Source: Methanoculleus caldifontis
GTDB taxonomy: Archaea > Halobacteriota > Methanomicrobia > Methanomicrobiales > Methanoculleaceae
Length of the DNA stretch: 64,000 nucleotides
NCBI RefSeq assembly: GCF_032842345.1
Contig: NZ_WBKO01000002.1
Coordinates: 330,208-394,207, forward strand
Direction: 5' to 3'
The notes under the pieces: generated by a model
What the model saw: the letters and a program-made list of their open reading frames with translations, nothing else
Databases searched by the model: none
Told to the model about the DNA's origin: nothing
Made by a program: the position numbers and the translations under genes
Shown: piece by piece, positions 1 to 64,000 of the stretch
How the letters are laid out: each line of letters starts with the position of its first letter
Position numbering within the stretch: position 1 is the first letter of the stretch

Positions 1-489
1 GTCTGCGCCGTCTACCGCGATGTGGCAGCGCTGATCGGGGTGCTTGAGGATCTCCGGATCCCCGTGCCGGGGAGCGCCGCGCTCCTCGGAGAACACGCCG
101 ACACGGTGCGGCTGCTCTCGATGCTCGATCGCGGGTGCCCCGACCCGGACCGCTTCCTGGCGCTCGCAGGGGAGATACGGGCGGAGGGGGGGAGACCGGA
201 TCCGGTGGCCCTCGGTGAGGCGGCGAGCAGGCGGATCGAAGGCTCTCTCCGCGAAGCGGCCGCCCGACCGGAGGACCCGGAGCCGCTTGAGGAGATCGTC
301 CGTGTTTTTCGGTGTGCAAAGGTATTTGCGCTCCCGCTCACCTTATGGGAGAGCCAGAACCTCTGCATCGCGATGCGCGGGCGGTATGCCGGGATGCAGG
401 AGCAGGCTGGCCGGGGTGACCGGAATGCGGAGCGATGGGCGGAAGCCTTCAGGAGAGCGGCGGCATGTCTTGGCGTGAGGGTGACGTAA
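1..489 (+). CDS. C-terminal part of a probable DUF3536/GH57-associated protein (partial)
   Basis: The reading frame is open from base 1 and runs to the TAA at 487-489, so this is the 3' end of a gene that starts outside the window; about 162 residues are visible. The helical tail with a short LWESQN motif resembles, from memory, the end of DUF3536 proteins that accompany glycoside hydrolase family 57 catalytic domains. The next gene (4-alpha-glucanotransferase) starts 13 bases after the stop on the same strand, and an alpha-glucan phosphorylase follows, so a role in alpha-glucan metabolism fits. No catalytic domain lies within the window, so the family call is tentative. Confidence 0.5.
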   Translation, partial: VCAVYRDVAALIGVLEDLRIPVPGSAALLGEHADTVRLLSMLDRGCPDPDRFLALAGEIRAEGGRPDPVALGEAASRRIEGSLREAAARPEDPEPLEEIVRVFRCAKVFALPLTLWESQNLCIAMRGRYAGMQEQAGRGDRNAERWAEAFRRAAACLGVRVT

Positions 490-502
490 GGAGGGGTGGG
501 GC

Positions 503-1999
503 ATGAACAGGCGGGGCAGCGGGGTTCTCCTGCACATCACGTCCCTGCCGTCGGCATACGGGATCGGCGACCTGGGACCCGCGGCGCACCGGTTCGCGGA
601 TCTTCTCAGCCATGCCGGACAGCGCTACTGGCAGATCCTTCCCTTCAACCCGACATGCCCGGCGTTCGGCAACTCGCCCTACCAGAGCACCTCGGCGTTT
701 GCCGGAAACACCTGGCTCATCAGCCCCGAGCAGATGGTCGCAGACGATCTCCTCGCCCCGGAGGAGATCGCGAACCCGCCGGAGTTCCCGGAGGACCGGG
801 TCGATTACCAGGCGGTCCTCGACTACAAGAACGGCCTCTTCGATAAGGCGTTTGAGCGGTTCAAAGAGGACGGCCCGGATTTCCGCTACAGGGAGTTCGC
901 AGCCGAGAATACGTCGTGGCTCAACGACTACGCCATCTTCGTCGCCCTCAAGGCGGAGTTCTCGGGGAAGGCCTGGGGCGACTGGCCGGCCGGGATCCGG
1001 GACCGGCACGAGGAGGCGCTCCGGAAGTACGGTGCCGAGCTTGCCGACCGGATCCTCCGGGAGAAGTTCCTCCAGCACGTCTTCGACCGCCAGTGGCGGG
1101 CGCTGAAAGGCCACTGCCGCGCCCGCCATCTCCAGATCATCGGGGATATCCCGATCTACCTCACCTACGACAGCGTCGACGTCTGGGCGAACCCGGGGCT
1201 CTTCAAACTCGACGACCAGAAGAAGCCGGCGGCCATCTCGGGGGTTCCCCCGGATGCGTTCAGCGAGACCGGGCAGCTCTGGGGAAACCCGGTCTACAAC
1301 TGGGATGCGCACCGGGAGAGTGGGTTTGCGTGGTGGGAGAGCCGGATCGACCGCACCCTCACCCTCGTCGACCGGCTGCGCCTCGACCATTTCCGGGGGT
1401 TCGCGCAGTTCTGGGAGGTCCCGGCCGGCGAGGAGACCGCACGGAACGGGCGCTGGGTCGACGCGCCCGGCTGGGAGCTCTTCACCATGCTTACCCGGAG
1501 CAGGTCGTGCCTCCCGTTCATCGCCGAGGATCTCGGCTACATCACCTCCGACGTCCACGAGCTGATGGGCCACTTCGGGTTTCCGGGGATGAAGATCCTG
1601 ACCTTCGGCTTCTACGGCGACGTCGCAACAAATCCCCACGCGCCCCACAACATCACGAAGAGCTGCGTCGCCTATACGGGGACGCACGACAACAACACGG
1701 TCCGGGGATGGTTCGAGCACGAGACCTCCAGCGACCAGAAGGACCTCGTCTTCCGCTATATCGGGGGGCCGGTGAGCGCCGACCAGATACACCGGATCCT
1801 GATCCGTCTCGCGATGCTCTCCCCCGCCGACACCGTCATCGTCCCGATGCAGGACATCCTCGGCCTCGGCGAGGAGGCGCGGATGAACCGGCCGGGAACG
1901 ACGGAGGGGAACTGGGAGTGGCGGCTCCGGCCGGAGCAGACAGGAGAGGAGGTCACGCGGGAGTTCGCCGAGGTGACGGGGATCTACGGGAGGAGGTGA
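503..1999 (+). CDS. malQ: 4-alpha-glucanotransferase (amylomaltase, GH77)
   Basis: 498 residues, the usual length for GH77 amylomaltases, which transfer alpha-1,4-glucan segments between maltodextrins in the cytosol. The catalytic motifs are visible in order: LDHFRGF (nucleophile Asp295), FIAEDLG (acid/base Glu342) and TGTHDNNT (Asp396). The N-terminus RGSGVLLHITSLPS is the typical start of the family, and a GGAGG-containing ribosome-binding site lies at 489-493. It is followed by an alpha-glucan phosphorylase, and the pair would process storage glycogen: the transferase remodels short oligosaccharides into phosphorylase substrates. A perfect 6-bp hairpin (GAGGGG/CCCCTC) sits at the stop codon. 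Confidence 0.96.
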   Translation: MNRRGSGVLLHITSLPSAYGIGDLGPAAHRFADLLSHAGQRYWQILPFNPTCPAFGNSPYQSTSAFAGNTWLISPEQMVADDLLAPEEIANPPEFPEDRVDYQAVLDYKNGLFDKAFERFKEDGPDFRYREFAAENTSWLNDYAIFVALKAEFSGKAWGDWPAGIRDRHEEALRKYGAELADRILREKFLQHVFDRQWRALKGHCRARHLQIIGDIPIYLTYDSVDVWANPGLFKLDDQKKPAAISGVPPDAFSETGQLWGNPVYNWDAHRESGFAWWESRIDRTLTLVDRLRLDHFRGFAQFWEVPAGEETARNGRWVDAPGWELFTMLTRSRSCLPFIAEDLGYITSDVHELMGHFGFPGMKILTFGFYGDVATNPHAPHNITKSCVAYTGTHDNNTVRGWFEHETSSDQKDLVFRYIGGPVSADQIHRILIRLAMLSPADTVIVPMQDILGLGEEARMNRPGTTEGNWEWRLRPEQTGEEVTREFAEVTGIYGRR

Positions 2000-2283
2000 G
2001 GGGGCGCACCCCTCGTTTCCACCGCACCGACCGCCGTCGCGCCGGCACCCCTGCAGCAGCAGTCCGGGAGGCTCCCGGTCCCGGAAGAGGATGGAACTCT
2101 CCGGTTCGGGGCATCTGCCGGGCGCCCGGCATGCTGTGCGCCGTATCTGTTTCTCAGTAGTCTCGCCACCGGGAAAACCCATTATTTGGCGAATTTTTTT
2201 AATATATCCAAGTAAATCAAAAATCCGTAGACATATATAATAATAAACACGGACAGTACACCACTTAAAAGGGGACAGAATTC
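2000..2283 (+). promoter_or_regulatory. Intergenic region with promoter of the phosphorylase gene
   Basis: GC-rich up to about 2170, then strongly AT-rich. A TATA-like run (ATATATAA, about 2233-2240) lies some 45 bases before the ATG, so transcription would start near 2262, followed by a GGGG ribosome-binding site at 2271-2274. An 18-base motif ATATCCAAGTAAATCAAA at about 2204-2221 recurs with two mismatches at 6294-6311 in front of another gene. No gene is visible. Confidence 0.5.
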
Positions 2284-4521
2284 ATGCGGGATTTACCACG
2301 CGATCAGTTTACCCACATCCCGGAACGGATCTCCGGGCTCGTCGACCTCGCCTACAACCTCTGGTGGAGCTGGAATCCGGAGGCCCGGATACTCTTCAAG
2401 CAGTTGAACCGGCAGGCGTGGAAGGAGAGCGTCCACAACCCGGTCCGGATGCTCCGCGCGATACCGGCGGAGTTCCTGCAGCGGGCGGCGGAGAACCCCG
2501 CGTACCTGCACCGCTACGACGTCATCATGCACCGGTTCAGGAAGTACATGGACGCCACCGGGACCTGGTTCTCCGAGGAGTACCCCGGCCGCCCTCCGCT
2601 CTCCATCGCCTACTTCTCGGCCGAGTACGGGCTCCACCACTCGCTTCCCTTCTACGCGGGAGGACTCGGGTTCCTCGCCGGCGACCACCTCAAGGAAGCG
2701 AGCGATCTCGGCCTCCCGATGGTCGCCGTCGGGTTCATGTACTCCCAGGGCTACCTGCACCAGCACGTCAACCCCGACGGCTGGCAGGAGGGGATCACCG
2801 AACCGGTCGACCGCGACGCGGCCCCGATCACCCGGGTGCTCGACGCTGCCGGCGAAGACCTGGTGGTCCGCGTCCCGCACATCGACCCGCCCATCTACGT
2901 CGCCGTCTGGAAGGTCCGGGTCGGCCGGATCCCGCTCTATCTCCTCGATACGAACGTCGCCTGCAACAGCCCCGGCAACAGGGAGATCTCGTCCCGGCTC
3001 TATACGGGAGACCAGGAGCAGCGTCTCCGCCAGGAGATCGTCCTCGGGATCGGGGGGAGAAAGGTGCTTCACTCGCTCGGCATCGAGTACTCGGCGGTGC
3101 ACTTAAACGAAGGCCACCCGGCATTCGCCCTCCTCGAGCGGATCCGCGAGCGGGTCGAGCGGGGGATAGACTTTGATGCGGCACTCGGCGAGGTGCAGGC
3201 GACGTCGGTCTTCACCACGCACACGCCCGTCCCGGCGGGCCACGACGTCTTCCCCGCCGACCTCATCGACCGCTACTTCAAGACCTACTACCCGGCGCTC
3301 GGCATCGACCGGACCCGGTTCCTCCAGCTCGGCGTCCATCCAGAGAGCCCCGGCGCAGGGTTCAACATGACCGCGTTCGCCCTGCGCGCCTCGGCACACC
3401 ACAACGGGGTCTCGCGGGCGAACGGGACCGTCACGCGGAAGATGTGGAGCTGCCTCTGGCCGGGGACGGCAGGGGCGACGGTGCCCATCGACCACGTCAC
3501 GAACGGCGTCCACGTGCCGACCTGGCTGAACCCCCGCATGAAGAACCTCTACGACCGCTACATCGGGCCCATCTCTCCCGGCTGGCTCTCGGAGCACGAC
3601 GACCCGGCGGTCTGGGAGCTCATCGACGAGATCCCCGACGACGAACTCTGGCGCCTCCACCTCCACCTGAAGGCAAAACTGATCTCCCGGCTCCGGGAGC
3701 GGGAGCGGGTCAGGTGGACAGTTCACAGCGGCGGCAGAGCGGACCGGGCGGCAGGAGGAGCGTTCCTCAACCCCTCGGTCCTGACGATCGGGTTCGCCCG
3801 CCGGTTCTCGACCTACAAGCGGGCGCAGCTCATCTTCGAGGACCCGGAACGCCTGAAGAGGATCCTGAACAACCCCTGGTACCCCGTCCAGATCGTCTTC
3901 GCCGGCAAGGCCCATCCGGCCGACGACGGAGGGAAACGGGTGCTCCAGAAGATCTACCGCTACGCGCAGCAGCCCGAGTTCGCTGGAAGGATCGCCTTCG
4001 TCGAGGACTACGGCGAGCAGGTGGCCCAGTACCTGGTGCACGGCGTCGATGTCTGGTTGAACAACCCCCTCCCCCCGATGGAGGCGAGCGGCACGAGCGG
4101 GATGAAGGCCGCGCTGAACGGCGTCTTAAACCTCTCCATCCTCGACGGCTGGTGGATCGAGGGTTACAACGGCAGGAACGGCTGGGCGTTCGGCAACGAG
4201 GAGACCGGCTGCGAGGGGAGAGACCGCGCCGACGCCTCGGCGATCTACGACCTGCTCGAGAAGGAGGTCGTCCCGCTCTACTACGACCGCTCCATCGACG
4301 ACGTCCCCCACGGGTGGGTGAGGATGATGAAGGAGTCGATCAAGAGCAACGGTCCCCGGTTCTCGGCCCGCCGGATGGTGAAAGAGTATGTCACCCGGTA
4401 TTACCCGTCCCTCCTGAAGGGTGCCGGCGGGGAGTTTGCCCGGACCGGGGCCGCAGCAAAACCCCGGAAGCAGGCCTGGAATCCGCGGACGCAGGAGAAG
4501 ACCCGGGAAGAGGGCGCCTGA
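2284..4521 (+). CDS. glgP: Alpha-glucan (glycogen) phosphorylase, GT35, with N-terminal DUF3417
   Basis: 745 residues. It phosphorolyses alpha-1,4-glucans to glucose-1-phosphate using pyridoxal phosphate. Residues about 10-115 match the DUF3417 extension found in the short prokaryotic/archaeal phosphorylases, and the rest is the GT35 catalytic region. The PLP-binding block SGTSGMKAALNGVLNLS is present with Lys608 as the Schiff-base lysine, followed by LDGWW. Other landmarks are HLNEGHPAF, FTTHTPVPAGHD and RRFSTYKR. It is preceded by its own AT-rich promoter region, so it need not be co-transcribed with malQ. The C-terminal 40 residues are low complexity and poorly conserved in appearance. Confidence 0.96.
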   Translation: MRDLPRDQFTHIPERISGLVDLAYNLWWSWNPEARILFKQLNRQAWKESVHNPVRMLRAIPAEFLQRAAENPAYLHRYDVIMHRFRKYMDATGTWFSEEYPGRPPLSIAYFSAEYGLHHSLPFYAGGLGFLAGDHLKEASDLGLPMVAVGFMYSQGYLHQHVNPDGWQEGITEPVDRDAAPITRVLDAAGEDLVVRVPHIDPPIYVAVWKVRVGRIPLYLLDTNVACNSPGNREISSRLYTGDQEQRLRQEIVLGIGGRKVLHSLGIEYSAVHLNEGHPAFALLERIRERVERGIDFDAALGEVQATSVFTTHTPVPAGHDVFPADLIDRYFKTYYPALGIDRTRFLQLGVHPESPGAGFNMTAFALRASAHHNGVSRANGTVTRKMWSCLWPGTAGATVPIDHVTNGVHVPTWLNPRMKNLYDRYIGPISPGWLSEHDDPAVWELIDEIPDDELWRLHLHLKAKLISRLRERERVRWTVHSGGRADRAAGGAFLNPSVLTIGFARRFSTYKRAQLIFEDPERLKRILNNPWYPVQIVFAGKAHPADDGGKRVLQKIYRYAQQPEFAGRIAFVEDYGEQVAQYLVHGVDVWLNNPLPPMEASGTSGMKAALNGVLNLSILDGWWIEGYNGRNGWAFGNEETGCEGRDRADASAIYDLLEKEVVPLYYDRSIDDVPHGWVRMMKESIKSNGPRFSARRMVKEYVTRYYPSLLKGAGGEFARTGAAAKPRKQAWNPRTQEKTREEGA

Positions 4522-4533
4522 GGGCCGCTTCCC

Positions 4534-4833
4534 TCACTCCTGCTCCTGCCGGCCCTCGTCGGGCGCCGCCTGAAGACCACGCCCGCTGTGCGGAGACCGT
4601 CCGCCCGCTTGCGCCACACGTTTCCGGGTCTCGGCGCTCGCTGCCTGCAGACCCCTCGCCCCGTGCGGCGCCCTGCCCCCGGCCCTCGCGACCCGGCGCC
4701 GGGTCTCGCGGGAAGCCGCCTGGAGCCCTCGTTCTGCGTGCGGGGCGAGACCGCCGGTCCTCGCGACACGCTTCCGGGTCGCTTCGTCTGCGGCGGCGAG
4801 ACCGCGCCCCGCCTTCTTCTTCTCTCCGGCCAT
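4534..4833 (-). CDS. Small basic protein with KGG-like tandem repeats
   Basis: 99 residues made almost wholly of an approximately 26-residue repeat of the form RGLxAAxxETRKRVAxxGGxxPH, three full copies plus a partial fourth. This resembles the KGG/stress-induced acidophilic repeat of small desiccation- or stress-related proteins, which are hydrophilic and probably disordered. The start at 4833 is preferred over the longer ATG at 4881 because GGAGGG lies 7 bases upstream and the first residues become MAGEKKKAGRG. Its 3' end faces the end of the phosphorylase gene. The function is unknown; the family call rests on repeat pattern only. Confidence 0.65.
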   Translation of the reverse strand: MAGEKKKAGRGLAAADEATRKRVARTGGLAPHAERGLQAASRETRRRVARAGGRAPHGARGLQAASAETRKRVAQAGGRSPHSGRGLQAAPDEGRQEQE

Positions 4834-5019
4834 GCTCCGACCCTCCGGCGACAGCGGGCGTCCTGCCGGACGCGCGCTCACGCCCGGCTTACGCCGCCCC
4901 CTATCCCCGCGACACCGGACACCAGCGCAGAATAAGATAAATGTTTGCAGAATGCCGGCCCCGTCCCGGAGCAGCGGGACGCAACCGGAGAACGGGATGT
5001 GCCGGGCCGCCGGCGCCGT

Positions 5020-5757
5020 TCACGCCCCTTCCTGCAGGTCCCGGATCATCCGCCGGACCTGGCCGAACTGCACGTCCGGCGTGGTGAAGATACAGAGATA
5101 CTCGTCTCCGCGGGGGGCGATGATGACGTTTCCGCCGCGATAAAAGATCGTCATCTGCATGAACGCTCCCGATGCCGGCGTGGCCGACTGCAGGCTCTCT
5201 GCCCACCGGAGCAGTTCTTCGGCAAAGACGACGGTGTATTCGGCGTCGATCGCTCCGGCGGAAGAGACGCAGAGGCCGTCGGCGAAGCAGGCCACTGCAG
5301 TCACTCCCGGCTGTTGCAGCACCGCCGCGAGCGGGCCGGATTCCTGCCGGGGAGGGGCGTTGCCGGCGGGGAGGGGCGTGCCCGTGCCGTTGCTCCTGCC
5401 GCTCTCCTCGCCGGAAGGACCGGCCGCCGGGGAGTCGCAACCGGGCTGGAGGAGGGCCTGCAGTTCTCTCGAGACGGCGAGAGCCTCCTGCAACTCCTCC
5501 GGCCCGTACTTCCGGAGACCGAAGTCGAGGATGGGCTGACTCCCGAAGTACTTCAGCGCAGGCGGCCCGGCGAGGGACTTCAACGGGTGCTTGAAGTAGG
5601 CAGCGAGCGGCTCCCCCTTCTGCACCAGCAGGAAGCCTTCGCCGTCCTGTGCCGTGATCCGCACCGCCCCGGCAAAGCGGGACGTGTGGGTGAAGATCCA
5701 CTGGAGCGATGCCTGCATCTCCCCGATGGCCTTTCCCTCAGGTAATCTCTCCATCAT
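5020..5757 (-). CDS. Roadblock/LC7 domain protein with an N-terminal effector-like domain
   Basis: 245 residues. The N-terminal ~100 residues (GEMQASLQWIFTHTS onward, with FLLVQKGEPLAAYF and PILDFGLRKYGPEEL) form a domain seen with methanogen regulatory proteins and similar in style to DUF4388/DUF2226. A Gly/Pro/Ser-rich linker follows at about 107-143. The last ~100 residues, from LAAVLQQPGVTAVACFADG to DLQEGA, have the alternating strands and helix of a Roadblock/LC7 (MglB-type) dimerisation domain, which usually regulates small GTPases or builds signalling scaffolds. It lies downstream of the HAMP protein gene on the same strand (93-base gap), and the two probably form an operon. No GTPase gene is in the window. 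Confidence 0.7.
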   Translation of the reverse strand: MMERLPEGKAIGEMQASLQWIFTHTSRFAGAVRITAQDGEGFLLVQKGEPLAAYFKHPLKSLAGPPALKYFGSQPILDFGLRKYGPEELQEALAVSRELQALLQPGCDSPAAGPSGEESGRSNGTGTPLPAGNAPPRQESGPLAAVLQQPGVTAVACFADGLCVSSAGAIDAEYTVVFAEELLRWAESLQSATPASGAFMQMTIFYRGGNVIIAPRGDEYLCIFTTPDVQFGQVRRMIRDLQEGA

Positions 5758-5850
5758 CCGGTCTCCTGCTGCTCTCGTCCCCGCCCCTCATCTCCTGCAG
5801 ACGGGAGAGAAGGGATATCGGAGAGAACGGTTCTCACCGTGCCGTCCCTC

Positions 5851-6279
5851 CTACTCGGCATCGTCCTTCGCAAGCGTATCGAGGATCCTGTACGAGTTGA
5901 TCAGGCGGTCGAATGCGACTGCAAGCTCGCCGATCTCGTCGTTGCTCGTCACCGTGATCTCGGTATTCGCGAGGTTGCCCTGGCTCACCCGGGTCGCAAC
6001 CTCCGAGAGCTGCTCGATGGGGGCCGTGATGCTCTTTGCGAGGTAGAAGCTCCACATCAGGATCACGGAGAGCGTGAGCAGCGTCAGGATGATGATCCCG
6101 TTCTGCAGACCAAGCGTGGCGATGACGCTCCCGGCGTCCCCCGCCGAGACGATCCCGAGCAGGAAGACCGGGATGACTGCGACGGTGAGCATGCTCACCA
6201 TAAGTTTGTAGAAAATCGGAATCTGGATGACGAGCCCGTCCCGCCGTATCCCGACCTCCTGGGGGAAGATTTCAGCCAT
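5851..6279 (-). CDS. Membrane protein with a HAMP domain and no output domain
   Basis: 142 residues. There is a short cytoplasmic N-terminus, two closely spaced hydrophobic segments (about 24-47 and 57-78) with little extracytoplasmic loop, then a canonical HAMP linker beginning KSITAPIEQLSEVATRVSQG and containing SNDEIGELAVAFDRL. The protein stops about 20 residues after HAMP, so it has neither a periplasmic sensor domain nor a kinase or methyl-accepting output. The downstream roadblock/LC7 gene may encode the partner that receives the signal; this is an inference from gene order. The upstream region is AT-rich and carries a motif shared with the phosphorylase promoter. Confidence 0.8.
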   Translation of the reverse strand: MAEIFPQEVGIRRDGLVIQIPIFYKLMVSMLTVAVIPVFLLGIVSAGDAGSVIATLGLQNGIIILTLLTLSVILMWSFYLAKSITAPIEQLSEVATRVSQGNLANTEITVTSNDEIGELAVAFDRLINSYRILDTLAKDDAE

Positions 6280-6662
6280 GAGAGATTATTATTAAATCCA
6301 AGTATATCAAACTATTCTTTATCGAATCACGATTAGTATAGATTATATCACTTTTTGCTCGAGAAGAAACCCTATTATCCTCATTAAAGCACATTTTATC
6401 CAAATTTCAAAATAATTTACCCAGATAAACGGGATGTCATTTACAGCGAAGGGCCGGATAAAAACCCTGCATCACAAACATTCACGGGCCTGCTGCAGAA
6501 TATGATTATTATTCACCCGGACAGCCCGCCGGGAGGAGCCCCCGGAGGCCCGTCTCCCGGCGCGGCAGAGGCATCCTAGAGGCATCGACAGATTGATACT
6601 GCGTGCGGAGGAGTGGGGGTGAGCATACCGTCACGCTCGTGCAACCGGATACGGAGGGAGAG
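6280..6662. other. AT-rich divergent intergenic region
   Basis: About 380 bases between the divergent HAMP and DUF2121 genes. The half next to the HAMP gene is very AT-rich and holds several TATA-like runs plus the sequence AAATCCAAGTATATCAAA (6294-6311), nearly identical to 2204-2221. A GGAGGGAG ribosome-binding site at 6653-6660 serves the DUF2121 gene. I see no further gene. Confidence 0.5.
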
Positions 6663-7235
6663 ATGACTCTCGTGATCGCATTCATCGGCAACAAGGGCGC
6701 CGTAATGGCAGGGGATATGCGGGAGATCGCGTTCCAGGGCGATGACGCCCGCATCGAGGAGCTCGAACGCGAACTCTACAGCGGCTCGATCACAACCGAC
6801 GACGACCTGCAGAGACGGGCCGAAGAGATCGGCGTGACGATCAGGGTCAGGGACGATAAGGTCAAGGTGACCCAGCAGAACGGGGTCCTCATCGGCGAGG
6901 TTACCGAGTCTGAGGGTTTGAAGATCGCAAAGAAGAGGCTGTACGCCACGAGAGGGAGCTATGCAATCGCGGAGGTGGTCGACTCCCGGCAGCGGGTGAT
7001 GCAGAAGGGCATGTCAGGCAACTTCGTGGTGCTCGGGAACGAGGTCACAAAGAGGGTCGCCAACGAGTTTATCCAGGGGGCGTGGGAGGGGGGAACGCTC
7101 CAGGACGCCATACGGATCATCATGTTCATCATGCAGGCGGCGGCCGGCATGACGGCGTCGGTGAGCAGGACATTCGTACTGGTACACACCGATCTCGCGG
7201 CCAACCTCGCTGATGCCGTCAGCCGTGAGGGGTGA
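6663..7235 (+). CDS. DUF2121 family protein (methanogen-type)
   Basis: 190 residues from the ATG at 6663. This start is chosen over 6603 because GGAGGGAG sits just upstream and the protein then begins MTLVIAFIGNKGAVMAGDMR. That beginning, with a small hydrophobic strand, GNKG, and AGDMRE, is the hallmark of DUF2121, a family largely confined to methanogens and reminiscent of Ntn-hydrolase/proteasome-like folds. The later part (GNFVVLGNEVTKRVANEFI, AAGMTASVSRTFVLV) continues in the same style. The biochemical function is unknown. It is transcribed alone, towards the eIF1A gene. Confidence 0.75.
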   Translation: MTLVIAFIGNKGAVMAGDMREIAFQGDDARIEELERELYSGSITTDDDLQRRAEEIGVTIRVRDDKVKVTQQNGVLIGEVTESEGLKIAKKRLYATRGSYAIAEVVDSRQRVMQKGMSGNFVVLGNEVTKRVANEFIQGAWEGGTLQDAIRIIMFIMQAAAGMTASVSRTFVLVHTDLAANLADAVSREG

Positions 7236-7310
7236 TACCTCCTTGATACGGAGCCTGCCGGCGGCCGGCAATGGCGCTTCGGCCGCAGCACAGAAAACGC
7301 ACGTGGGTTA

Positions 7311-7628
7311 TTACTGGCTGAGGTAGTTATGCCTCTTGAGCCAGTCAACCTGAGGCTTGATGTAGCGATAGACGATATCGCACTTCTCGTCCTGGAAACT
7401 CCAGGGAACGACGATTAATAGGTCACCCTCGCGTATCCAGAGCCGCTTCTTGATCTTGCCCTTGATCCGGCCGGTACGCGTGACGCCGTCCTCGCAGCGG
7501 ACGCGGATGTGGTTTGCCCCGAGCATCAGGTCGGCTCTGGCAAATATTTCCTGGTTCCGCTTCTTCGGCAGCCGTACCCGTACGATCTCTTCACTTTCGT
7601 TGTTCTGGGTTCCTCGTGTATTCGTCAG
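7311..7628 (-). CDS. eif1A: Translation initiation factor eIF1A (aIF1A), probable CTG start
   Basis: S1-like OB-fold factor that promotes scanning or start selection on the 30S subunit. The conserved core MLGANHIRVRCEDGVTR, GRIKGKIKKRLWIREGDLL and YRYIKPQVDWLKR is complete. The first ATG (7526) would delete the conserved N-terminal strand EEIVRVRLPKKRNQEIF. That segment is encoded upstream in frame, and no ATG, GTG or TTG precedes it before an in-frame TAA at 7629-7631. The first codon after the TAA is CTG (7626-7628), with GGAG 8 bases upstream (7637-7640). Starting there gives 105 residues, the normal family length, so a CTG start is the best reading. Confidence 0.85.
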   Translation of the reverse strand: MTNTRGTQNNESEEIVRVRLPKKRNQEIFARADLMLGANHIRVRCEDGVTRTGRIKGKIKKRLWIREGDLLIVVPWSFQDEKCDIVYRYIKPQVDWLKRHNYLSQ

Positions 7629-7643
7629 TTAATCAACTCCATG

Positions 7644-7932
7644 ACAGGTGGGGATGGGATACACCTGCGACTCTCGCCTGGCGTGTATACAAAGGCTTCG
7701 GGTCACTATTAATGTATCTGTCATGGGAAGACCTGCCGACCGCAGAATCCAGCGGGGAGCCCGGGCACCCCGGGCGCCGGCCCCCCCGAAGAGGGGGCCG
7801 CATCGACGAGACACTGGAGACGGTACGGCGGCTTTCCCCCGGCATCCGGGCGAGATGCCCCCGACCGCCGCCCCGGGCCACCGCCGAAGCATAGTTAAAG
7901 TTTGAGCGTACATGTGTGACGAGGACCTTTGA
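7644..7932. other. Divergent intergenic region with a strong GC hairpin
   Basis: Between eIF1A (minus) and the RRM gene (plus). A TATA-like GTATACAAAG lies near 7683 and a second, TAGTTAAAG, near 7891-7899; the latter is correctly spaced for a short leader of the RRM gene. Between them is GC-rich sequence with a strong hairpin around 7780-7802 (GGCCCCCCC paired to GGGGGCC). A small structured RNA started from the first TATA-like element is possible but unproven. Confidence 0.35.
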
Positions 7933-8193
7933 ATGGAAAGCAGCAAGCTGTACGTCGGAAACCTCACCTACTCGGTAAATGAAGAGCAGTTGAAAGAATT
8001 GTTTGCCCGGTACGGGACGGTGACTGACGTCAGAGTCATTGAGCGCAAAGGGTTCGGGTTTGTTGAGATGTCCAGCCCCGAAGAGGCTGAGCAGGCAAAA
8101 GAAGGCCTGAACGACACCGTATTCGAAGGCCGCACCTTAAAGATCGACGAGGCACGGCCCCCGAGACCGAGAAGCGACTTCCGCCGGTATTAA
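7933..8193 (+). CDS. RNA-binding protein with a single RRM domain
   Basis: 86 residues, essentially one RNA recognition motif. RNP2 is LYVGNL (residues ~6-11) and RNP1 is KGFGFVEM (~37-44), so both aromatic RNA-stacking positions are present. A short basic tail PRPRSDFRRY follows. Single-RRM proteins like this are common in bacteria (cyanobacterial Rbp type) and patchy in archaea; some methanogens have them, probably by transfer. The ATG lies about 35 bases after a TATA-like element, and a U-rich stretch (about 8226-8237) downstream may end transcription. Confidence 0.92.
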   Translation: MESSKLYVGNLTYSVNEEQLKELFARYGTVTDVRVIERKGFGFVEMSSPEEAEQAKEGLNDTVFEGRTLKIDEARPPRPRSDFRRY

Positions 8194-8668
8194 TACCTTA
8201 CGCGGAAGGTCAGCAACCAGAATATCTTCTTATTTTTACAGAGGTTCGAGAGAGCCTCATCTCCGGACTGGCCGGTAAGGCCCGTCGTCCGAAGACGCCC
8301 ATGGTATCCGACGAAAGGAGGCCCGGCTTCACGAGGGCCCGACGACGTCGACCGCTGTGACGGGGACTTTCAGGTACCCGGACTTCCTCCGGGCCCTGCA
8401 GCTCTGCCGCCGAACGACCCGTGAAGGGCGCGCGGGGCTGCCGGAGACATTACCGGCCGGAACGCTTCCCGGCAAGCGGCACCTTAAGAGATCGATCGGA
8501 CGGATGCACCTCCCGACCGCAGCCGGCATCATCCTCTGCGCGCATTGATCCATTCTTAGATTACAGCCCTTTTGGCCTAAGGGCACAGCAACATTTTTAT
8601 CCAACGTGAGCTATGTGGCGGGCTTGTGCCCCGCATGTGGGACGCAAGTCAAGAAGGTGATGAGAACC
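8194..8668 (+). other. Long intergenic region, possible structured RNA and promoter
   Basis: 475 bases without a convincing ORF. After the U-rich 8226-8237 comes a GC-rich block (about 8240-8510) with many short inverted repeats, which could be a structured RNA. I do not recognise RNase P, SRP or a known riboswitch in it. At 8592-8600 a TATA-like TTTTTATCC precedes a short GC-rich leader and the GGTGA ribosome-binding site (8656-8660) of the DUF2795 gene. Confidence 0.35.
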
Positions 8669-8923
8669 ATGGCAGAAGAGAGACCCTCGGTCAGAGGCGG
8701 AATGGCATCCGCAGCGCAGAGTGCCTCCGTTGAGGAGCTGAGTGCATCCGCATTCCAGAAGTTCCTCGGAGGCATGGACTATCCTGCCGGAAAGCAGGAC
8801 CTGATCAGCCACGCCAGAAAGAACAACGCGCCCGACGCGGTGATCCAGGTCCTTGAGATGTTTCAGGACAAGACCTTCCACTCCGCGGCAGATGTGAGCC
8901 AGGAGTTCGGCAGGGTTAAATAA
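8669..8923 (+). CDS. DUF2795 small helical protein
   Basis: 84 residues from the ATG at 8669, chosen because GGTGA precedes it by 8 bases; the ATG at 8606 would add an unrelated leader peptide. The core SASAFQKFLGGMDYPAGKQDLISHARKNNAPDAVIQVLEMF matches the small all-helical DUF2795 domain (Leu/Asp pattern, YPAxKxDLI, NxAPxxVIxxLE). DUF2795 proteins occur in bacteria and archaea and have no established function. A T-run at 8930-8936 just after the stop looks like an archaeal U-rich terminator. Confidence 0.8.
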   Translation: MAEERPSVRGGMASAAQSASVEELSASAFQKFLGGMDYPAGKQDLISHARKNNAPDAVIQVLEMFQDKTFHSAADVSQEFGRVK

Positions 8924-8928
8924 CCCCA

Positions 8929-8937
8929 ACTTTTTTA
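8929..8937 (+). terminator. U-rich terminator after the DUF2795 gene
   Basis: Run of six T residues 7 bases after the stop codon, the usual form of intrinsic archaeal termination signal. Confidence 0.4.
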
Positions 8938-9044
8938 GAACCAAGAGCACGCCTTCCGCGGGACCTGCCGTCGCGCTATCCCAGGATACACGAACGACGA
9001 CCGTATCGCGGCGAGATACGTCGTAACAACAGAATAAGTGATGA

Positions 9045-9129
9045 TGCGAGGGGAGCGATTTGAACGCTCGAACCCCTTCGAGACTGGACCCTGAATCCAG
9101 CGCCTTTGACCTGGCTTGGCAACCCTCGC
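9045..9129 (-). tRNA. tRNA-Leu (anticodon CAG)
   Basis: On the minus strand the sequence folds as a class II tRNA. The acceptor GCGAGGG pairs with CCCTCGC and the discriminator is A. The anticodon stem CTGGA/TCCAG encloses loop TTCAGGG with anticodon CAG. A long variable arm (CTCGAAGGGGTTCGAG region) follows, then T-arm GAGCG-TTCAAAT-CGCTC. The long variable arm and discriminator A fit leucine. CCA is not encoded. No intron is apparent. Confidence 0.95.
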
Positions 9130-9223
9130 TCGGGATCTGCGACGGATCGTTGGAGAATGGCTCCGGGACTGCCCGGCGATCCTCGCGCCTGATACTATAC
9201 GATCTTCATCAAAATAAAGGTAT

Positions 9224-10927
9224 TTACTCCCCGCCGGTCCCGGAGGGGGAGGTGTCGTGGGAGTTGTTGTTCATGAACCGCTCCATCTCGAGTTCGCGGA
9301 GCTCGTGCCGCTTGATCTTGCCGGAGATCGTCTTCGGGAGCGATTCCATGAACTCGATCTCGCGGGGATACTTGTAAGGGGCGGTCACCTTCTTCACGTG
9401 CCGCTGGATGTCCTTGATCAGCGATTCGGAAGCCCGGTAGCCGGGCTTCAAGACGATGAACGCCTTGACGACCAGCCCCCGGATCACGTCGGGCGACCCG
9501 ATGACGGCCGCCTCCTGGACGGAGGGGTGCTCCATGAGCGCGCTCTCGACCTCGAACGGCCCGATCCGGTAGCCGGAGGACTTGATGACGTCGTCGTCGC
9601 GTCCGATGAACCAGAAGTAGCCGTCCTCGTCCATGTACGCCTTGTCGCCGGTGTAGTAGAACCCGTTCTGGAATACTCTCCGGGTCTCCTCCTCGTTGTT
9701 CAGGTAGCCACGGAAGAGCCCGACCGGACGCGGGTTCGCCCGGATGGCTATCCGCCCCTCTTCCCCGGCGGCGACCGGCCTCCCTTCGTCGTCATGGAGC
9801 TCGATATCCCAGCCCGGTGCAGGCCGGCCCATGGAGCCGGGCTTGCACTTCATGCCGGGGAAGGTCCCGATGCAGAGAACCGTCTCGGTCTGGCCGTAGC
9901 CTTCGTAGATCGTCCTCCCGGTTCCCTCCTGCCACGCCCGGATCACCTCGGGATTGAGAGGCTCGCCGGCGCTGCAGCAGTGCCGGAGGTCCGCGAGGTC
10001 GAACTTGTCGAGGTCGGCGAGGATCAGCATCCGGTAGATGGTCGGGGGGCAGCAGAAGGTCGTGACGCCGTATCTCTCCAGCAGCGGCAGGATCTCGGTG
10101 GCGTGGAACCGGCCCCGGATGTCGTAGACGAAGATGCACGAGCCGATGATCCACTGGCCGAAGAGTTTGCCCCACGCGCTCTTGCCCCAGCCGGTATCGG
10201 AGATCGTCAGGTGGAGGTCGTTCGGGTGCAGGTCGTGCCAGATGCGCGCGGTGACGATGTGCCCGAGCGGATAGGAGTGGTCGTGGATCACCATCTTCGG
10301 CTCGCCGGTGGTGCCGGACGTGAAGAAGATCAGGAGCGGGTCCGTGGACCGGGTCCGGTGCATGCCGGGGAGGTTCACGAGTTTGTGGGAGCAGGGCGCG
10401 GGGTAGTCGAGCTCGACGGGGTAACTGACCCACCCGTCGCGGGTGCCGTCGGTCATGAGCTTGACGAGGAGCGAGGGGCAGTCCTCCTGGACCTCCTCGA
10501 CCTTCTCCGCGTACTCGGCCATGGTGACGATCATTCTGATATCGGCCGCCTGGATGCGGTATTTCAGGTCTTTGGGGGTCAGCATCGTCGTCGCGGGGCA
10601 GTAGACGGCGCCGACCTTGATGAGCGCGATCGTGAAGATCCACCATTCAGGCGTCCGGGGAAGCATCAGCATGACCCGATCGCCCTTCTTGATGCCGTAT
10701 TTGATGCACATATTGACGGCCTGGTTCGAGAGGCGCATCAGGTCGAAGAAGGTGTACTTCTTCTCGTTCCCCTTCTGGTCGACCCAGACCATGGCGAGCT
10801 TGTTCCGGTCTTTCTTCGCCCACGTGTCAATCACGTCAAAGCCGAAGTTATAGTATTCAGGAACGTCGATCTTGAAGTTCGCGCGGAGGTCTTCGTAAGA
10901 TGCGGGTTTCTGCTCGTCATCAGTCAT
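9224..10927 (-). CDS. AMP-forming acyl-CoA synthetase (ACSM/acetyl-CoA synthetase-like)
   Basis: 567 residues. It adenylates a carboxylic acid with ATP and forms the CoA thioester. The family signature motifs are complete: FFTSGTTGEPKMV (phosphate-binding loop), YGQTE, the YTGDKAYMDEDGYFWFIGR hinge region with the RDDDVIKSSGYRIG block, and the catalytic Lys in KTISGKIKR near the C-terminus. The overall type is the medium-chain/branched-chain acyl-CoA synthetase known in Methanosarcina (2-methylbutyrate- or propionate-using) rather than strict Acs; substrate cannot be read from sequence. It is a single gene with an AT-rich upstream region shared with the divergent TBP gene. Confidence 0.93.
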   Translation of the reverse strand: MTDDEQKPASYEDLRANFKIDVPEYYNFGFDVIDTWAKKDRNKLAMVWVDQKGNEKKYTFFDLMRLSNQAVNMCIKYGIKKGDRVMLMLPRTPEWWIFTIALIKVGAVYCPATTMLTPKDLKYRIQAADIRMIVTMAEYAEKVEEVQEDCPSLLVKLMTDGTRDGWVSYPVELDYPAPCSHKLVNLPGMHRTRSTDPLLIFFTSGTTGEPKMVIHDHSYPLGHIVTARIWHDLHPNDLHLTISDTGWGKSAWGKLFGQWIIGSCIFVYDIRGRFHATEILPLLERYGVTTFCCPPTIYRMLILADLDKFDLADLRHCCSAGEPLNPEVIRAWQEGTGRTIYEGYGQTETVLCIGTFPGMKCKPGSMGRPAPGWDIELHDDEGRPVAAGEEGRIAIRANPRPVGLFRGYLNNEEETRRVFQNGFYYTGDKAYMDEDGYFWFIGRDDDVIKSSGYRIGPFEVESALMEHPSVQEAAVIGSPDVIRGLVVKAFIVLKPGYRASESLIKDIQRHVKKVTAPYKYPREIEFMESLPKTISGKIKRHELRELEMERFMNNNSHDTSPSGTGGE

Positions 10928-11005
10928 AAAGTGATCAATACATGTTTGCGCGGTTATGGTTTAAAGAATTCACGACGGTGCAGAACGCCTGCTATCCGGA
11001 ATGGG

Positions 11006-11016
11006 CATAAAGATTA
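11006..11016 (+). promoter_or_regulatory. TATA-like element of the TBP gene
   Basis: CATAAAGATTA lies about 45 bases upstream of the favoured ATG at 11056, so a start site about 26 bases downstream of the element gives a short leader. It also argues against translation from the ATG at 11029. Confidence 0.4.
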
Positions 11017-11055
11017 TCCATTAGTATTATGGTCCAAAAAGCGATACGTATATCA

Positions 11056-11610
11056 ATGGATGAGAAGGGATACGAGTCACTGAAAATCGAGAACATCGTT
11101 GCCTCCGGGGTGATTGCCGACTCGATCGACCTCGAAAAAGTATCGGATAAAATAAAAAACTGCGAGCTGAATACGAAGAGGTTCCCCGGCGCGGTCTACC
11201 GTATCGAGAAGCCCAAGATTGCATCCCTGATCTTCTCTTCGGGGAAGGTTGTGCTCACCGGGATCAGGAATAAGCAGGACCTTCACGACGGCCTCGAGAT
11301 CATCATGCATTCCCTCCGGGATGCCGGCATCGAGACGTATGGCGAGCCGCAGGTCGCGGTCACGAACATCGTCTGTTCCTACGACATGGGCAAGTACATC
11401 AACCTGAACAAAGTGGTCATCACCCTCAACCTCGAGAATATCGAGTATGAGCCCGAGCAGTTCCCGGGACTCGTCTACCGTATCGAGGACCCGAAGATCG
11501 TCGCCCTTCTCTTCAGTTCAGGTAAGATCATCCTGACCGGCGGAAAGAATATCGAAGATATCAAGAGGGGACTCGATTTCCTGGAGCAGCGGCTCGAAAC
11601 CATTATGTAA
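11056..11610 (+). CDS. tbp: TATA-box-binding protein (TBP)
   Basis: 184 residues from 11056; an ATG at 11029 would add 9 residues not typical of the family. The protein is the saddle-shaped core only, built of two imperfect repeats. The first is SLKIENIVASGVI through PGAVYRIEKPKIASLIFSSGKVVLTG. The second is AVTNIVCSYDMGKYINL through PGLVYRIEDPKIVALLFSSGKIILTGGK. It binds TATA elements and recruits TFB and RNA polymerase. There is a slightly acidic tail, as in many archaeal TBPs. It is a monocistronic gene, divergent from the acyl-CoA synthetase. Confidence 0.97.
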   Translation: MDEKGYESLKIENIVASGVIADSIDLEKVSDKIKNCELNTKRFPGAVYRIEKPKIASLIFSSGKVVLTGIRNKQDLHDGLEIIMHSLRDAGIETYGEPQVAVTNIVCSYDMGKYINLNKVVITLNLENIEYEPEQFPGLVYRIEDPKIVALLFSSGKIILTGGKNIEDIKRGLDFLEQRLETIM

Positions 11611-11987
11611 ATCTGTTTTCCCGTAATTTTATTCCAGCAGAGGATGAGGGCCAGGGGGCCCATTCTTTTTGTCCGGGTATGGTCTTGGCTGTCGGGACGT
11701 CCTGCAGATTGCTGAAGGGACAGATGTCAAGATCTGGAGAAGCGCCCCATCAGGCTTCCGTTTCCTGTGTTTATGGGCGATATGGCCTCTGACAGGCGTT
11801 TTTCATGCTACCAAGGACGGCCAGGCACCTCACGCGAAGTGCGAGCCGCGAAGGCGCGAAGTCCATGGCACTCCCCTTCGCGTGAGCCCATGTCGGGTCG
11901 CACCTGACGGTGCTCAAACTCCGTTCCTATCAGTCCGTCGCCGGTCCCACCTGACGGTGCTCAAACTCCGGACGTTCCTTCCGTCTT
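11611..11987. repeat. Intergenic region with palindromic and direct repeats
   Basis: Holds no credible gene. At 11829-11861 and 11876-11886 are the two arms (CTCACGCGAAG... and ...CTTCGCGTGAG) of a palindromic element also found near 20.95 and 36.05 kb. Two identical 23-base copies of a sequence beginning CACCTGACGGTGCTC and ending AACTCCG occur at 11901-11923 and 11948-11970, each containing a CACC/GGTG hairpin. The region separates the convergent TBP and Lhr genes. Confidence 0.6.
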
Positions 11988-14717
11988 TTACCAGTACCGA
12001 TGCGTCTTCACGTAGTTCCGCTCGGCCTTCAGGATCTCGCGGTAGAAGGCGTCCCCCTCGGAGAGGGTCGCGAGGATCCGCGACGCCGCCTCCGGGCCGA
12101 CGCCCTTTGCGGCGAGGGCGGTCACCGCTTTTCTCCCGCTCGAGAGGACGATGTTTGCGTTCCGGAGGAACCGGACCTCGACCGCCCGCTCCTCCTCGGA
12201 CTTGTTCTTCTTCGTCACCGCCGGGATGAGCTGCTCGTCCCAGGGTTTTAACGCCGCGATGAGGCGGGCGCTGCAGAGCGGGCACTGCGGACGGTCGGGG
12301 ACCCGCTCGACGACGGTCCGGCTCTTCCACTTCCGGCAGTTCATGCAGAAGAGGACGACGTCCTCCTTCTCGAGGCGGCGCATCAGCGTCCCGATCACCG
12401 CCTGGTCGACCATCGGCGGTGGGATCATGTCGCGCGAGGAGGAGAGCCCTTCGCTGCCGAGCGGGCTCAACCGCCCGGAGGCGACGGCGATCCGACCGTC
12501 CCGAAGGCCCGAGAGGATCTCCGCCGCCGCCTCGACGTCCATCGAGTTGCTGAAGAGCTCCCGGTAGGCCTCGGCCGCGATGACGGTCTCGTCGAAGAGG
12601 TCGATGAGCCGGTGGATGCTGAACCGCTCGTAGTCGGCGTCGGCGTCGATGGCGCCGAACTTCTTTGCGACCTGCACGAGTTTCCACTTGAAGAGCGCCG
12701 TCCGTTTCAGGGCGAGCTTGAGGATACCGGGGAGGTGCGCGGGCTCGAGTGCGGCAAGGGTCTCCTCTACCTCGAGCGACCGGACCTCCGGCGGCAGGCG
12801 GAGGAGGAACCGGTAGGCGCCGACCTCGATCCCGACGGTCGTCCCGTACCTGGCCGAGAGAAGGACCGAGAGCGCCCGGGCCAGCGCCTCGTTCGCCTTA
12901 TGCCCCCCGCAGACGTTGCAGACCACGCCCTCGTCGGTGCTCTCGAGGGTGACGAGACGGTCCGAGGGGACCGGGTAGTTCCCTTCGTCCATCCGGGCCA
13001 TGAACCGCTCCGCGTAGCGGACGGCTTCGGGGATATCGGAGTAGCGGGAGAACGCCCGGGTCCGCCGGAGCGCCCCGACCTCGCGGGCGACGGCGAACGG
13101 GACCGGGATCTGCTCGCCCTCCCACGACGGGACCTCTCCTTTCGCCCGGGTCGCCGGCTCGACCGTGATCCTCGTGCCCTCGATCTCGAGCACCCGCCAG
13201 AGCTGGCCCTTCGTGATGAAGACCGCGCCGGTGTGCATCCAGCCCAGCACGAACGACTCGTCGAGCGTCCCGACCGTCCGGCGCGAGACGATATCGAAGA
13301 TCTCCATTTTGCGCTCGTCGTGGATCATCGAGAGGTTCTCGATGAGGTAGCGCCGGGCCCGTCCGGTCCGGACGATCCGGGTCCCATCGAGCCGGATCAG
13401 CCGGTGCTCGGCCATCTGGCGGCAGACGTCGTCGAGGAGCGACCCCGAATCGGCAAAGACGCCTGACCGCCCTATCATCTCCCGGACGCGGGAGACCTCG
13501 ATCTCGCCGTACTCGACCGCGATCGCCGCGACCTGGTTCGCGAGGACGTCGGCGGCGCCGGCGGGCGGGACGATCCGCTCGCACTCGTTCGCCTTCGCCC
13601 TCCGTGCGATCACGAGCGACTCAAGGAGGTCGTCAAACCCCGTGGCGAGGACGGTCCCGCGCGAGATGGTATCGAGGCGGTGGCCGGCCCGGCCGACCCG
13701 CTGGACCAGGCGCGAGACCTGGCGAGGGGAGCCGAACTGGACGACGTGTTCGATATGCCCGATATCGATCCCGAGTTCCATCGAGGAGGTGGCGATCAGC
13801 GTCCGGACCTCGCCGTTCCGGAACCGCTCCTCGGCCTCGACCCTGACGTCCCGCGAGAGCGAGCCGTGGTGGACCTCGACGTCACCGCGGGGAAAGAGTT
13901 CGTGGCCGAGGGCCTCGGCGGTCACGCGGGTGTTGACGAAGACGAGGGTGGAGCCGGGGGTATCCAGGCACCTCCCCACGGCCCGGGTCTGGGCGGCGAA
14001 GTCCTCCCCGGCAAACCGGACGCCGATCTCGAGGCTGCTCGCGACCGGCACCTCGACGAGCGAGAAGGGCCGGGGCCCGCAGAGGAACCTCCCGATATCG
14101 TCCGGGTTCCCGACGGTCGCCGAGAGGCCGATCCGCTGGAAGTTCCCCGCGTAGGCGGCCAGGCGCTCGAGTGCCACCGCGAGCTGGGCACCCCGCTTGC
14201 TGTCGGCGAGCTCGTGGATCTCATCGACGATGACGTGCCGGACGTTCTTTAAGTGCTCGCGGAGGCGTTTGCCCATGAAGAGCGCCTGGAGGGACTCCGG
14301 CGTCGTGATGAGGAGGTCGGGGGGACTGAGCGCCTGCTTCCGCCGCTCGTTCTGCGGGGTGTCCCCGTGCCGGACGCCGACCGAGAGGCCGAGCTCGCGG
14401 CACCACCACTCCATCCGGGCGAGGATGTCGCGGTTTAAGGACCGGAGGGGCGTGATGTAGACCGCCTTGAACCCCGCACCGGGGGTCTCGAGGAGCCGGT
14501 CGAAGACCGGAAGCATCGCGCTCTCGGTCTTTCCCGTTCCGGTCGGCGCCACCAGGACGAGGTTTTCGCCTCTGAGGAGGAGCGGGATGGCCTGCTCCTG
14601 AGCCTCGGAGAGTTCGGCAAACCCGCGCTTCCTGACGACCTCGCGGACCGCGGGACCGAGGAGGTCACCTGCCGTCTGCGGGGCAGAGCGCGGCCGGGGA
14701 GCCGAGGTACGTGCCAT
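11988..14717 (-). CDS. lhr: Lhr-type ATP-dependent helicase (large helicase-related)
   Basis: 909 residues. It is a superfamily 2 helicase of the archaeal Lhr-core type, thought to act in DNA repair and recombination at forks. Motif I APTGTGKTE is near residue 57. DEIHELADSKRG (motif II) and GLSATVGNP (III) follow, and QRVGRAGHR (VI) closes the RecA-like core. The Lhr-specific winged-helix and beta-barrel region includes the VCNVCGGHKANE segment. A four-cysteine zinc ribbon (CMNC...CPLC) sits about 70-100 residues before the end. The start overlaps the end of the phosphoesterase gene by 53 bases, and both are read from one minus-strand operon with the OB-fold protein. Confidence 0.93.
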   Translation of the reverse strand: MARTSAPRPRSAPQTAGDLLGPAVREVVRKRGFAELSEAQEQAIPLLLRGENLVLVAPTGTGKTESAMLPVFDRLLETPGAGFKAVYITPLRSLNRDILARMEWWCRELGLSVGVRHGDTPQNERRKQALSPPDLLITTPESLQALFMGKRLREHLKNVRHVIVDEIHELADSKRGAQLAVALERLAAYAGNFQRIGLSATVGNPDDIGRFLCGPRPFSLVEVPVASSLEIGVRFAGEDFAAQTRAVGRCLDTPGSTLVFVNTRVTAEALGHELFPRGDVEVHHGSLSRDVRVEAEERFRNGEVRTLIATSSMELGIDIGHIEHVVQFGSPRQVSRLVQRVGRAGHRLDTISRGTVLATGFDDLLESLVIARRAKANECERIVPPAGAADVLANQVAAIAVEYGEIEVSRVREMIGRSGVFADSGSLLDDVCRQMAEHRLIRLDGTRIVRTGRARRYLIENLSMIHDERKMEIFDIVSRRTVGTLDESFVLGWMHTGAVFITKGQLWRVLEIEGTRITVEPATRAKGEVPSWEGEQIPVPFAVAREVGALRRTRAFSRYSDIPEAVRYAERFMARMDEGNYPVPSDRLVTLESTDEGVVCNVCGGHKANEALARALSVLLSARYGTTVGIEVGAYRFLLRLPPEVRSLEVEETLAALEPAHLPGILKLALKRTALFKWKLVQVAKKFGAIDADADYERFSIHRLIDLFDETVIAAEAYRELFSNSMDVEAAAEILSGLRDGRIAVASGRLSPLGSEGLSSSRDMIPPPMVDQAVIGTLMRRLEKEDVVLFCMNCRKWKSRTVVERVPDRPQCPLCSARLIAALKPWDEQLIPAVTKKNKSEEERAVEVRFLRNANIVLSSGRKAVTALAAKGVGPEAASRILATLSEGDAFYREILKAERNYVKTHRYW

Positions 14718-15417
14718 CTGCTAAGAACACCTCCGCAGTCGTTTCGTTTATGCACCGGGAGAGGGGGCCGAGCCTGCTCTCCCGCAGCCGCCCGATATCG
14801 ATCCCTCCCGCGAACTCGTTGAAGGCCGGGACGAAGAGGAGCCGGGTCCGGCCGGCGCCGGCCGGGGCCGGGAGGCACTCCCCGTCGAGGTCCGTATAGA
14901 GATAGGCCGGCCTGGCGCGGGCGGCGCACCCGACGGCATCCACGAGCGAGACGACCGGGTGATGGTGGCCGAGGACGATGAGGCGGCCGAAGAGTTCGGG
15001 GTCGGGGCGGGTGTGGCCGTGGAGGTAGCCGACGCCGTCGATGAGCGCACCCTCCGGCGGCAGGAGCTCGCCGGGCTCGAGGAACCGGCCGATGCCGCCG
15101 TCGTGGTTGCCCGGGGCGACACGGAGCGTGACACGGTCGCGGAACGCATCGAGGACGCCGGGGAGTTCCCGGTACTCCTGCCGGCTCGTCACCGGGACGT
15201 TGTGCTTGACGTCGCCGAGGAGGAGGAGGAGGTCGGGCTCTGTCTCCTCGATACAGGCGAGCACCCGACCGGTCCGGGCGGCGCTCCGGCTCGCGATGTG
15301 GACGCCGTGGCGTTCGAGGCCCGACTCGATCCCCATGTGCAGGTCGGCGATGACCAGCACGCGCCGGTCCTGCTCGACCAGGAGAGCCGGGCCGCTCTCG
15401 ATGAAGTGGAGTTGCAT
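14665..15417 (-). CDS. Lhr-associated metallophosphoesterase (COG1407)
   Basis: 250 residues. It is a calcineurin-like phosphoesterase; the two-metal site ligands appear in the expected order as DLHMG, LLLGDVKHN, APGNHDGG and the late GHHHP motif. The family is often encoded beside Lhr helicases in archaea and bacteria and is presumed to be a nuclease partner. It sits between the OB-fold gene (4 bases upstream) and lhr (53-base overlap), which supports a shared DNA-repair complex. The start ATG at 15417 is followed by the normal family N-terminus MQLHFIESGPALLVE. Confidence 0.88.
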   Translation of the reverse strand: MQLHFIESGPALLVEQDRRVLVIADLHMGIESGLERHGVHIASRSAARTGRVLACIEETEPDLLLLLGDVKHNVPVTSRQEYRELPGVLDAFRDRVTLRVAPGNHDGGIGRFLEPGELLPPEGALIDGVGYLHGHTRPDPELFGRLIVLGHHHPVVSLVDAVGCAARARPAYLYTDLDGECLPAPAGAGRTRLLFVPAFNEFAGGIDIGRLRESRLGPLSRCINETTAEVFLADGTYLGSPAALCPADGR

Positions 15418-15421
15418 AGTT

Positions 15422-16183
15422 TTAGATCAGTTTGATCATGCCCGATGCGGGCTGGTAGCATTCTCCGGCGGCGAGGAGCTCCTCGAGCGCCCTCCGGGCC
15501 TCCCGCGCCGAGAGGCCGGACCGCACCCCGGCGGCGACGGCGTCCTCGACGCCGACCCCGCGCATACCGCCTCCCTTCTCGAGCGCGGAGAGAAGGAGGT
15601 CGCGCCCGGCGACGGGCACGATCTCGCCGACGATGAGATCGGGTCGGACGCTTGCAAGCGCCGTCCGCACCGTCCCGGCCATCTCGCGGATCTCCTCTTC
15701 CGTCGTCCCGTAGAGCCGGAGGGCTGTCGCGGCCCGTTCGTCGCCGCCGCCCCCGATGGCCGCCCGCAGGGCCTCCAGACGATCGAGTGTCGCGCCGGCG
15801 GCTTCAAGCACCCAGAGGTCGCGGACGGTGCGGCTCACCGCACAGAGCGCTTCGGCCTCCACCGTTGCGTGTGCCCCCCTCCCGGAGCCGACGAGCACCG
15901 CCCGGCCGGTGACGGCGACGAATGCCGGCGGTTCGATGCAGCCGAGCGTCTCGACCGCGTCCGGGCTCTGCCAGTTCGCCGTGACCCGGAACGTCCCGGT
16001 CGGGTCGGCGATCCGGGCCTGGACCAGGTCGCTGCTCCCCCTGCACTCCGTGACGGCACCGACGATGAAGAGGCCGCGGCACCAGGCGCCCCCCGGCGTC
16101 ACCACGTAAGAGCCGCCCCCCGAGTCCACGGTATGCCGCGCGGCGGCAAGGTCTCGCGCAAATACCCGATCCACAGATTCCAT
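15422..16183 (-). CDS. RPA-associated OB-fold protein (COG3390)
   Basis: 253 residues. The N-terminal half carries an OB fold (FIVGAVTECRGSSDLVQARIADPTG, TFRVTAN, AVTGRAVLV), matching the RPA-family single-strand DNA-binding-associated protein COG3390. The C-terminal half is helical and ends in a winged-helix-like unit (EARRALEELLAAGECYQPASGMIKLI). In other archaea this protein travels with RPA. Here it starts the minus-strand operon with the phosphoesterase and lhr, and its start region faces rfcS on the other strand. A role in single-strand DNA handling during repair or replication follows from family and context. Confidence 0.82.
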   Translation of the reverse strand: MESVDRVFARDLAAARHTVDSGGGSYVVTPGGAWCRGLFIVGAVTECRGSSDLVQARIADPTGTFRVTANWQSPDAVETLGCIEPPAFVAVTGRAVLVGSGRGAHATVEAEALCAVSRTVRDLWVLEAAGATLDRLEALRAAIGGGGDERAATALRLYGTTEEEIREMAGTVRTALASVRPDLIVGEIVPVAGRDLLLSALEKGGGMRGVGVEDAVAAGVRSGLSAREARRALEELLAAGECYQPASGMIKLI

Positions 16184-16372
16184 CGTATCCGTCCGTCAGA
16201 GGAAAAGGGCACGGGTCCCCCGGCGCGCGGGATCCGGCCGACCGGATCTCCATGCGAAGTCCCGGTATTTCCGTGAAATTCCGTACCTATCCTATCGCCC
16301 TCAACCATCTAAAAAGGATCATCGGACCGGCGGCGATGCTTTTACGATGCGCGAGCACCAAGATCTGTACAA

Positions 16373-17341
16373 ATGGACGGCAACCACACCATCTGGATAG
16401 AGAAGTATCGGCCGCGGAGACTCGATGAGATGGTCGGACAGAAGGAGATCGTGGTGCGCCTCCAATCCTACGTCAGGACCGGGAACCTTCCACACCTCCT
16501 CTTCACGGGCAGTGCGGGGATCGGGAAGACCACCGCCGCCGTGGCGCTCGCGCGCGAGTTCTTCGGAGACTCCTGGCAGACGAACTTCCGCGAGATGAAC
16601 GCCTCCGACGAGCGCGGTATCGACGTCGTCCGGAACCAGATCAAGGAGTTCGCCCGGACGTCCCCGCTCGCCGGCGCGACGTTCAAGATCCTCTTCCTCG
16701 ATGAAGCGGACGCGCTCACGACGGATGCTCAGGCGGCTCTCCGCCGGACGATGGAGACCTACGCCCGGACCTGCCGGTTCGTCCTCTCCTGCAACTACTC
16801 TTCAAAGATCATCGACCCCATCCAGAGCCGGTGCGCCATCTACCGGTTCAGGCCGCTCGATGCCGAAGCAGTCGCCGAGGAGGTCCGGAGGATCGCCGCG
16901 GCCGAAGGCCTCACGGTCACACAGGGTGCGCTCGACGCCGTCGTCTACGTCGCATCAGGAGATATGCGCAAAGCGATCAACGCCCTGCAGGGCGCCGCCA
17001 TCCTCCGGCCCGATATCGACGAGGAGATGATCTACCAGATCACCGCGACGGCCCGGCCGGAAGAGATCGACGAGCTCCTCGACCTCTCGATCGCGGGGAA
17101 GTTCGACGAGGCGGAGAAGGCGCTCTCCGACCTGACCCGCGGCCGCGGGATCGCCCCGAACGAGCTGATCAACCAGTGCTACCGCACGCTGGTCCGGCGC
17201 GACATGGACCGGACGCTCAAAGTGAGACTGATCGACGCCCTCGGCGAGACCGACTTCCGCCTCTCGGAAGGAGCAAGCAGCGATATCCAGATGGAGGCGC
17301 TGCTCGCCCGGTTCGTCCTCGCCGCAGAGGAGCACCGGTGA
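16373..17341 (+). CDS. rfcS: Replication factor C small subunit (clamp loader)
   Basis: 322 residues. It is an AAA+ subunit that loads the PCNA sliding clamp. Walker A is [11 protein letters not shown], Walker [10 protein letters not shown], sensor 1 [13 protein letters not shown], the SRC arginine-finger motif is [10 protein letters not shown], and the N-terminal RFC box is [16 protein letters not shown]. No intein is present, although archaeal rfcS often carries one. It lies 10 bases before mcm on the same strand, so the two replication genes are probably co-transcribed. A divergent variant of this subunit is encoded at 27211. Confidence 0.97.
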
Positions 17342-17351
17342 GGGTCCCGCC

Positions 17352-20300
17352 GTGACCGAAGAGGTAACCGTCGAAGTCACCGATCTCGTCGGGGAGTGGA
17401 CGAAGGTCTTAAAGAAGCAGTACAAGCGGGAGCTTGCCGAGCTCTCCCGCGAGTATCCGCACAACCGCTCGCTCGTCATCGATTTCCGGAAGATCCTGAA
17501 TAACAAGCTGGCATTCTCGCTCCTCCGGAGTCCGGGCAAGGTCATCGGGGATATCCGGGACGCGATCGTCCAGAACAAACTCATCAAGCTCAAGGAAGGC
17601 CAGGACCCGGACCTGATCAACATCCGGTTCACGAACCTGCCGCAGAAGACCGACGTCAGGGCTATCCGGGCCGACCAGATCGACACCCTCGTCAGCATCG
17701 AGGGGATCCTCCGGAAGACCACCGAGGTCCGTCCCCGGATCGTCAGCGCGATCTTCCGGTGCCGCACCTGCGGGAAGAACACCGACCCGGTCCCCCAGGG
17801 CTACGGGAAGTTCGACGAGCCCGACGTCTGCCCGAACTGCGAGCGCAAGACCCGCCTCGACCTGGTGATGAACCGGTGCCGGTTCGTCGACGCCCAGAAA
17901 CTCCGGATCCAGGAGTCGCCCGAAGGCCTCAGGGGCGGCGAGCAGCCCCAGACGCTCGATATCGACGTCACCGACGACCTCACCGGCATCGTCTCGCCGG
18001 GCGACCGGGTGGTGGTGAACGGTATCCTGCGGTCGGTGCAGCGGGTCAACTACGGCCAGAAGAGCACGCTCTTTGACATCTACCTCGAGTGCAACTCGAT
18101 CGAGGTCGCCGAGAAGGAGTTCGAGGAGGTCTCGATCACCGAGGAGGACGAGGCGAAGATCGCTGCGCTCGCCCGCGACCCCCTGGCCTACAAGAAGATC
18201 GCCCGGTCGATCGCGCCGACGATCTTCGGCACCGACGACGTGAAGGAGGCGATCGCCCTCCAGCTCTTCGGCGGCATCGCAAAGGATATGCCGGACGGCT
18301 CCCGCCTCCGCGGCGACGTCCACGTCCTCCTGGTCGGCGATCCGGGTATCGCAAAGAGCCAGATCCTGCGCTACGTCGTGAAACTCTCGCCCCGCGGGAT
18401 CTACACGAGCGGCAAGTCCTCGACCTCCGCCGGCCTGACGGCGACGGCGGTCAAGGACGAGTTCGGCGACGGGCGCTGGACGCTCGAGGCCGGTGCGCTG
18501 GTCCTCGCGGATATGGGGATCGCAGCCGTCGACGAGATGGACAAGATGGCGAAGGAGGACCGGAGCGCGCTCCACGAGGCGATGGAGCAGCAGTGCTACG
18601 ACGACGAGACCGAGGTTCTCACACAAGCCGGGTGGAAGTTCTTCCGCGACGTCACCGCCGACGACCGCGTGGCGACCCTCTCTCCCGACGGCAGGCTCGA
18701 GTACGCGTCCCCGGTGGGCTTTGTAGCCTCGGCGTATGAGGGCGATCTCTACTACGTCAAATCGCGGCAGGTCGACCTCGCGGTCACGCCGAACCACCGG
18801 ATGTACGTCAACCTGAACCGGCGGGCCGACGAGTGGGAGGGGTTCCGGCTCGTCCGCATGGACGAGGTCCCGGCCCATAAGCGGATGCGGTTCAAGAAGA
18901 ACGCCGTATGGACAGGGGAGCGGCAGGAGACCTACGAGATCCTGCCCGTCGTCAAGTTCGCGAACCAGAACGACGAAGGGAAACTCACCGATCCCGTCAC
19001 CGTCAGGCTGGATGACTGGCTCGAGTTCCTGGGCTACTTCCTCTCCGAGGGCTCCGTCCAGCGGCACCACGAGACCGCTGTCCCCTACCGCGTCATCATA
19101 TCTCAGACGATCCCCGAATCGGCTGAGACGATCCGGCAGTGTCTCGAGCGGTTGCCGTTTAACTTCTCCTACGACGGCAAGAACTTCGCGATCAACGCAA
19201 AGCAGCTCGCGGAGCACCTTGCGCCCTTCGGCAAATGCCACGAGAAGTACGTCCCCGATTACGCAAAGAGCCTTCCCCCGGAGCAGATCGGGATACTCCT
19301 CGACGCGCTCATGCTCGGCGACGGCTACGTCAACAAGACGACCGGGGTCTCGGTATACACCACCTCCTCAAAGAGGCTCGCCGACGACGTCACCGAGCTC
19401 CTGCTGAAGAAGGGGTGGTCGGGGAACGTCCACCTCATGCGGGAGGCCGGGACCGTCACGCCCAACCCGCGGGGCGGAAGATCGGCCGCGACCCACGACC
19501 TCTACCAGGTGACGTTCATCCGCGACGGCCAGAACGAGCCGAACATCAATACGAACGGCAAGCGCCACATCGAGACGCGGCCCTACAAGGGCATGATCTA
19601 CTGCCTTGAGGTCCCGAACCATACCCTCTATGTCCGGCGAAACGGCATCCCGGTCTGGTGCGGCAACTCGATCTCGGTCGCAAAAGCCGGCATCACCGCG
19701 ACCTTGAAGTCCCGGTGCGCCCTCCTCGGCGCGGCGAACCCGAAATTAGGAAGGTTCGACCAGTTCGTCCCGATCGGGGAGCAGATCGATATGCCGCCCT
19801 CGCTCCTCTCCCGGTTCGACCTCATCTTCGTGATGACCGACCAGCCCGAGACCGAGCGCGACGGGGCGATTGCGCAGCACATCATCAAGACGCATTCCGT
19901 CGGCGAGCTGATCAAGCAGCACGAGTTCTCGCCCCTGCCGGACGTCGACGAGGAGTACATCCAGCGTGCACTCGCGCCGGTCACCCCCGACATCGACCCG
20001 GTGCTTCTCCGGAAGTACATCGCCTACGCGAAGAGGAACTGCTTCCCGATCCTCTCCGACGGGGCGAAGGAGGCGCTGATCGCCTACTACATGCGCCTCC
20101 GGAACCTCGCGGGCGGGAACAAGCCCGTCCCGGTCACGGCCCGGCAGCTCGAGGCGCTGGTGCGGCTCGCGGAGGCGAGCGCACGGATGCGCCTCTCAAA
20201 CACCGTCGATACCGAGGACACCGACCGGATCCTCAAGATCGTCGACGCCTGTCTCCGGCAGGTCGCCTACGACGCCGAGACCGGGAGCTTCGACATCGAC

Positions 20301-20531
20301 AAGCTCGTGACCGGGGTCACGAAGTCGCAGCGCGACATCATCCGGTCGGTCAAGGAGGCGATCCGGAACGCCGCCGCGGACGGAGGCGGCCAGGCGAAGG
20401 TCGAGGATGTCATCAATGTCCTGGTGCAGCAGGGCTTTGCCCGCGACAAGATCGAGCATACCATCGAGCAGCTGAAGCGGGGCGGCGAGGTGCTCGAGCC
20501 CCGGCACGGGCTGGTGAAGTTGATCGGATAA
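17352..20531 (+). CDS. mcm: Replicative DNA helicase MCM, interrupted by an in-frame intein
   Basis: 1059 codons, encoding about 701 residues of MCM after splicing. N-terminal domain with a zinc motif CRTC...CPNC, Walker A VGDPGIAKSQ, Walker B ADMGIAAVDEMDKM, arginine finger LLSRFD and a C-terminal winged helix (INVLVQQGFARDKI to LVKLIG). The host coding sequence stops at HEAMEQQ (residue 414) and resumes at SISVAKAG (773), a conserved site just after Walker B. The GTG/ATG choice is clear: translation starts at GTG 17352 (gtgaccgaagag), read as Met. It follows rfcS closely. Without splicing the ATPase would be non-functional. Confidence 0.96.
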   Translation: MTEEVTVEVTDLVGEWTKVLKKQYKRELAELSREYPHNRSLVIDFRKILNNKLAFSLLRSPGKVIGDIRDAIVQNKLIKLKEGQDPDLINIRFTNLPQKTDVRAIRADQIDTLVSIEGILRKTTEVRPRIVSAIFRCRTCGKNTDPVPQGYGKFDEPDVCPNCERKTRLDLVMNRCRFVDAQKLRIQESPEGLRGGEQPQTLDIDVTDDLTGIVSPGDRVVVNGILRSVQRVNYGQKSTLFDIYLECNSIEVAEKEFEEVSITEEDEAKIAALARDPLAYKKIARSIAPTIFGTDDVKEAIALQLFGGIAKDMPDGSRLRGDVHVLLVGDPGIAKSQILRYVVKLSPRGIYTSGKSSTSAGLTATAVKDEFGDGRWTLEAGALVLADMGIAAVDEMDKMAKEDRSALHEAMEQQCYDDETEVLTQAGWKFFRDVTADDRVATLSPDGRLEYASPVGFVASAYEGDLYYVKSRQVDLAVTPNHRMYVNLNRRADEWEGFRLVRMDEVPAHKRMRFKKNAVWTGERQETYEILPVVKFANQNDEGKLTDPVTVRLDDWLEFLGYFLSEGSVQRHHETAVPYRVIISQTIPESAETIRQCLERLPFNFSYDGKNFAINAKQLAEHLAPFGKCHEKYVPDYAKSLPPEQIGILLDALMLGDGYVNKTTGVSVYTTSSKRLADDVTELLLKKGWSGNVHLMREAGTVTPNPRGGRSAATHDLYQVTFIRDGQNEPNINTNGKRHIETRPYKGMIYCLEVPNHTLYVRRNGIPVWCGNSISVAKAGITATLKSRCALLGAANPKLGRFDQFVPIGEQIDMPPSLLSRFDLIFVMTDQPETERDGAIAQHIIKTHSVGELIKQHEFSPLPDVDEEYIQRALAPVTPDIDPVLLRKYIAYAKRNCFPILSDGAKEALIAYYMRLRNLAGGNKPVPVTARQLEALVRLAEASARMRLSNTVDTEDTDRILKIVDACLRQVAYDAETGSFDIDKLVTGVTKSQRDIIRSVKEAIRNAAADGGGQAKVEDVINVLVQQGFARDKIEHTIEQLKRGGEVLEPRHGLVKLIG
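18594..19667 (+). mobile_element. Intein with LAGLIDADG-type homing endonuclease domain inside MCM
   Basis: 358 residues (415-772 of the precursor). Block A starts with the nucleophile Cys in CYDDETEVLTQAGWKF, block B has LAVTPNHRMYV (Thr-x-x-His), block F is around KGMIYCLEVPNHTLYV and block G is IPVWCGN followed by Ser+1 of the host. Two endonuclease motifs are visible: WLEFLGYFLSEGSV and IGILLDALMLGDGYV, each keeping an acidic residue (Glu, Asp) at the catalytic position, so the endonuclease may be active. The penultimate residue is Gly instead of the usual His. The sequence is excised as protein; on DNA it is a selfish homing element. Confidence 0.95.
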
Positions 20532-20655
20532 GGGACCAAACACTTTTTGCCCGGACACTAAGCCCCGGGGAGGGCGGGCCAAAGTATATTGGTACAGGGG
20601 TCAAACTACCGCAATGATCGCCTCTAAACCAATGAATTACAGGAAGGGAGGAGCC

Positions 20656-20856
20656 ATGAAGACCTTAAAGATTATCGTCGAGAGACACCCTGACAGCTAT
20701 GTCGCCTACCCCCTGGGTCTGAAGGGTGTCGTCGTTGCAGAGGGGGACACCTATGAAGAGGCGCTTGCCGAGGTGAAATCCGCCATACAGTTTCATATAG
20801 AGACCTTCGGGAGCGACGATATCATAGAGATCTTCGTTGCCGAAGTCGCTGTTTAG
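20656..20856 (+). CDS. HicB-like protein without an adjacent HicA
   Basis: 66 residues from the ATG at 20656, preferred over 20614 because GGGAGG lies 6 bases upstream. The sequence MKTLKIIVERHPDSYVAYPLG, a Gly, a Gly-Asp-Thr turn and the helix YEEALAEVKSAIQFHIETFG follow the HicB-type antitoxin (partial RNase H-like) fold. No HicA gene follows, and no DNA-binding C-terminal domain is present. It may be a solitary HicB used as a regulator, or a remnant of a toxin-antitoxin pair. It stands alone after mcm. Confidence 0.72.
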   Translation: MKTLKIIVERHPDSYVAYPLGLKGVVVAEGDTYEEALAEVKSAIQFHIETFGSDDIIEIFVAEVAV

Positions 20857-20934
20857 GTCTAAAGTCATGCGGTTACCGGCAGTTTGTTTCACGCTTTCCT
20901 CTTTCTTCTCCTAGGGTCCTCCATACCCCGCTGG

Positions 20935-21007
20935 CTCACGCGAAGCCGCGAAAGTCGCGAAGGGGAGTAATAGCAACTCTCTGCTAGTCTTCGCGCCTTC
21001 GCGTGAG
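20935..21007. repeat. Palindromic dispersed repeat, copy at 20.95 kb
   Basis: Left arm CTCACGCGAAGCCGCGAA (from 20935, extending to 20962) and right arm CTTCGCGCCTTCGCGTGAG (20989-21007) are inverted copies around a short AT-containing centre. Related arms are at 11829, 36015/36067 and 37240. It would form a hairpin in RNA or DNA. The rest of 20857-21123 shows no gene. Confidence 0.7.
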
Positions 21008-21123
21008 ACCATATCGCCACCCTCGCGCAGATTCGGGAGCCCCGAACCACAAAACGAAACCCTCTCGTCATCCCCTCCCGCCGGGGCGCACCTTCTTACT
21101 CCCGCACCCCAAACCTACTAACC

Positions 21124-21477
21124 ATGATCACCGACCGCGAGAAAGCGGCGTTCGAAGCCGGGATCAAGCTCGGCGCCCTCTACCACCAGTTCGTCGGGAC
21201 CCCCATCGCCCGCGAGACCGCCGGCGCCGTCGAGACCGCCATCGAACAGGCCGTCGGGCTCCAGCCTTACGTGACGGATATCACCGTCCGGCTGAACCGC
21301 GACATGATGGTCTCGAACCGGTTCGGCTACTCGGAGCTTGCCGGGAAGATGTTTGACGTCGCTATCACGACCGAGGTCGGCTCGACCGTCTGCCGGGCCC
21401 GGCTGCACCTCGAGGACGACTACCCTATGATGGAGATCGTCGAGTTCCATGAAACCTCCCGCGATACCGATCACTGA
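21124..21477 (+). CDS. mptD: Archaeal dihydroneopterin aldolase (MptD-type)
   Basis: 117 residues. The sequence REKAAFEAGIKLGALYHQFVGTP and the later GYSELAGKMFDVAI match the archaeal MptD family (formerly DUF372), which cleaves 7,8-dihydroneopterin to 6-hydroxymethyl-dihydropterin on the way to tetrahydromethanopterin, the C1 carrier of methanogenesis. This family is unrelated to bacterial FolB. The gene overlaps the next, a TIM-barrel hydrolase, by 29 bases, indicating tight coupling. It starts a long plus-strand gene run. Confidence 0.85.
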   Translation: MITDREKAAFEAGIKLGALYHQFVGTPIARETAGAVETAIEQAVGLQPYVTDITVRLNRDMMVSNRFGYSELAGKMFDVAITTEVGSTVCRARLHLEDDYPMMEIVEFHETSRDTDH

Positions 21478-22279
21478 CGATCACATCCATATCGACCCCG
21501 TGAACGGCCGGGGTATCGAGGCCGCAAAGGACTTCCGCCGCGGCGGGGGGACGCACATCTTCCTGGTCACGAAACCCTCCTGGTCGCTCGGGGTCGAACC
21601 GTCCACCGGAGAAGACTACCGGGCGGTCTTTGATACGACGCTCCGGGTTGCCGACCTGATCCGGGAGACCGGGCTCGTCGTCTACCCGGTCTTCGGCGTC
21701 CACCCGGCGGAGATCGGCCGGCTTACCGAGCGGATGAGCCTTGATGCGGCCGCCGCCGTGATGATGGCCGGGCTCGACCTTGCGGCCCGCTACGTCGAGG
21801 ACGGGCGGGCCGTGGCCCTCAAGAGCGGCCGGCCCCACTACGAGGTCACGCCGGAGATGCTCGCCGCCTCAAACGCCGTCCTCTACCACGCGCTCGAACT
21901 TGCCGCCGACTGCGACTGCGCCGTCCAGCTCCACGCCGAGAGCGGGCCCTGCGCCGACGTCGTCGATATGGCCGGCCGGGCCGGGATAGCGGTCGAGCGG
22001 GTCGTCAAGCACTTCGCGACACCGGATACGCCCCTCATGCCCTCCTTCATCGCGCGGCACGAAGAGATCCCCGCGCTCGCCCGGTCCGGGCGGCGGTTCA
22101 CGATGGAGAGCGACTACATGGACGAGAACTCCCGGCCCGGCGCGGTCATCGGGCCGAAGTCGGTCCCGCGGTTCACGCGCCGGTACCTCGAGGAGGGGCT
22201 CATCACCGAAGAGGACGCCTGGCGCATCCATCAAGAGACCCCGTCGAGCACCTACGGCGTGGATATCGCCCTTCCTTAA
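21449..22279 (+). CDS. TatD-like metal-dependent hydrolase (COG1099, TIM barrel)
   Basis: 276 residues. The N-terminal TDDHIHIDP supplies the HxH metal ligands. Later ligands include HAESG near residue 158, VVKHF and the terminal ESDYMDENSRPG with the conserved Asp. This is the archaeal COG1099 branch of the amidohydrolase superfamily. The substrate is unknown. It overlaps mptD by 29 bases, which hints at a link with pterin metabolism or simply compact packing. Confidence 0.82.
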   Translation: MKPPAIPITDDHIHIDPVNGRGIEAAKDFRRGGGTHIFLVTKPSWSLGVEPSTGEDYRAVFDTTLRVADLIRETGLVVYPVFGVHPAEIGRLTERMSLDAAAAVMMAGLDLAARYVEDGRAVALKSGRPHYEVTPEMLAASNAVLYHALELAADCDCAVQLHAESGPCADVVDMAGRAGIAVERVVKHFATPDTPLMPSFIARHEEIPALARSGRRFTMESDYMDENSRPGAVIGPKSVPRFTRRYLEEGLITEEDAWRIHQETPSSTYGVDIALP

Positions 22280-22324
22280 CGGAACGGCGCACCTTTTTGA
22301 CGACTCCCGTCCAAGAGATCTGCA

Positions 22325-22618
22325 ATGTACTTGAAAGTGCACCGCATACCGGGTGCCGGTGAAGTGGTGGCTGTCTGCGACGCCGAGCTCCTGAATGTCA
22401 CCCTGATGCGCGGCGATGTGAAAGTCTGCATCACCGGAGGGTTTTACGGCACGGAGCGTGTCGACGAGGAAGAGGTCAGGAAGGCGCTTTGCGATGCGGG
22501 GAACGCAAACATTATCGGGAAGCGTGCCGTAGCCCTGGCCATCGCGATGGGCCTCGTCACCGAGGCGGACTGTATCATGATCGGCGACGTGCCCCACACC
22601 CAGATATTCAGGATCTGA
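22325..22618 (+). CDS. DUF424 protein
   Basis: 97 residues. The protein matches the archaeal DUF424 family (COG2412) in pattern: YLKVHRIPGAGEVVAVCDAEL, then FYGTERVDEEEVRKAL, NIIGKRAVALAI and a final GDVPHTQIFRI. The function is not established; the family is frequently encoded next to translation or RNA-related genes such as nmd3, as here (5-base gap). It is small, soluble and conserved in archaea. Confidence 0.82.
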   Translation: MYLKVHRIPGAGEVVAVCDAELLNVTLMRGDVKVCITGGFYGTERVDEEEVRKALCDAGNANIIGKRAVALAIAMGLVTEADCIMIGDVPHTQIFRI

Positions 22619-22623
22619 ACTCC

Positions 22624-23667
22624 ATGAACATACAGACGAGCATCTGCCCCCGCTGCGGGCAGCCAAGCGAAGAAGGACTCTGCCCGCAGTGCCGGGCCGC
22701 GGAGGTCCGGCTGCTCACCTGCCAGCCCCGCGTGATGGCCGTCTACTGTCCGGTCTGCGAGTCGCAGAAACGCGGCAAGACCTGGTCCGACCTGCACATG
22801 CCGCGGGAGGACCTCATCGCCGAACTGGCCGTATCGGCAACGAACATTCACGAAGACGCAAAGAACATCCAGGTCAACGTCCGGGCCCAGGAGACCGGGC
22901 CGAACAGGACGACCTGCACCATCGATGTGGAGGCAACCCTCTACACGGTCCCGGTCCGGGAGACCTGCACGACCGAGATCCTCTGGCAGAAGGAGTCCTG
23001 CGACCGGTGCAGCCGGATCTCCGGCGGCTACTACGAGGGGATCGTCCAGGTGCGGGCGACCGACAGGAGGATCAACGCCTACGAGCGCGAGGTCGCGACG
23101 AGCATCGCGGAACAGGCCGAAGAGTCGCTCCAGCAGGGAGGCGACCGCTTCTCGTTCATATCGGACCTCCAGGAGACCAGAGACGGCGTCGACGTCACCG
23201 TCGGGACGCAGCACCTCGGCCAGGAGATCTCGCGGATGATCACGGGGGCGCTCGGCGGCCGGTTCACGACCCACCCGAAGCTCGTGGGGGAGAAGGAAGG
23301 GAGGGCGCTCTACCGGATCACCTACTCCATCCGGCTTCCGTTCTACCAGAAGGGCGACGTGGTGGTCTCGCGGGGCGGCTACTTCGAGGTGCGCGACATC
23401 GACGGAAAGCGCCTCCGGGTCTTCGACCTCCAGAGCGGCCAGGGCCGGTCCCTCGCCGAGGGCGAGGTCGAGCGCCTGCTCGGGAACGTCCGCGAGGCCG
23501 AGTCCGCGATCGTCGTCTATACGCAGCCGAACGTCGTGGGGCTGATGGACCCGAGGACCTTCCAGACGCGGGAGGTCAACCCGGTGCCCTGGACGTTCCC
23601 GGTGGAGGGGCAGCCGATCCGGGTGCTCCGCGACGAAGAGCAGGACCGCCTGGTCATCGTCGGGTGA
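22624..23667 (+). CDS. NMD3-family protein
   Basis: 347 residues from the ATG at 22624; the upstream in-frame ATG is inside DUF424 and gives a meaningless leader. The N-terminus has zinc-binding CPRCGQPSEEGLCPQC and a second CPVC pair at about 41-44. Eukaryotic Nmd3 is the 60S export adaptor; archaeal homologues share the N-terminal zinc and eIF5A-like regions and probably bind the large ribosomal subunit. A second zinc set (CTTEI...CDRCS) lies in the middle. The next gene begins 8 bases after the stop. Confidence 0.87.
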   Translation: MNIQTSICPRCGQPSEEGLCPQCRAAEVRLLTCQPRVMAVYCPVCESQKRGKTWSDLHMPREDLIAELAVSATNIHEDAKNIQVNVRAQETGPNRTTCTIDVEATLYTVPVRETCTTEILWQKESCDRCSRISGGYYEGIVQVRATDRRINAYEREVATSIAEQAEESLQQGGDRFSFISDLQETRDGVDVTVGTQHLGQEISRMITGALGGRFTTHPKLVGEKEGRALYRITYSIRLPFYQKGDVVVSRGGYFEVRDIDGKRLRVFDLQSGQGRSLAEGEVERLLGNVREAESAIVVYTQPNVVGLMDPRTFQTREVNPVPWTFPVEGQPIRVLRDEEQDRLVIVG

Positions 23668-23675
23668 GGGGCGCC

Positions 23676-24545
23676 ATGCGTGCGCGGAAGGTGCCGGCGG
23701 CGGGTCTTGCCGATACCCTCGGTGCCGGGTGGGTGGACCGCACCCGCCGGCCCTACGTCCGGGACGGCACCGCCTGGGTCCCGGTCAGGGAAGGGTATCC
23801 GGCCGACGCGGACCTGCCCGAGCGGGAGGTCTACCGCGGGAGGGGCTACCACCTCATCGGCGATATCGCGGTCCTCCACGGCGATGCGCCGACAGAGGAG
23901 GAACTCGCGGCTATCCTCCGGCACTGCCGCCCCCGGTCCATCGTCCGGATCAGGGGGTATACCGGCGAGATGCGCATCCCGGACGCGGAGGTCCTCTACG
24001 GGACCGCCGGCGAGGTCCGCCACCGCGAGCAGGGCTACACCTTCATCCTCGACCCAACACGGGTGATGTTTGCCCAGGGGAACCGGACGGAGAAGGCAAG
24101 AATTGCCGCTCTCATCCGTCCCGGCGAGCGGGTCGCCGATATGTTCGCCGGGATCGGCTACTTCTCCATACCGGCGGCCGCGAGCGGCGCACGGGTCCAC
24201 GCGATGGAGATCAATCCGACATCCTTTGAATACCTGAGACGCAATATTATGGCAAACCATGTCGCGGACCGCGTCACGGCAGAGGTCGGGGACTGCCGGG
24301 ACCTTCTTGCCGGAGTCTACGACCGGGTCCTGATGGGGCACTTCGACGCGCCCTCGATGCTCGATGACGCCCTCGCCCATGTCCGGGCAGGAAGCGTGCT
24401 CCACGTTCACAGCATCGGGGACGCGACGGACGCGATCCGGGAGCGGGCCGCGGAAGCCGGATTCCGGGCGGCGATCGCCTCCCGCCGGGTGAAGAAGTAC
24501 GGTCCGCACGCGTGGCATATGGTGCAGGATGTGACGATATCGTGA
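23676..24545 (+). CDS. taw2: Taw2/Trm5-like tRNA-modifying SAM enzyme
   Basis: 289 residues. N-terminal domain with ELAAILRHCRPRSIV, then a Rossmann SAM-binding fold: FILDPTRVMFAQGNR, VADMFAGIGYFSIPAA (motif I) and AMEINPTSFEYLRRN. Where Trm5 m1G37 methyltransferases have an NLP motif, this protein reads VLMGHFDAP. That fits Taw2/TYW2, which transfers an aminocarboxypropyl group in wyosine synthesis at tRNA-Phe position 37, better than Trm5, but the two are close relatives. The stop overlaps the next gene's GTG start. Confidence 0.75.
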   Translation: MRARKVPAAGLADTLGAGWVDRTRRPYVRDGTAWVPVREGYPADADLPEREVYRGRGYHLIGDIAVLHGDAPTEEELAAILRHCRPRSIVRIRGYTGEMRIPDAEVLYGTAGEVRHREQGYTFILDPTRVMFAQGNRTEKARIAALIRPGERVADMFAGIGYFSIPAAASGARVHAMEINPTSFEYLRRNIMANHVADRVTAEVGDCRDLLAGVYDRVLMGHFDAPSMLDDALAHVRAGSVLHVHSIGDATDAIRERAAEAGFRAAIASRRVKKYGPHAWHMVQDVTIS

Positions 24546-25672
24546 AGACGCTTTCGGGAAAGACGGTGGTTCTCGCCGTGACGGGGAGCATCGCGGCGGT
24601 CGAGACGGTGAAACTCGCCCACACCCTCCGCCGCGAGGGCGCGACGGTGCAGGCGGTGATGACGGAGGCGGCGGTCGGGATCGTCCACCCCGACGCCCTG
24701 GCCTACGCGACCGGCCGGCCCGTGGTGACCCGGATCACCGGGCTCGTGGAGCACGTCCTCTACTGCGGCGAGGGCGGGGCGGCGGACCTCCTCCTCGTCG
24801 CGCCCTGCACGGCGAATACGATCGGGAAGATCGCCTGCGGGATCGACGACACGACCGTGACGACCTTCGCCACGACGGCGCTCGGCCGCGGGATGCCGGT
24901 GGTCCTCGCCCCGGCGATGCACGAGAGCATGTACCGCCATCCCGGGGTCGCGGAGAACCTGCGAAAACTCCGCTCCTGGGGCATCGACGTCATCGACCCC
25001 CGGATCGAGGAGGGGAAGGCGAAGGTCGCCGAGAACGGGACGATCGTCCTCCACGCCGCCCGGGCGGTCTCCGGCAGGCCGCTCGCAGGAAAGAAGATCC
25101 TCATCACGAGCGGGGCCTGCGCGGAGCCCCTCGACGACGTCCGGGTCCTGACCACCCGCGCTACGGGCCGGATGGGAAGGGTGCTCGCCCTCGAGGCCTT
25201 CCGGCTCGGCGCCGACGTGACGGTGGTGCATGCGGGCTCGTTCCCGTGCGTCCGAAACATCCGCGTCACGACCGCCGCGGAGATGCGCGAGGCGGTCCTC
25301 CGGGTCTGCCGCGACGAGGAGGTCGATATCTACGTCAGCGCGGCGGCGATATCGGACTTTAGCCCCGAGCGGCGGGAGGGGAAGATCCCGAGCGGCTCGC
25401 CGCAGACCGTCCGGCTCGACCCGCTCCCGAAGGTCATCGACGAGGTGATGGCATCCTGCCGCCCCGTGACGGTGGCGTTCAAACTGGGCTGGGACGAGGA
25501 AGAGCGGGCGCGGGCGATGCTCGAGGCGGGCGCGAGGATGGTCGTCGTGAACGCGCCCCCGGCGATGGGGGCGGCGGAGGGATCGTTCCGGCTCATGACG
25601 GCCGACGGGGTCACTGACGTGACCGGAAGCAAAGAGGAGGTCGCGGCGGCGGTATGGTCCGGACTGCTGTAG
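24542..25672 (+). CDS. coaBC: Bifunctional phosphopantothenoylcysteine decarboxylase / phosphopantothenate-cysteine ligase
   Basis: 376 residues from the GTG at 24542, which overlaps the preceding stop (GTGA). The N-terminal flavoprotein domain (CoaC) has VTGSIAAVETVKLA, the His in SAALIH-like position replaced by VGIVHPDALAYATG, and APAMHESMYRHP. The C-terminal CoaB domain begins ILITSGACAEPLDDVR and has TGRMGRVLALEAFRLGADVT and AAAISDFSP. It makes 4'-phosphopantetheine from 4'-phosphopantothenate and cysteine. Pantoate kinase and phosphopantothenate synthetase follow directly, so the operon covers a continuous stretch of CoA synthesis. Confidence 0.95.
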   Translation: MKTLSGKTVVLAVTGSIAAVETVKLAHTLRREGATVQAVMTEAAVGIVHPDALAYATGRPVVTRITGLVEHVLYCGEGGAADLLLVAPCTANTIGKIACGIDDTTVTTFATTALGRGMPVVLAPAMHESMYRHPGVAENLRKLRSWGIDVIDPRIEEGKAKVAENGTIVLHAARAVSGRPLAGKKILITSGACAEPLDDVRVLTTRATGRMGRVLALEAFRLGADVTVVHAGSFPCVRNIRVTTAAEMREAVLRVCRDEEVDIYVSAAAISDFSPERREGKIPSGSPQTVRLDPLPKVIDEVMASCRPVTVAFKLGWDEEERARAMLEAGARMVVVNAPPAMGAAEGSFRLMTADGVTDVTGSKEEVAAAVWSGLL

Positions 25673-26496
25673 CCTTCTCCCCCGGCCACATATCCGGTTT
25701 CTTCCGGCGGGTCGAGGGCGGCGACCCCGCGGCCACCGGGAGCGTCGGGGCCGGCGTCGTCATCGACGAGGGGGTGCGCTCGACCGTCAGCCCAGCCCAT
25801 GAGACGAGCGTCCGGGTGGTCCGGCAGGGCATTGTGGCTGCCGGGTCGCCGCCGGTCGAGTACGCCCTCGACCGGCTCGGGGTCACGGCCGCCGTCACGA
25901 CCGAGTGCCGGCTCCCCATCGGCGCCGGGTTCGGCCTCTCGGCGGCCGCTCTCCTTTCGACGCTCACGGCGATAAACCACCTCTTCGACCTCGGCCTCTC
26001 CACGGACGAGGTCGCCGCCCGCGCCCACGAGGCCGAGGTCCTCCACCGTTCCGGCCTCGGCGACGTCGCCGCGAGCCAGGCGGGCGGGGTCGTCTGCCGG
26101 ACGGGGCCGGGTATCCACGCCGAGATCACCCGCATCTACCCGGAGGAACCCCTGTACGCCGTGAGCCTCGGCCCGCTCCCGACAGCCTCGGTCCTCTCCT
26201 CGGAGGAGACTATGGCGCGGATCGCCGCCGCGTTCCCGGACCGCTGCCCCCGCGATCTCCCTGACTTCTGCCACCTCTCGCGAGGGTTCGCCGGGAAGAG
26301 CGGGCTCATCGCACCGGGGGTCCGGGGGGTGCTCGAGGCCTGCGACGGAGCGGGGGTCCCGGCGAGCATGACGATGCTCGGGAACGGCGTCTTTGCCTGC
26401 GGAGACGGTGCAGATCAGGTGCTCGCCCGGTTCGGGGAGGTCTATCGCCTGAACGTCGCCCGCAGCGGCCCATACCTCATCGAAGTGAGACCATGA
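25654..26496 (+). CDS. Pantoate kinase (GHMP family)
   Basis: 280 residues. It phosphorylates pantoate to 4-phosphopantoate, the archaeal alternative to pantothenate kinase. The GHMP ATP-binding loop is LPIGAGFGLSAAALLS near residues 85-100, with the N-terminal substrate motif FSPGHISGFF and the late MTMLGNGVFACG glycine motif. It overlaps coaBC by 19 bases and the following synthetase gene by 4 (ATGA). The order coaBC-PoK-PPS leaves little doubt about assignment within GHMP kinases. Confidence 0.93.
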   Translation: MVRTAVAFSPGHISGFFRRVEGGDPAATGSVGAGVVIDEGVRSTVSPAHETSVRVVRQGIVAAGSPPVEYALDRLGVTAAVTTECRLPIGAGFGLSAAALLSTLTAINHLFDLGLSTDEVAARAHEAEVLHRSGLGDVAASQAGGVVCRTGPGIHAEITRIYPEEPLYAVSLGPLPTASVLSSEETMARIAAAFPDRCPRDLPDFCHLSRGFAGKSGLIAPGVRGVLEACDGAGVPASMTMLGNGVFACGDGADQVLARFGEVYRLNVARSGPYLIEVRP

Positions 26497-27224
26497 TACC
26501 CAAAGACCATCCACGTTACCGCTCCCTGGTCGCCCGCGAGCGGCTGGCCCGGTGCGCCCGCGAGGGCGTCGTCGCCCTCGAAGGGCTGACCGCCCACGGG
26601 CGCGGGGAGGCGTTCGACTACCTGATCGGCGAGAAGACGACCGGGAGCGCCAGTCTCGCCGCCCGGACGGCCGCAGCGATGCTTCTTGCCGCCCGGCACG
26701 CGGTGATATCGGTGAACGGGAACACCGCGGCGCTCGCGGCCGAGGAGATCGCGGCGCTCCAGCAGGCGTCCGGCGCCGACGTCGAGGTGAACCTCTTCCA
26801 CCGGACGGAGGAGCGGATAGCGCTGATCACCGGAATCCTCGAGAAGCACGGTGCGAGGGTCCTCTCCGGGACCGTGGAACGGCTCGTCCCGCTCTCCCAC
26901 GACCGCGCCCTCTGCCTGCCGCACGGGATCGCCGATGCCGACGTGGTCCTCGTCCCGCTCGAGGACGGGGACCGCTGCGCGGCGCTCCGGGCGATGGGGA
27001 AGACCGTCATCACCGTCGACTTAAACCCGCTCTCGCGGACCGCCCGCACGGCGACCCTGACAGTCGTCGACGAAGTGACGCGGGCCATTCCCGCGATCAC
27101 CGCGGCGTGCGCCTCCCTCGAGCCCGATGAAGCCGGGCGCCTGATCGCCACGCTTGACAATACCTATCTCCTCCGGGCGGCAATAGATGAGATGAGAGAG
27201 AGATTGAGCCATGCTCTGGAGTGA
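26493..27224 (+). CDS. 4-phosphopantoate--beta-alanine ligase (phosphopantothenate synthetase)
   Basis: 243 residues. It joins 4-phosphopantoate and beta-alanine with ATP to give 4'-phosphopantothenate. The sequence matches the archaeal PPS family: PKDHPRYRSLVARERL at the start, SVNGNTAALAAEEI, VEVNLFHRTEERI, and VITVDLNPLSRTART. It is translationally coupled to pantoate kinase (ATGA overlap) and overlaps the following RFC-like gene by 14 bases. Together with coaBC it completes the archaeal route from pantoate to phosphopantetheine. Confidence 0.94.
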   Translation: MIPKDHPRYRSLVARERLARCAREGVVALEGLTAHGRGEAFDYLIGEKTTGSASLAARTAAAMLLAARHAVISVNGNTAALAAEEIAALQQASGADVEVNLFHRTEERIALITGILEKHGARVLSGTVERLVPLSHDRALCLPHGIADADVVLVPLEDGDRCAALRAMGKTVITVDLNPLSRTARTATLTVVDEVTRAIPAITAACASLEPDEAGRLIATLDNTYLLRAAIDEMRERLSHALE

Positions 27225-28224
27225 GGTCTACCGCCCGAAGCGGTGCGAGGAGATCATCGGACAGGACGAGGTCGTCAGCTACCTCGCCTCGTTTGCAGAC
27301 GCACGGAGCGTGCCCCACATGCTCATCTCCGGCCCGCACGGCACGGGAAAGACCGCAGCCGTCGGGTGCCTGGCACGAAGGCTCTACGGTGAGAACTGGG
27401 AGGCGAACACGACCGTCTTCAGCGCCGCCGATCTCCTCGGTAAGGGACGAAGTGCTCTCGAGACGGACGACCGGTTCATCCAGCTCTACCGGAAAGACCA
27501 GAGCCTGATCGTCAACTTCAAGCGCATCGTGAAGTGGTACGCCTCGATGCGCCCGCTCGACGCCGATTTCAAACTGTTGGTCGTCGAGGATGCCGGGAGC
27601 CTCACGTTCGAGGCGCAACAGGCCCTGCGCCGGACGATGGAGCGTTACAGCGCCACCTGCCGGTTCATCTTCGTCACGACCCGGCCGTCGGCGATCATCC
27701 CGGCGATCGCGTCGCGCTGCCTGCCGCTCTTCTTCGCTCCGCTTGAGAGCGGGGTCGTCCGCGCCCGGCTCGAGGAGATCCTCGCCGCGGAGGGGGCCGC
27801 GCTCCCGGCCGACGACATTGAACTGATCGTCTATGCGGCGGAAGGCGACCTGCGGCGGGCGATCATGTACGCGCAGATCGCCGCCGGGTCGGGGAAGGAG
27901 TTCGACCTCGCGGAGGTCTCGCGCTCTGAGACCGAGAACGTGGCAGCCTCCGCGTTCGAGGCCATACGGGCCGGCAACTTCGACGCCGCGCGCCGGATCG
28001 CCGAGTCGCTGATGATCGAGTACGGCCTTTCGGCCCGGGAGGTCGTCGGCGAGCTCCGGCGGGTGGCCCGGCGCGAACGCTACAGCCACCCGGCCCTTGC
28101 CCTCGCGCTCGCGGACGCCGACCGCCGGCTCTGCCACAACGCAAATGATTTCGTGCAGATCAACGCACTTCTTGCCCGGATCACCCGGGAGGTGTTTGGT
28201 GAAGAAAGTACAGCAGCACTATGA
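27211..28224 (+). CDS. Second RFC small-like clamp-loader subunit with an altered Walker B
   Basis: 337 residues. It is clearly an RFC small-subunit paralogue: WSEVYRPKRCEEIIGQDEVV, Walker A SGPHGTGKTAA and the arginine-finger motif IASRCLPLFF are intact. The Walker B/DEAD motif, LFLDEADAL in the subunit at 16373, reads LLVVEDAGSLT here, so the catalytic Asp-Glu pair is Glu-Asp and the final Asp is lost. Sensor 1 NYSSKI is TTRPSAI. It probably binds but may not hydrolyse ATP normally, as expected for a structural subunit of a heteromeric loader such as the S1/S2/L type known in Methanosarcina. Confidence 0.85.
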   Translation: MLWSEVYRPKRCEEIIGQDEVVSYLASFADARSVPHMLISGPHGTGKTAAVGCLARRLYGENWEANTTVFSAADLLGKGRSALETDDRFIQLYRKDQSLIVNFKRIVKWYASMRPLDADFKLLVVEDAGSLTFEAQQALRRTMERYSATCRFIFVTTRPSAIIPAIASRCLPLFFAPLESGVVRARLEEILAAEGAALPADDIELIVYAAEGDLRRAIMYAQIAAGSGKEFDLAEVSRSETENVAASAFEAIRAGNFDAARRIAESLMIEYGLSAREVVGELRRVARRERYSHPALALALADADRRLCHNANDFVQINALLARITREVFGEESTAAL

Positions 28225-28915
28225 TGAGGTCGCGGATATCTACGACGACCGCTACGACGGCCACCGCGGGAAATACTACCACGGGCACATCTCCGAACAC
28301 GTGATGAACGAGCTCCCGAAGGGAGGGTTCCTCCTCGACCTCGGCTGCGGGACCGGGCTCTTCGTGCAGCGCTACGTCGCCGAAGGCGGCCGGGCCGTGG
28401 GGCTCGACATCAGCCCGGGGATGGTCAGGCACGGGCGGCAGCGCTGTCCTGACTGCGGGTTCTTCGTCGGGACCGCCGACGTCCTCCCGTTCAAGGACGC
28501 CACCTTCGACGCCCTCGCGAGCCTGCTCGCCTTCAGTTACGTCCCCGACCCTGAGGGGATGCTCCGGGAGTGCTACCGGGTCCTGAAGCCCGGCGGCCGG
28601 ATCGCCGTCTGCACGCTCTCGCGAACGGTCCTGACGAGTCTCGTCCCTCTCTTCTACCAGATGGGCGAGAAGGTCGGTTTGAAGAAGGTGGGCGTCGGGG
28701 ACTTCGACGAACACTACTACACCAACACGGAGATCGCCGGGCTCTTCCGTGATGCCGGGTTCGAGGACGTCTCGGTCAGCCGGTGCTCGTTCGCGCACTT
28801 AAATCTCGCGGACCCGGTCTTCGACCTCGCGAGAAAAGTGGAGCCCTTCGTCGAGGGAAACCTCCCCTACCTCGCCTACAACGTCTGCGCGGCCGGGAAG
28901 AAACCGGAGAGTTAG
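28199..28915 (+). CDS. Class I SAM-dependent methyltransferase (UbiE/Methyltransf_11 type)
   Basis: 238 residues from the GTG at 28199, preceded by GGGAGGTG; it overlaps the RFC-like gene by 26 bases. Motif I is LLDLGCGTGLFVQRYV with VGLDIS as the acidic loop. The post-motif LASLLAFSYVPDPEGMLRECYRVLKPGGR is typical of the small-molecule methyltransferases. The substrate cannot be told; RFC context gives no hint, and it may simply be the last gene of the run. A T-rich sequence (ACCTTTTTCGG, about 28965) follows 50 bases later. Confidence 0.85.
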   Translation: MKKVQQHYDEVADIYDDRYDGHRGKYYHGHISEHVMNELPKGGFLLDLGCGTGLFVQRYVAEGGRAVGLDISPGMVRHGRQRCPDCGFFVGTADVLPFKDATFDALASLLAFSYVPDPEGMLRECYRVLKPGGRIAVCTLSRTVLTSLVPLFYQMGEKVGLKKVGVGDFDEHYYTNTEIAGLFRDAGFEDVSVSRCSFAHLNLADPVFDLARKVEPFVEGNLPYLAYNVCAAGKKPES

Positions 28916-29163
28916 ATTCTCTCTGTGAGCGGGATGCAAGGGGCCATTCCCCCGGCCTCAAAACCTTTTTCGGCCACAAGAAGGAGGTGTAGGGCGGTTG
29001 CGTCCTGCCCTCGTGACAAAACGGCACCCCGACCCTTCGGCCGGCCGGTTGCCACACTCGATGACCGCATTGAGCCGGAGATAGAGTGCCGCAGCCGGGA
29101 CGTAATCATGGTGCCATCAAACTTATCTTTGAACAAAACCCAATTACGCAGTGGTGTAACATC

Positions 29164-29442
29164 ATGCTGGTCACATTTGAAGTAACCTATGCTGAGGGAT
29201 GGTGGAGCGCCAGCGCACATGCACCTGAAAATGCCATCTATACCCAGGGTAAAAGCATCGGAGAACTCATCGATAATATCCTGGAAGCAACGTCGCTCCA
29301 CTACACAGATGAACTTGAGGCGGGAGAGCAGATCACGGTCGTGACCAGATACAGATCCGACGAAGCCCATGAGCAGGAGAGCCGGGTCCCATCAAATTTC
29401 GAATACAAGGTCGATATCATTGCCGCGGCACCCGGTTGTTAG
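29164..29442 (+). CDS. hicB: HicB-family antitoxin
   Basis: 92 residues from the ATG at 29164. It shows the HicB pattern: a first strand (VTFEVTYAEGWWSASAHAP), a turn with YTQGKSIGELIDNILEATSLHY helix, then a strand-rich tail. The HicA gene overlaps its 3' end. HicB binds and neutralises the HicA mRNA interferase and often represses its own promoter. A TATA-like ACTTATCTTT is near 29119. Confidence 0.78.
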   Translation: MLVTFEVTYAEGWWSASAHAPENAIYTQGKSIGELIDNILEATSLHYTDELEAGEQITVVTRYRSDEAHEQESRVPSNFEYKVDIIAAAPGC

Positions 29443-29662
29443 TGGGTTTGAGACGATCAAAGTCCTTGAAAAACTCGGATTTTCTTTTCTCCGGCAGGTC
29501 GGAAGTCATGTCCAGATGCGTAAAGTTGTGGAAGACAGACGACTCCGGGTAACTGTGCCCCTTCACGACGAACTCAGCACGGCTACACTCAACGCAATCG
29601 TCACCGACGTTGCGGAATTTGAGGGTAGGACAAAAGAAGAGATCTACGATCTCTTGCGTTAA
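29420..29662 (+). CDS. hicA: HicA-family mRNA interferase toxin
   Basis: 80 residues if translation begins at the TTG at 29420; this gives the proper HicA start (M)PRHPVVSGFETIKVLEKLGF. The double-stranded-RNA-binding-like fold and catalytic His are seen in QVGSHVQMRK, followed by TVPLHDELSTATLNAIV. The ATG at 29369 lies within hicB and would add a spurious leader. The reading frames overlap by 23 bases, as usual for hicB-hicA arrays. HicA order second is less common than hicA-hicB but well known. Confidence 0.85.
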   Translation: MPRHPVVSGFETIKVLEKLGFSFLRQVGSHVQMRKVVEDRRLRVTVPLHDELSTATLNAIVTDVAEFEGRTKEEIYDLLR

Positions 29663-29723
29663 CCCTCTTATAAGTCTCACGCTTATACTCGCCTACCGGG
29701 CACTCTTACAGGGATCGCCTTAT

Positions 29724-31052
29724 TCACGAGGACCGGAGCCGGGAGAGGATCCGGAGCTTCTTTGCAAGCGCCGCTTCCGCCGCCCGCTCGACCCCGACCT
29801 TCATCTCCTCAAAATCCCTTTTGTCCTCGTCCACGACCTTCTTGACCGGGGTGTAGGCGGACTCCCTGAACCGGGGGGTGAAGTCCTGGATCTCCCCGTC
29901 GACCGAGAGGACCGATTCGGGCGCTCCTTTCTCGACGTAGCCGACCTCTTTCATCGCGACGCCCGCGGAACCGACGACCCGGCAGATCTCGGGCGCGAGC
30001 TCGGGCGGCGCGACGACGAGAAGGGCGTCGAGGGAGACGCCGAGGTAGTCGATCCGGAGGTTGTCGAGCATCTCGAGCACCTTCGGCTGGACGAGCGTGC
30101 GGAGGTCGTCCTCGACGACGACGATCCGGCAATTGGCGGTCTCGGCCATCTCGTAGGCGTCGCCCCGGAGGCCGCCGTTCGTGACGTCGGTCATGGCGTG
30201 GATGCCATTGAGGACACTGCTCGCAAGGAGCGCCTCGCAAGCTTTGAGGAAGTGGAGGTTGATCGTCTCCTCGACGACGTCGGGGAACCCGGAGTAGATC
30301 GCGGCGGTGGCGATCGTCCCGCCGCCGGCCCCCTCGGTCATGAGGAGGACGTCGCCGGGGGCGATCTGTTTTCGGGCGGTGAGGTGGTTTGCGACCCCGA
30401 CGGCGCCGACGCAGCCGGTCATCCGGGAGCCGAGGACCATGTCCCCGCCGATTCGGAGGGTGGAGCCGGTGACGAGCGGGACGCCCATCGCCTCCCCGAC
30501 GGCGGAGACGCCTGCGGTGTAGTCGAAGATCTTCGCGACGTCGCCGTCGTCGGCGACGTGGATATCGGAGAGGAGGGCGACGGGCTTTGCGCCCATCACG
30601 TAGACGTCGCGGAGCGTCGCCCGGGTGACGTGGAACCCGGCGAGGAAGGGAAAGTCGGAGAGGCGGGAGTGCATCCCGTCGACGGTGGTGATGATGTAGT
30701 CGCCTCCGGCACGGACGGCGCCGGCGTCGTCCATCTCGTCGACGCCGACCGCGGCATCCGTCCGGCCGATGATCCGGGCGAGCTGCCGGTGGGCGAAGAA
30801 GTCCCCCGAGCCCCTCGACCCGACGCCGAACTCACCCATCGTCGAGCCGGAGGGCTCGAAGGCGAAGAGGTCGCCGGAAAGATCGGTCGAGTTCCTGGCT
30901 TCGGCAAGGACCGCCCGGGCGAAGGCCCCGGCATAGGCGGGTGAGACGCGGTGATGCTTGACTTCAAGGATATCTTCTGCGAGAAGGCGCACGATCTCGT
31001 CGTCGGGAGTGCCGGCGGCGAGGTGCCGGCGGCTGATCTCTTCTACATCCAT
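29724..31052 (-). CDS. AIR synthase-related protein (HypE/PurM superfamily, COG1973-like)
   Basis: 442 residues. It belongs to the PurM/SelD/HypE ATP-binding superfamily: N-terminal GSRGSGDFFAHRQLARIIG, VGVDEMDDAGAV, then YIITTVDGMHS and LRDVYVMGAKPVALLSDI. The second half has GDVLLMTEGAGGGTIATAA and AMTDVTNGGLRGDAYEM. This is the long archaeal type related to HypE, common in methanogens, of unproven function; hydrogenase maturation is a guess from family. It is transcribed alone, convergent with hicA and divergent from thiD. Confidence 0.82.
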   Translation of the reverse strand: MDVEEISRRHLAAGTPDDEIVRLLAEDILEVKHHRVSPAYAGAFARAVLAEARNSTDLSGDLFAFEPSGSTMGEFGVGSRGSGDFFAHRQLARIIGRTDAAVGVDEMDDAGAVRAGGDYIITTVDGMHSRLSDFPFLAGFHVTRATLRDVYVMGAKPVALLSDIHVADDGDVAKIFDYTAGVSAVGEAMGVPLVTGSTLRIGGDMVLGSRMTGCVGAVGVANHLTARKQIAPGDVLLMTEGAGGGTIATAAIYSGFPDVVEETINLHFLKACEALLASSVLNGIHAMTDVTNGGLRGDAYEMAETANCRIVVVEDDLRTLVQPKVLEMLDNLRIDYLGVSLDALLVVAPPELAPEICRVVGSAGVAMKEVGYVEKGAPESVLSVDGEIQDFTPRFRESAYTPVKKVVDEDKRDFEEMKVGVERAAEAALAKKLRILSRLRSS

Positions 31053-31138
31053 TGTATGAGTGGTCGGTGCAGAACGAGATAAAAGGAGTGGCAGAGGAAG
31101 GGCAAAGATTCAAGCAGGCACCGGACGACACCTGATGG

Positions 31139-31954
31139 ATGACGGGTAAGGGGATGATCGCGGCATGTTCGGTCGCCGGTTCCGACTCCGGCGGGGGGGC
31201 GGGCATCCAGGCGGACTTGAAGACGTTTCTGGCGCTCGAGGTCTGGGGGCTGACGGTCGTGACGGCGGTGACGGCCCAGAACACCCGCGAGGTGCGGGGG
31301 ACCTGGGTGCTCCCTCCCGAGGCGGTGCGGGCCCAGATTGCGGCGGTCGCCGACGACTTCTCCATCGGGGCGTGGAAGACGGGGATGCTCGGCAACGCCC
31401 CGGTCATCCGGGCGGTCGCGGAGACCCTGCCGGAGGGGGCTGCCCTCGTGATCGACCCGGTGATGGTCTCGACCTCAGGCCACCGGCTCCTCGCGGAGGA
31501 TGCGGTCAGGGATCTCGTGGAACTCCTCGTCCCGCGGGCGGCCGTCGTCACTCCGAACCTCCCGGAGGCGGAGGCGCTTGCCGGGATGAGCGTCGCGACC
31601 GTCGAGGAGATGGCCGAGGCGGGCCGGCGGATCCTCGATCTCGGCGCCCGGGCCGTGGTGGTGAAGGGGGGGCATCTCTCCGGCGGCGCGGCAATCGACC
31701 TCCTCGTCGACCGGGACGGGACGGCGAGTCTCTCCGGCGAGCGTTACCCCTATGCCGTGCATGGGTCGGGGTGCTGCTTCTCCGCGGCGCTCGCGGCGCA
31801 CCTCGCCCGGGGGATGCCTGCGCGCCGGGCCTTCGCCGCGGCCCGGGCGTTCATCGATGAGGCCATCCGGGAAGCGGCGGGAGGGCCGGGGCCGCTCCGG
31901 ATCGTCAACCCCGGGGGAGCATTCGTTCGCCGGCCTGGAAACAATTTGCCCTGA
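31139..31954 (+). CDS. thiD: Hydroxymethylpyrimidine (phosphate) kinase
   Basis: 271 residues. It phosphorylates HMP and HMP-P for thiamine synthesis. The ribokinase-like signature is present: SVAGSDSGGGAGIQADLKTF at the N-terminus, AVTAQNT, PVMVSTSGHRL, TPNLPEAEAL and the anion-hole VHGSGCCFSAALAA. The ATG at 31154 would trim five residues and give an equally good start. Unlike many archaeal homologues it has no C-terminal ThiN domain. Transcription is divergent from the HypE-like gene. Confidence 0.94.
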   Translation: MTGKGMIAACSVAGSDSGGGAGIQADLKTFLALEVWGLTVVTAVTAQNTREVRGTWVLPPEAVRAQIAAVADDFSIGAWKTGMLGNAPVIRAVAETLPEGAALVIDPVMVSTSGHRLLAEDAVRDLVELLVPRAAVVTPNLPEAEALAGMSVATVEEMAEAGRRILDLGARAVVVKGGHLSGGAAIDLLVDRDGTASLSGERYPYAVHGSGCCFSAALAAHLARGMPARRAFAAARAFIDEAIREAAGGPGPLRIVNPGGAFVRRPGNNLP

Positions 31955-32140
31955 TTCAGGTATCCGGTCGAAAAATTATTTCACCCCCTCCCCTGAAGCA
32001 CATCGATTCTTCACCCCGGGAAAAACCCGGAAAAAACACCCGTATTCCCGGCATTATCCACCAGAAATGAGAAAAAGCCATTCCGGAGTATAAACCAAAT
32101 ACGGAATTTTAATAACTGAGAACTGGTAATTACTGTTAGA
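31955..32140 (+). promoter_or_regulatory. Promoter region of the Lrp operon
   Basis: The last 50 bases are AT-rich. AATTTTAATAAC (32104-32115) is about 26 bases before the A of the ATG region, so the transcript is probably nearly leaderless. The AACTGAGAACTGG sequence between TATA and ATG could be an autoregulatory Lrp site. The remainder shows nothing notable. Confidence 0.4.
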
Positions 32141-32572
32141 ATGGACGAGATCGACGATGCGATTCTTCGGGAACTGCAACGGGACGGGCGGATGTCCATG
32201 GCAGAGCTCGGCTCAATGCTGGGCATCGCACCGTCAACGGTCTTTAAACGGATCGAGAAACTGAAGAACGCCGGTATCCTCGAACGATTTACGATCGTCA
32301 TCAACCAGAAGTGCTTCGAGCACACGCTGGTCGCTTTCCTGAATGTCCGGGTCCATCCGGATGGGAAACCCGAGGTCGAGGAGTTCATGCAGGACCTCCC
32401 GTGCATCCTCGAGCTTTACGAGGTGCTGGAGCCCGGGGACTTCTTCGTCAAGGTCCGGGTGCAGAACATCTCCGAGCTGAAGCGGAGCGTGCTCATCCCC
32501 CTCTCCGGTCTTCGGGGAGTGAAGGACATTCAGACGATCATCTCGGTGAGGAAGGTCAAGGAACAGACATAG
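32141..32572 (+). CDS. Lrp/AsnC family transcriptional regulator
   Basis: 143 residues. N-terminal winged helix MDEIDDAILRELQRDGRMSM through GIAPSTVFKRIEKLKNAGIL (recognition helix), then an RAM-type ligand/oligomerisation domain (LVAFLNVRVHPDGKPEVEEF, LYEVLEPGDFFVKVRVQNI). Such proteins usually sense amino acids or other metabolites as octamers. Two unknown genes follow at 10 and 1 bases on the same strand, so this gene probably regulates and belongs to a three-gene operon. Confidence 0.9.
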   Translation: MDEIDDAILRELQRDGRMSMAELGSMLGIAPSTVFKRIEKLKNAGILERFTIVINQKCFEHTLVAFLNVRVHPDGKPEVEEFMQDLPCILELYEVLEPGDFFVKVRVQNISELKRSVLIPLSGLRGVKDIQTIISVRKVKEQT

Positions 32573-32582
32573 GTGGAACAGA

Positions 32583-32861
32583 ATGCAGATTGAGACCATG
32601 CAGCAGATGCTGGCGATCGTGACGCTCCTCCTCGGAGCGCTCCTCATCGGCGTCATCTACAATGCCTACCGGATCGTGAGGCAGCCGACGTTGCTCCTCT
32701 TCATCTACGGGCTCTTTACACTGGTGGTGGGGATCACGTTCGCCGACCTCGTGAGCGTCTTTACGCCCGACACGTTCGTCATCGCCTGGGCGGCGGTCTT
32801 CTCCCGCGTCGTGGTGATCCTCGGCCTCTGCGTGATGGCCTATGGTATCCTGAGAGGGTAG
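32583..32861 (+). CDS. Small membrane protein, three predicted TM helices
   Basis: 92 residues, three hydrophobic segments at about 8-28, 36-58 and 66-90. No known motif. The pattern (helix, basic YRIVRQP loop, helix, short loop, helix ending YGILRG) resembles small membrane proteins found beside regulators in haloarchaea and methanogens. It sits between the Lrp-like regulator and the next soluble protein, 1 base apart from the latter, so the three are probably translated together. Function unknown. Confidence 0.75.
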   Translation: MQIETMQQMLAIVTLLLGALLIGVIYNAYRIVRQPTLLLFIYGLFTLVVGITFADLVSVFTPDTFVIAWAAVFSRVVVILGLCVMAYGILRG

Positions 32862-32862
32862 C

Positions 32863-33321
32863 ATGCGCACCGGTACCTCGTTCGCCCGGGACTGGCAGCT
32901 GATCAAGGTCGCCCGGTCCCTGCGGCAGCACGACGTCACGGGCCCGCTCGTGCGGAGGCTCCTTACGGATGCCTCGCCGCCCCTCACGGAGCAGGTCGCC
33001 GCGATCGCGGGAAGGCTCGGTGCGGAGGACGGGACGGTGCTCCTTGCCCGCAACGAGGAGCGGTTCGACCCCCCTACCCTGATGGAGGGCCTCCTCCTGA
33101 TGTGGGGGATCCCCTGCGAGCCCGTGGACACGGTCGACGGGGGCCAGGCCATCACCATCGACGGCGAGGGCGCAGGGGCGGCGATCCGGGAGACGTTCGC
33201 GGACGTCCGGATTGCCGTGCCCTACCTCACCGGCTATGTCCGGGCGCTCCAGCCGGACGCGGTGTTCGAGGCCGGCGAGGGTTGCAGGATGACGATCCGG
33301 TTCCCGCCCCGCGGGAAGTAG
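32863..33321 (+). CDS. Uncharacterised soluble protein, third gene of the Lrp operon
   Basis: 152 residues, no transmembrane segment. The N-terminal part (DWQLIKVARSLRQHDVTGPLVRRLL) looks helical and the C-terminal part alternates strands and helices (YVRALQPDAVFEAGEGCRMTIRFPP), a layout like small ligand-sensing domains of methanogen signalling proteins such as V4R-type. I do not recognise a family. The operon with an Lrp regulator and a membrane protein suggests a small sensing or transport-linked unit. Confidence 0.7.
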   Translation: MRTGTSFARDWQLIKVARSLRQHDVTGPLVRRLLTDASPPLTEQVAAIAGRLGAEDGTVLLARNEERFDPPTLMEGLLLMWGIPCEPVDTVDGGQAITIDGEGAGAAIRETFADVRIAVPYLTGYVRALQPDAVFEAGEGCRMTIRFPPRGK

Positions 33322-33499
33322 GGGAGCGCGGTCCGGGGGTTCTCCATGACACCCTGCCGCCGCTCCGGGTCTGAACGGCCATAACAGGGGCCCGGATCGT
33401 TTCTCTGGCGCGGCGGCACCTTCTCGCGAGCTTTTTTGAAAATATTTATCTCCGGCAACGTCCGTTCGTTTACTTACAGTATCATAAGGAGACGAGACT

Positions 33500-34024
33500 A
33501 TGGAGAGAGGCAATATACGGACGTGCCAGAGCTGCGGGATGCCGATGAGTACACGGGAGCACTTCGGGACGGAGGCGGACGGGTCGCCCTCGAAGGACTA
33601 CTGCACCTACTGTTATCAGAATGGGGCGTTCACCGCGCCCGATATCACCCTCGAGGCGATGGCGAAGATCGGCGGGGGGATGATGTCGCAGATGTACGCT
33701 ATCCCTATCGAGAAGGCGGAGAGCTTCACGAAGGAGCATCTCGCGTGCCTGAAGCGGTGGGCCGGAAGGGAGATCCCGGTCTGCGAGAGCTGCGGGATGC
33801 CGCTTGCCCGCGATGACGATGCCGGGTCTGAGGCGGACGGGTCGCCCTCAGAGGCCTACTGCGCCTACTGCTATCGTGACGGGGCATTCACCGAGCCGGA
33901 TCTAACGCGGGAGCAGGCGGTGGTGAAGTACGCGCCGATGATGGCCGAAAACCTCGGCATGCCCCTCGATAAGGCGCAGGAGATGGTGGGCTACTACCTC
34001 TCGACGCTGCCGCGGTGGCGGTAG
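33500..34024 (+). CDS. Protein with two tandem putative zinc-ribbon domains
   Basis: 174 residues that are an internal duplication. Copy 1 (residues 9-88) has CQSCGMPM, a GTEADGSPSKDYCTYCY segment and a helical tail ending LKRW. Copy 2 (94-172) has CESCGMPL, GSEADGSPSEAYCAYCY and a tail ending LPRW. Each copy thus offers four cysteines (CxxC ... CxxC), as in the putative zinc ribbon family PF12674. GGAG precedes the ATG. The function is unknown; these occur in methanogens and anaerobic bacteria, often as single copies. Confidence 0.85.
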   Translation: MERGNIRTCQSCGMPMSTREHFGTEADGSPSKDYCTYCYQNGAFTAPDITLEAMAKIGGGMMSQMYAIPIEKAESFTKEHLACLKRWAGREIPVCESCGMPLARDDDAGSEADGSPSEAYCAYCYRDGAFTEPDLTREQAVVKYAPMMAENLGMPLDKAQEMVGYYLSTLPRWR

Positions 34025-34095
34025 GGGCCCGACGCGGACAGCGGGCGAGTTCTTATATTCCCCGATCCGTGAGATCGATACAGGGGAGAGACCTA

Positions 34096-34386
34096 TTGGG
34101 CCTGCATGTCGAACTGCTTGAAAGGAGGGAGGAGATCCTCGCGGTCGCGGCGAGACACGGCGCACGAGCGGTCAGGGTCTTTGGATCGGTCGCCCGGGGC
34201 GAGGAGACCCCGGCGAGCGACCTCGACCTCCTCGTCGAGTTCGAGCCGGGGAGGAGCCTCCTCGACCAGATCGCGCTCGCCCAGGACCTGGAGGACCTGC
34301 TCGGCCGCGAGGTCGACGTGGTGACCGAGAAGGGGCTGCACTGGTATATCAGGGACGCTTCTCTCCGTGATGCCGTGCCGCTGTGA
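34096..34386 (+). CDS. MNT-type minimal nucleotidyltransferase (antitoxin of a HEPN/MNT pair)
   Basis: 96 residues with a TTG start at 34096 (GGGGAG 7 bases upstream), giving (M)GLHVELLERREEIL; the ATG at 34015 lies far upstream with a spurious leader. The polymerase-beta-like active site is intact: VFGSVARGE then SDLDLLVEF, with DVVTEKGL as the third acidic position. In HEPN/MNT systems the MNT AMPylates and silences the HEPN RNase. The following HEPN gene overlaps its stop (GTGA) but is truncated here. Confidence 0.85.
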   Translation: MGLHVELLERREEILAVAARHGARAVRVFGSVARGEETPASDLDLLVEFEPGRSLLDQIALAQDLEDLLGREVDVVTEKGLHWYIRDASLRDAVPL

Positions 34387-34499
34387 AAGACGACTACGAA
34401 CGGATACTGGACATTCTGGAAGCCATTGGACGGGTTGAGAGAGTGTCAGGCCGGTCAGTTTGCCCGACCACACGCCTCATACTCTATAACGACCTATAG
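34383..34499 (+). pseudogene. Truncated HEPN (DUF86) gene remnant
   Basis: Begins with a GTG overlapping the MNT stop codon (GTGA), as HEPN genes usually do, and its first residues VKDDYERILDILEAIGRVER match the N-terminal helix of DUF86/HEPN proteins. After about 25 residues the reading frame loses similarity and stops at 34497-34499, so only 38 codons remain of the usual ~110. The RelBE-like pair starts 9 bases later. This looks like a HEPN toxin lost by deletion while its antitoxin survives. Confidence 0.65.
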
Positions 34500-34507
34500 G
34501 CATTAAC

Positions 34508-34744
34508 ATGTCCGCCACTACCGTCTGGATCACGCCGGCGAACAAAGACCGCCTGGAGGGTCTTAAACGGCACCCCAAGGAGTCCTATAACGACGTTATC
34601 AGCCGCCTGCTCGACATGGCCGTCGATGACGAGCCCCTCTCGGAGGAGGCTATCCGGGGTATCGAGGAGGCCCTGGAGGACATCAGGGAGGGTCGGCTCT
34701 ACTCCGAGGACGATATCCAAAAGGAGTTTGGTGTGGAGGAATGA
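34508..34744 (+). CDS. Ribbon-helix-helix-type antitoxin, RelB/VapB-like
   Basis: 78 residues. An initial strand TTVWITPANKDRLEGLKRHP is followed by the helix ESYNDVISRLLDMA, the fold of small archaeal antitoxins of the DUF7557 type. The C-terminal part (EEALEDIREGRLYSEDDIQKEFG) is acidic and would wrap the toxin. The stop overlaps the next gene's ATG by 4 bases (ATGA). A TATA-like ACTCTATAAC near 34480 lies just upstream. Confidence 0.82.
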   Translation: MSATTVWITPANKDRLEGLKRHPKESYNDVISRLLDMAVDDEPLSEEAIRGIEEALEDIREGRLYSEDDIQKEFGVEE

Positions 34745-35001
34745 CCTACACGGTCACCTACACCGCCCGGGCCCGGCGGGACCTCCAGAGTCTCCTGCCG
34801 GAGGTGGCCCGCCGGATTATCCGTTCGGTCGCCGGGATCCGGGAGAACCCCTACCGGCATGTCCGGAAACTGGCCGGGTTTTCCAGGACTCCCGTCTACC
34901 GGCTCCGGGTGGGCCAGTACCGGGTTGTGCTCACGATCGAGGATGAGCGCCTCCTGATTCTGGTACTGGAGGCGGGAAACCAAAGCAGCATCTATCGGTA
35001 G
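34741..35001 (+). CDS. RelE-family ribosome-dependent mRNA interferase toxin
   Basis: 86 residues, the standard RelE/ParE size. TYTVTYTARARRDLQSL starts the first strand and helix, VARRIIRSVAGIRENPYRHVRKLAG the helices, and VYRLRVGQYRVVLTIEDERLLILVLEAG the conserved RxGxYRVxY-type core and the last strands. The residue pattern at VGQYRVVLTI fits RelE better than ParE. It is translationally coupled to its antitoxin and faces the decayed HEPN/MNT locus. Confidence 0.9.
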   Translation: MTYTVTYTARARRDLQSLLPEVARRIIRSVAGIRENPYRHVRKLAGFSRTPVYRLRVGQYRVVLTIEDERLLILVLEAGNQSSIYR

Positions 35002-35009
35002 GGAGGCGA

Positions 35010-35409
35010 TCAGGAAGATGGCTCGTCCGTATGATTTTCCGCACAGATCCGCTCTGCACACACAACAAAATCCGTTGCCCTGGCGATGACGGAGACCACT
35101 TCTTCCCGCATGATGCTCCGGCAGATCGTGTAATCCACCTCCTCCCGGAGTTCTTCGATCAGGTTCAATGCCCGTCCGTGCTCTCGAGCGAGTTCACCGG
35201 TCCTGACGTACTCCGAGCCGATTGCCGGGATCAACCCGGCATGAGTCTTTCTACGCCTTTTCGGTGCAGAAGAGCAAGGGCTGCAAGATACATCGCATAG
35301 TAGGCTCGATTGAATCTTCGTAATGCCCCTCAGTACAGAGGATACGCGCTGCATCGAGGCGCTGGTGCGATTTGACAAAAAACGCCGTTATGACAGACCG
35401 GTCGTTCGC
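35010..35409 (-). pseudogene. HEPN-domain gene (COG1895 type) broken by two frameshifts
   Basis: Three reading frames of the minus strand must be joined. The upstream part reads AFFVKSHQRLDAARILCTEG (about 35385-35325). The middle FNRAYYAMYLAALALLHRKG (about 35316-35255) is in another frame, and the last RKTHAGLIPAIGSEYVRTGE onward is in a third. The joins lie near 35313-35320 and 35245-35253, each as if one base were missing. Joined, it is a typical HEPN protein with RAYYAM and the KTHxGL motif. No good start codon remains either. Confidence 0.8.
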
Positions 35410-35728
35410 TTAAACCGCCACGCCGTCATGAAGAACATGCCTGATGAGGGGGTACTCCCGGTGCGCCGCAAGATCGGCCCGGGAGATGACCTTGACCGAG
35501 AGCCGCTCCCCGGAGAGCATCAGCAGGTCGAAAGCAAGTCCTGTAAGATATTCACGAAGACGAAGATCCTCCCCGGATGTAATCACAAGGATATCAATAT
35601 TGGAGTCCGGCCGGTCGTCCCCCCGTGCCACGGAACCGAAGAGTATGATCTCTTCTATTGCGTCGCCGCACGCCTCTCGTGCCTTTGCCGCGAATTCGTG
35701 GATGACCCGGTCGTTTGACCGAGACCAT
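35410..35728 (-). pseudogene. MNT-type nucleotidyltransferase, frame broken near its start
   Basis: The core VARGDDRPDSNIDILVITSG is intact, and the frame upstream extends it to NDRVIHEFAAKAREACGDAIEEIILFGSVARG, the normal MNT N-terminus. That frame has no ATG, GTG or TTG before a stop. A suitable ATG at 35728 (MVSV) is one base out of frame, as if an A were inserted near 35712-35716 (GTCAAACGAC). With the frameshifted HEPN following at its stop codon, this is a decayed HEPN/MNT pair. Alternatively the GTG at 35631 makes a short protein lacking the first strand. Confidence 0.7.
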
Positions 35729-36014
35729 GATGGAGTTGTTGTGAATGCGGGGCATGATGATTACTGATCAAACTTCAGGCTATATCGGCGTATAATCGCT
35801 CAGGGCGTATACTCTTCGACATCCATCGTGGTTAACCGGGTCGGGCGGGCATGGCCTCCCCGACCGCAGGCCGGACGCTCCGAACCTTCCTTTGCCCCTC
35901 ACCGGTTCCCCGCACCCTCGCGGGCCCTTTTGGTCCCACAAAGGCGATCGGATCTCAGGAGGGCCGGTTATCGCACCAGGCGGTGCTCATGCTCCTGCCC
36001 TGCAGGCAGTCGCA

Positions 36015-36094
36015 CTTCGCGCCTTCGCGCCTTCGCGTGAGCTGATTGTAGAGATAGTGATATGGCCTCACGCGAAGCCGCGAAGAACGCGAAG
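36015..36094. repeat. Palindromic dispersed repeat, copy at 36.05 kb
   Basis: Left arm with triplicated CTTCGCGC ending CTTCGCGTGAG (36015-36041) and inverted right arm CTCACGCGAAGCCGCGAAG (from 36067, extending to 36094) around an AT-rich centre GATATGGC. Same family as the copies at 11829 and 20935. It lies in a gene-free stretch (35729-36673) that also holds the tandem repeat below. Confidence 0.75.
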
Positions 36095-36151
36095 TTTGGT
36101 AGAGGATGAGGAGCTCACCTCGCACCTCTGGTGCTCCCGCCGCTGCCGCCA

Positions 36152-36361
36152 GTCGTGAGTCGAAACCCTCCCGGGTTTCTCCCGCTCCGGTTCTAACGAA
36201 CCGTCGTGAGTCGAAACCCTCCGGGTTTCTCCCGCTCCGGTTCTAACGAACCGTCGTGAGTCGAAACTCTCCGGGTTTCTCCCGCTCCTGCCGCTCGCTC
36301 CGCTCACGCCAGTCGTGAGTCGAAACCCTCCGGGTTTCTCCCGCTCCGGTTCTAACGAACC
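36152..36361. repeat. Four-copy tandem repeat, about 50 bp each
   Basis: Units start at 36152, 36203, 36253 and 36312. Each begins GTCGTGAGTCGAAACCCTCC and contains two small hairpins: AAACCC-TCC-GGGTTT and GGTTC-TAAC-GAACC. Unit 3 is altered at its end (CTCCTGCCGCTCGCTCCGC). There are no variable spacers between identical repeats, so it is not a CRISPR. The surrounding region has no gene. Confidence 0.85.
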
Positions 36362-36673
36362 GTCGCGCATACGAAAAATTCCGCCCCCGATACGGCCCCG
36401 GATCTTCCCCACCTGCCGCACCCCCGGAGCACCGCTCCGGACCCCCGTATTATATCCCCGGTGAAATTAATCCGGATTATCCCCAAAACCTCGATTCCAG
36501 CCCAGGGGTTCTTTTCAACAACCCATTTATGGCATGAAAGGATCTTTCGCACTGCCGTGTCTGACGATATAAAATCATTCCGGAAAGAATCACTACGACA
36601 GATTTATATGATATAAGAAAATAGGTAATCTCGTCGACTGAAATCCCCAGCGGGGGTATCAGGTCAAAGAGGT
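36362..36673 (+). promoter_or_regulatory. AT-rich upstream region of the pilin gene
   Basis: Gene-free and increasingly AT-rich. TTATATGATATAAG near 36604-36617 holds a TATA-like element about 60 bases before the pilin ATG, and GTATCAGGTCAAAGAGGT provides the leader with GAGGT as ribosome-binding site. Nothing else is recognisable. Confidence 0.4.
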
Positions 36674-37117
36674 ATGAGTATGATGAAATTCAGAGAGAAT
36701 GAAGAAGCAGTCTCACCGGTGATCGGCGTTATCCTCATGGTCGCCATCACGGTGATCCTCGCTGCGGTTATCGCGGCGTTTGTGTTTGGGATGACCGGGA
36801 ACGTGCAGACGACGAAGACAGTGGCTATCGGCTCGGCACTTAACAGCGGCGATTTAGCCCTCACTGTCAACGGAGGTGCAGATCTGCCCACTCTTCAACA
36901 GCTGACAATTACAATAGACGGAGCGGTACCTACCGGCACTATTACCTGTAATAACGCTGATGTCAGCGAAGCAGATGGAATACTTACGCTTGGAGCAGGC
37001 AAGAAATTCCAGGTTGGAAACACGATCACAATCGAAGGACAGAACTCTGGAAGACTCCTTGTCGTTGGCAAGTGGAGCGACGGTGCTGAGCAGATTATCC
37101 TTGACCGCACCTATTAA
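36674..37117 (+). CDS. Type IV pilin-like precursor (archaeal pilin N-terminal domain)
   Basis: 147 residues; an in-frame ATG at 36683 would give a slightly shorter leader. The class III signal region is KFRENEEAVSPVIGVILM with a long hydrophobic helix to about residue 42, as in archaeal pilins processed by EppA/PibD-type peptidases. After the helix, the head is strand-rich with many Gly/Thr and no Cys except one (TCNNAD). A poly-T sequence (37119-37130) follows the stop as terminator. The neighbour across a gap is an archaellin gene on the other strand. Confidence 0.85.
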   Translation: MSMMKFRENEEAVSPVIGVILMVAITVILAAVIAAFVFGMTGNVQTTKTVAIGSALNSGDLALTVNGGADLPTLQQLTITIDGAVPTGTITCNNADVSEADGILTLGAGKKFQVGNTITIEGQNSGRLLVVGKWSDGAEQIILDRTY

Positions 37118-37441
37118 ACCTTTTTTTAAAAGATCAAATTTAGCGCACAAATTTCAAGATTCCAAATAACCAACACGTTAGTTAGTGCTCTTTGTCATCT
37201 TACATCCAAGAATCCCATTTTACCTTCGCAACTTTCGTACCTTCGCGTGAGGTAATCTCTCCAGTACCACATGCAATAGTCGACAATCCACCTGATCTAG
37301 TAACATTTTCAAGATAAAGTGCTGCGATGCACTGACAATCAATGAAAGTAAGTTATACGGCCCCAATAAGAGATTTTCACATCAGTGAGACCATGATTGC
37401 CTAGTCAGAGGTCTAACAGGTGCGTTTGTAGATACCTTCTC
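37118..37441. other. Convergent intergenic region with a terminator and a solo repeat arm
   Basis: ACCTTTTTTTAAAAG just after the pilin stop is a U-rich terminator. CTTCGCGTGAG at 37240-37250, preceded by CTTCGCAACTTTCGTAC, is a degenerate arm of the dispersed palindromic family. The rest is AT-rich with no visible gene. Confidence 0.5.
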
Positions 37442-38014
37442 CTACACATCATACCAGCTACCCGAACTCATCCCCGCTGGCGCTCTGCGCTCCATTGTGA
37501 ATGAAACCGCATCAGAGGGCTTCACCTCAACAAAAAACCTCTGGTTATGAGCGATGAGCAGATCCCCCGGAAGCGTGGGGTCATCCGCTTGGAACAACGG
37601 GATCTGTACCTGCCAGAAAACCGGTCTCCCGCCTCCTCCACTGCCGCCTATCGGATGCCACCGGGCCGCTCCCGTGTATGTCTGTATCGAATCAGCGGTC
37701 GATACGGTGACGACAATCCGCTCCATATTGATGTCAGCGCCGCCCTGGGGACCCCTCACCATGACAATGATATACCGTATATGCCGACCGTCGGTACTTG
37801 CCTGCACCATAACCGGCTCGGCGATCTGGACAACGGCGCCGACCTGTTTTACCGCTGAGTAAACAGTCTGCTCCGTCTTCTGGGTCGTGAAGAAGCCGGC
37901 ACCGAGCGCCACGTACGCGAAGACGGAGGCTACGACGATAAAGGCAATGAAGACCATCGCTGCCTCTAGGCCAGTGAACGCTCTGTCGTCTAATGCAAGC
38001 GGCTCCATTGCCAC
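37442..38014 (-). CDS. Archaellin (archaeal flagellin)-type protein
   Basis: 190 residues. The class III signal and hydrophobic N-terminal helix are typical: DDRAFTGLEAAMVFIAFIVV with cleavage expected after Gly15, then ALGAGFFTTQK and a following amphipathic helix. The C-terminal part, PLFQADDPTLPGDLLIAHNQRFFVEVKPSDAV, matches the conserved archaellin beta-barrel end. It is shorter than many FlaB proteins (~200-220). No other archaellum genes (fla/arl cluster) are near, so it may be a stand-alone or minor archaellin. Confidence 0.85.
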   Translation of the reverse strand: MAMEPLALDDRAFTGLEAAMVFIAFIVVASVFAYVALGAGFFTTQKTEQTVYSAVKQVGAVVQIAEPVMVQASTDGRHIRYIIVMVRGPQGGADINMERIVVTVSTADSIQTYTGAARWHPIGGSGGGGRPVFWQVQIPLFQADDPTLPGDLLIAHNQRFFVEVKPSDAVSFTMERRAPAGMSSGSWYDV

Positions 38015-38187
38015 CTCTAGTTCGTCCGTTAGACAAGACTGTTTCCCGGTCGTTCCTATCTACTGAATTGCCGGGCGATTATTTGAACGTATAGCACTTG
38101 TTACGGCAAAACGGCATAACTAACCTGGCTTCGTTGAAACCGGCCCCGGCATCAGGTTCTTTTGGTTGAACCTCACAACCCTTCTAT

Positions 38188-38754
38188 ATGGAGATTCGTG
38201 CCGTCGGCGGATTTCTGGTAGTAATCTCGATCGTTGTGGTTCTCCTGACCGCCGGCTGCACCTCACAACTGCCGCCGGGTAACGATCAGGCTGTCGCGGA
38301 TGCCTACCCCTGCTCTCCACTGGAGGTTGTGCCGCCAATTTACTACCAGGGAGCCCCGATGGATGGGTCGGAAACAGCAATCGCCGGATTCGCCCTCAAC
38401 TTGACAGTTATCCCCTATACGAAGACATCAAGCACCCTGGAACAGGATGGAGAGATCAACATCACAACAATCTTCATCACCTATACAGACGGTCGTGACA
38501 TCTACATCCTTAAGCCTGGGGATTACTCCATTGCCAGACGGCAAAGCGGAGACGGCGACGATGCGCTCGAACCGGGTGAGGTCGTGGAACTGATCCTGCC
38601 CGTTCGTCAGCCTATACCCGCAAACACTGAGGTCTATGCCGAGTTCTGGACTCCCTATCACGGAACGCTGACCCTTGCGCTTCACACGCCGGACACGATA
38701 GAATTTTCCGGACAGATAGTTGAATTTACCGCTGCACCTTTTGTCTCATATTGA
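38188..38754 (+). CDS. Lipoprotein with an archaellin-like C-terminal domain
   Basis: 188 residues. N-terminal hydrophobic segment followed by lipobox LLTAGC (Cys24), so it is probably an anchored lipoprotein. Past residue 60 the order of elements (ITTIFITYTDGRDIYILKPGDYSIA, GDGDDALEPGEVVELILPV, PANTEVYAEFWTPYHGTLTLALHTP) is like the C-terminal strands of the archaellin next door. It is transcribed divergently from the archaellin gene. A role at the archaellum base or periplasm is a guess from similarity. Confidence 0.7.
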   Translation: MEIRAVGGFLVVISIVVVLLTAGCTSQLPPGNDQAVADAYPCSPLEVVPPIYYQGAPMDGSETAIAGFALNLTVIPYTKTSSTLEQDGEINITTIFITYTDGRDIYILKPGDYSIARRQSGDGDDALEPGEVVELILPVRQPIPANTEVYAEFWTPYHGTLTLALHTPDTIEFSGQIVEFTAAPFVSY

Positions 38755-38808
38755 TATGGGAATTATCCTGAAAGCAGGTCAGGGGATAGCAAACAGCGAG
38801 AAAGAGCA

Positions 38809-41760
38809 TCACCTCACCCCCTCCCGCCCGTTCCATTCCCGGACCATTCTTGCATAGCACCCCTCGCAGATCCTCGTGTGGGCCTCCTGCGAACGGTAGA
38901 CCGCCTTCTTCTCCCCGCAAATGTCGCACCGGCCGATCTCAACCTTCGTCCGAGTAAACGTCCGGTGATCGAGGACTCCGGGGAGCGGCTGCGCCTTCGC
39001 TGGCCACTTTGCCCTCTTCAGGCAGTCATAGCAGAGGTAGGTCCCTCCACCGCCCCGTCTTACCGACGACGTCGGCCGGCGGCCGCAGACGTGGCAGGGC
39101 TCGTCCTTTGGCACCGGGAGGGCGATATAGTCGGCGGGGTTGACCAGGGCGGATGGTTGCACATTTACACTCGTTTTCACACCTTTACACCCGGACTTAC
39201 ACCGCGAAAATCCACCATATGGAGCCGGTTCTCTGATCGGCAGGATTTGCCCCGGAATATCCGGGATGTTTTCACCACTGTGGATTTCATGGACACCAGA
39301 AGTCGCGTCACCCGCTCCTGCAGGCAGGCTCTCCGTTCCCGGCAACCGGTGTAAATTACCACTCTGATCTATACAGATCTCTGTACATATCTCTCCAATA
39401 GAGCAATCCCCACCATCATGGACGGGATCTTCGTTTACACTTTCCCCGGATTTCTGGTGTAAACCGGGTGAAAAGGTGAAACCATGAGGACCACCGTCCC
39501 GATCGTCCGGGCCGTCATCCAGCCAGACCGTGGTACTGTTACTCCAGGTACGGTAGACCTCCCGGTCGAATGAGAAGTAGTGCTCCCGCCGCCGGACGGT
39601 CTCCCCGACCCCGATCATCTCCCCGGTCACCGTTGCGTCGATGTAACTCACCGCCGGGCATTTCTCCAGCAGGCCGGCATACGTGGCCCGGTTGTTGGTG
39701 TAACCGTGGAGGAGCCGGTAGGTCCTCTGGTAAGGAAGGCCGAGTGCGCTCTGGAGCTGGCGGACGGTGAAGACCTCGATCCCCATCTGTGCGACCGTCG
39801 CGAGCGCCGCCGCCTCGTTTTTCGTCAGTTTGGTCTCCTGGCCCCCTGCTTCGCCGTTGATGGCGGAGTAAAGGGTCGCTGCCGCCGCGAAGTCCTCCGG
39901 CCGGGCGATCACCGCTCCGTCGTCGTCGCGGTCGCGCTGGAGAAAGAAGAGCCGGGCCCGGCACTTGATCAGGTCAAAGAGCATGCCCGGGTTCCTGCGG
40001 TTCTGCATCGTGGAGAACTGGATCCTGCGGGCGAACGGGATCCGGACGGAGAGGATATCCTCTTTGACGATCTCCCAGATCGCCCGGCAGGTGAGAACGT
40101 CGTCCTTTGCCGGGCCGCGGCCGGCCGCCTCCACCTCCTTCATATGTTCAAAGACCCGTTTGTCCTGCTCGACGGTATCGTCGATCCAGACCGTGAGCAT
40201 CCGGTTCATCACCTGGTCGCCGCCGAGGTCCTCGACCTTGGCGAGCCACCAGACGCACCGCTCGGGGATGGTGCAGACCCGGAGCTTCCTCTCGGTCGTG
40301 AGGGTCCGGTGCTCGATCGGCTCCCGGAAGTTTGCGGTCGCGGATTTGAGGACTTCCTGGAGGTCGTCGGAGAGCGAGACGTCGTCGAAGAGGAGGACGG
40401 TGCCGGGCCGGAGGTCGTCGTCGTAGTAGAGCGCCTTGTCCGAGACGGTGCCCTTGAGTTTGTAGGCCGCCGGAATGAGGTTCTGCATCGTCGTGCAGGC
40501 GTGGGTCTTTCCCTTCCCAGAGTTGCCGGAGACGGCGACGTGGAGGCCGTTCGTGTTTTCCACGGACTGCGAGGCGAGGGACATCGCGAGGCACTCCGCG
40601 ACGGTCCGGTCGCCAACGTGGCTCTTGTTGAAGGTGTCGAGGAGGAACGCGAGGGGGTCGCCATCGCGGAGGATTGTTAAGGCCCGTTCACGGTGCTCGT
40701 CGGCGGGAGGGGGAGAGGTTGTCTTCTCCTCCTGCTCCTTCTTACCCGGCGTCTTCTCCTCTGGCTTGCGCCGCTTCTTCTCGTACATCCCCCGGAGTTC
40801 CGGCCAGCGCTGGGCGCCTCCACTGCAACTGGCATGGTGGCAGCCGGCGAAAATGGCGCCATTCACGAACTGGATGGCAAACGCACCGTCCTTATGCGCT
40901 GACGAGAACGGGCACTCCGCGAGGGTGAAGAGGGTGCCGCCCTGCCAGGGCCGTGTGCTCCGGACGGCGATGCCATACTCCGCGAGCCAGGCGGCGAGGT
41001 CGATGCCGGCCTTCGGCCGCGATGCGGCCGGGTCTTCCCGTGGGAGGAGCCCGGCGAGGTGCCGGAGCCGTTCCGGGGGAACCACACTGATCTCTGATGG
41101 GAGAGAGAGGATCCTCGCCCGGCGGTGGGGCCGCTCCGGGGTGGAGTCGCCCTTCCGGGACATGGTCCCGTAGAGTTTCCAGATCCGGGCGGCGTTGTGG
41201 TTCGCGGTATCGACGGTGACGGCCTCGTTCGAGAAGAGGGCGTCGAGAGTTGCGAGGCAGCCTTTCACGAGAGCGGTTGCCTCTGCATCGTTCGGGAGGT
41301 CGATCCTGTACAACAGGTGGGCGCCGTTCCCGGAGTCGGCCCGGATGGACGCGGGGAACCCCTGCTCTGCGAGGTAGGCCGCTATCCGCTCCGCTGCATT
41401 GAGCGCCGCATTGTGCTCCTCATCCGTCGACGAGACCCCGCTCGGCCGGACCGGGTCGATGTCGACCGGGAACCAGCGCCGGCGGATGATGTCGGCATCA
41501 GCGGTCGTCGCGTCCTTCCGGGAGAGCCGCATCTTGATCCGGTTTGCCCGCCGGGCGAGGAGTGCCGGGTTGACGTCGTTTAAGGTGACGTAGATCCCGG
41601 CGACCGAGGGATCGGCGTCGAGGGCCTCGATCTGCTCGCTGAGCAGGGCATGGTCGTCGAAGTAGCCGGAGTGGGTCACGCCGTCGGCGAGCGCCCGGAC
41701 CTCGACTACACCGCCTTCGAGGGTGAGGAGCCCAATCGCCCGGCGGATATCGTCTATCAT
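38809..41760 (-). CDS. Primase-helicase of an integrated replicon (AEP primase + P-loop ATPase + zinc fingers)
   Basis: 983 residues. The N-terminal ~230 residues carry archaeo-eukaryotic primase motifs: VDIDP (DxD, about 98-101), SGNGAHLLYRID (sGxH) and VTVDTANHNAARIWKLYGT (third Asp). A Cys/His block CPFSSAHK...GCHHASC (about 283-315) is a primase-type zinc finger. An ATPase follows with Walker A SGNSGKGKTH (about 415) and Walker B LLFDDVS (about 458). A winged-helix-like part then leads to two C-terminal four-Cys fingers (CHVC...CYDC and CDIC...CEGC). This is the replication protein type of archaeal plasmids and proviruses. Orc1/Cdc6 lies three genes upstream in the same operon. Confidence 0.85.
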   Translation of the reverse strand: MIDDIRRAIGLLTLEGGVVEVRALADGVTHSGYFDDHALLSEQIEALDADPSVAGIYVTLNDVNPALLARRANRIKMRLSRKDATTADADIIRRRWFPVDIDPVRPSGVSSTDEEHNAALNAAERIAAYLAEQGFPASIRADSGNGAHLLYRIDLPNDAEATALVKGCLATLDALFSNEAVTVDTANHNAARIWKLYGTMSRKGDSTPERPHRRARILSLPSEISVVPPERLRHLAGLLPREDPAASRPKAGIDLAAWLAEYGIAVRSTRPWQGGTLFTLAECPFSSAHKDGAFAIQFVNGAIFAGCHHASCSGGAQRWPELRGMYEKKRRKPEEKTPGKKEQEEKTTSPPPADEHRERALTILRDGDPLAFLLDTFNKSHVGDRTVAECLAMSLASQSVENTNGLHVAVSGNSGKGKTHACTTMQNLIPAAYKLKGTVSDKALYYDDDLRPGTVLLFDDVSLSDDLQEVLKSATANFREPIEHRTLTTERKLRVCTIPERCVWWLAKVEDLGGDQVMNRMLTVWIDDTVEQDKRVFEHMKEVEAAGRGPAKDDVLTCRAIWEIVKEDILSVRIPFARRIQFSTMQNRRNPGMLFDLIKCRARLFFLQRDRDDDGAVIARPEDFAAAATLYSAINGEAGGQETKLTKNEAAALATVAQMGIEVFTVRQLQSALGLPYQRTYRLLHGYTNNRATYAGLLEKCPAVSYIDATVTGEMIGVGETVRRREHYFSFDREVYRTWSNSTTVWLDDGPDDRDGGPHGFTFSPGLHQKSGESVNEDPVHDGGDCSIGEICTEICIDQSGNLHRLPGTESLPAGAGDATSGVHEIHSGENIPDIPGQILPIREPAPYGGFSRCKSGCKGVKTSVNVQPSALVNPADYIALPVPKDEPCHVCGRRPTSSVRRGGGGTYLCYDCLKRAKWPAKAQPLPGVLDHRTFTRTKVEIGRCDICGEKKAVYRSQEAHTRICEGCYARMVREWNGREGVR

Positions 41761-42074
41761 ACCGCCTCCGGGATCAGCGGGAAGAGGGGGGCGGAGATGG
41801 CCTCCCCGCGGGCGACCCGCTGGAAGCTGACGAGCGGGACGATGTAGGAGCCGGCGCGGGTATGGAGCATCACCGCTTTGCCCGACGCGTTCATCGCCGC
41901 GTGCCCCTCGATGGCAACCGCTGTCGCCTGCGGACGATCCTCGATGATCGGACTGACCCGGCCGTAGAAGAGGAGGTTTTTCAGATCCTCTGCCTCGATC
42001 CGGTAGTGCTCGGCCTCGACGGTGATCCGGAGCACTCCGCCGGCACAGTAAGAGAGGGTTCCATCTTCGGTCAT
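41757..42074 (-). CDS. Small uncharacterised protein, second in primase operon order
   Basis: 105 residues from the ATG at 42074 (upstream GGGAGGGG). No recognisable domain; strand-rich with HYRIEAEDLKNLLFYGRV and SYIVPLVSFQRVA, which suggests a compact beta-rich fold. It overlaps the start of the primase-helicase gene by 4 bases (ATGA), showing translational coupling. A role as an accessory replication or single-strand binding protein is possible but only from context. Much longer frames starting at 42491 look spurious. Confidence 0.7.
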   Translation of the reverse strand: MTEDGTLSYCAGGVLRITVEAEHYRIEAEDLKNLLFYGRVSPIIEDRPQATAVAIEGHAAMNASGKAVMLHTRAGSYIVPLVSFQRVARGEAISAPLFPLIPEAV

Positions 42075-42355
42075 GGCCGGCCCCTCCCGACGGTGATCGT
42101 GTAGTGGTGATTCCGGGTCCGGTGGACGTTGATCTCGCGGATCGCCCGGCCGTGCCGCCGGATCTCGTCCGCCACCACCCGCGGGACGAGGAAGAGCGGG
42201 ACCGGGGAGACGTTTATCTCCTCCGGGGCAGATGTACCAGTGGCGGCCTGGCGGAGCGCGTGGTGGCACTTTGTATCCGGGCTGCCGCCGCTGGTTTTCT
42301 GTTCGGTTCCTCCCGGACTCCGTTTGTCCGGGGTTGCTCCTGGTTGCTGTTGCAT
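42071..42355 (-). CDS. Small uncharacterised protein at the head of the primase operon
   Basis: 94 residues from the ATG at 42355, chosen because GGGAG lies 9 bases upstream; an ATG at 42394 would add 13 residues. The N-terminal half (QQQPGATPDKRSPGGTEQK) is polar and probably disordered, and the C-terminal half (PLFLVPRVVADEIRRHGRAI, HHYTITVGRGRP) is folded. It overlaps the next gene's start by 4 bases. No family recognised; it is likely a small accessory protein of the element. Confidence 0.6.
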   Translation of the reverse strand: MQQQPGATPDKRSPGGTEQKTSGGSPDTKCHHALRQAATGTSAPEEINVSPVPLFLVPRVVADEIRRHGRAIREINVHRTRNHHYTITVGRGRP

Positions 42356-42554
42356 TTCCTGTAGCTCCCTGCACCGGGACTCTTTCCGGCGCATACAGCA
42401 TCATCGGGAACTGTTGCTTAAAAGAGTGAGCCAACCATCCCGGAAAAAACAACAAGCCCCATATAAGCCTTACTTTATTGCAATAGTTCAAAAGATGGGG
42501 AGTAGAGAGGAATCTCTAATCCCGGGCAGAACTGGGAGTTTCCGGATCTTATGC

Positions 42555-43706
42555 TCAGTTCGGGATTTTGCAGGTTGAGTCCGGGAATTTGCAGGCGGCG
42601 GCCACGTCCCCGGCATCGTACCGGAGCCGGACTTCCCGCCCCCGGCCGGTTCGGGGCACCAGGTCGACGATCCCGGCCCTCGTGAGGGCGTTGAGGTGCT
42701 CGTGGTAGGTCGTCTTCCCGACCGGGAGGTACTCCTGTGCCGCCTCAAAGACCGCCCCCGACGCCATATCGGCCCCGCCGCGGGCTCGCTCCGCGATCCA
42801 GCAGGCGAGTACCCGTTCGGCCTCCGAGAGCCTCGTAGCACGGGCCCGGAGCGCCGGCGCCGTGACCGCCCGGGCTGCTGCGGTGACGTCGGCGTGGGTG
42901 ACCCGGCGGCGGCCGTCCTTCTCCGCCCGGAGGGCTGCTGCCCGAATGAGGTCGATCCCGACCCGGACATCCTGCTCGCCGGCGGCGATAGTGGCGATCC
43001 GGTCGATGAGCGGCTTCGGCAGCACCCGGGGGTAGAGGCCCTGCCGGACCCGGTCGGTCAGGATCTCGCGGATCTCGGTCCTCGAGTAGGGCAGGAAGGT
43101 GATCTCGGTCGGGTGGAAGACCGACCAGACGCTCGCGTCCGCCTCGGCTCCGAGGTTCAGGGCGAGGTTGCTCGTGACCGCGAAGACCCCGGCCTTCCGG
43201 ACGTCCCACTTCTCGTAGAGCCGGAGGAGCTGGTAGAGGAGGAGGTTGTAGGTGCCGGCCGGGATGAGTTCGTCCGCGTCGTCGAGGCAGACGACGAGCG
43301 CGGCGTTGCGGTCCCGGAGCCGGGAGGCGATGCCCTCTTTGATATCGTCGAGGTATCGGCCGGCCAACGGCGCCGGGGAGCCGCAGACCTGTTTGAAGAT
43401 GCTCCCGTAGACGGCGAGCGGGGTGCGGTCCTGCCGGCAGTTGACGTAGACCGGGATGACCTGTTGCGTCTCTTCGGCGACCTCGCGGAAGATCCGGCGG
43501 ACGGTGGTGGTCTTCCCGGTCCCCGGCGGCCCGCGGAGGATGGCGGAGAGGGCGCTTCCGCCCCGGAGGGCCGGGCTGATGAGGAAGGCAAGTTCTTTGA
43601 CCTCGGCGTCACGGTGGTGGAGGTGGTCGGGGACGAACGTGAGCTCGAAGACGTCGGGATCTCTGAAGAGGGTCTGGTCGTTGCGGAGAAGGGGGGAATG
43701 TGCCAT
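42555..43706 (-). CDS. Orc1/Cdc6 replication initiator carried by the integrated element
   Basis: 383 residues from the ATG at 43706 (MAHSPLLRNDQTLFRDPDVFEL), the normal N-terminus of the family. Walker A is LRGPPGTGKTTT (about residue 64) and Walker B VVCLDDADEL (about 144). Sensor 1 VFAVTSNLAL and the arginine region follow, then a C-terminal winged helix with PVGKTTYHEHLNALTRAG. An ATG at 43787 overlaps the stop of the upstream gene (ATGA) but would add a Ser/Thr-rich leader. As it lies with a primase-helicase, it probably starts replication of the element at a nearby origin; no ORB element is clear to me. Confidence 0.9.
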   Translation of the reverse strand: MAHSPLLRNDQTLFRDPDVFELTFVPDHLHHRDAEVKELAFLISPALRGGSALSAILRGPPGTGKTTTVRRIFREVAEETQQVIPVYVNCRQDRTPLAVYGSIFKQVCGSPAPLAGRYLDDIKEGIASRLRDRNAALVVCLDDADELIPAGTYNLLLYQLLRLYEKWDVRKAGVFAVTSNLALNLGAEADASVWSVFHPTEITFLPYSRTEIREILTDRVRQGLYPRVLPKPLIDRIATIAAGEQDVRVGIDLIRAAALRAEKDGRRRVTHADVTAAARAVTAPALRARATRLSEAERVLACWIAERARGGADMASGAVFEAAQEYLPVGKTTYHEHLNALTRAGIVDLVPRTGRGREVRLRYDAGDVAAACKFPDSTCKIPN

Positions 43707-43783
43707 AGGGGAGACTGGAGAAGAGGTAGTAGATAACGAGGAGCCGTGCGCGGACTGAAAGTGAAGGGGGATGAGCCCCCACT

Positions 43784-44293
43784 TCATCCCAGCGCGGGAA
43801 TCGCGTCCGCCCAGGTCTCGACGGCGGTCCGGATGGTGTCGTCCTGGTAGGACGAGATCCGGACGGTCTTCCTGGTGAAGGTGACGTAGTAGTCGTCACC
43901 GGACGGGTCGTGGCACCTGAGCTGGGCGTAGTAGGTCTCGCGGGCGAAGTCCCGCTCGGCCTCTCCGCCCATCGCCGTTGCCAGGGCCGCGTTGCCCATC
44001 ACCGCGGCGGCGTTCGCATTGAAGGCGGCGATCGTCGGGGACTGCAGGGAGACGGTCCCGACCCGCTTGCCGGTCGTCTCGTTGACGAAGTTCACCTTCG
44101 CGGTGTAGTGCTCGCGGTTCCGGACGACCGGGGCCACGGCCTCTCCGCCGGCGCCCGTATACCCGACGCACCCGAAGGGGTTGTCGTCGATGACGGACTG
44201 GACGAGGTTGTTAAACGACGTTACGCTGGCGATCGGGGCCGCGAGGTCCCGCACCGCCGTCTTGTTCACGGTCTTCTGCACGAAGTCTGCCAT
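43784..44293 (-). CDS. Uncharacterised protein, upstream of the element's Orc1/Cdc6
   Basis: 169 residues from the ATG at 44293 (MADFVQKTVNK), with GGAG 8 bases before it. Alanine- and threonine-rich with conserved-looking segments FGCVGYTGAGGEAVAPVVR and CHDPSGDDYYVTFTRKTVRISS. No Cys pair, no TM and no known motif. Its stop overlaps a possible Orc1/Cdc6 start. It could be a structural (capsid-like) or accessory protein; the sequence alone does not decide. Confidence 0.65.
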   Translation of the reverse strand: MADFVQKTVNKTAVRDLAAPIASVTSFNNLVQSVIDDNPFGCVGYTGAGGEAVAPVVRNREHYTAKVNFVNETTGKRVGTVSLQSPTIAAFNANAAAVMGNAALATAMGGEAERDFARETYYAQLRCHDPSGDDYYVTFTRKTVRISSYQDDTIRTAVETWADAIPALG

Positions 44294-44473
44294 GGGTTTT
44301 GCTCCATGCCTGCATGCTCCCGGGAATATGACAGACAACTATAGGGTGGGCGGGAGAGGATATCAGTCTGACTTTATCGGGAAGCGTGAATTCGGCTTCG
44401 ATTCACCGATATAACCCTTACAGTCAGGCTTTTTCTCTCGGACGCTCTACTGTCCCCCGAGAGGGTTACCAGG

Positions 44474-44716
44474 ATGATCGATGCAAAGACCACCCGAGAG
44501 CTTGTCTACGAGACGAACCGGGATGTAAAGTGGATCTGCCGGGCGCTCCAGAAAATGGAGGCGCAGGACAAAGCGTTCGAGGCGCGGCTCCGGGCGCTGG
44601 AGGGGTGGCAGGCGGAGAAGGTGGGCGAGGAGCGGCGGCTCTCGACGGTCAGCGCCGGGGCCGGCGGGGTCGTCGGCGGGGTAGTGGCAGTGCTAATGCG
44701 CATCCTAGGTGCGTAA
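44474..44716 (+). CDS. Small coiled-coil protein with a C-terminal membrane helix (XhlA-like layout)
   Basis: 80 residues. A heptad-rich helix from about residue 8 to 50 (TRELVYETNRDVKWICRALQ, then EARLRALEGWQAEKVGEER) is followed by one TM helix of about 18 residues (AGGVVGGVVAVLMRILGA) ending the protein. The layout resembles the phage hemolysin/holin accessory XhlA. On the opposite strand from the replication genes, it would fit a lysis or membrane-anchoring role for a provirus-derived element; this is an inference from layout only. Confidence 0.6.
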   Translation: MIDAKTTRELVYETNRDVKWICRALQKMEAQDKAFEARLRALEGWQAEKVGEERRLSTVSAGAGGVVGGVVAVLMRILGA

Positions 44717-44913
44717 CAGAATTCATGACTATTGTCAGCATGACACCCGCCCATAAAGATCGGTGTAGTACTTCCTGCATATTGTACCCCTACAGATTAC
44801 CACCTGCGATTGCGAGGATACAATTAAAGTCCTTCCCCCTTTCTCCAAAAAGACAGAGTGGGAGGTTCATCCAAGAGAAGGAATAATAACCTTTAAACTG
44901 CAGGAGCGCCAGT

Positions 44914-45585
44914 ATGGTGTTTATGCGATACAAAACCCTTCTCATTTGTCTGTTAATCTTCGCACTACTTTCAGCCGGATGCACTAATACCGCAAGCCAG
45001 CCGGGCATAACCTTTTCAGGAAAGAATACACCGACACCGACGCCCACTCCTGGATACGGGAGCGTTATGATCTCATCTGATCCCTGGGGTGCGGATGTCT
45101 ACCTTGACGGCGAGCACAAGGGCGTCGCCCCCCTTACGCTAACGAATGTTCCTGCAGGAAAGCACACGCTCCGTGTGAAGATGCTCGGATATAGGGAGAG
45201 TAATTCCAACATCACGGTGATCACAGATAAGGCGTTGACTATTAAGCAATCTCTCCAGAGGGGGAAGCCTGATATCTATGTGAGCATCGACAGCACGAAG
45301 ATAATCCAGCAGGGCACGCTCATCGAGGTGAGCGGCGAGGTGGAGAACCGAGGAGATGAAGCGGCATACGAATTTAAGGTGATCATTGAGATGACGCCGA
45401 AGGACTCGAGTATGAAGGATCTGAAGGCGTCCAAAACCGTCGTCATTGGTGCACTCAAACCCGGAGATCGGAAGCATTATGTGGGGCATGTACAACTCAA
45501 GAGATATTACGACTATAAGGGAACTATCAAGTGTGAGTATGTCTTTGACGGAAAGACCCACACGGGATCGACAAAGTCGTTCTGA
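44914..45585 (+). CDS. PEGA-domain lipoprotein
   Basis: 223 residues. The hydrophobic N-terminus ends in lipobox LLSAGC (Cys24), followed by a TPTPTPTPG linker. A PEGA domain follows (SVMISSDPWGADVYLDGEHKG, PLTLTNVPAGKHTLRV, about 50-115), then a second beta-sandwich (about 125-220: IEVSGEVENRGDEAAYEF, LKPGDRKHYVGHVQL) resembling FxLYD-type domains. GGAG precedes the ATG by 8 bases. It would be an anchored cell-surface protein. A hairpin terminator (45595-45615) follows. Confidence 0.83.
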   Translation: MVFMRYKTLLICLLIFALLSAGCTNTASQPGITFSGKNTPTPTPTPGYGSVMISSDPWGADVYLDGEHKGVAPLTLTNVPAGKHTLRVKMLGYRESNSNITVITDKALTIKQSLQRGKPDIYVSIDSTKIIQQGTLIEVSGEVENRGDEAAYEFKVIIEMTPKDSSMKDLKASKTVVIGALKPGDRKHYVGHVQLKRYYDYKGTIKCEYVFDGKTHTGSTKSF

Positions 45586-45594
45586 CCCCACTCT

Positions 45595-45615
45595 GGACCT
45601 ATCTTTTTTAGGTCC
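45595..45615 (+). terminator. Hairpin/U-rich terminator
   Basis: Perfect 7-bp stem GGACCTA/TAGGTCC around a T-rich loop, 10 bases after the PEGA lipoprotein stop. It could serve transcripts from either strand. Confidence 0.5.
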
Positions 45616-45854
45616 CAATAACCGCAGAGGGCAGGCTGAGTAACTTCTTGCCCAACCTTCCGCCGGGAACCCGGAGTTGTGGCCTCCGCATCCCCTGCAC
45701 GTTCTGCCCGTGCACGGCTGCCTTTTAACTATCTCCTCTTCCCCAGACAAACCTATGACGCGCTCACCCCCTCACCGAGCATATTGCACTGTGTCATTTT
45801 CCCGACCGCCCGGATCTCATAGCTGCATTCACTTATATAACTAAATAGCCACTC

Positions 45855-46124
45855 ATGCCAGCGTGTAACCACGGCAAACACAGCCCCAGCGCGACACGAT
45901 CCGGATGGTCCGAGGGGTTCATTCGGGAGCACAGTGGCAAATACAAGCGGCGGGCCTTATGGGAGAACCTGCTGAAGAGAATGATGTGCCAGACGTTCAA
46001 GACGATCATCAAGTATCTCGATGAGTCAGGCCAGATAGCGAGCGACTCACAGGGAAAGATCTGCTGGATTCACAACCCGGACCTGGTCCGGAGATATGCA
46101 ATGCGTGAAGACCTGCGGATCTGA
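45855..46124 (+). CDS. Small protein with a helical, winged-helix-like fold
   Basis: 89 residues. The core GFIREHSGKYKRRALWENLL, then MCQTFKTIIKYLDESGQIASDSQGKICWIHNP reads as a helix-turn-helix followed by a wing, and similar short proteins occur in Methanosarcina and relatives (from memory, no name known). A TATA-like TATATAACTAAAT is near 45834-45846, close to the ATG. It follows the element's lipoprotein gene and precedes repeat sequences. Probably a DNA-binding protein, but the assignment is weak. Confidence 0.6.
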   Translation: MPACNHGKHSPSATRSGWSEGFIREHSGKYKRRALWENLLKRMMCQTFKTIIKYLDESGQIASDSQGKICWIHNPDLVRRYAMREDLRI

Positions 46125-46539
46125 TGAAGTGCCAAATCTATTTTGTGGACGAACGGGTCTGATCCGACTGCAGGATCCGGAAATTCGATCCAACAGAACC
46201 AGAAGATATGTCCCGTACTGGGCATGAGGTATGTAATCCACAGGTATGGATCGTTCTGCCCCCAATCCCGAAAAACCCCATTTCGGAAGATTTTTCGAGA
46301 ATGCGTCAGGGAAAGTTGAGTTTCGATATGTAACGGGTATGTAATCCACAACGACCCCGGCATGTACATCACGGCTCGCAGAGCCGGGTCTCCCCTCTTT
46401 AGAAAACTCTGGACCGAACACTATATCGCCATACCCCCTTGCATATCGCCATTCAAGGTATGTAACGGGCATGTAATCGGCCGCGTGGCACTCCAGAATA
46501 GTCATCATATCGATGCCAATAGAAACCCCCCTCCCTTTA
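46125..46539 (+). repeat. Direct repeats upstream of a truncated membrane-protein gene
   Basis: Two 20-base copies of TATGTAACGGGYATGTAATC lie at 46327-46346 and 46458-46477, and the half-unit GGTATGTAATCCACA occurs at 46228-46242 and 46336-46350. Intergenic spacing and the half-site structure look like operator or iteron repeats. No gene is apparent, and the sequence between the repeats is not conserved. Confidence 0.6.
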
Positions 46540-47363
46540 CAACCTGCCTCCACGATCTCCCACGCCCGGGTCGCGGGTACGCCTCCGCCGGAGGGGACGT
46601 GCTCCCGTCCGGATCGCAGGGCCTCCTCGGCACCGTGACCGGGCACTATGCCCTCCGGCCTGACAGCTTCCTCTCCGGCCTCTACGGTGCCTTCTTCGAG
46701 CCCGCCCGGGCCGGAGCCGCCGCCTTCTTCCAGGTCTCCCCGCTCTCGTTCTTCGCCCTCCTCCTCGCCGGGGTAATCGGATACGCACTCATCCGCCGCA
46801 GGCCGCTCGGGATAGACTCACGGGACGCACGGCTCCTCGCCTTCTTCGCCCTCGCCGCCGTCCTGGTGGTGCTTACCTACATCAGGCAGATCCCCGGCAT
46901 GTCGGCAGACCCCGGGTTCATCCCGGATATGCGCTATCTCTCCCCGGCCTACCTCCCCATGCTCGTCATCGGGGTCTACGCCCTGAAGCACGCCGGCCTC
47001 GACGGAGACGGGGTGCGGGAGGCGCTCCGGACGCTCTTCTGGCTCGCGGTCATCGACCTCCCGCTCATCTTCGTCGTCCTCCAGGTCATCGCCGGCCGAG
47101 ACTTCGGCGGGCAGGTCACGTTCGTCACGACCCTCACCTATATCTTCCTCGCCGGGGCCGCGGTGCTCTACATTGCCGTGCTCGCCCGCCGCGCCTCCCC
47201 CCGCCTCTTCGCCTATGCGGTCCCGGTGCTGATGCTCTTTCCCCTCGCTTGGGAGCTCGTCGTCGACTTCCGGTTCGCCACGAGCTGCTGGGAGGGCTAC
47301 CACTTCTGGATACCGATGGTGCAGTATGTCTGGTACATCCAGTACGCGATCTTCCCGTTCTGA
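46540..47363 (+). pseudogene. 3' remnant of a polytopic membrane-protein gene
   Basis: The last ~270 residues form a coherent membrane protein: RPGRGYASAGG region, then six or more hydrophobic helices, with SPLSFFALLLAGVIGYALI, DARLLAFFALAAVLVVLTYI, and an end YHFWIPMVQYVWYIQYAIFPF. The frame continues upstream to 46362, but that part is unlike coding sequence and has the element's AT-rich, repeat-bearing character. A full-size relative would have several more N-terminal helices. The 5' part appears to have been lost at the junction near 46.5 kb. The family is not identified (perhaps a glycosyltransferase-like membrane protein). Confidence 0.6.
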
Positions 47364-47483
47364 AGGCCGGGGTCCCGGGACATCATGCAGGATCTTCCCT
47401 CGTACCGGGAGAGTCAGACAGCCCCGACCTGCCCCCCTCCCCCCGTCGGCTGCCGGTCGTGGCGGTTGAATTTACATATTTGA

Positions 47484-47507
47484 AATATTTAAATATTTAT
47501 AAAATAT
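47484..47507 (+). promoter_or_regulatory. TATA-like promoter of vapBC
   Basis: Strongly AT-rich stretch (TTTAAATATTTATAAAATAT) about 11-34 bases before the ATG at 47518, consistent with a leaderless transcript. Confidence 0.5.
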
Positions 47508-47517
47508 ACTTACGGAC

Positions 47518-47772
47518 ATGGGCACGATAACCCTGAGCATCGACGACCGGACGGAGCAGGAGTTCCGGGGACTGGTCGAAAAGATCCTCGGGAAGCGGAA
47601 GGGAGCCCTTGGTGAAGCGGCGACCGAGGCGATGAAGATCTGGATCAAAACAAAGACACAGGAGGAGATTGCGCAGGACGCCCTCGAGCTGACCGGGAAG
47701 GCGTACCACTTCGGGGCAAAGAAGTATACGTCAAGGAAGGACCTGTATGACCGGCAACCCGCCGCTGATTGA
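47518..47772 (+). CDS. VapB-like antitoxin (ribbon-helix-helix type)
   Basis: 84 residues. The opening MGTITLSIDDRTEQEFRGLV with a following helix KRKGALGEAATEAMKIW looks like a ribbon-helix-helix DNA-binding unit. The C-terminal part (EEIAQDALELTGKAYHFGAK) would bind the toxin. It overlaps the vapC start by 26 bases, the usual coupling of VapBC pairs. There is no ribosome-binding site, in keeping with a leaderless start after the TATA box. Confidence 0.8.
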   Translation: MGTITLSIDDRTEQEFRGLVEKILGKRKGALGEAATEAMKIWIKTKTQEEIAQDALELTGKAYHFGAKKYTSRKDLYDRQPAAD

Positions 47773-48184
47773 CACAAACGTCCTCGTCTACCTCTTCGAC
47801 GCGGATGCCCCCGAAAAACGGCAGATCTCAAGGGACCTTGTTGCAGCGTGCTGGAAGTCCGAGAAGCGCTACTCGGTCTCGGTGCAGAACCTCGCGGAGT
47901 TCTCGGTGGTCGTGACCGAGAAGGTCGAAAACCCGATGCCGGTCGAGGATGTGACCCGGTTCGTCCGGAACATCCAGGATTTTGAGGGCTGGAACGTCGT
48001 CGGCTACGGCAGCAGGACCATCCTTGCTGCCCACCAGATCCGGGACAGCCATCACGTCCACTTCTGGGACGCACTTCTTGCCGCAACCATGATCGAGTCC
48101 GGCATCGATACGATCATCACGGAAGATGCCCATCTCCTGCGCATCCCCGGGATCACGGTCACCAACCCGTACCGGAAAGAGTGA
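47747..48184 (+). CDS. vapC: PIN-domain RNase toxin, VapC type
   Basis: 145 residues. The PIN acidic residues are visible in order: LIDTNVLVYLFD (first Asp), NLAEF (Glu), FWDALLAATM (Asp) and TIITEDAHLL (last Asp), so the metal-dependent ribonuclease site is intact. VapC toxins cut tRNA or rRNA and are held by VapB. GGAAGG precedes the ATG within the vapB reading frame. The toxin-antitoxin pair lies just downstream of the decayed membrane-protein gene. Confidence 0.9.
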   Translation: MTGNPPLIDTNVLVYLFDADAPEKRQISRDLVAACWKSEKRYSVSVQNLAEFSVVVTEKVENPMPVEDVTRFVRNIQDFEGWNVVGYGSRTILAAHQIRDSHHVHFWDALLAATMIESGIDTIITEDAHLLRIPGITVTNPYRKE

Positions 48185-48465
48185 TCGGGTGCGGAGGATT
48201 CAACCCTGGCTCCGCGTTTCCCGGAGCAGCCCCCAACCCTCATAACGGCAATCGCTCGTTAATCGCTCGCCCCCTGCTCCAGGGCATCCCATGGCCCCCT
48301 TGCCCCTGTCCATTCACGCGAGGGTGCGAGGGATGCAGGCATCTGGCGCCCCTCATGCAGCGTGAGAGTGGAGCGAACGGAGCTACGCAGGTGCGAGTTG
48401 CAGGCCCCGTAGGAAGCCCGGGTCGGCCATCTGGCACCAGGATCAAGCTAGATAACCCCCACCAC
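48185..48465. other. Convergent intergenic region
   Basis: About 280 bases between vapC and the pilin gene (minus). GC-rich with a short tandem ATCGCTCGTTAATCGCTCG near 48250 and an imperfect CACGCGAGGGTGCGAGG sequence loosely like the dispersed repeat arms. No gene is visible. Confidence 0.35.
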
Positions 48466-48846
48466 CTAAAGCGTCTTATCGAACAGTATCCACGACTCGT
48501 TATTAACAGACGTCCCGACGACAACGACCCGTGTCGCATCCGTGATGTTGCGACTCTCGGCCGCCCCCGCCCGGCAGTCCAGCGTAAAGTTCTCGTTCGT
48601 CCCCCCGACCCCGCCGATCCAGCACCGGATCTCCGATACCCGGTCCATGTTCATCCCGCCGTGGACCATGAACGTGACCGTCTCCCCCGACCGGGCCGCC
48701 GTCACCGCGACGGTCTTGGGCTCCTCCGGCATCTGTATCCCGTAGATCATCGATGCCGCAACCGCGGCGAAGATGACCACGAGCGCCACCATCAGGACCG
48801 TGCTCACCACCTCCGAGACCCCGGCGTCCGTATCCGCACGCACCAT
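48466..48846 (-). CDS. Type IV pilin-like precursor
   Basis: 126 residues. Short N-terminal leader MVRADTDAGVSEVVSTVLMV, with the hydrophobic helix to about residue 38 (ALVVIFAAVAASMIYG), the pilin signal recognised by archaeal prepilin peptidases. The head is a small strand-rich domain with a single Cys pair (RCWIGG...LDCRAG). It stands alone and is more compact than the pilin at 36674, to which it is related only in the N-terminus. Confidence 0.82.
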   Translation of the reverse strand: MVRADTDAGVSEVVSTVLMVALVVIFAAVAASMIYGIQMPEEPKTVAVTAARSGETVTFMVHGGMNMDRVSEIRCWIGGVGGTNENFTLDCRAGAAESRNITDATRVVVVGTSVNNESWILFDKTL

Positions 48847-49013
48847 ATGAAAGAGGACTATCCCCGGCGCCCCATGATAAGGCTGTCTATATTGTACCGG
48901 GACGCGGGTATCCTTCCGATGCGGGTATAACCGCGGGAAATGTTCTTCGCGGAAACGGGGGCCGGGCCTCCCGGAGCACCAGGTTCATGCCTCGCGGCGG
49001 CATACTACCCGGT

Positions 49014-49253
49014 ATGCCCGAGGAGACGACCACAATCGAGATCTTCGCGTCCGACCGGGACAGGCTGAACCGCCTTCGTCGCTATCCCCGAGAACCTTAC
49101 CGTTCCAGAGTGTGCCGGCTGCTGGAGCAGGCCGAGGACTGCGAACCCCTGAGCCTGGAGACGATCGCCGATATCCAGGCGTCGCTCGACGATATCCGGC
49201 GGGGCGAGTTTGTAACGCACGAGGCACTGAAGCGGGACCTGGGGATTGAGTGA
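49014..49253 (+). CDS. RelB/VapB-like antitoxin without an intact toxin
   Basis: 79 residues from the ATG at 49014; the ATG at 48987 adds a leader with no counterpart in relatives. It is clearly related to the antitoxin at 34508: EIFASDRDRLNRLRRYP, ESYND-like PYRSRVCRLLEQAED and the tail ADIQASLDDIRRGEFVTHEALKRDLG. The next reading frame starts with a GTG overlapping its stop (GTGA) but runs for only 45 codons and is not a proper RelE. It probably belongs to a degraded pair. Confidence 0.72.
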   Translation: MPEETTTIEIFASDRDRLNRLRRYPREPYRSRVCRLLEQAEDCEPLSLETIADIQASLDDIRRGEFVTHEALKRDLGIE

Positions 49254-49387
49254 GATACAAAGTCCAGCGAAGGTTAAAGCGCCTTACAGAGGGAGCTGCC
49301 GCCCTGAACGTCGGGGCGCTGGAACTGCTGGCGGAGTATCACTGTAACAGGGAGGACTGTTACGGTAGACGAGTTAGTGTATCATAA
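49250..49387 (+). pseudogene. Possible RelE-like toxin remnant
   Basis: A 45-codon frame from the GTG at 49250, which overlaps the antitoxin stop just where a RelE gene would begin. The first residues VRYKVQRRLKRLTEG resemble the first strand and helix of RelE-type toxins (MTYxVxxxxxAxxDLxxL), but the conserved core is absent and the frame soon ends. It may be a truncated or frameshifted toxin; a chance ORF cannot be excluded. Confidence 0.35.
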
Positions 49388-49597
49388 TTCAGTGATTAGG
49401 TATGATACAGCAGCGTCCGGACAGATGGCGCCGGACGTTCAGGCATCGCCTCATCCCGGATCTTTCTCGCCAGAGGCGCTTACGCAACCCGGAACCGTCC
49501 GCCCCGGCAACCCTTATCACATCCCGCGCCACACGGCAGCATCCCCGCCCGTGCCACCGCAAACAGCGGGACCGGCCCGGAGGGAGACGGAGGAGAT

Positions 49598-50386
49598 ATG
49601 AAGGTCCTGGTCATCATGGGGAGTCCCCGGAAGGGCAACACCTACCGGGCGGCGCAGAGGATCGAGGAGACGATGCGGTCCCTCGGCGACGTCGAGTTCG
49701 AATACCTCATGCTCAGGGACGTCGGGCTCGAACCCTGCCGGGGCTGCATGGCGTGCTTCGAGTGGGGCGAAGAGCGCTGCCCCGTCCGTGACGACGCCCC
49801 CGCCGTCGGGCAGAAACTGCACGACGCCGACGGGGTGATCTTCGCATCCCCGGTCTACGGCCTCGCCGTCACCGCCCTCATGAAGACCTTCATCGACCGG
49901 TTCTCCTATGTCTTCCACCGCCCCCGGTTCTTCGACAAAAAAGCCCTCCTCCTCGTCACCTCCGGTGCAGTGGGCGAGAAGGACGTCGTCGATTATCTCG
50001 ACTCCGTCGCGAGCATATGGGGCTTTGACGTCGCCTCCAGCGCCGGCATCGTCACGAATCCCAATATCACGCCCGGACAGGCGCGGGCAAACGACCAAAT
50101 ACTCGACGATGCTGCACGGGAGTTCTACCGTGCCCTGGCGGAGGGACGGGAGCGGCGGCCCGGGCTCCGGAGCGTCATCATCTTCCACGCCCAGCGGGCG
50201 TCGTTTGACGAGCTCGCCGACTCCGCCCCGACCGACCACGCCTACTGGAAGGAGCAGGGCTGGCTCGATGCGGGCGCCCGCTACTACACGGACGCCCCGG
50301 TCAACCCGCTCTATGACGTCATAGGGAGGATCGTGGAGCGGGTGCTCCGGCGGAGGATCCGGAGGGACCTGGCCGCGATGCGCTGA
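49598..50386 (+). CDS. Flavodoxin-fold iron-sulfur flavoprotein (NADPH-dependent FMN reductase-like)
   Basis: 262 residues. The FMN phosphate loop is GSPRKGNTYRAAQRI near the N-terminus. CRGCMACFEWGEERCP at about residues 48-63 supplies a compact cysteine motif (CxxCxxC...C) like that of the methanogen iron-sulfur flavoprotein Isf. SPVYGLAVTALMKTFIDR is the flavin-isoalloxazine-contacting region. A strong GGAGGAGAT ribosome-binding site precedes the ATG. It probably transfers electrons between ferredoxin and another partner. The C-terminal extension (YWKEQGWLDAGARYYTDAP) is found in a subset of the family. Confidence 0.88.
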   Translation: MKVLVIMGSPRKGNTYRAAQRIEETMRSLGDVEFEYLMLRDVGLEPCRGCMACFEWGEERCPVRDDAPAVGQKLHDADGVIFASPVYGLAVTALMKTFIDRFSYVFHRPRFFDKKALLLVTSGAVGEKDVVDYLDSVASIWGFDVASSAGIVTNPNITPGQARANDQILDDAAREFYRALAEGRERRPGLRSVIIFHAQRASFDELADSAPTDHAYWKEQGWLDAGARYYTDAPVNPLYDVIGRIVERVLRRRIRRDLAAMR

Positions 50387-50768
50387 TCGGCTCCTCACGC
50401 AGGGGACTGATGGAAAAATCGCCAGCCGGATCCATCTTTTGACGAATAGCCGCAGCCGCTGCCCCCCCGTTCCCCGGCAGGCGGCGACCCGTGGAGAGCC
50501 TCCCACGATCCCCCTGCAGCCTGACGGGCATACCGGACCGTCCTGTTTTTATTATAAAATTTTGAGAATAAATCACCGTAAAGGATATATATTTATACCG
50601 CCATTCACGCATTCACCGGCTACCCTATGACCGGGCCTTAATCGCAATTCGCAGTTCGCCTGTCGGGCGCTCCGGCGAGTGACTGCTTTAGCCAGCCCGT
50701 TTGTGCTTACCGTGAGGTATGTACCGCGGTCCTGCAGGCGAACTGCGATTCATTCAAGGGGGAAACGA
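50387..50768. other. Intergenic region with a perfect 14-bp inverted repeat in the leader of the surface-protein gene
   Basis: TCGCAGTTCGCCTG at 50649-50662 and its exact inverse CAGGCGAACTGCGA at 50736-50749 flank 73 bases, ending 19 bases before the ATG. AT-rich sequence with TATA-like elements lies around 50555-50600 (TTATTATAAAATT and ATATATATTTATA). The stem would sit in the 5' untranslated region and enclose its middle. GGGGG before the ATG is the ribosome-binding site. Confidence 0.6.
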
Positions 50769-53700
50769 ATGACAAAACACACACACCTGGCACTCCTGTG
50801 CGCAGTCATCGTCCTCGGACTGCTGATACCGCCGGCCCTCGCGGTAGGTACCGCTCCGGGAACGCCGCGGGAATACGTCCTTCCCGGCGGGCAGGAGCAT
50901 CCGAGCATCGACGGCGATATGGTCGTCTTTGAGCGCAGTCTGCTCAATGGACCAAAAGACATCTACTGTATGAGCACATCGGGCACCGGCTTGCGCCCGA
51001 TCACGAACGACAACGTACCGCAGGAGCGGCCGTCCATCTCGGGCGACTACGTCGTCTGGCAGGAGAACCGGAACGGGAACTGGGACATCTACCTCTACTC
51101 GTTCTCGAAGGACGAGACCCTCCAGCTCACCGATAGTCCGGCCGACCAGTGGCTGCCGGTCATCCACGGAAACTACGTCGTCTGGTACGACAACCGCGGA
51201 GGAAGCACCGACATCTGCCTCTACGACATCAGCGCCAAGAAAGAGAAGGGCATGATCGGCTGCAACCCTGAACTCGGCACCGACACGACCAAGTTCAAGC
51301 CCGCGCTCTCGGACGATTACGTCTCCTGGGAAGAGGTGGGCTCGGGGCTCCGGCTCTACGAGATCGCCACGGGAACAAAGCGGACGGTCTCGTCAAGCAG
51401 CATGCCCCAGTCGTGGCCCTCGATAGCCGGGGACCTCATCGCCTGGGAGGACTACCGGTGGGGAGCGGCATGGCAGTCCGCGATCTACCTCAAGGACCTC
51501 AGCACCGGGAGCGAGCGCCAGCTGACGACGCTGAGCGCCGAACAGGTCTCGCCGGCACTCAGCGGGAGCATCATCGCCTGGGAGGACAAGCGCGATGGGC
51601 AGTGGAGCATCTACATGTATGACCTCGCAGACCTCCCCGGCGGCGAGGAGATGTCGGTGCCCACCGCCGGCGGCGAGCAGATCTACCCGGCCGTCAGCGG
51701 CAACACGATCGTCTGGCAGAAGAACCGGGGCGACTTCGCGAACATCTGCATCTACACCTACGTCGCCGACGAGCCCGTACAGATCGTCACCAGGATCGAG
51801 GTTGAGCCCTCCACGACCGTCATGGAGATCGGCGAGGAGTTCAAGTTCAACGCGACCTGTTACGACCAGGACGACAACGCCATGCCCGACCTGAAGGTCA
51901 CCTGGGCCTGCAGCAACGCCACGGTCGGGTTCATCGACCCCGGCGGCTACTTCCTCGCTTCCGCCGCAGGCATCGCGACCATCACCGCATCGACGGCCGG
52001 GGTCTCCGCACAGGCGACCGTCATCGTCGACGCCCCCGAGCAGATCCTCACGACCGTCGAGATCGCGCCGTCCACGGCCACCGTCGCGGTCGGCACGACA
52101 CGAGAGTTCGCCGTCGCCTGCTACGACCAGTCCGGCAACCTCATGACCGGCGTCCCGGTCGCCTGGGCGAGCAGCAACACGACCGTCGGCACGGTCAATG
52201 AGAGCGGCACGTTCACCGCCCTCGCCGAAGGCACGGCCGATCTCACCGCAACGGCAGGCGGACTCTCTGCAACGGCAGCCGTCACGGTCATCGCCCCGGC
52301 GTCCCCGGTCCTGACCGGGATTGAGGTCGCACCGGCCACGGCCACCGTCGAGACCGGCGAGACGCTGGCCTTCACCGCAACCGCCCTCGACCAGTTCGGC
52401 ACCGCCATGAGCGGGGTTCCCATCACCTGGGCGAGCGGTAACGAGACCGTCGGGACCATCGATGCCGCCGGCACCTTCACCGCACGTGCCGTGGGCACGA
52501 CGACCGTCACCGCCTCGGCGGGCGGCGTCACCGGGACCGCGACCGTGACCGTCGCCGCCGAAGCGCCGGTCGCCGCGAGCATCACCGTCGCACCCGCCGC
52601 GGCCACGCTTGCCGTGAACGACCACCAGCAGTTCATCGCGACCGTCCTCGACCAGTTCGGCAACGAACTGCCGGGACCCGCAGTCACCTGGACGAGCAGC
52701 AACGGGACCGTCGGCACGATCAGCACGGACGGAATCTTCACCGCACTCGCCGCGGGCACCGCGACCGTCACCGCCTCGGCGGGCGGCGTCGCCGGAACGG
52801 CAACGGTCTCCGTCGCCGCCGACGAACAGCCGATCGGATTGGTCGCCGTCTCCCCGTCCGCAGTCACCCTGGGCATCGCCGATGCCCGGCAGTTCGAGGC
52901 GATCGTCTTTGACCGGGCCGGCAGGATCGTCCCGGACGCTGAGGTCCTCTGGGCGAGCAGCGACGAGGCCGTCGGCACGGTCGGCGCGGACGGAATCTTC
53001 ACCGCGCTCGCCGCGGGCACCACGGCCGTCACCGCCTCGGTCGACGGCGTCACCGGGACCGCGGCCGTAACGGTCCGCGACGATGCCCCGGCCCTTGCCT
53101 CGATCAGCATCGCACCGTCGGCGATCACCCTCGCCGCCGGCGAGACCGAACGCTTCGTCGCCACCGGCTACGACCAGAGCGGCCGTGTTATGCCGGACGT
53201 CGGAGTAATCTGGGCCTGCAGCGACGCAGATGTCGGCATGATCGGTGCCGACGGAACCTTCGTCGCGCTCGCCGCGGGCACCGCGACCGTCACCGCCTCG
53301 GCAGACGGCGTCACCGGGACCGCGGCCGTAACGGTCGTCAGCCTCGCTCCCGGGCTTGTGGTCTCCCCTGCGGCGATCGCCCTTGATGCCGGGGCTTCGC
53401 GGCAGTTCATCGCGACCCTGTATGACCCGGAGGGCAACGAGATGCCCGTCGCTGAAGTGATCTGGTCGTGCAACGATCCGGCCGTCGGCACGATCAACAC
53501 GGCCGGGTTCTTCACCGCCGCCGGTGAGGGGACCGCGACCGTCACCGCCCTGGTCGAAGAGACCGGCGAGACCGGAACCGCGACCGTGACCGTGCGGCCG
53601 GTGCTCCCGGCGCCCGGCCGGATCGTGGTCAGCCCCTCCGACCTCACCATCGCCGCCGGCAACAGCGTGGCGCTCACCGCCACGGTCTTCGATCCGGACG

Positions 53701-54812
53701 GCAACGTCGTCGCAGACCCCGGGATTGCCTGGTCGTGCGACGACGAGAATGTCGGCACGATCGGTGCGGACGGAGTCTTTACCGCCCTCGCGGCAGGGAC
53801 CGCCACCGTCACCGCCTCGGCCGGCGGGATCTCGGGCATCGCCTGCGTGACCGTCGAGCCTTCCTTCTCCGTCCCGGCCTGCATCGAGGTCGCACCGGCC
53901 TCGGCCACGCTCAAGCCGGGGGAGAGCCGGGCGTTCATCGCCACGGTCTTTGACCAGTGCGACGACGAGATGGACTGGGTCAGGGTCGCATGGTCGTGCT
54001 CCAACCCGCAGGTCGGCACGATCGACCGGAACGGCCTCTTCACGGCCGTTGCAGAGGGCACCGCAACCGTGAAAGCCTCGATAGGCAGCGTGGAGAGGAC
54101 GGTGGCGGTCACCGTCGCCGGAGGCTCCACGCCGGGCGGCTCTTCGGGCTCGTCGAGAGGCAGCGGCGGCAGCAGCAGGCCCACCTTCGATGCGGGGACG
54201 TGCGAGAACCTGAGGAACGGCGAGACGTTCACGTTCTCGGGCATCGCCACCTCGTCGGTAGACAGCGTCTCCGTCACGGCGTCCGGCACCATCCCGAGGC
54301 TGATGCTGACCGTGAAGGGTGCAGGCTCACCCTCCGGGGCGCAGCCTCCTGCCGGCGAGATCTTCGAGTACGTCGAGATCACCCTCAACTGGGCAAACCC
54401 GCAGGACGTCAGCAGCGCGACCGTGGCCTTCACCATCCCGGCCGCGTGGCTTGAGGCGCACGGCATGGCCCCTGAGGACGTCGTGCTCATGCGCTGCGTC
54501 AACGGCGAATGGCAGAGCCTGGAGACCGAGGTCATCGGCGAGGGCAACGGGAACTACCGGTTCCGGGCAACCACGCCCGGCTTCTCCACCTTCGCCATCG
54601 TCGCGGCGCCGGTGAACGCGACCCCGACCGAAGAGCCGGTCCCCACGGTCACGGAGGAGCCGAACGTCACCGTCACCGAGACCGGGAACGTGACCGAAGA
54701 GGCGACGCCGGAGACGACCGCCGTGCCGACGACGGCACCGGCGGCACCGCTCGTCTACGCGCCCTTCCTCGCTCCGCTGGCCTTCCTCCTCTGGGCGAGA
54801 AGGAAGAACTAA
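50769..54812 (+). CDS. Large secreted surface protein: beta-propeller, nine BIG2 domains, C-terminal PGF-pre-PGF-like domain and anchor
   Basis: 1347 residues from the ATG at 50769. Residues 1-25 are a signal peptide (LALLCAVIVLGLLIPPALA). About 30-335 is a TolB-type beta-propeller with repeating GDYVVWQENRNGNWDIYLY-like units. About 338-1117 holds nine BIG2 Ig-like repeats of ~85 residues, each with (V/I)xPxxxTLxxGxxxxFxAT and WxSSNxxVGTIxxxGxFTA. A Gly/Ser linker follows, then (about 1140-1285) a PGF-pre-PGF-like domain ending FRATTPGFSTFAIVA. A Thr/Pro-rich stretch and a C-terminal helix PFLAPLAFLLWARRKN complete it. It is probably an S-layer-associated adhesin. Confidence 0.9.
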   Translation: MTKHTHLALLCAVIVLGLLIPPALAVGTAPGTPREYVLPGGQEHPSIDGDMVVFERSLLNGPKDIYCMSTSGTGLRPITNDNVPQERPSISGDYVVWQENRNGNWDIYLYSFSKDETLQLTDSPADQWLPVIHGNYVVWYDNRGGSTDICLYDISAKKEKGMIGCNPELGTDTTKFKPALSDDYVSWEEVGSGLRLYEIATGTKRTVSSSSMPQSWPSIAGDLIAWEDYRWGAAWQSAIYLKDLSTGSERQLTTLSAEQVSPALSGSIIAWEDKRDGQWSIYMYDLADLPGGEEMSVPTAGGEQIYPAVSGNTIVWQKNRGDFANICIYTYVADEPVQIVTRIEVEPSTTVMEIGEEFKFNATCYDQDDNAMPDLKVTWACSNATVGFIDPGGYFLASAAGIATITASTAGVSAQATVIVDAPEQILTTVEIAPSTATVAVGTTREFAVACYDQSGNLMTGVPVAWASSNTTVGTVNESGTFTALAEGTADLTATAGGLSATAAVTVIAPASPVLTGIEVAPATATVETGETLAFTATALDQFGTAMSGVPITWASGNETVGTIDAAGTFTARAVGTTTVTASAGGVTGTATVTVAAEAPVAASITVAPAAATLAVNDHQQFIATVLDQFGNELPGPAVTWTSSNGTVGTISTDGIFTALAAGTATVTASAGGVAGTATVSVAADEQPIGLVAVSPSAVTLGIADARQFEAIVFDRAGRIVPDAEVLWASSDEAVGTVGADGIFTALAAGTTAVTASVDGVTGTAAVTVRDDAPALASISIAPSAITLAAGETERFVATGYDQSGRVMPDVGVIWACSDADVGMIGADGTFVALAAGTATVTASADGVTGTAAVTVVSLAPGLVVSPAAIALDAGASRQFIATLYDPEGNEMPVAEVIWSCNDPAVGTINTAGFFTAAGEGTATVTALVEETGETGTATVTVRPVLPAPGRIVVSPSDLTIAAGNSVALTATVFDPDGNVVADPGIAWSCDDENVGTIGADGVFTALAAGTATVTASAGGISGIACVTVEPSFSVPACIEVAPASATLKPGESRAFIATVFDQCDDEMDWVRVAWSCSNPQVGTIDRNGLFTAVAEGTATVKASIGSVERTVAVTVAGGSTPGGSSGSSRGSGGSSRPTFDAGTCENLRNGETFTFSGIATSSVDSVSVTASGTIPRLMLTVKGAGSPSGAQPPAGEIFEYVEITLNWANPQDVSSATVAFTIPAAWLEAHGMAPEDVVLMRCVNGEWQSLETEVIGEGNGNYRFRATTPGFSTFAIVAAPVNATPTEEPVPTVTEEPNVTVTETGNVTEEATPETTAVPTTAPAAPLVYAPFLAPLAFLLWARRKN

Positions 54813-54968
54813 CCCATCTTTTTTTTGACGCCGCACCGCAGGCGTCTCTCCTGGATGCCGCTCGCAGAGACGGGAGGCGCCGGTTGCCGAAAATTCAGGC
54901 GCTGCAGAAAGGAGAGAGACCGCACGGAGAAGAAGAAGAGGAGGAGAGGGGTAACCCCGCTCTCCGCA

Positions 54969-57053
54969 TCACTCCACGATGAAATCGCCGTTCATGGAGG
55001 GGTGCACGTCGCACCGGAAGTAGTAGGTCCCGGCCTCGGAGGGGGCCGTGAAGGTGTAGGTGACCTCGTCCGGTCCGGTGATGACCTCGCCGACGAAGAT
55101 TTCTTCGCTCGCCGAGGAGTCCATGTAGACAGCGACGTTGTGGGGGATGCCGTCGTCCAGGTTCTCAAAGACCATCGTCACGTTCGCTCCCGCCGGCACC
55201 GTGATGGCATCCGTATCGAAGGCCATGTCGTCGGCGGTGACGTTCACCGTCACGGCAGCCCCGGCCGTCGGGGTCGGGGTCGGGGTCACGTTCGCCGTCG
55301 CCGGCGGAGTCACGTTCCCGGTCGGGACCGGGGTGACGTTCATCGTCGGAGCCGGAGTGACGTTCCCGGTCGGGGTCGGCGTGGGGCCGGCGGCGGCGGG
55401 CGCCACAATCTTCCAGACCCTGCCGGTGCTGGTGGTGTTGTCGGGACCGCCCACGTCGTTCGTCAGCACGTAGAGCTCGCCGTCGGCGTCCTCACCGAAC
55501 CCGCGCAGGAACATGCCGAGGTTCTCCTGGCCGGTGATGTTCACCGTCCGGGTCTCCCACATGGCGTTCTGCTCGGCCGTCAGGTTCCCGGCGGACTGCG
55601 GCAGTTCTCCCTCAGCCCACCCCTCAGGAGGCGTGGCGACGAGGAGGGTGCCGTTGCCCACCGTCCGGCTGTCGCTCCAGTAGCCGAAGACGTAGCTGCC
55701 CTCGAGCTCCGGGACCGCGGTGCCGCGGTAGACGTTGCCGCCGACGACGACGATGCCGAGGTCACGGCCGCCCTCGAAGATAGGCCCGATCAGCGGCTCT
55801 CCCAGGTATCCGGTGACGTTGCAGGACTCAGGCGGCTCCGTGGGGTTGTCGGGGTCGAAGCAGTGCGTGCCCTCGCGGATGTTCCAGCCGTAGTTGCCTC
55901 CGGCATAGATGACGTCCACCTCCTCAAAGAGGTTCTGGCCCGCGTCCGCGACGAAGAGCGCGTTGTTGCCGCCGGAATCAAAGGACATGTAGGCCGGGTT
56001 CCGGAGCCCGTAGGCGTAGATCTCGGGCGGGACGGAATCGTAGGCGTAGGCGTCGAGGATCTCGGTCTGGTTCTCCGCGAACGGGTTGTCGTCGGGTATA
56101 CCGTAGAGGCTGCCGGCAAACGTCGTCCACGTCGGCTCGGGCGGGTTCTCCGTCAGGTTGACGGCTGCATCATCGGTCTGGTTCCCCATAGGGGTCACGT
56201 TCTGCGGAGCCGTCACGTTCCCGTCGGTGACGTTGTCCACATCGATCCGGAGGATCTTGCCGTAGATCTTCGTGAGGTCCTGGCCGTTCCCGATACCGGT
56301 GGTATGGGCTATCCCGACGTCGTTCGCCCTTCCGGCATCGCCGAGCGCCACGTAGAGGTAACCGTCGGCGGGACCGAAGGCGATCGGGCCGCCGTTGTGG
56401 TTATGGTAGGGCTTGTCGATGTACATCAGCACCTTCTCGGAGGTCACGTTCACCCGGTTCGGGTCTTGTGGGTCGACCTCAAACTCGGAGATATGGTTCG
56501 TGCAGTTCCAGTCCTCGGCGGCTTCCTCGCGCAGGGGTGCGCTGTAGAACGCGTAGACCTTCCCGTTCTCCGAGAAGTTCGGGTGGAACGTAAAGCCGAG
56601 GAGGCCGCGCTCGTCGTAGGTCGGGCGGAGCTCGACCATCTCCTCCCGGAGGTCCAGGAACGGCTCGGGGAGCGTGGTCCCGTTCGCGTCGACGACGTTC
56701 ACGACGCCGATCTGGTCCACGACGAAGATCCGCCCGGTCCCGTCGTCGGGGGCCGCGACCGCGAGGGGCGCGGTGAAGTTCCCGGCCACGAGTTCAAGGC
56801 CGATCTCGGCCGTAACATTCGAGACCGTCAGGTTCGTCAGGGGCGTGCCGTTCTCAAGTATCGCGGCGAGCGGAGATTCCGCGTTCGTGAGGTCCGTCGC
56901 GTTGCCGCTCATGTTCTCCATGCCTTCGATCGTCTGGTTTGAACTCTCGTTGATATCGCTGAGATTGCTCGATCCCACCACCTGTGCGCCCGCACCCACG
57001 ACGAGTGCGAGGACCAGGAGGAGGGATGCTATGACAGGGGTAATGTTCGTCAT
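54969..57053 (-). CDS. Secreted PQQ-type sugar dehydrogenase fused to a cupredoxin domain
   Basis: 694 residues from the ATG at 57053. Residues 1-24 are a signal peptide, then an Asn/Ser-rich segment. About 75-560 is a six-bladed propeller of the glucose/sorbosone (aldose sugar) dehydrogenase family, with [57 protein letters not shown]-like blocks and [30 protein letters not shown] linker leads to a C-terminal cupredoxin (about 600-694) with copper ligands in [22 protein letters not shown] (His, Cys, His, Met). It is extracytoplasmic. The pyranose-type electron transfer to the copper domain is inferred. Confidence 0.88.
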   Translation of the reverse strand: [694 protein letters not shown]

Positions 57054-57114
57054 GCAGGGCAGGACAGGGCATCCGGGTTGATAACAGTTGTGCCGGGATC
57101 GCCCACCCTCATGC

Positions 57115-58269
57115 TCACCCGTACTTCGGGCAGAGCGGGTCCCCGCCGTCGGGGTCGCCGCTCCTGACATAGGCCCGGACCCTGCACCCCGCCCCGCAGA
57201 TCTCCTGCCGGCCGCAGGCGCTCGACGGACCTGGCGGGCACGCCCCGGCGGTCCGGAACGCCCTGAGTGCCGGGTTCTCCGGGTCGCTCCAGATCTCCGC
57301 AAACGCCCGGTCCCTGACGTTGCCCGCGAGAAACTCCGGGGACTGCGCGAACTGGCAGGGGTAGACGTTCCCGGAGGGGTCGATGTTCGCCACCCGCCTT
57401 CCGGCGCTGCACCCGCCCGTGCGGGCAAGGATCCGGTATGCCCGGTCGTAGGCCGGGTTGCCGTCCGCCTCGAGCCTTGCGAGCAGGTAGGCGCCGTCCT
57501 GTGGGGCGTCGACGGTCAGGAACTCCATGACCGCAGGATCGGTCCGGATGGTCTCACGGTAGATCCGGTCGAGCACCGCCTGCACCTCCGCGGGCCCGAC
57601 CTGGAGATCGGCGTGGACGTCGCTTGCCCGCCCGCTCGGGACGAGCCAGTAGACGCAGAACCGGTGCACCCCGACCTCCCGGGCAAGCGCGATCAGACGC
57701 CCGAGCTCGCCGTGGTTCCTCTTCGTGACCGTGAACCGGACGCCGCACCGGAGGCCCGCGGCGATACAGTTCTCTAGCGCCTGCACCGAGCGGTCGAAAC
57801 TCCCCGGTACGCCCCGGAACGGGTCGTGGGTCGCCGCCGTCGCGCCGTCGAGCGAGATCCCGGCATACCCGATCCCGACGTCCCGGAGCCTCCGGGCGAC
57901 CTCGGGGGTGATCAGGGTCCCGTTGGTGCTCAGGGCCGTCCGGAGCCCGCGCTCGCGGGCGTGGGCCGCAAGGGTCCAGAAGTCCTCTCTGACCAGCGGC
58001 TCCCCGCCGGAGAGGAGGAGGAGCGGGACGCCCGCCCGGGCCAGGTCGTCGATGAGGGCCGTCGCCTCGTCCGTCGTCAGTTCGTCTTCCCGCTTCCGGC
58101 CGGGCCCGGACCTGAGGTAACAGTGGGTGCAGGCGAGGTTGCACCCGTTCGTCATGTTCCAGAAGACCACCGGGCCGGGCCGGCTCTCCGCAAGCGCAAG
58201 GGCGCTCTGCGGTGCCGCCCGGCCGCTGACCGGGGCTTCGCCGTGGATGAGGTACGTGAACCGTATCAC
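57115..58269 (-). CDS. ahbC: Radical SAM protein AhbC (12,18-didecarboxysiroheme deacetylase)
   Basis: 384 residues starting at GTG 58269, which overlaps the ahbB stop (GTGA). The radical-SAM motif is CNLACTHCYL, with LLLSGGEPLVREDF and STNGTLIT. The C-terminal SPASM-like part has GGCSAGRRVANIDPSGNVYPC and CGRQEICGAGCRVRAYV for auxiliary clusters. In the siroheme-dependent heme pathway AhbC removes the acetate side chains of didecarboxysiroheme to give Fe-coproporphyrin III. Its neighbours are ahbB, ahbA and ahbD, making the assignment strong. Confidence 0.88.
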   Translation of the reverse strand: MIRFTYLIHGEAPVSGRAAPQSALALAESRPGPVVFWNMTNGCNLACTHCYLRSGPGRKREDELTTDEATALIDDLARAGVPLLLLSGGEPLVREDFWTLAAHARERGLRTALSTNGTLITPEVARRLRDVGIGYAGISLDGATAATHDPFRGVPGSFDRSVQALENCIAAGLRCGVRFTVTKRNHGELGRLIALAREVGVHRFCVYWLVPSGRASDVHADLQVGPAEVQAVLDRIYRETIRTDPAVMEFLTVDAPQDGAYLLARLEADGNPAYDRAYRILARTGGCSAGRRVANIDPSGNVYPCQFAQSPEFLAGNVRDRAFAEIWSDPENPALRAFRTAGACPPGPSSACGRQEICGAGCRVRAYVRSGDPDGGDPLCPKYG

Positions 58270-58754
58270 AGGGATCCCTCCTGCATGAGGAGCGCCCGGC
58301 CGGGAGGCGCCCGCTTCAACTCCCGGGTGCTGACGAGGACCGCGTAGTCGTCAAGACCCGTCGCCCCTGAGAGCCGGGCGATATCCCGGTCGACCTCCTC
58401 GCGGCGCCGGCCGTGCAGGACGACGAAGAGGTTGTACTCCCACCTGCCGGGGGCGACGGCACGCTCGTAGCAGTGCGTCACCTCCGAAAACCGGGCCATG
58501 ACCTCCGCCGCCCGCGCCACGTCGCCGGGCGGCACCCGCCACGCGACCATCGCGTTGACCCGGATCCCGGCCTTCCGGTGGTCGATACGGACGGCGAACC
58601 GCCGGACGACGCCCTGCGAGAGGAGGTCGCGGGTCCGGGCGATCACCTCAGTCTCCGTCATACCGAGTTCCTCCGCGATCGCCCGGTAGGGTTCGTCGAC
58701 CAGGGGGACGCCGTCCTGGAGCCTGAGGAGGAGCGAACGGTCGGAACCGTTCAT
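58266..58754 (-). CDS. ahbB: Siroheme decarboxylase subunit AhbB (Lrp-like)
   Basis: 162 residues from the ATG at 58754. The N-terminal winged helix (LRLQDGVPLVDEPYRAIAEELG, TEVIARTRDLLSQGVVRRFAVRI) is Lrp-like but used as an enzyme: AhbA/AhbB decarboxylate siroheme at C12 and C18. The core VNAMVAWRVPPGDVARAAEVMARFSEVTHCYERA is followed by YNLFVVLHGRRREEVD. It overlaps ahbA by 4 bases (ATGA) and ahbC by 4 (GTGA). Assignment to AhbB versus AhbA rests on order and similarity and could be exchanged. Confidence 0.88.
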   Translation of the reverse strand: MNGSDRSLLLRLQDGVPLVDEPYRAIAEELGMTETEVIARTRDLLSQGVVRRFAVRIDHRKAGIRVNAMVAWRVPPGDVARAAEVMARFSEVTHCYERAVAPGRWEYNLFVVLHGRRREEVDRDIARLSGATGLDDYAVLVSTRELKRAPPGRALLMQEGSL

Positions 58755-59245
58755 AAGCCGTCCCCTCCGTCTGGAGCGAAACGGAACCGGACGCCGATCT
58801 TGAACCGCCGCACCGAGGGCAGGTTCAGGAGGTCGTGCGGGGAGACGCCGGTCCGGACGGCGATCTCTTCCACCTTCCGGTGCAGGGCGGCCTCGTCGCG
58901 GGCCGCGAGCGTGAACCAGAGGTTGTAGTCGTGGTCTCTGAGGTAGTTGTGCGAGACGCCGGGCTCCCGGTTGATCGCCGACGCGAGTTCGTCCACCCGG
59001 TCCGGCGGCACCCGCATGCCGATGAGCGTGGAGGCGGCGAGGCCGAGCCGTGCCGACTCGACGACCGGGGATATGCTCCGGATGATCCCCTCGCCGGTGA
59101 GCCGGCGCACCCGCCGGAGCACCTCGGCCTCCGGTATCCCGATGCGGTCCCCGATCTCCCGCCACGGCCGCGACGCCAGGGGAAAGTCGTCCTGCAGCAC
59201 CTCAAGGAGCCGTCTGTCCAGAGGGTCCAGGCAGCAGTCGGTCAT
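58751..59245 (-). CDS. ahbA: Siroheme decarboxylase subunit AhbA (Lrp-like)
   Basis: 164 residues. DCCLDPLDRRLLEVLQDDFP and SRPWREIGDRIGIPEAEVLR form the winged helix. VSHNYLRDHDYNLWFTLAA contains the siroheme-contacting His and Tyr region of the family. It pairs with AhbB as a heterodimer. The gene starts just behind ahbD (4-base gap) with GGTGA as ribosome-binding site, and overlaps ahbB (ATGA). The unusually long C-run at 59257-59265 lies in this junction. Confidence 0.89.
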   Translation of the reverse strand: MTDCCLDPLDRRLLEVLQDDFPLASRPWREIGDRIGIPEAEVLRRVRRLTGEGIIRSISPVVESARLGLAASTLIGMRVPPDRVDELASAINREPGVSHNYLRDHDYNLWFTLAARDEAALHRKVEEIAVRTGVSPHDLLNLPSVRRFKIGVRFRFAPDGGDGL

Positions 59246-59248
59246 GCT

Positions 59249-60328
59249 TCACCCCCCCCCGCCCGGCAGGTAAGGGCAGCCGGGGTCCTCCGCGAGGATA
59301 TCCCCGGCCGCCCCCCATGAGCGGACCGGCACCCCGCAGGCGTCGTCCCGCCGCCGCCTGACCCCGTAGGCACGTGCGCGACACCCGCCGCAGGCCCGGC
59401 GGTACTCGCACTCCCCGCACTTCCCTCCCAGGCGGTCGGGGTCGCGGAGCGCGGCAAAGACGGGGGAGCCGTGCCAGATCTCGCCGAAGGGCGTCTCGCG
59501 GACGTTGCCGACCGCGACGGGGAGGTACGGGCAGGGCGTCACGTCCCCGGCCGGGGTGATCCGGCAGTAGGCCGTGCCGGCGATGCACCCCCTGCCCCAC
59601 CCGCCGGTATCGAGCCCCATCCCTGCGGCAACCCGGACGAACTGCGGGGCGCAGGTCGGCCGGACCGAGAGCCCCGGTTCCCCGGCGTGCGCGAGGATGC
59701 GCCCGATCGCCGCCTCGCAGGCTTCCGGCGGGATGCCGGCGAGGTCTTCCGCCCGGCCCGTCGGGACCAGGAAGAAGAACTGGTAGTCGAAGACGCCGAG
59801 ATCCTTCCCGAACGCGACGATCCCGTCGACCTCGGCGGCGCCGGCCCCGCCGATCGAGGCGTTGATCTGGACGGGGATGCCCACCCCCCGGAGAGCGCGG
59901 ATGCCGTCGACCGCCCGCTCCCATGCACCGTCGACGCCCCGGAAAGCGTCGTGGACGGCCGGGTCCGTCGAGTCGATGCTGACCGCCACCCTCCCGATGC
60001 CGGCCTCCCGGATCCGGGCCGCGGCCGCGTCGTCGATCAGGACGCCGCTCGTCCCCATCGCGACCCGGAGCCCGCGACCGGCGGCGTGGGCGGCGAGGTC
60101 GAAGATATCGGGCCGGAGGAGGGGCTCACCGCCGCTGAGGACAAGGATCGGCCTCCCGAGGGCGGCTATCCCATCGATCAGGGCCTTCCCTTCGCCGGTA
60201 TCGAGTTCGCCGGGCGACCCGTGTTCGTCCGCGTCGATGGAGCAGTGGGCGCAGGCGAGGGTACACCGCGACGTGACGTTCCAGGAGACGATGCGCGGCC
60301 CGTTCCCGGCGTTCAGGTCCCCGCTCAT
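59249..60328 (-). CDS. ahbD: Radical SAM heme synthase AhbD
   Basis: 359 residues from the ATG at 60328 (GGCGGGG upstream). Radical-SAM motif CTLACAHCSI, then LVLSGGEPLLRPDIF. The C-terminal SPASM-type cysteines are in CIAGTAYCRITPAGDVTPC and CGECEYRRACGGCRARAYG. AhbD decarboxylates the two propionates of Fe-coproporphyrin III to vinyls, giving heme b. It is the first gene of the ahbDABC operon; a resemblance to AhbC makes the D/C naming dependent on order, but AhbD fits its size and CGEC motif. Confidence 0.88.
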   Translation of the reverse strand: MSGDLNAGNGPRIVSWNVTSRCTLACAHCSIDADEHGSPGELDTGEGKALIDGIAALGRPILVLSGGEPLLRPDIFDLAAHAAGRGLRVAMGTSGVLIDDAAAARIREAGIGRVAVSIDSTDPAVHDAFRGVDGAWERAVDGIRALRGVGIPVQINASIGGAGAAEVDGIVAFGKDLGVFDYQFFFLVPTGRAEDLAGIPPEACEAAIGRILAHAGEPGLSVRPTCAPQFVRVAAGMGLDTGGWGRGCIAGTAYCRITPAGDVTPCPYLPVAVGNVRETPFGEIWHGSPVFAALRDPDRLGGKCGECEYRRACGGCRARAYGVRRRRDDACGVPVRSWGAAGDILAEDPGCPYLPGGGG

Positions 60329-60429
60329 CCCCGCCACTCCCGCCGGTATCGGCACCGGAACATTCCATCAGACATCGGGTATCCCATCGCGACCGGGGTA
60401 TAAATATCTGATCCGCCCCTGCTCCGCCA

Positions 60430-61167
60430 TCACCCCACGATGAAGTCGCCGTTCATGAAAGGATGGGCGTCGCACTGGAAGTAGTAGGTCCCCGGCAATG
60501 AAGGTGCTATGAAGGTGTAGACGGTCTCGGCAGGCCCCGTGATGAACTCGCCCATGAAGAACCGTTCCGACCGGAGTGAACTGTCGTAAACCGCGAGGTT
60601 GTGGGGGATGCCCTGGTCCTCGTTCCTGAAGAAGACCGTCACGACGGCTCCTGCCGGGACCGTGATGGCCTCCGTATCGAACGCGAAATCCGCTGCAGTG
60701 AGATTCATCACGGCGGCATCGTCCCCGACGGTGACGTTCACCGTCTCAAAGACGAGCGGGACGAGCGGCGTCCCGTCGTCGTTGACGAGCTGCACCGAGA
60801 GGTTGTGCTCGCCCGGCGTCACGTTCTCCCAGGTGTGGGTGGTGTTCGTGGAGGCGGCGTACCAGCCGGTCTCCGGGACGGCGGGAGCGCTCGCGTTCGC
60901 CGGGACCGGGGCGTCCAGGTAGTAGTGCAGCAGGCCCCCGCCCGGAGCGTCCGGCTCTCCGGGGGGCTCGACGAGGGTGAAGTTGGTCAGGTTCACCCGG
61001 ACGGTCACGTTCCCGGCCAGAATCGCCCCCTCGGTGGGCTCGACGATGGAGACCCGCGGTCCGGCGGTCGCGTTCTCCGCACCCTCCTCCTGGGCGGCCG
61101 CCCCGGCGGAGAGGGCCGCACACCCCACCACCAGGGTGAGGATCAGAAGACCCAATACTCTCTTCAT
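60430..61167 (-). CDS. Secreted protein with a C-terminal cupredoxin domain
   Basis: 245 residues. Signal peptide (GLLILTLVVGCAALSAGAAA) and an N-terminal beta-sandwich (GPRVSIVEPTEGAILAGNVT, GEHNLSVQLVNDDGTPLVP) of the DUF4399 or fibronectin-like type. The cupredoxin at about 155-245 has copper ligands in GIPHNLAVY and YFQCDAHPFMNGDF (His, Cys, His, Met), nearly identical in form to the tail of the PQQ-type dehydrogenase at 54969. It is an extracytoplasmic blue-copper protein. It lies directly upstream of ahbD on the same strand. Confidence 0.88.
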   Translation of the reverse strand: MKRVLGLLILTLVVGCAALSAGAAAQEEGAENATAGPRVSIVEPTEGAILAGNVTVRVNLTNFTLVEPPGEPDAPGGGLLHYYLDAPVPANASAPAVPETGWYAASTNTTHTWENVTPGEHNLSVQLVNDDGTPLVPLVFETVNVTVGDDAAVMNLTAADFAFDTEAITVPAGAVVTVFFRNEDQGIPHNLAVYDSSLRSERFFMGEFITGPAETVYTFIAPSLPGTYYFQCDAHPFMNGDFIVG

Positions 61168-61297
61168 GCGGGCCCGGGGACCGGAGACACGATATATCTT
61201 TGGGCTGTCCCGGTGCGTCCGGGAGACGACCGGCAGGGACCGGGCTGCCGGGGGTCCTCCGACAGATACTTATGACTGCACCGCAGGTCAGTCCCCC

Positions 61298-63208
61298 ATG
61301 ACCATGGAGAGCAACAGGATCTCATACCACGACTCGGTGAGGACCGTCTACGAGCGGCTCAGGAGAGACGGCATGTCCAACGTCTGGGACCGTTACGAGG
61401 CGCAGGGCCTCGGGAAAGACCCCGACAAGCGGTGCGGCTACTGCCAGGCTGGAGCACGATGCGACTTCTGCTCGAACGGCCCCTGCCGGGCGGACGCCTC
61501 CCGGAACCACCGGGGCGTCTGCGGGATCAACGCCGACGGCATGGCGATGCGGATGATGCTTCTTCGAAACGTCATGGGCGCGTCGAACTACCACTTCCAC
61601 GCAGCGCAGGCGGTCCGCACCCTCCGGGCGACCGCGGAGGGGAAGACCCCGTTCTCGATCGCGGAGCCGGAGAAACTCCGGTCGTTTGCGGGACGGCTCG
61701 GCATCGAGACCGGCGGAAGCGACGCCGAGGTCGCGCTCCGGCTCTGCGACTTCGTGGAGGAGGACTTCCACCGGTTCACCCACGAGCCGAGCCGGATCGT
61801 GGAGCGGCTCGCTCCCCCTGAGCGGAAAGAGGCCTGGAAACGGCTCAAACTCTTCCCCGGCGGGATCTACGGGGAGACGATCGTCGATACGGCCTCGACC
61901 CTCACGAACGTCGACGGCTGGTTCGCGAGCCACGCCATGCGGGCGATGCGCCTCGGCGTCGCGATGGCCTACCAGAGCCAGATCGTCCTCGAATATATCC
62001 AGGACATCCTCTACGGCATCCCCCGCCCGCACCCGATGCGGGTCGACCTTGGGGTGCTCGACCCCGACTACGTCAACATCCTCCCGAACGGCCACGAACC
62101 CTTCCTCGGGTTTGCCCTCATCGACCTCGCCCGCACCGGCGAGTGGCAGCAGAAGGCGAAGGATGCGGGGGCGAAGGGCCTCCGGATCATCGCGAACATC
62201 GAGACCGGGCAGGAGCTGATCCAGCGGAGGGAGATGGACGAGGTCTTCTACGGCTACACGGGGAACTGGATCATGCAGGAGGCGGTCCTCGCCACCGGGG
62301 CGGTGGACGTCTTTGCCGCCGACATGAACTGCTCCCTCCCGCTCGACCCCATCTACGCCGAGAAGTACCACTTCAAGCTGATCCCGGTGAGCGAGGTCGT
62401 GGTCTTCGAGGGCGGAACGGACCGGCTCGAGTACGTCCCCGAGGAGGCAAAGGAGCAGGCGGCGACTCTCCTCCGGATGGGGGTCGAGAACTTCAAGGAG
62501 CGGCACAACACGATCGAACCGATCCGGGGCCTTCCCGTGCGGGAGGCGGTCGTCGGCTTTGCTCCCGAGAGCATCGTCGATGCGCTCGGCGGGAGCCTCG
62601 ACCCGCTGCTCGGTGCTATCAAGGACGGGACGATCCGGGGAATCGTGGGGCTCGTCTCCTGCACCACGCTGCGTGATTCCGGGCAGGACGTCCACACCGT
62701 TGCGGTCGCGGAGAACCTGATCGCCCGCGACGTCCTGGTGCTCGGGATGGGCTGCGGGGTCGCGGGCCTCCAGGTCGCCGGGCTCTGCTCCCCGGAGGCG
62801 AAGGAGAAGGCCGGGCCGGGGCTGAAAGGCCTCTGCACGGCGCTCGGTGTTCCGCCGGTGCTCGGTTTCGGGACCTGCACCGATACCGGCAGGTGCGCCG
62901 ACCTCCTCCTCTCGGTCTCCGAAGCCCTCGGCGGCGTCCCCCTCCCCGACCTCCCGGTCGCCGTCGCGGCTCCTGAGTACATGGAGCAGAAGGCGACGAT
63001 CGACGCTCTGTTTGCGCTCGCGCTCGGCCTCTACACCTACGTCAACCCGATCCCGACCGTGACCGGGGGGCCGGACCTGGTGAAACTCCTCACCGAGGAC
63101 CTGCCCGGCATCACGGGCGGGGTGCTCCACGTCGAAACGGACGCAAAGGCGGCGACGGACGGGATCCTCGCGCACATCGAGGGGAAGCGGGCAAAACTGG
63201 GGCTCTAA
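61298..63208 (+). CDS. cooS: Ni-Fe carbon monoxide dehydrogenase catalytic subunit, CooS type
   Basis: 636 residues, the usual CooS size. The N-terminal cysteine set CGYCQAGARCDFCSNGPC (Cys46, 49, 55, 58, 63) binds the D- and B-clusters. The C-cluster region shows HGHEPF-like NGHEPFLG, NIETGQELIQR, and GCGVAGLQVAG with VLGFGTCTDTGR. An earlier ATG at 60977 lies in the divergent cupredoxin promoter region and would add a spurious leader. It oxidises CO or reduces CO2 to CO at ferredoxin potential. No cooF, cooC or Cdh subunits are next to it. Confidence 0.95.
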   Translation: MTMESNRISYHDSVRTVYERLRRDGMSNVWDRYEAQGLGKDPDKRCGYCQAGARCDFCSNGPCRADASRNHRGVCGINADGMAMRMMLLRNVMGASNYHFHAAQAVRTLRATAEGKTPFSIAEPEKLRSFAGRLGIETGGSDAEVALRLCDFVEEDFHRFTHEPSRIVERLAPPERKEAWKRLKLFPGGIYGETIVDTASTLTNVDGWFASHAMRAMRLGVAMAYQSQIVLEYIQDILYGIPRPHPMRVDLGVLDPDYVNILPNGHEPFLGFALIDLARTGEWQQKAKDAGAKGLRIIANIETGQELIQRREMDEVFYGYTGNWIMQEAVLATGAVDVFAADMNCSLPLDPIYAEKYHFKLIPVSEVVVFEGGTDRLEYVPEEAKEQAATLLRMGVENFKERHNTIEPIRGLPVREAVVGFAPESIVDALGGSLDPLLGAIKDGTIRGIVGLVSCTTLRDSGQDVHTVAVAENLIARDVLVLGMGCGVAGLQVAGLCSPEAKEKAGPGLKGLCTALGVPPVLGFGTCTDTGRCADLLLSVSEALGGVPLPDLPVAVAAPEYMEQKATIDALFALALGLYTYVNPIPTVTGGPDLVKLLTEDLPGITGGVLHVETDAKAATDGILAHIEGKRAKLGL

Positions 63209-63285
63209 AATCTCACATCCCCTTTTATCAGAGACCCGGCGCGGAACGGAAAGCCTTTAAAGCCCGGCAGCCAAGGGAGACATAA

Positions 63286-63801
63286 ATGGGCTCCTCACAC
63301 CGCACGGGAGCGGACTTTCTCCTGATCAACCTCCTCCTCCTCGTCCTCACCCAGCCCGGCGCACTCGTCCTGGCCGGGTTCGATCCGCCGTTCGGCCTCG
63401 CGGTGAGCGCCACCACCTGGATGGCCGCGTTCGTCGGCGTCTCCCCCCTCGCCGTCCTCTACATCCTCATCAAAAGCGAGTCCCTCGGCAGGCGGTTCCT
63501 CCCGGCAGCGGCGGCGTACATCGTCCTGATACTCGCCGTCGCCTACGCGTCCTACCTCATGCAGCAGCCCCTCTTTGAGGGGTTCAGGGCGCCGGGCTAC
63601 GAGCAGTCATTTCCCATCTTCCTTGCCGCCTCCGTCCTGACCGCCGTCATCTCGTTGACGCTTCTCCCGGTCGGCCTCCTCGCCTACGCGGGAGACCCCG
63701 AAAACCTCCCCCTGCTCGCCGTGAATCTCGCGCTCCTCGCGGCGGCCGTGCTCCTCTGGCGCCTGCGCTCGCGGGGCGAAGGACCCTACAGGGAGCCCTG
63801 A
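63286..63801 (+). CDS. Membrane protein, five predicted TM helices
   Basis: 171 residues, very hydrophobic. TM segments are around 12-32, 39-61, 71-93 (YIVLILAVAYASYL), 110-130 (FLAASVLTAVISLTLLPVGL) and 141-158. There is no catalytic motif. It is transcribed after cooS (77-base gap) and may be part of a CO-related module, but the family is not recognised. The C-terminal tail RSRGEGPYREP is polar and basic. Confidence 0.65.
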   Translation: MGSSHRTGADFLLINLLLLVLTQPGALVLAGFDPPFGLAVSATTWMAAFVGVSPLAVLYILIKSESLGRRFLPAAAAYIVLILAVAYASYLMQQPLFEGFRAPGYEQSFPIFLAASVLTAVISLTLLPVGLLAYAGDPENLPLLAVNLALLAAAVLLWRLRSRGEGPYREP

Positions 63802-63852
63802 ACGGGTGTACCTCGCAGGGTGACACCACGCATTTCCCCTCCTGAAAGACCG

Positions 63853-64000
63853 TTACGTGGAGGAGGGCCGCAGACCGGCCCCGGCCTCCGCCGGGCCGTC
63901 GATGCAGTCGGCGTTCGCGATCATCCGGTTGACGAACTGCCGCTGGACGCAGGAGATGAACGGCAGGGTGATCACGACGGCGTTACGGACCCCGTCTTCG
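63853..64000 (-). CDS. C-terminal end of an unidentified gene (partial)
   Basis: The minus-strand frame enters from the right edge and stops at 63853-63855. The visible C-terminal 48 residues include VVITLPFISCVQRQFVNRMI and DCIDGPAEAGAGLRPSST. No family is recognisable from this fragment. Confidence 0.45.
   Translation of the reverse strand, partial: EDGVRNAVVITLPFISCVQRQFVNRMIANADCIDGPAEAGAGLRPSST

Follow-up and report, generated by a model that had tools for sequence, protein, structure and literature searches.

A tandem array upstream of a pilin gene in Methanoculleus caldifontis is one member of a dispersed family of mosaic palindromic repeats

According to the accessible portions of PMC3733652 and PMC2817692, the REP/BIME sequences of bacteria are short palindromes present in many copies, arranged in mosaic clusters and sited mainly downstream of coding regions. 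In the available part of the former, a REP survey, the palindromes are either linked with Y1 transposases or assigned no enzyme at all, and the CGTC-tagged REPs are palindromic and repeated with no dedicated transposase known; that part names bacterial phyla only, the word 'archaea' appearing twice, in reference titles. Is there anything of the kind in archaea? The accessible part of a satellite survey (PMC6749651) gives two families for Methanoculleus marisnigri, Fam_48_45_4 and Fam_102_51_3, with repeats of 45 and 51 nt, and reports transposed non-coding long-repeat satellite families only from Leptospira interrogans and Methanocella conradii, so that those of M. marisnigri are not so classed there. 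Literature searches on Methanoculleus repeats, Methanomicrobiales palindromes and archaeal REP or mosaic repeats yielded, in the titles and starts of abstracts among the matches listed, no description of the family dealt with here.

The array to be compared with these systems lies in the window, the whole stretch of 64,000 nucleotides of Methanoculleus caldifontis DNA that was analysed. The preliminary description saw there four tandem repeats of about 50 bp, and this is borne out both by TRF (36152-36365; period 50, 4.1 copies, score 296) and by the regular placing of two joints, GTCGTGAGTCG starting at 36152, 36203, 36253 and 36312, and CTCCCGCTCC at 36179, 36229, 36279 and 36338, from which unit lengths of 51, 50, 59 and about 54 bp follow. 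The two hairpins that it assigned to each unit, AAACCC/GGGTTT and GGTTC/GAACC, are real and slightly longer than was stated, the A stem being GAAACCC/GGGTTTC (7 bp) and the B stem CGGTTC/GAACCG (6 bp). Seven non-overlapping hairpins (stem 5 or more, loop 3-5) occur within the array, one of which (36303-36319) is neither A nor B, the mismatched A stem of unit 3 being left out of the count; in 500 first-order Markov resamples the mean was 0.83 and the maximum 4. As single-stranded DNA the plus strand of the array folds with a z of -4.5.

Why does unit 3 have a divergent end? Besides the one-base mismatch in its A stem, it has a longer B part, TGCCGCTCGCTCCGCTCACGCCA, where the others carry GGTTCTAACGAACC; the difference arises from an alternative B module in the place of the second hairpin. 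The sequence preceding unit 1, GCACCTCTGGTGCTCCCGCCGCTGCCGCCA, is of the same kind, and its resemblance to the end of unit 3, which had also been remarked on, is thereby explained. Such alternative modules are present in relatives too, e.g., at loci L007 and L013. The decayed part of the module pair before unit 1 reads as a probable B module of the TGCCGC..GCCA kind. Units are assigned to the minus strand because it is the complementary strand that shows G..A loops and GCGA/GGAGC joints (Table 1). They abut without unique spacers, so the earlier dismissal of CRISPR holds. The 117-aa minus-strand ORF that runs across the array (36068-36421) was judged spurious, as a 50-bp period shifts the frame, and the array looks non-coding.

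Table 1. Positions in the window of the array, its units and neighbouring features
Feature	Position	Strand	Components or evidence
Degraded module pair before unit 1	36122..36151	-	A hairpin GCACC-TCT-GGTGC 36122-36134 and decayed B module
Unit 1	36152..36202	-	Joint J2 36152-36162; A hairpin GAAACCC-TCCC-GGGTTTC 36162-36179; joint J1 36179-36188; B hairpin CGGTTC-TAAC-GAACCG 36188-36203
Unit 2	36203..36252	-	J2; A hairpin 36213-36229; J1 36229-36238; B hairpin 36238-36253
Unit 3	36253..36311	-	J2; A stem GAAACTC/GGGTTTC (one mismatch); J1 36279-36288; alternative B module TGCCGCTCGCTCCGCTCACGCCA
Unit 4	36312..36365	-	J2; A hairpin 36322-36338; J1 36338-36347; B hairpin 36347-36362; closing GTCGC
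Separate second A-B pair of the array's family	35973..36013	-	GCACC-AGGC-GGTGC, CTCATGCTCC, TGCC-CTGCA-GGCA, GTCGC
Neighbouring second palindromic repeat	36015..36095		TTCGCG-rich arms face to face: TTCGCGTGAG, 25 nt, CTCACGCGAA; core 36032-36076
Archaeal type IV pilin gene	36674..37117	+	Pilin_N E 7.6e-20; about 309 bp past array

The intergenic gap that holds the array is bounded on one side by the pilin gene and on the other by a minus-strand reading frame ending at 35410, which by motif resembles a nucleotidyltransferase. Within it the B interior of the second A-B pair is one of 6 occurrences in the home genome. The core of the second palindromic repeat corresponds to G000:C2:366239-366283 (G000 being the home genome). 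That repeat, with a spacing of 25-28 nt in the listed home copies, has 43 copies at home and, in a search of 41 genomes in which the reversed control gave none, 27 in G015, 25 in G003, 23 in G006, 6 in G019 (taken as M. marisnigri) and 3 in each of two genomes of another family. At L104 and L122 hairpin pairs sit in the same kind of joint within TTCGCG-rich arms.

How far does the array's own family extend? Used as a query against the home genome, the array retrieves little, the next-best matches to the unit being 81% over 57 bp and 78% over 55 bp, because the stems of the family change. An exact search of the genome contigs with one 22-base string gave 0 matches, which means only that this string is rare among those contigs, and a blastn of 36100-36420, directed at plasmid carriage, was without match. 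Matches to the array occur in 30 of 61 genomes; the hairpins of relatives differ in sequence and sit in similar joints. On the complement of the window strand (R strand) the parts are arranged as GCGAY-[B, 5-6 bp]-GGAGC-NN-GAG-[A]-CGA-N2-3-GCGAY, so a pattern blind to the stem, GCGAYN{13,15}GGAGCNNGAG, could be set against the same pattern reversed. It gives 73 matches in M. caldifontis against 9 for the control, and 170 against 2 in M. marisnigri; within 400 kb of the latter the spacing 13-15 has 17 matches and each of 19 other spacing bins 0-3. If 'rich' denotes at least 20 frame matches and more than three times the control, 23 of the 35 Methanoculleus genomes are rich, three have 10-15 matches (G007 10 vs 4, G009 15 vs 6, G029 13 vs 4) and nine have 5 or fewer, some of these poor ones (G018, G023) still showing a single BLAST match. 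Two other genera of the same family have 28 (control 1) and 2 (control 2), and the 24 genomes of other families 0-9, the one with 9 having a control of 7. An occurrence both unique and devoid of structure, against which the preliminary description had guarded, was thus not what was found: the unit itself is confined to the array locus while its family is genome-wide.

The B module is interchangeable, and the unit is a member of a mosaic palindromic repeat family dispersed in Methanoculleus. The B interior TGCCTGCAGGGCAG is at six places in M. caldifontis, and an identical 43-nt B+A unit is at four unlinked loci, all among those six. That modules A and B recur at many unlinked places, also in relatives, supports the earlier suggestion of a composite unit, expanded and possibly a transposable repeat. 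The reading that we consider probable, if by no means secure, is that the array is a local amplification of this dispersed double-hairpin mosaic, an archaeal counterpart of REP/BIME that acts, or is copied, as a folded single strand. Each unit consists of a short A and a short B hairpin whose order does not vary, held by two conserved joints, and the family would owe its maintenance and copying to one strand (GCGAY..GGAGCNNGAG..CGA) that folds into minihairpins of great stability. Constraint would fall on GC clamps, GA/GA joints and G-N-A or G-N-N-A loops, stem letters being free if pairing is retained. Identical joints would allow arrays like that of the window to lengthen, by slippage or by unequal exchange. 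Slippage, as proposed earlier, can explain the identical copies within arrays; it cannot explain dispersal or covarying stems.

The stems of the family vary and yet mostly remain complementary, the fixed parts being the two joints. For B this was quantified on 63 distinct 23-mers, namely the listed matches from M. caldifontis and M. marisnigri with a 15-nt interior (longer interiors left out), taken without a pairing filter, though the shuffle statistics do not account for relatedness of the copies. Pairing cells make up 92.1% against 74.2% in shuffles, 82 cells are changed on both sides against 26.2, and the covariation score is 0.465 against 0.167, a value that 0 of 500 shuffles reach and that slid registers, at most 0.133, do not approach. 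Further pair types number 19 against 15.2 (reached by 2 of 500), and the pairs with two-sided change, 5, do not outnumber those of shuffles (4.6). In this set the joints and outer letters are invariant because the search required them. The column pair 8 and 16 fails in 22 of the 63 rows; these failures are largely GGGCC/GGGCC forms, for which pairing in another register may be possible. Joints that are conserved and hairpin arms that change together point to repeats acting as folded single strands.

Could the same pattern arise with no selection for folding at all? Quasi-palindrome correction, i.e., intra-strand template switching, yields two-sided changes without selection, and in a selfish repeat it could perfect the stems while ordinary recombination did the spreading. 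Copies are indeed alike within arrays, e.g., 11 identical 28-mers among the matches listed for an M. marisnigri array of period 47, and on inspection half-hairpins without a partner arm occur in arrays. Such correction would alone fail to explain the conserved joints, the G..A loops of one strand or the identical unit at unlinked loci, and we regard a selfish repeat of this sort as a plausible but unlikely account.

Which strand would fold? Most R-strand loops are GNA or GNNA. Counting perfect stems only, triloops are G..A in 35 of 46 distinct hairpins (28 of 35 if only C-G-closed ones are taken) and tetraloops in 25 of 38 (24 of 37), whereas among all C-G-closed hairpins of an M. marisnigri sample, both strands counted and the elements included, the corresponding figures are 88/628 (14%) and 37/392 (9%). 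One-sided mismatches in B stems are G.T in 26 cases and A.C in 9 (p 0.006), the count being conditioned on near-perfect stems since 134 of 214 distinct interiors, those with at least 4 of 5 Watson-Crick pairs, were kept. A stems have no such excess (11 vs 10), so strand-specific folding rests mainly on the loops and the B stems. Position 0 of B, C or T opposite G, is no evidence of strand, as most row patterns forced Y or G; with this position left free, 7 rows among the matches listed have A or G, and inspection reveals no hairpin in that register. To judge from their letters, the joints may form GA/GA pairs.

The available part of PMC4686876 describes GNA and GNNA loops on G-C stems as very stable, nuclease-resistant DNA minihairpins. 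In minihairpins such as d(GCGAAGC) the loop classes and the G-C closing are those of the Methanoculleus family, whose small B modules read GCGAGCGAAGCGAGC, which contains d(GCGAAGC). The published examples, as far as the accessible text goes, are synthetic oligonucleotides, while the present case is a genomic repeat family, which would make it a natural set of single-strand DNA minihairpins.

A structured RNA had been among the possibilities raised, and transcripts in R orientation might act as hairpins, at mRNA 3' ends or as small RNA, the joints containing tandem G.A pairs. The covarying stems, the G.T excess in B stems, the situation of elements mostly beyond the 3' ends of genes, and the strong RNA folding of the array (z -6.5 for the minus strand, -5.4 for the plus strand) agree with it. 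Against it, the two Rfam matches within 35700-36700 are nowhere near a gathering score (best 18.6 bits vs 70), and tetraloops that are GNRA number 10 and GNYA 15, so there is no GNRA preference. Nor is an intrinsic terminator indicated, T5 runs in 60-nt windows on the R strand being present before 6 of 78 modules and after 0 of 78, with a background of 60/777. Modules also have both orientations in co-directional gaps (17 and 7 in M. caldifontis, 8 of the 17 coming from one array; 7 and 4 in M. marisnigri). For these reasons the RNA reading seems to us rather unlikely and the single-strand DNA reading is favoured over it for the family.

As regards gene context, 54 of 61 modules in the M. caldifontis stretches examined are intergenic by our own gene caller. 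Elements are rare between divergent genes: of the gaps, 27 of 69 convergent ones hold elements, as do 18 of 198 co-directional and 2 of 116 divergent ones, figures that come from the home-made caller, which missed the pilin gene and wrongly classed the window's gap as convergent, one of the 27, and from home stretches mostly chosen for holding a frame match. In the 400 kb of M. marisnigri that alone were unselected, the counts are 4/28, 5/99 and 0/60. The window's array, upstream of the pilin gene, is outside the preferred convergent setting. Might it then be an array of binding sites for a nucleoid or regulatory protein? Conserved joints in tandem order, about 309 bp before the pilin gene, would suit such a putative role, but duplex binding has no need of covarying stems and other copies are more often between convergent genes, which leaves this reading improbable. 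No trend in orientation is seen along the M. marisnigri chromosome (43 loci of a narrower pattern, 22 runs vs 22.5 expected), a weak test, since GC skew is near zero and does not suffice to delimit replichores.

Arrays run head to tail, e.g., L101 and G019:222460-222957, and in M. marisnigri, where their periods are 45, 47, 49 or 68 bp, the longest run of identical 28-mers among the matches listed comprises at least 11. The array of period 45 shares its repeat length with the 45-nt satellite family of the same species; the satellites of that survey may be arrays of the present family or protein repeats. The accessible part of PMC6749651 calls transposed non-coding satellite families rare in prokaryotes, and the present family would add a case in a genome examined there. 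Separately, arrays with 7 to 13 B-module copies among the matches listed, at 211567-212070, 222460-223286, 1007826-1008147 and 1923559-1923946 of G019:C1, are possible strain-typing markers. Between species, the orthologous loci L106 and L108 have similar joints and other stems in M. caldifontis and M. marisnigri. At one locus followed in four species, the stems are unchanged in G019, G030 and G033, which differ in how many units they have, and G026 has more units and a different last B stem. At L103 a cassette with two pairs of hairpins, one A arm being degraded, lies between GCGAAG repeats; it is present in the M. marisnigri ortholog and absent in M. caldifontis, a single site between species that is compatible with insertion or deletion.

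What, then, copies the elements? The Y1 transposase family PF01797 scores above the curated cut-off in one (G010) of the 26 Methanoculleus genomes that have at least 10 frame matches and in 5 of the 9 with 5 or fewer, in a survey that includes some incomplete genomes; G031 has a single match below cut-off, and none is found in G000, G003, G005 or G019. Nor did a recurrent neighbour gene emerge, 105 flanking proteins giving only 6 clusters, each of one M. caldifontis and one M. marisnigri gene. A non-autonomous single-strand DNA transposon moved by a Y1 (IS200/RAYT-like) transposase, as with true REPs, would fit the hairpin shape, the dispersal and the GCGAAG-bounded cassette, but given the scarcity of PF01797 in carriers and of any gene recurring beside elements beyond those six pairs it is disfavoured and very improbable. 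Under the folded-single-strand reading preferred here, a more specific and distinctly doubtful proposal is that a non-Y1 enzyme reads single-stranded GA/GA-jointed GNA minihairpins by shape and adds or swaps cassettes at GCGAAG sites. If that were true, stem letters would be ignored and elements would drift freely in sequence while keeping their shape.

Where does this leave the comparison with the known systems? Like REP/BIME, the family consists of short palindromes in tens to hundreds of mainly intergenic copies, and on that likeness it may be placed near them. Three features that define REPs were looked for and are not those of the family. There is no GTAG tag at the palindrome end, the aligned modules having instead the joints GCGAY, GGAGC, GAG and CGA; REPs have a RAYT/Y1 transposase in the genome, which is missing in M. 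caldifontis, as judged by PF01797, and in most carriers; and REP/BIME clusters alternate in orientation, whereas Methanoculleus arrays run head to tail with two different hairpins in fixed order. The host, moreover, is archaeal and not bacterial. The CGTC-tagged REPs share the palindromic, repeated form; in them CGTC is conserved at one end, whereas here only TCGC is constant and the letters preceding it follow the stem, so that CGTC occurs only with some stems. Head-to-tail tandem arrays are frequent in the Methanoculleus family, while in the available part of the REP survey head-to-tail dimers of CGTC-tagged REPs are negligible. With this family one archaeal genus shows as many as 170 matches to the frame in a genome and rich covariation, most carriers lack a Y1 enzyme, and relatives have next to none of it; this contrast of carriers and non-carriers makes testable the question of what copies orphan palindromes. 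Mitochondrial double-hairpin elements and GC clusters also have two hairpins with a linker, are repeated and are held to be mobile. From these the Methanoculleus family is set apart by its archaeal chromosome, tandem arrays and exchangeable modules, and no shared sequence is claimed.

Some other features of the window may be recorded. An ORF with a nucleotidyltransferase domain (PF01909) lies near a ParE-like toxin ORF (PF05016) in a toxin-antitoxin-like stretch at 34015-35001, and an archaeal flagellin family protein (PF01917) is encoded on the minus strand at 37442-38014, near the type IV pilin gene. Further along, at 52427-53336, is a tandem repeat of period 261 and 3.5 copies, perhaps within the coding region of a repeat protein.
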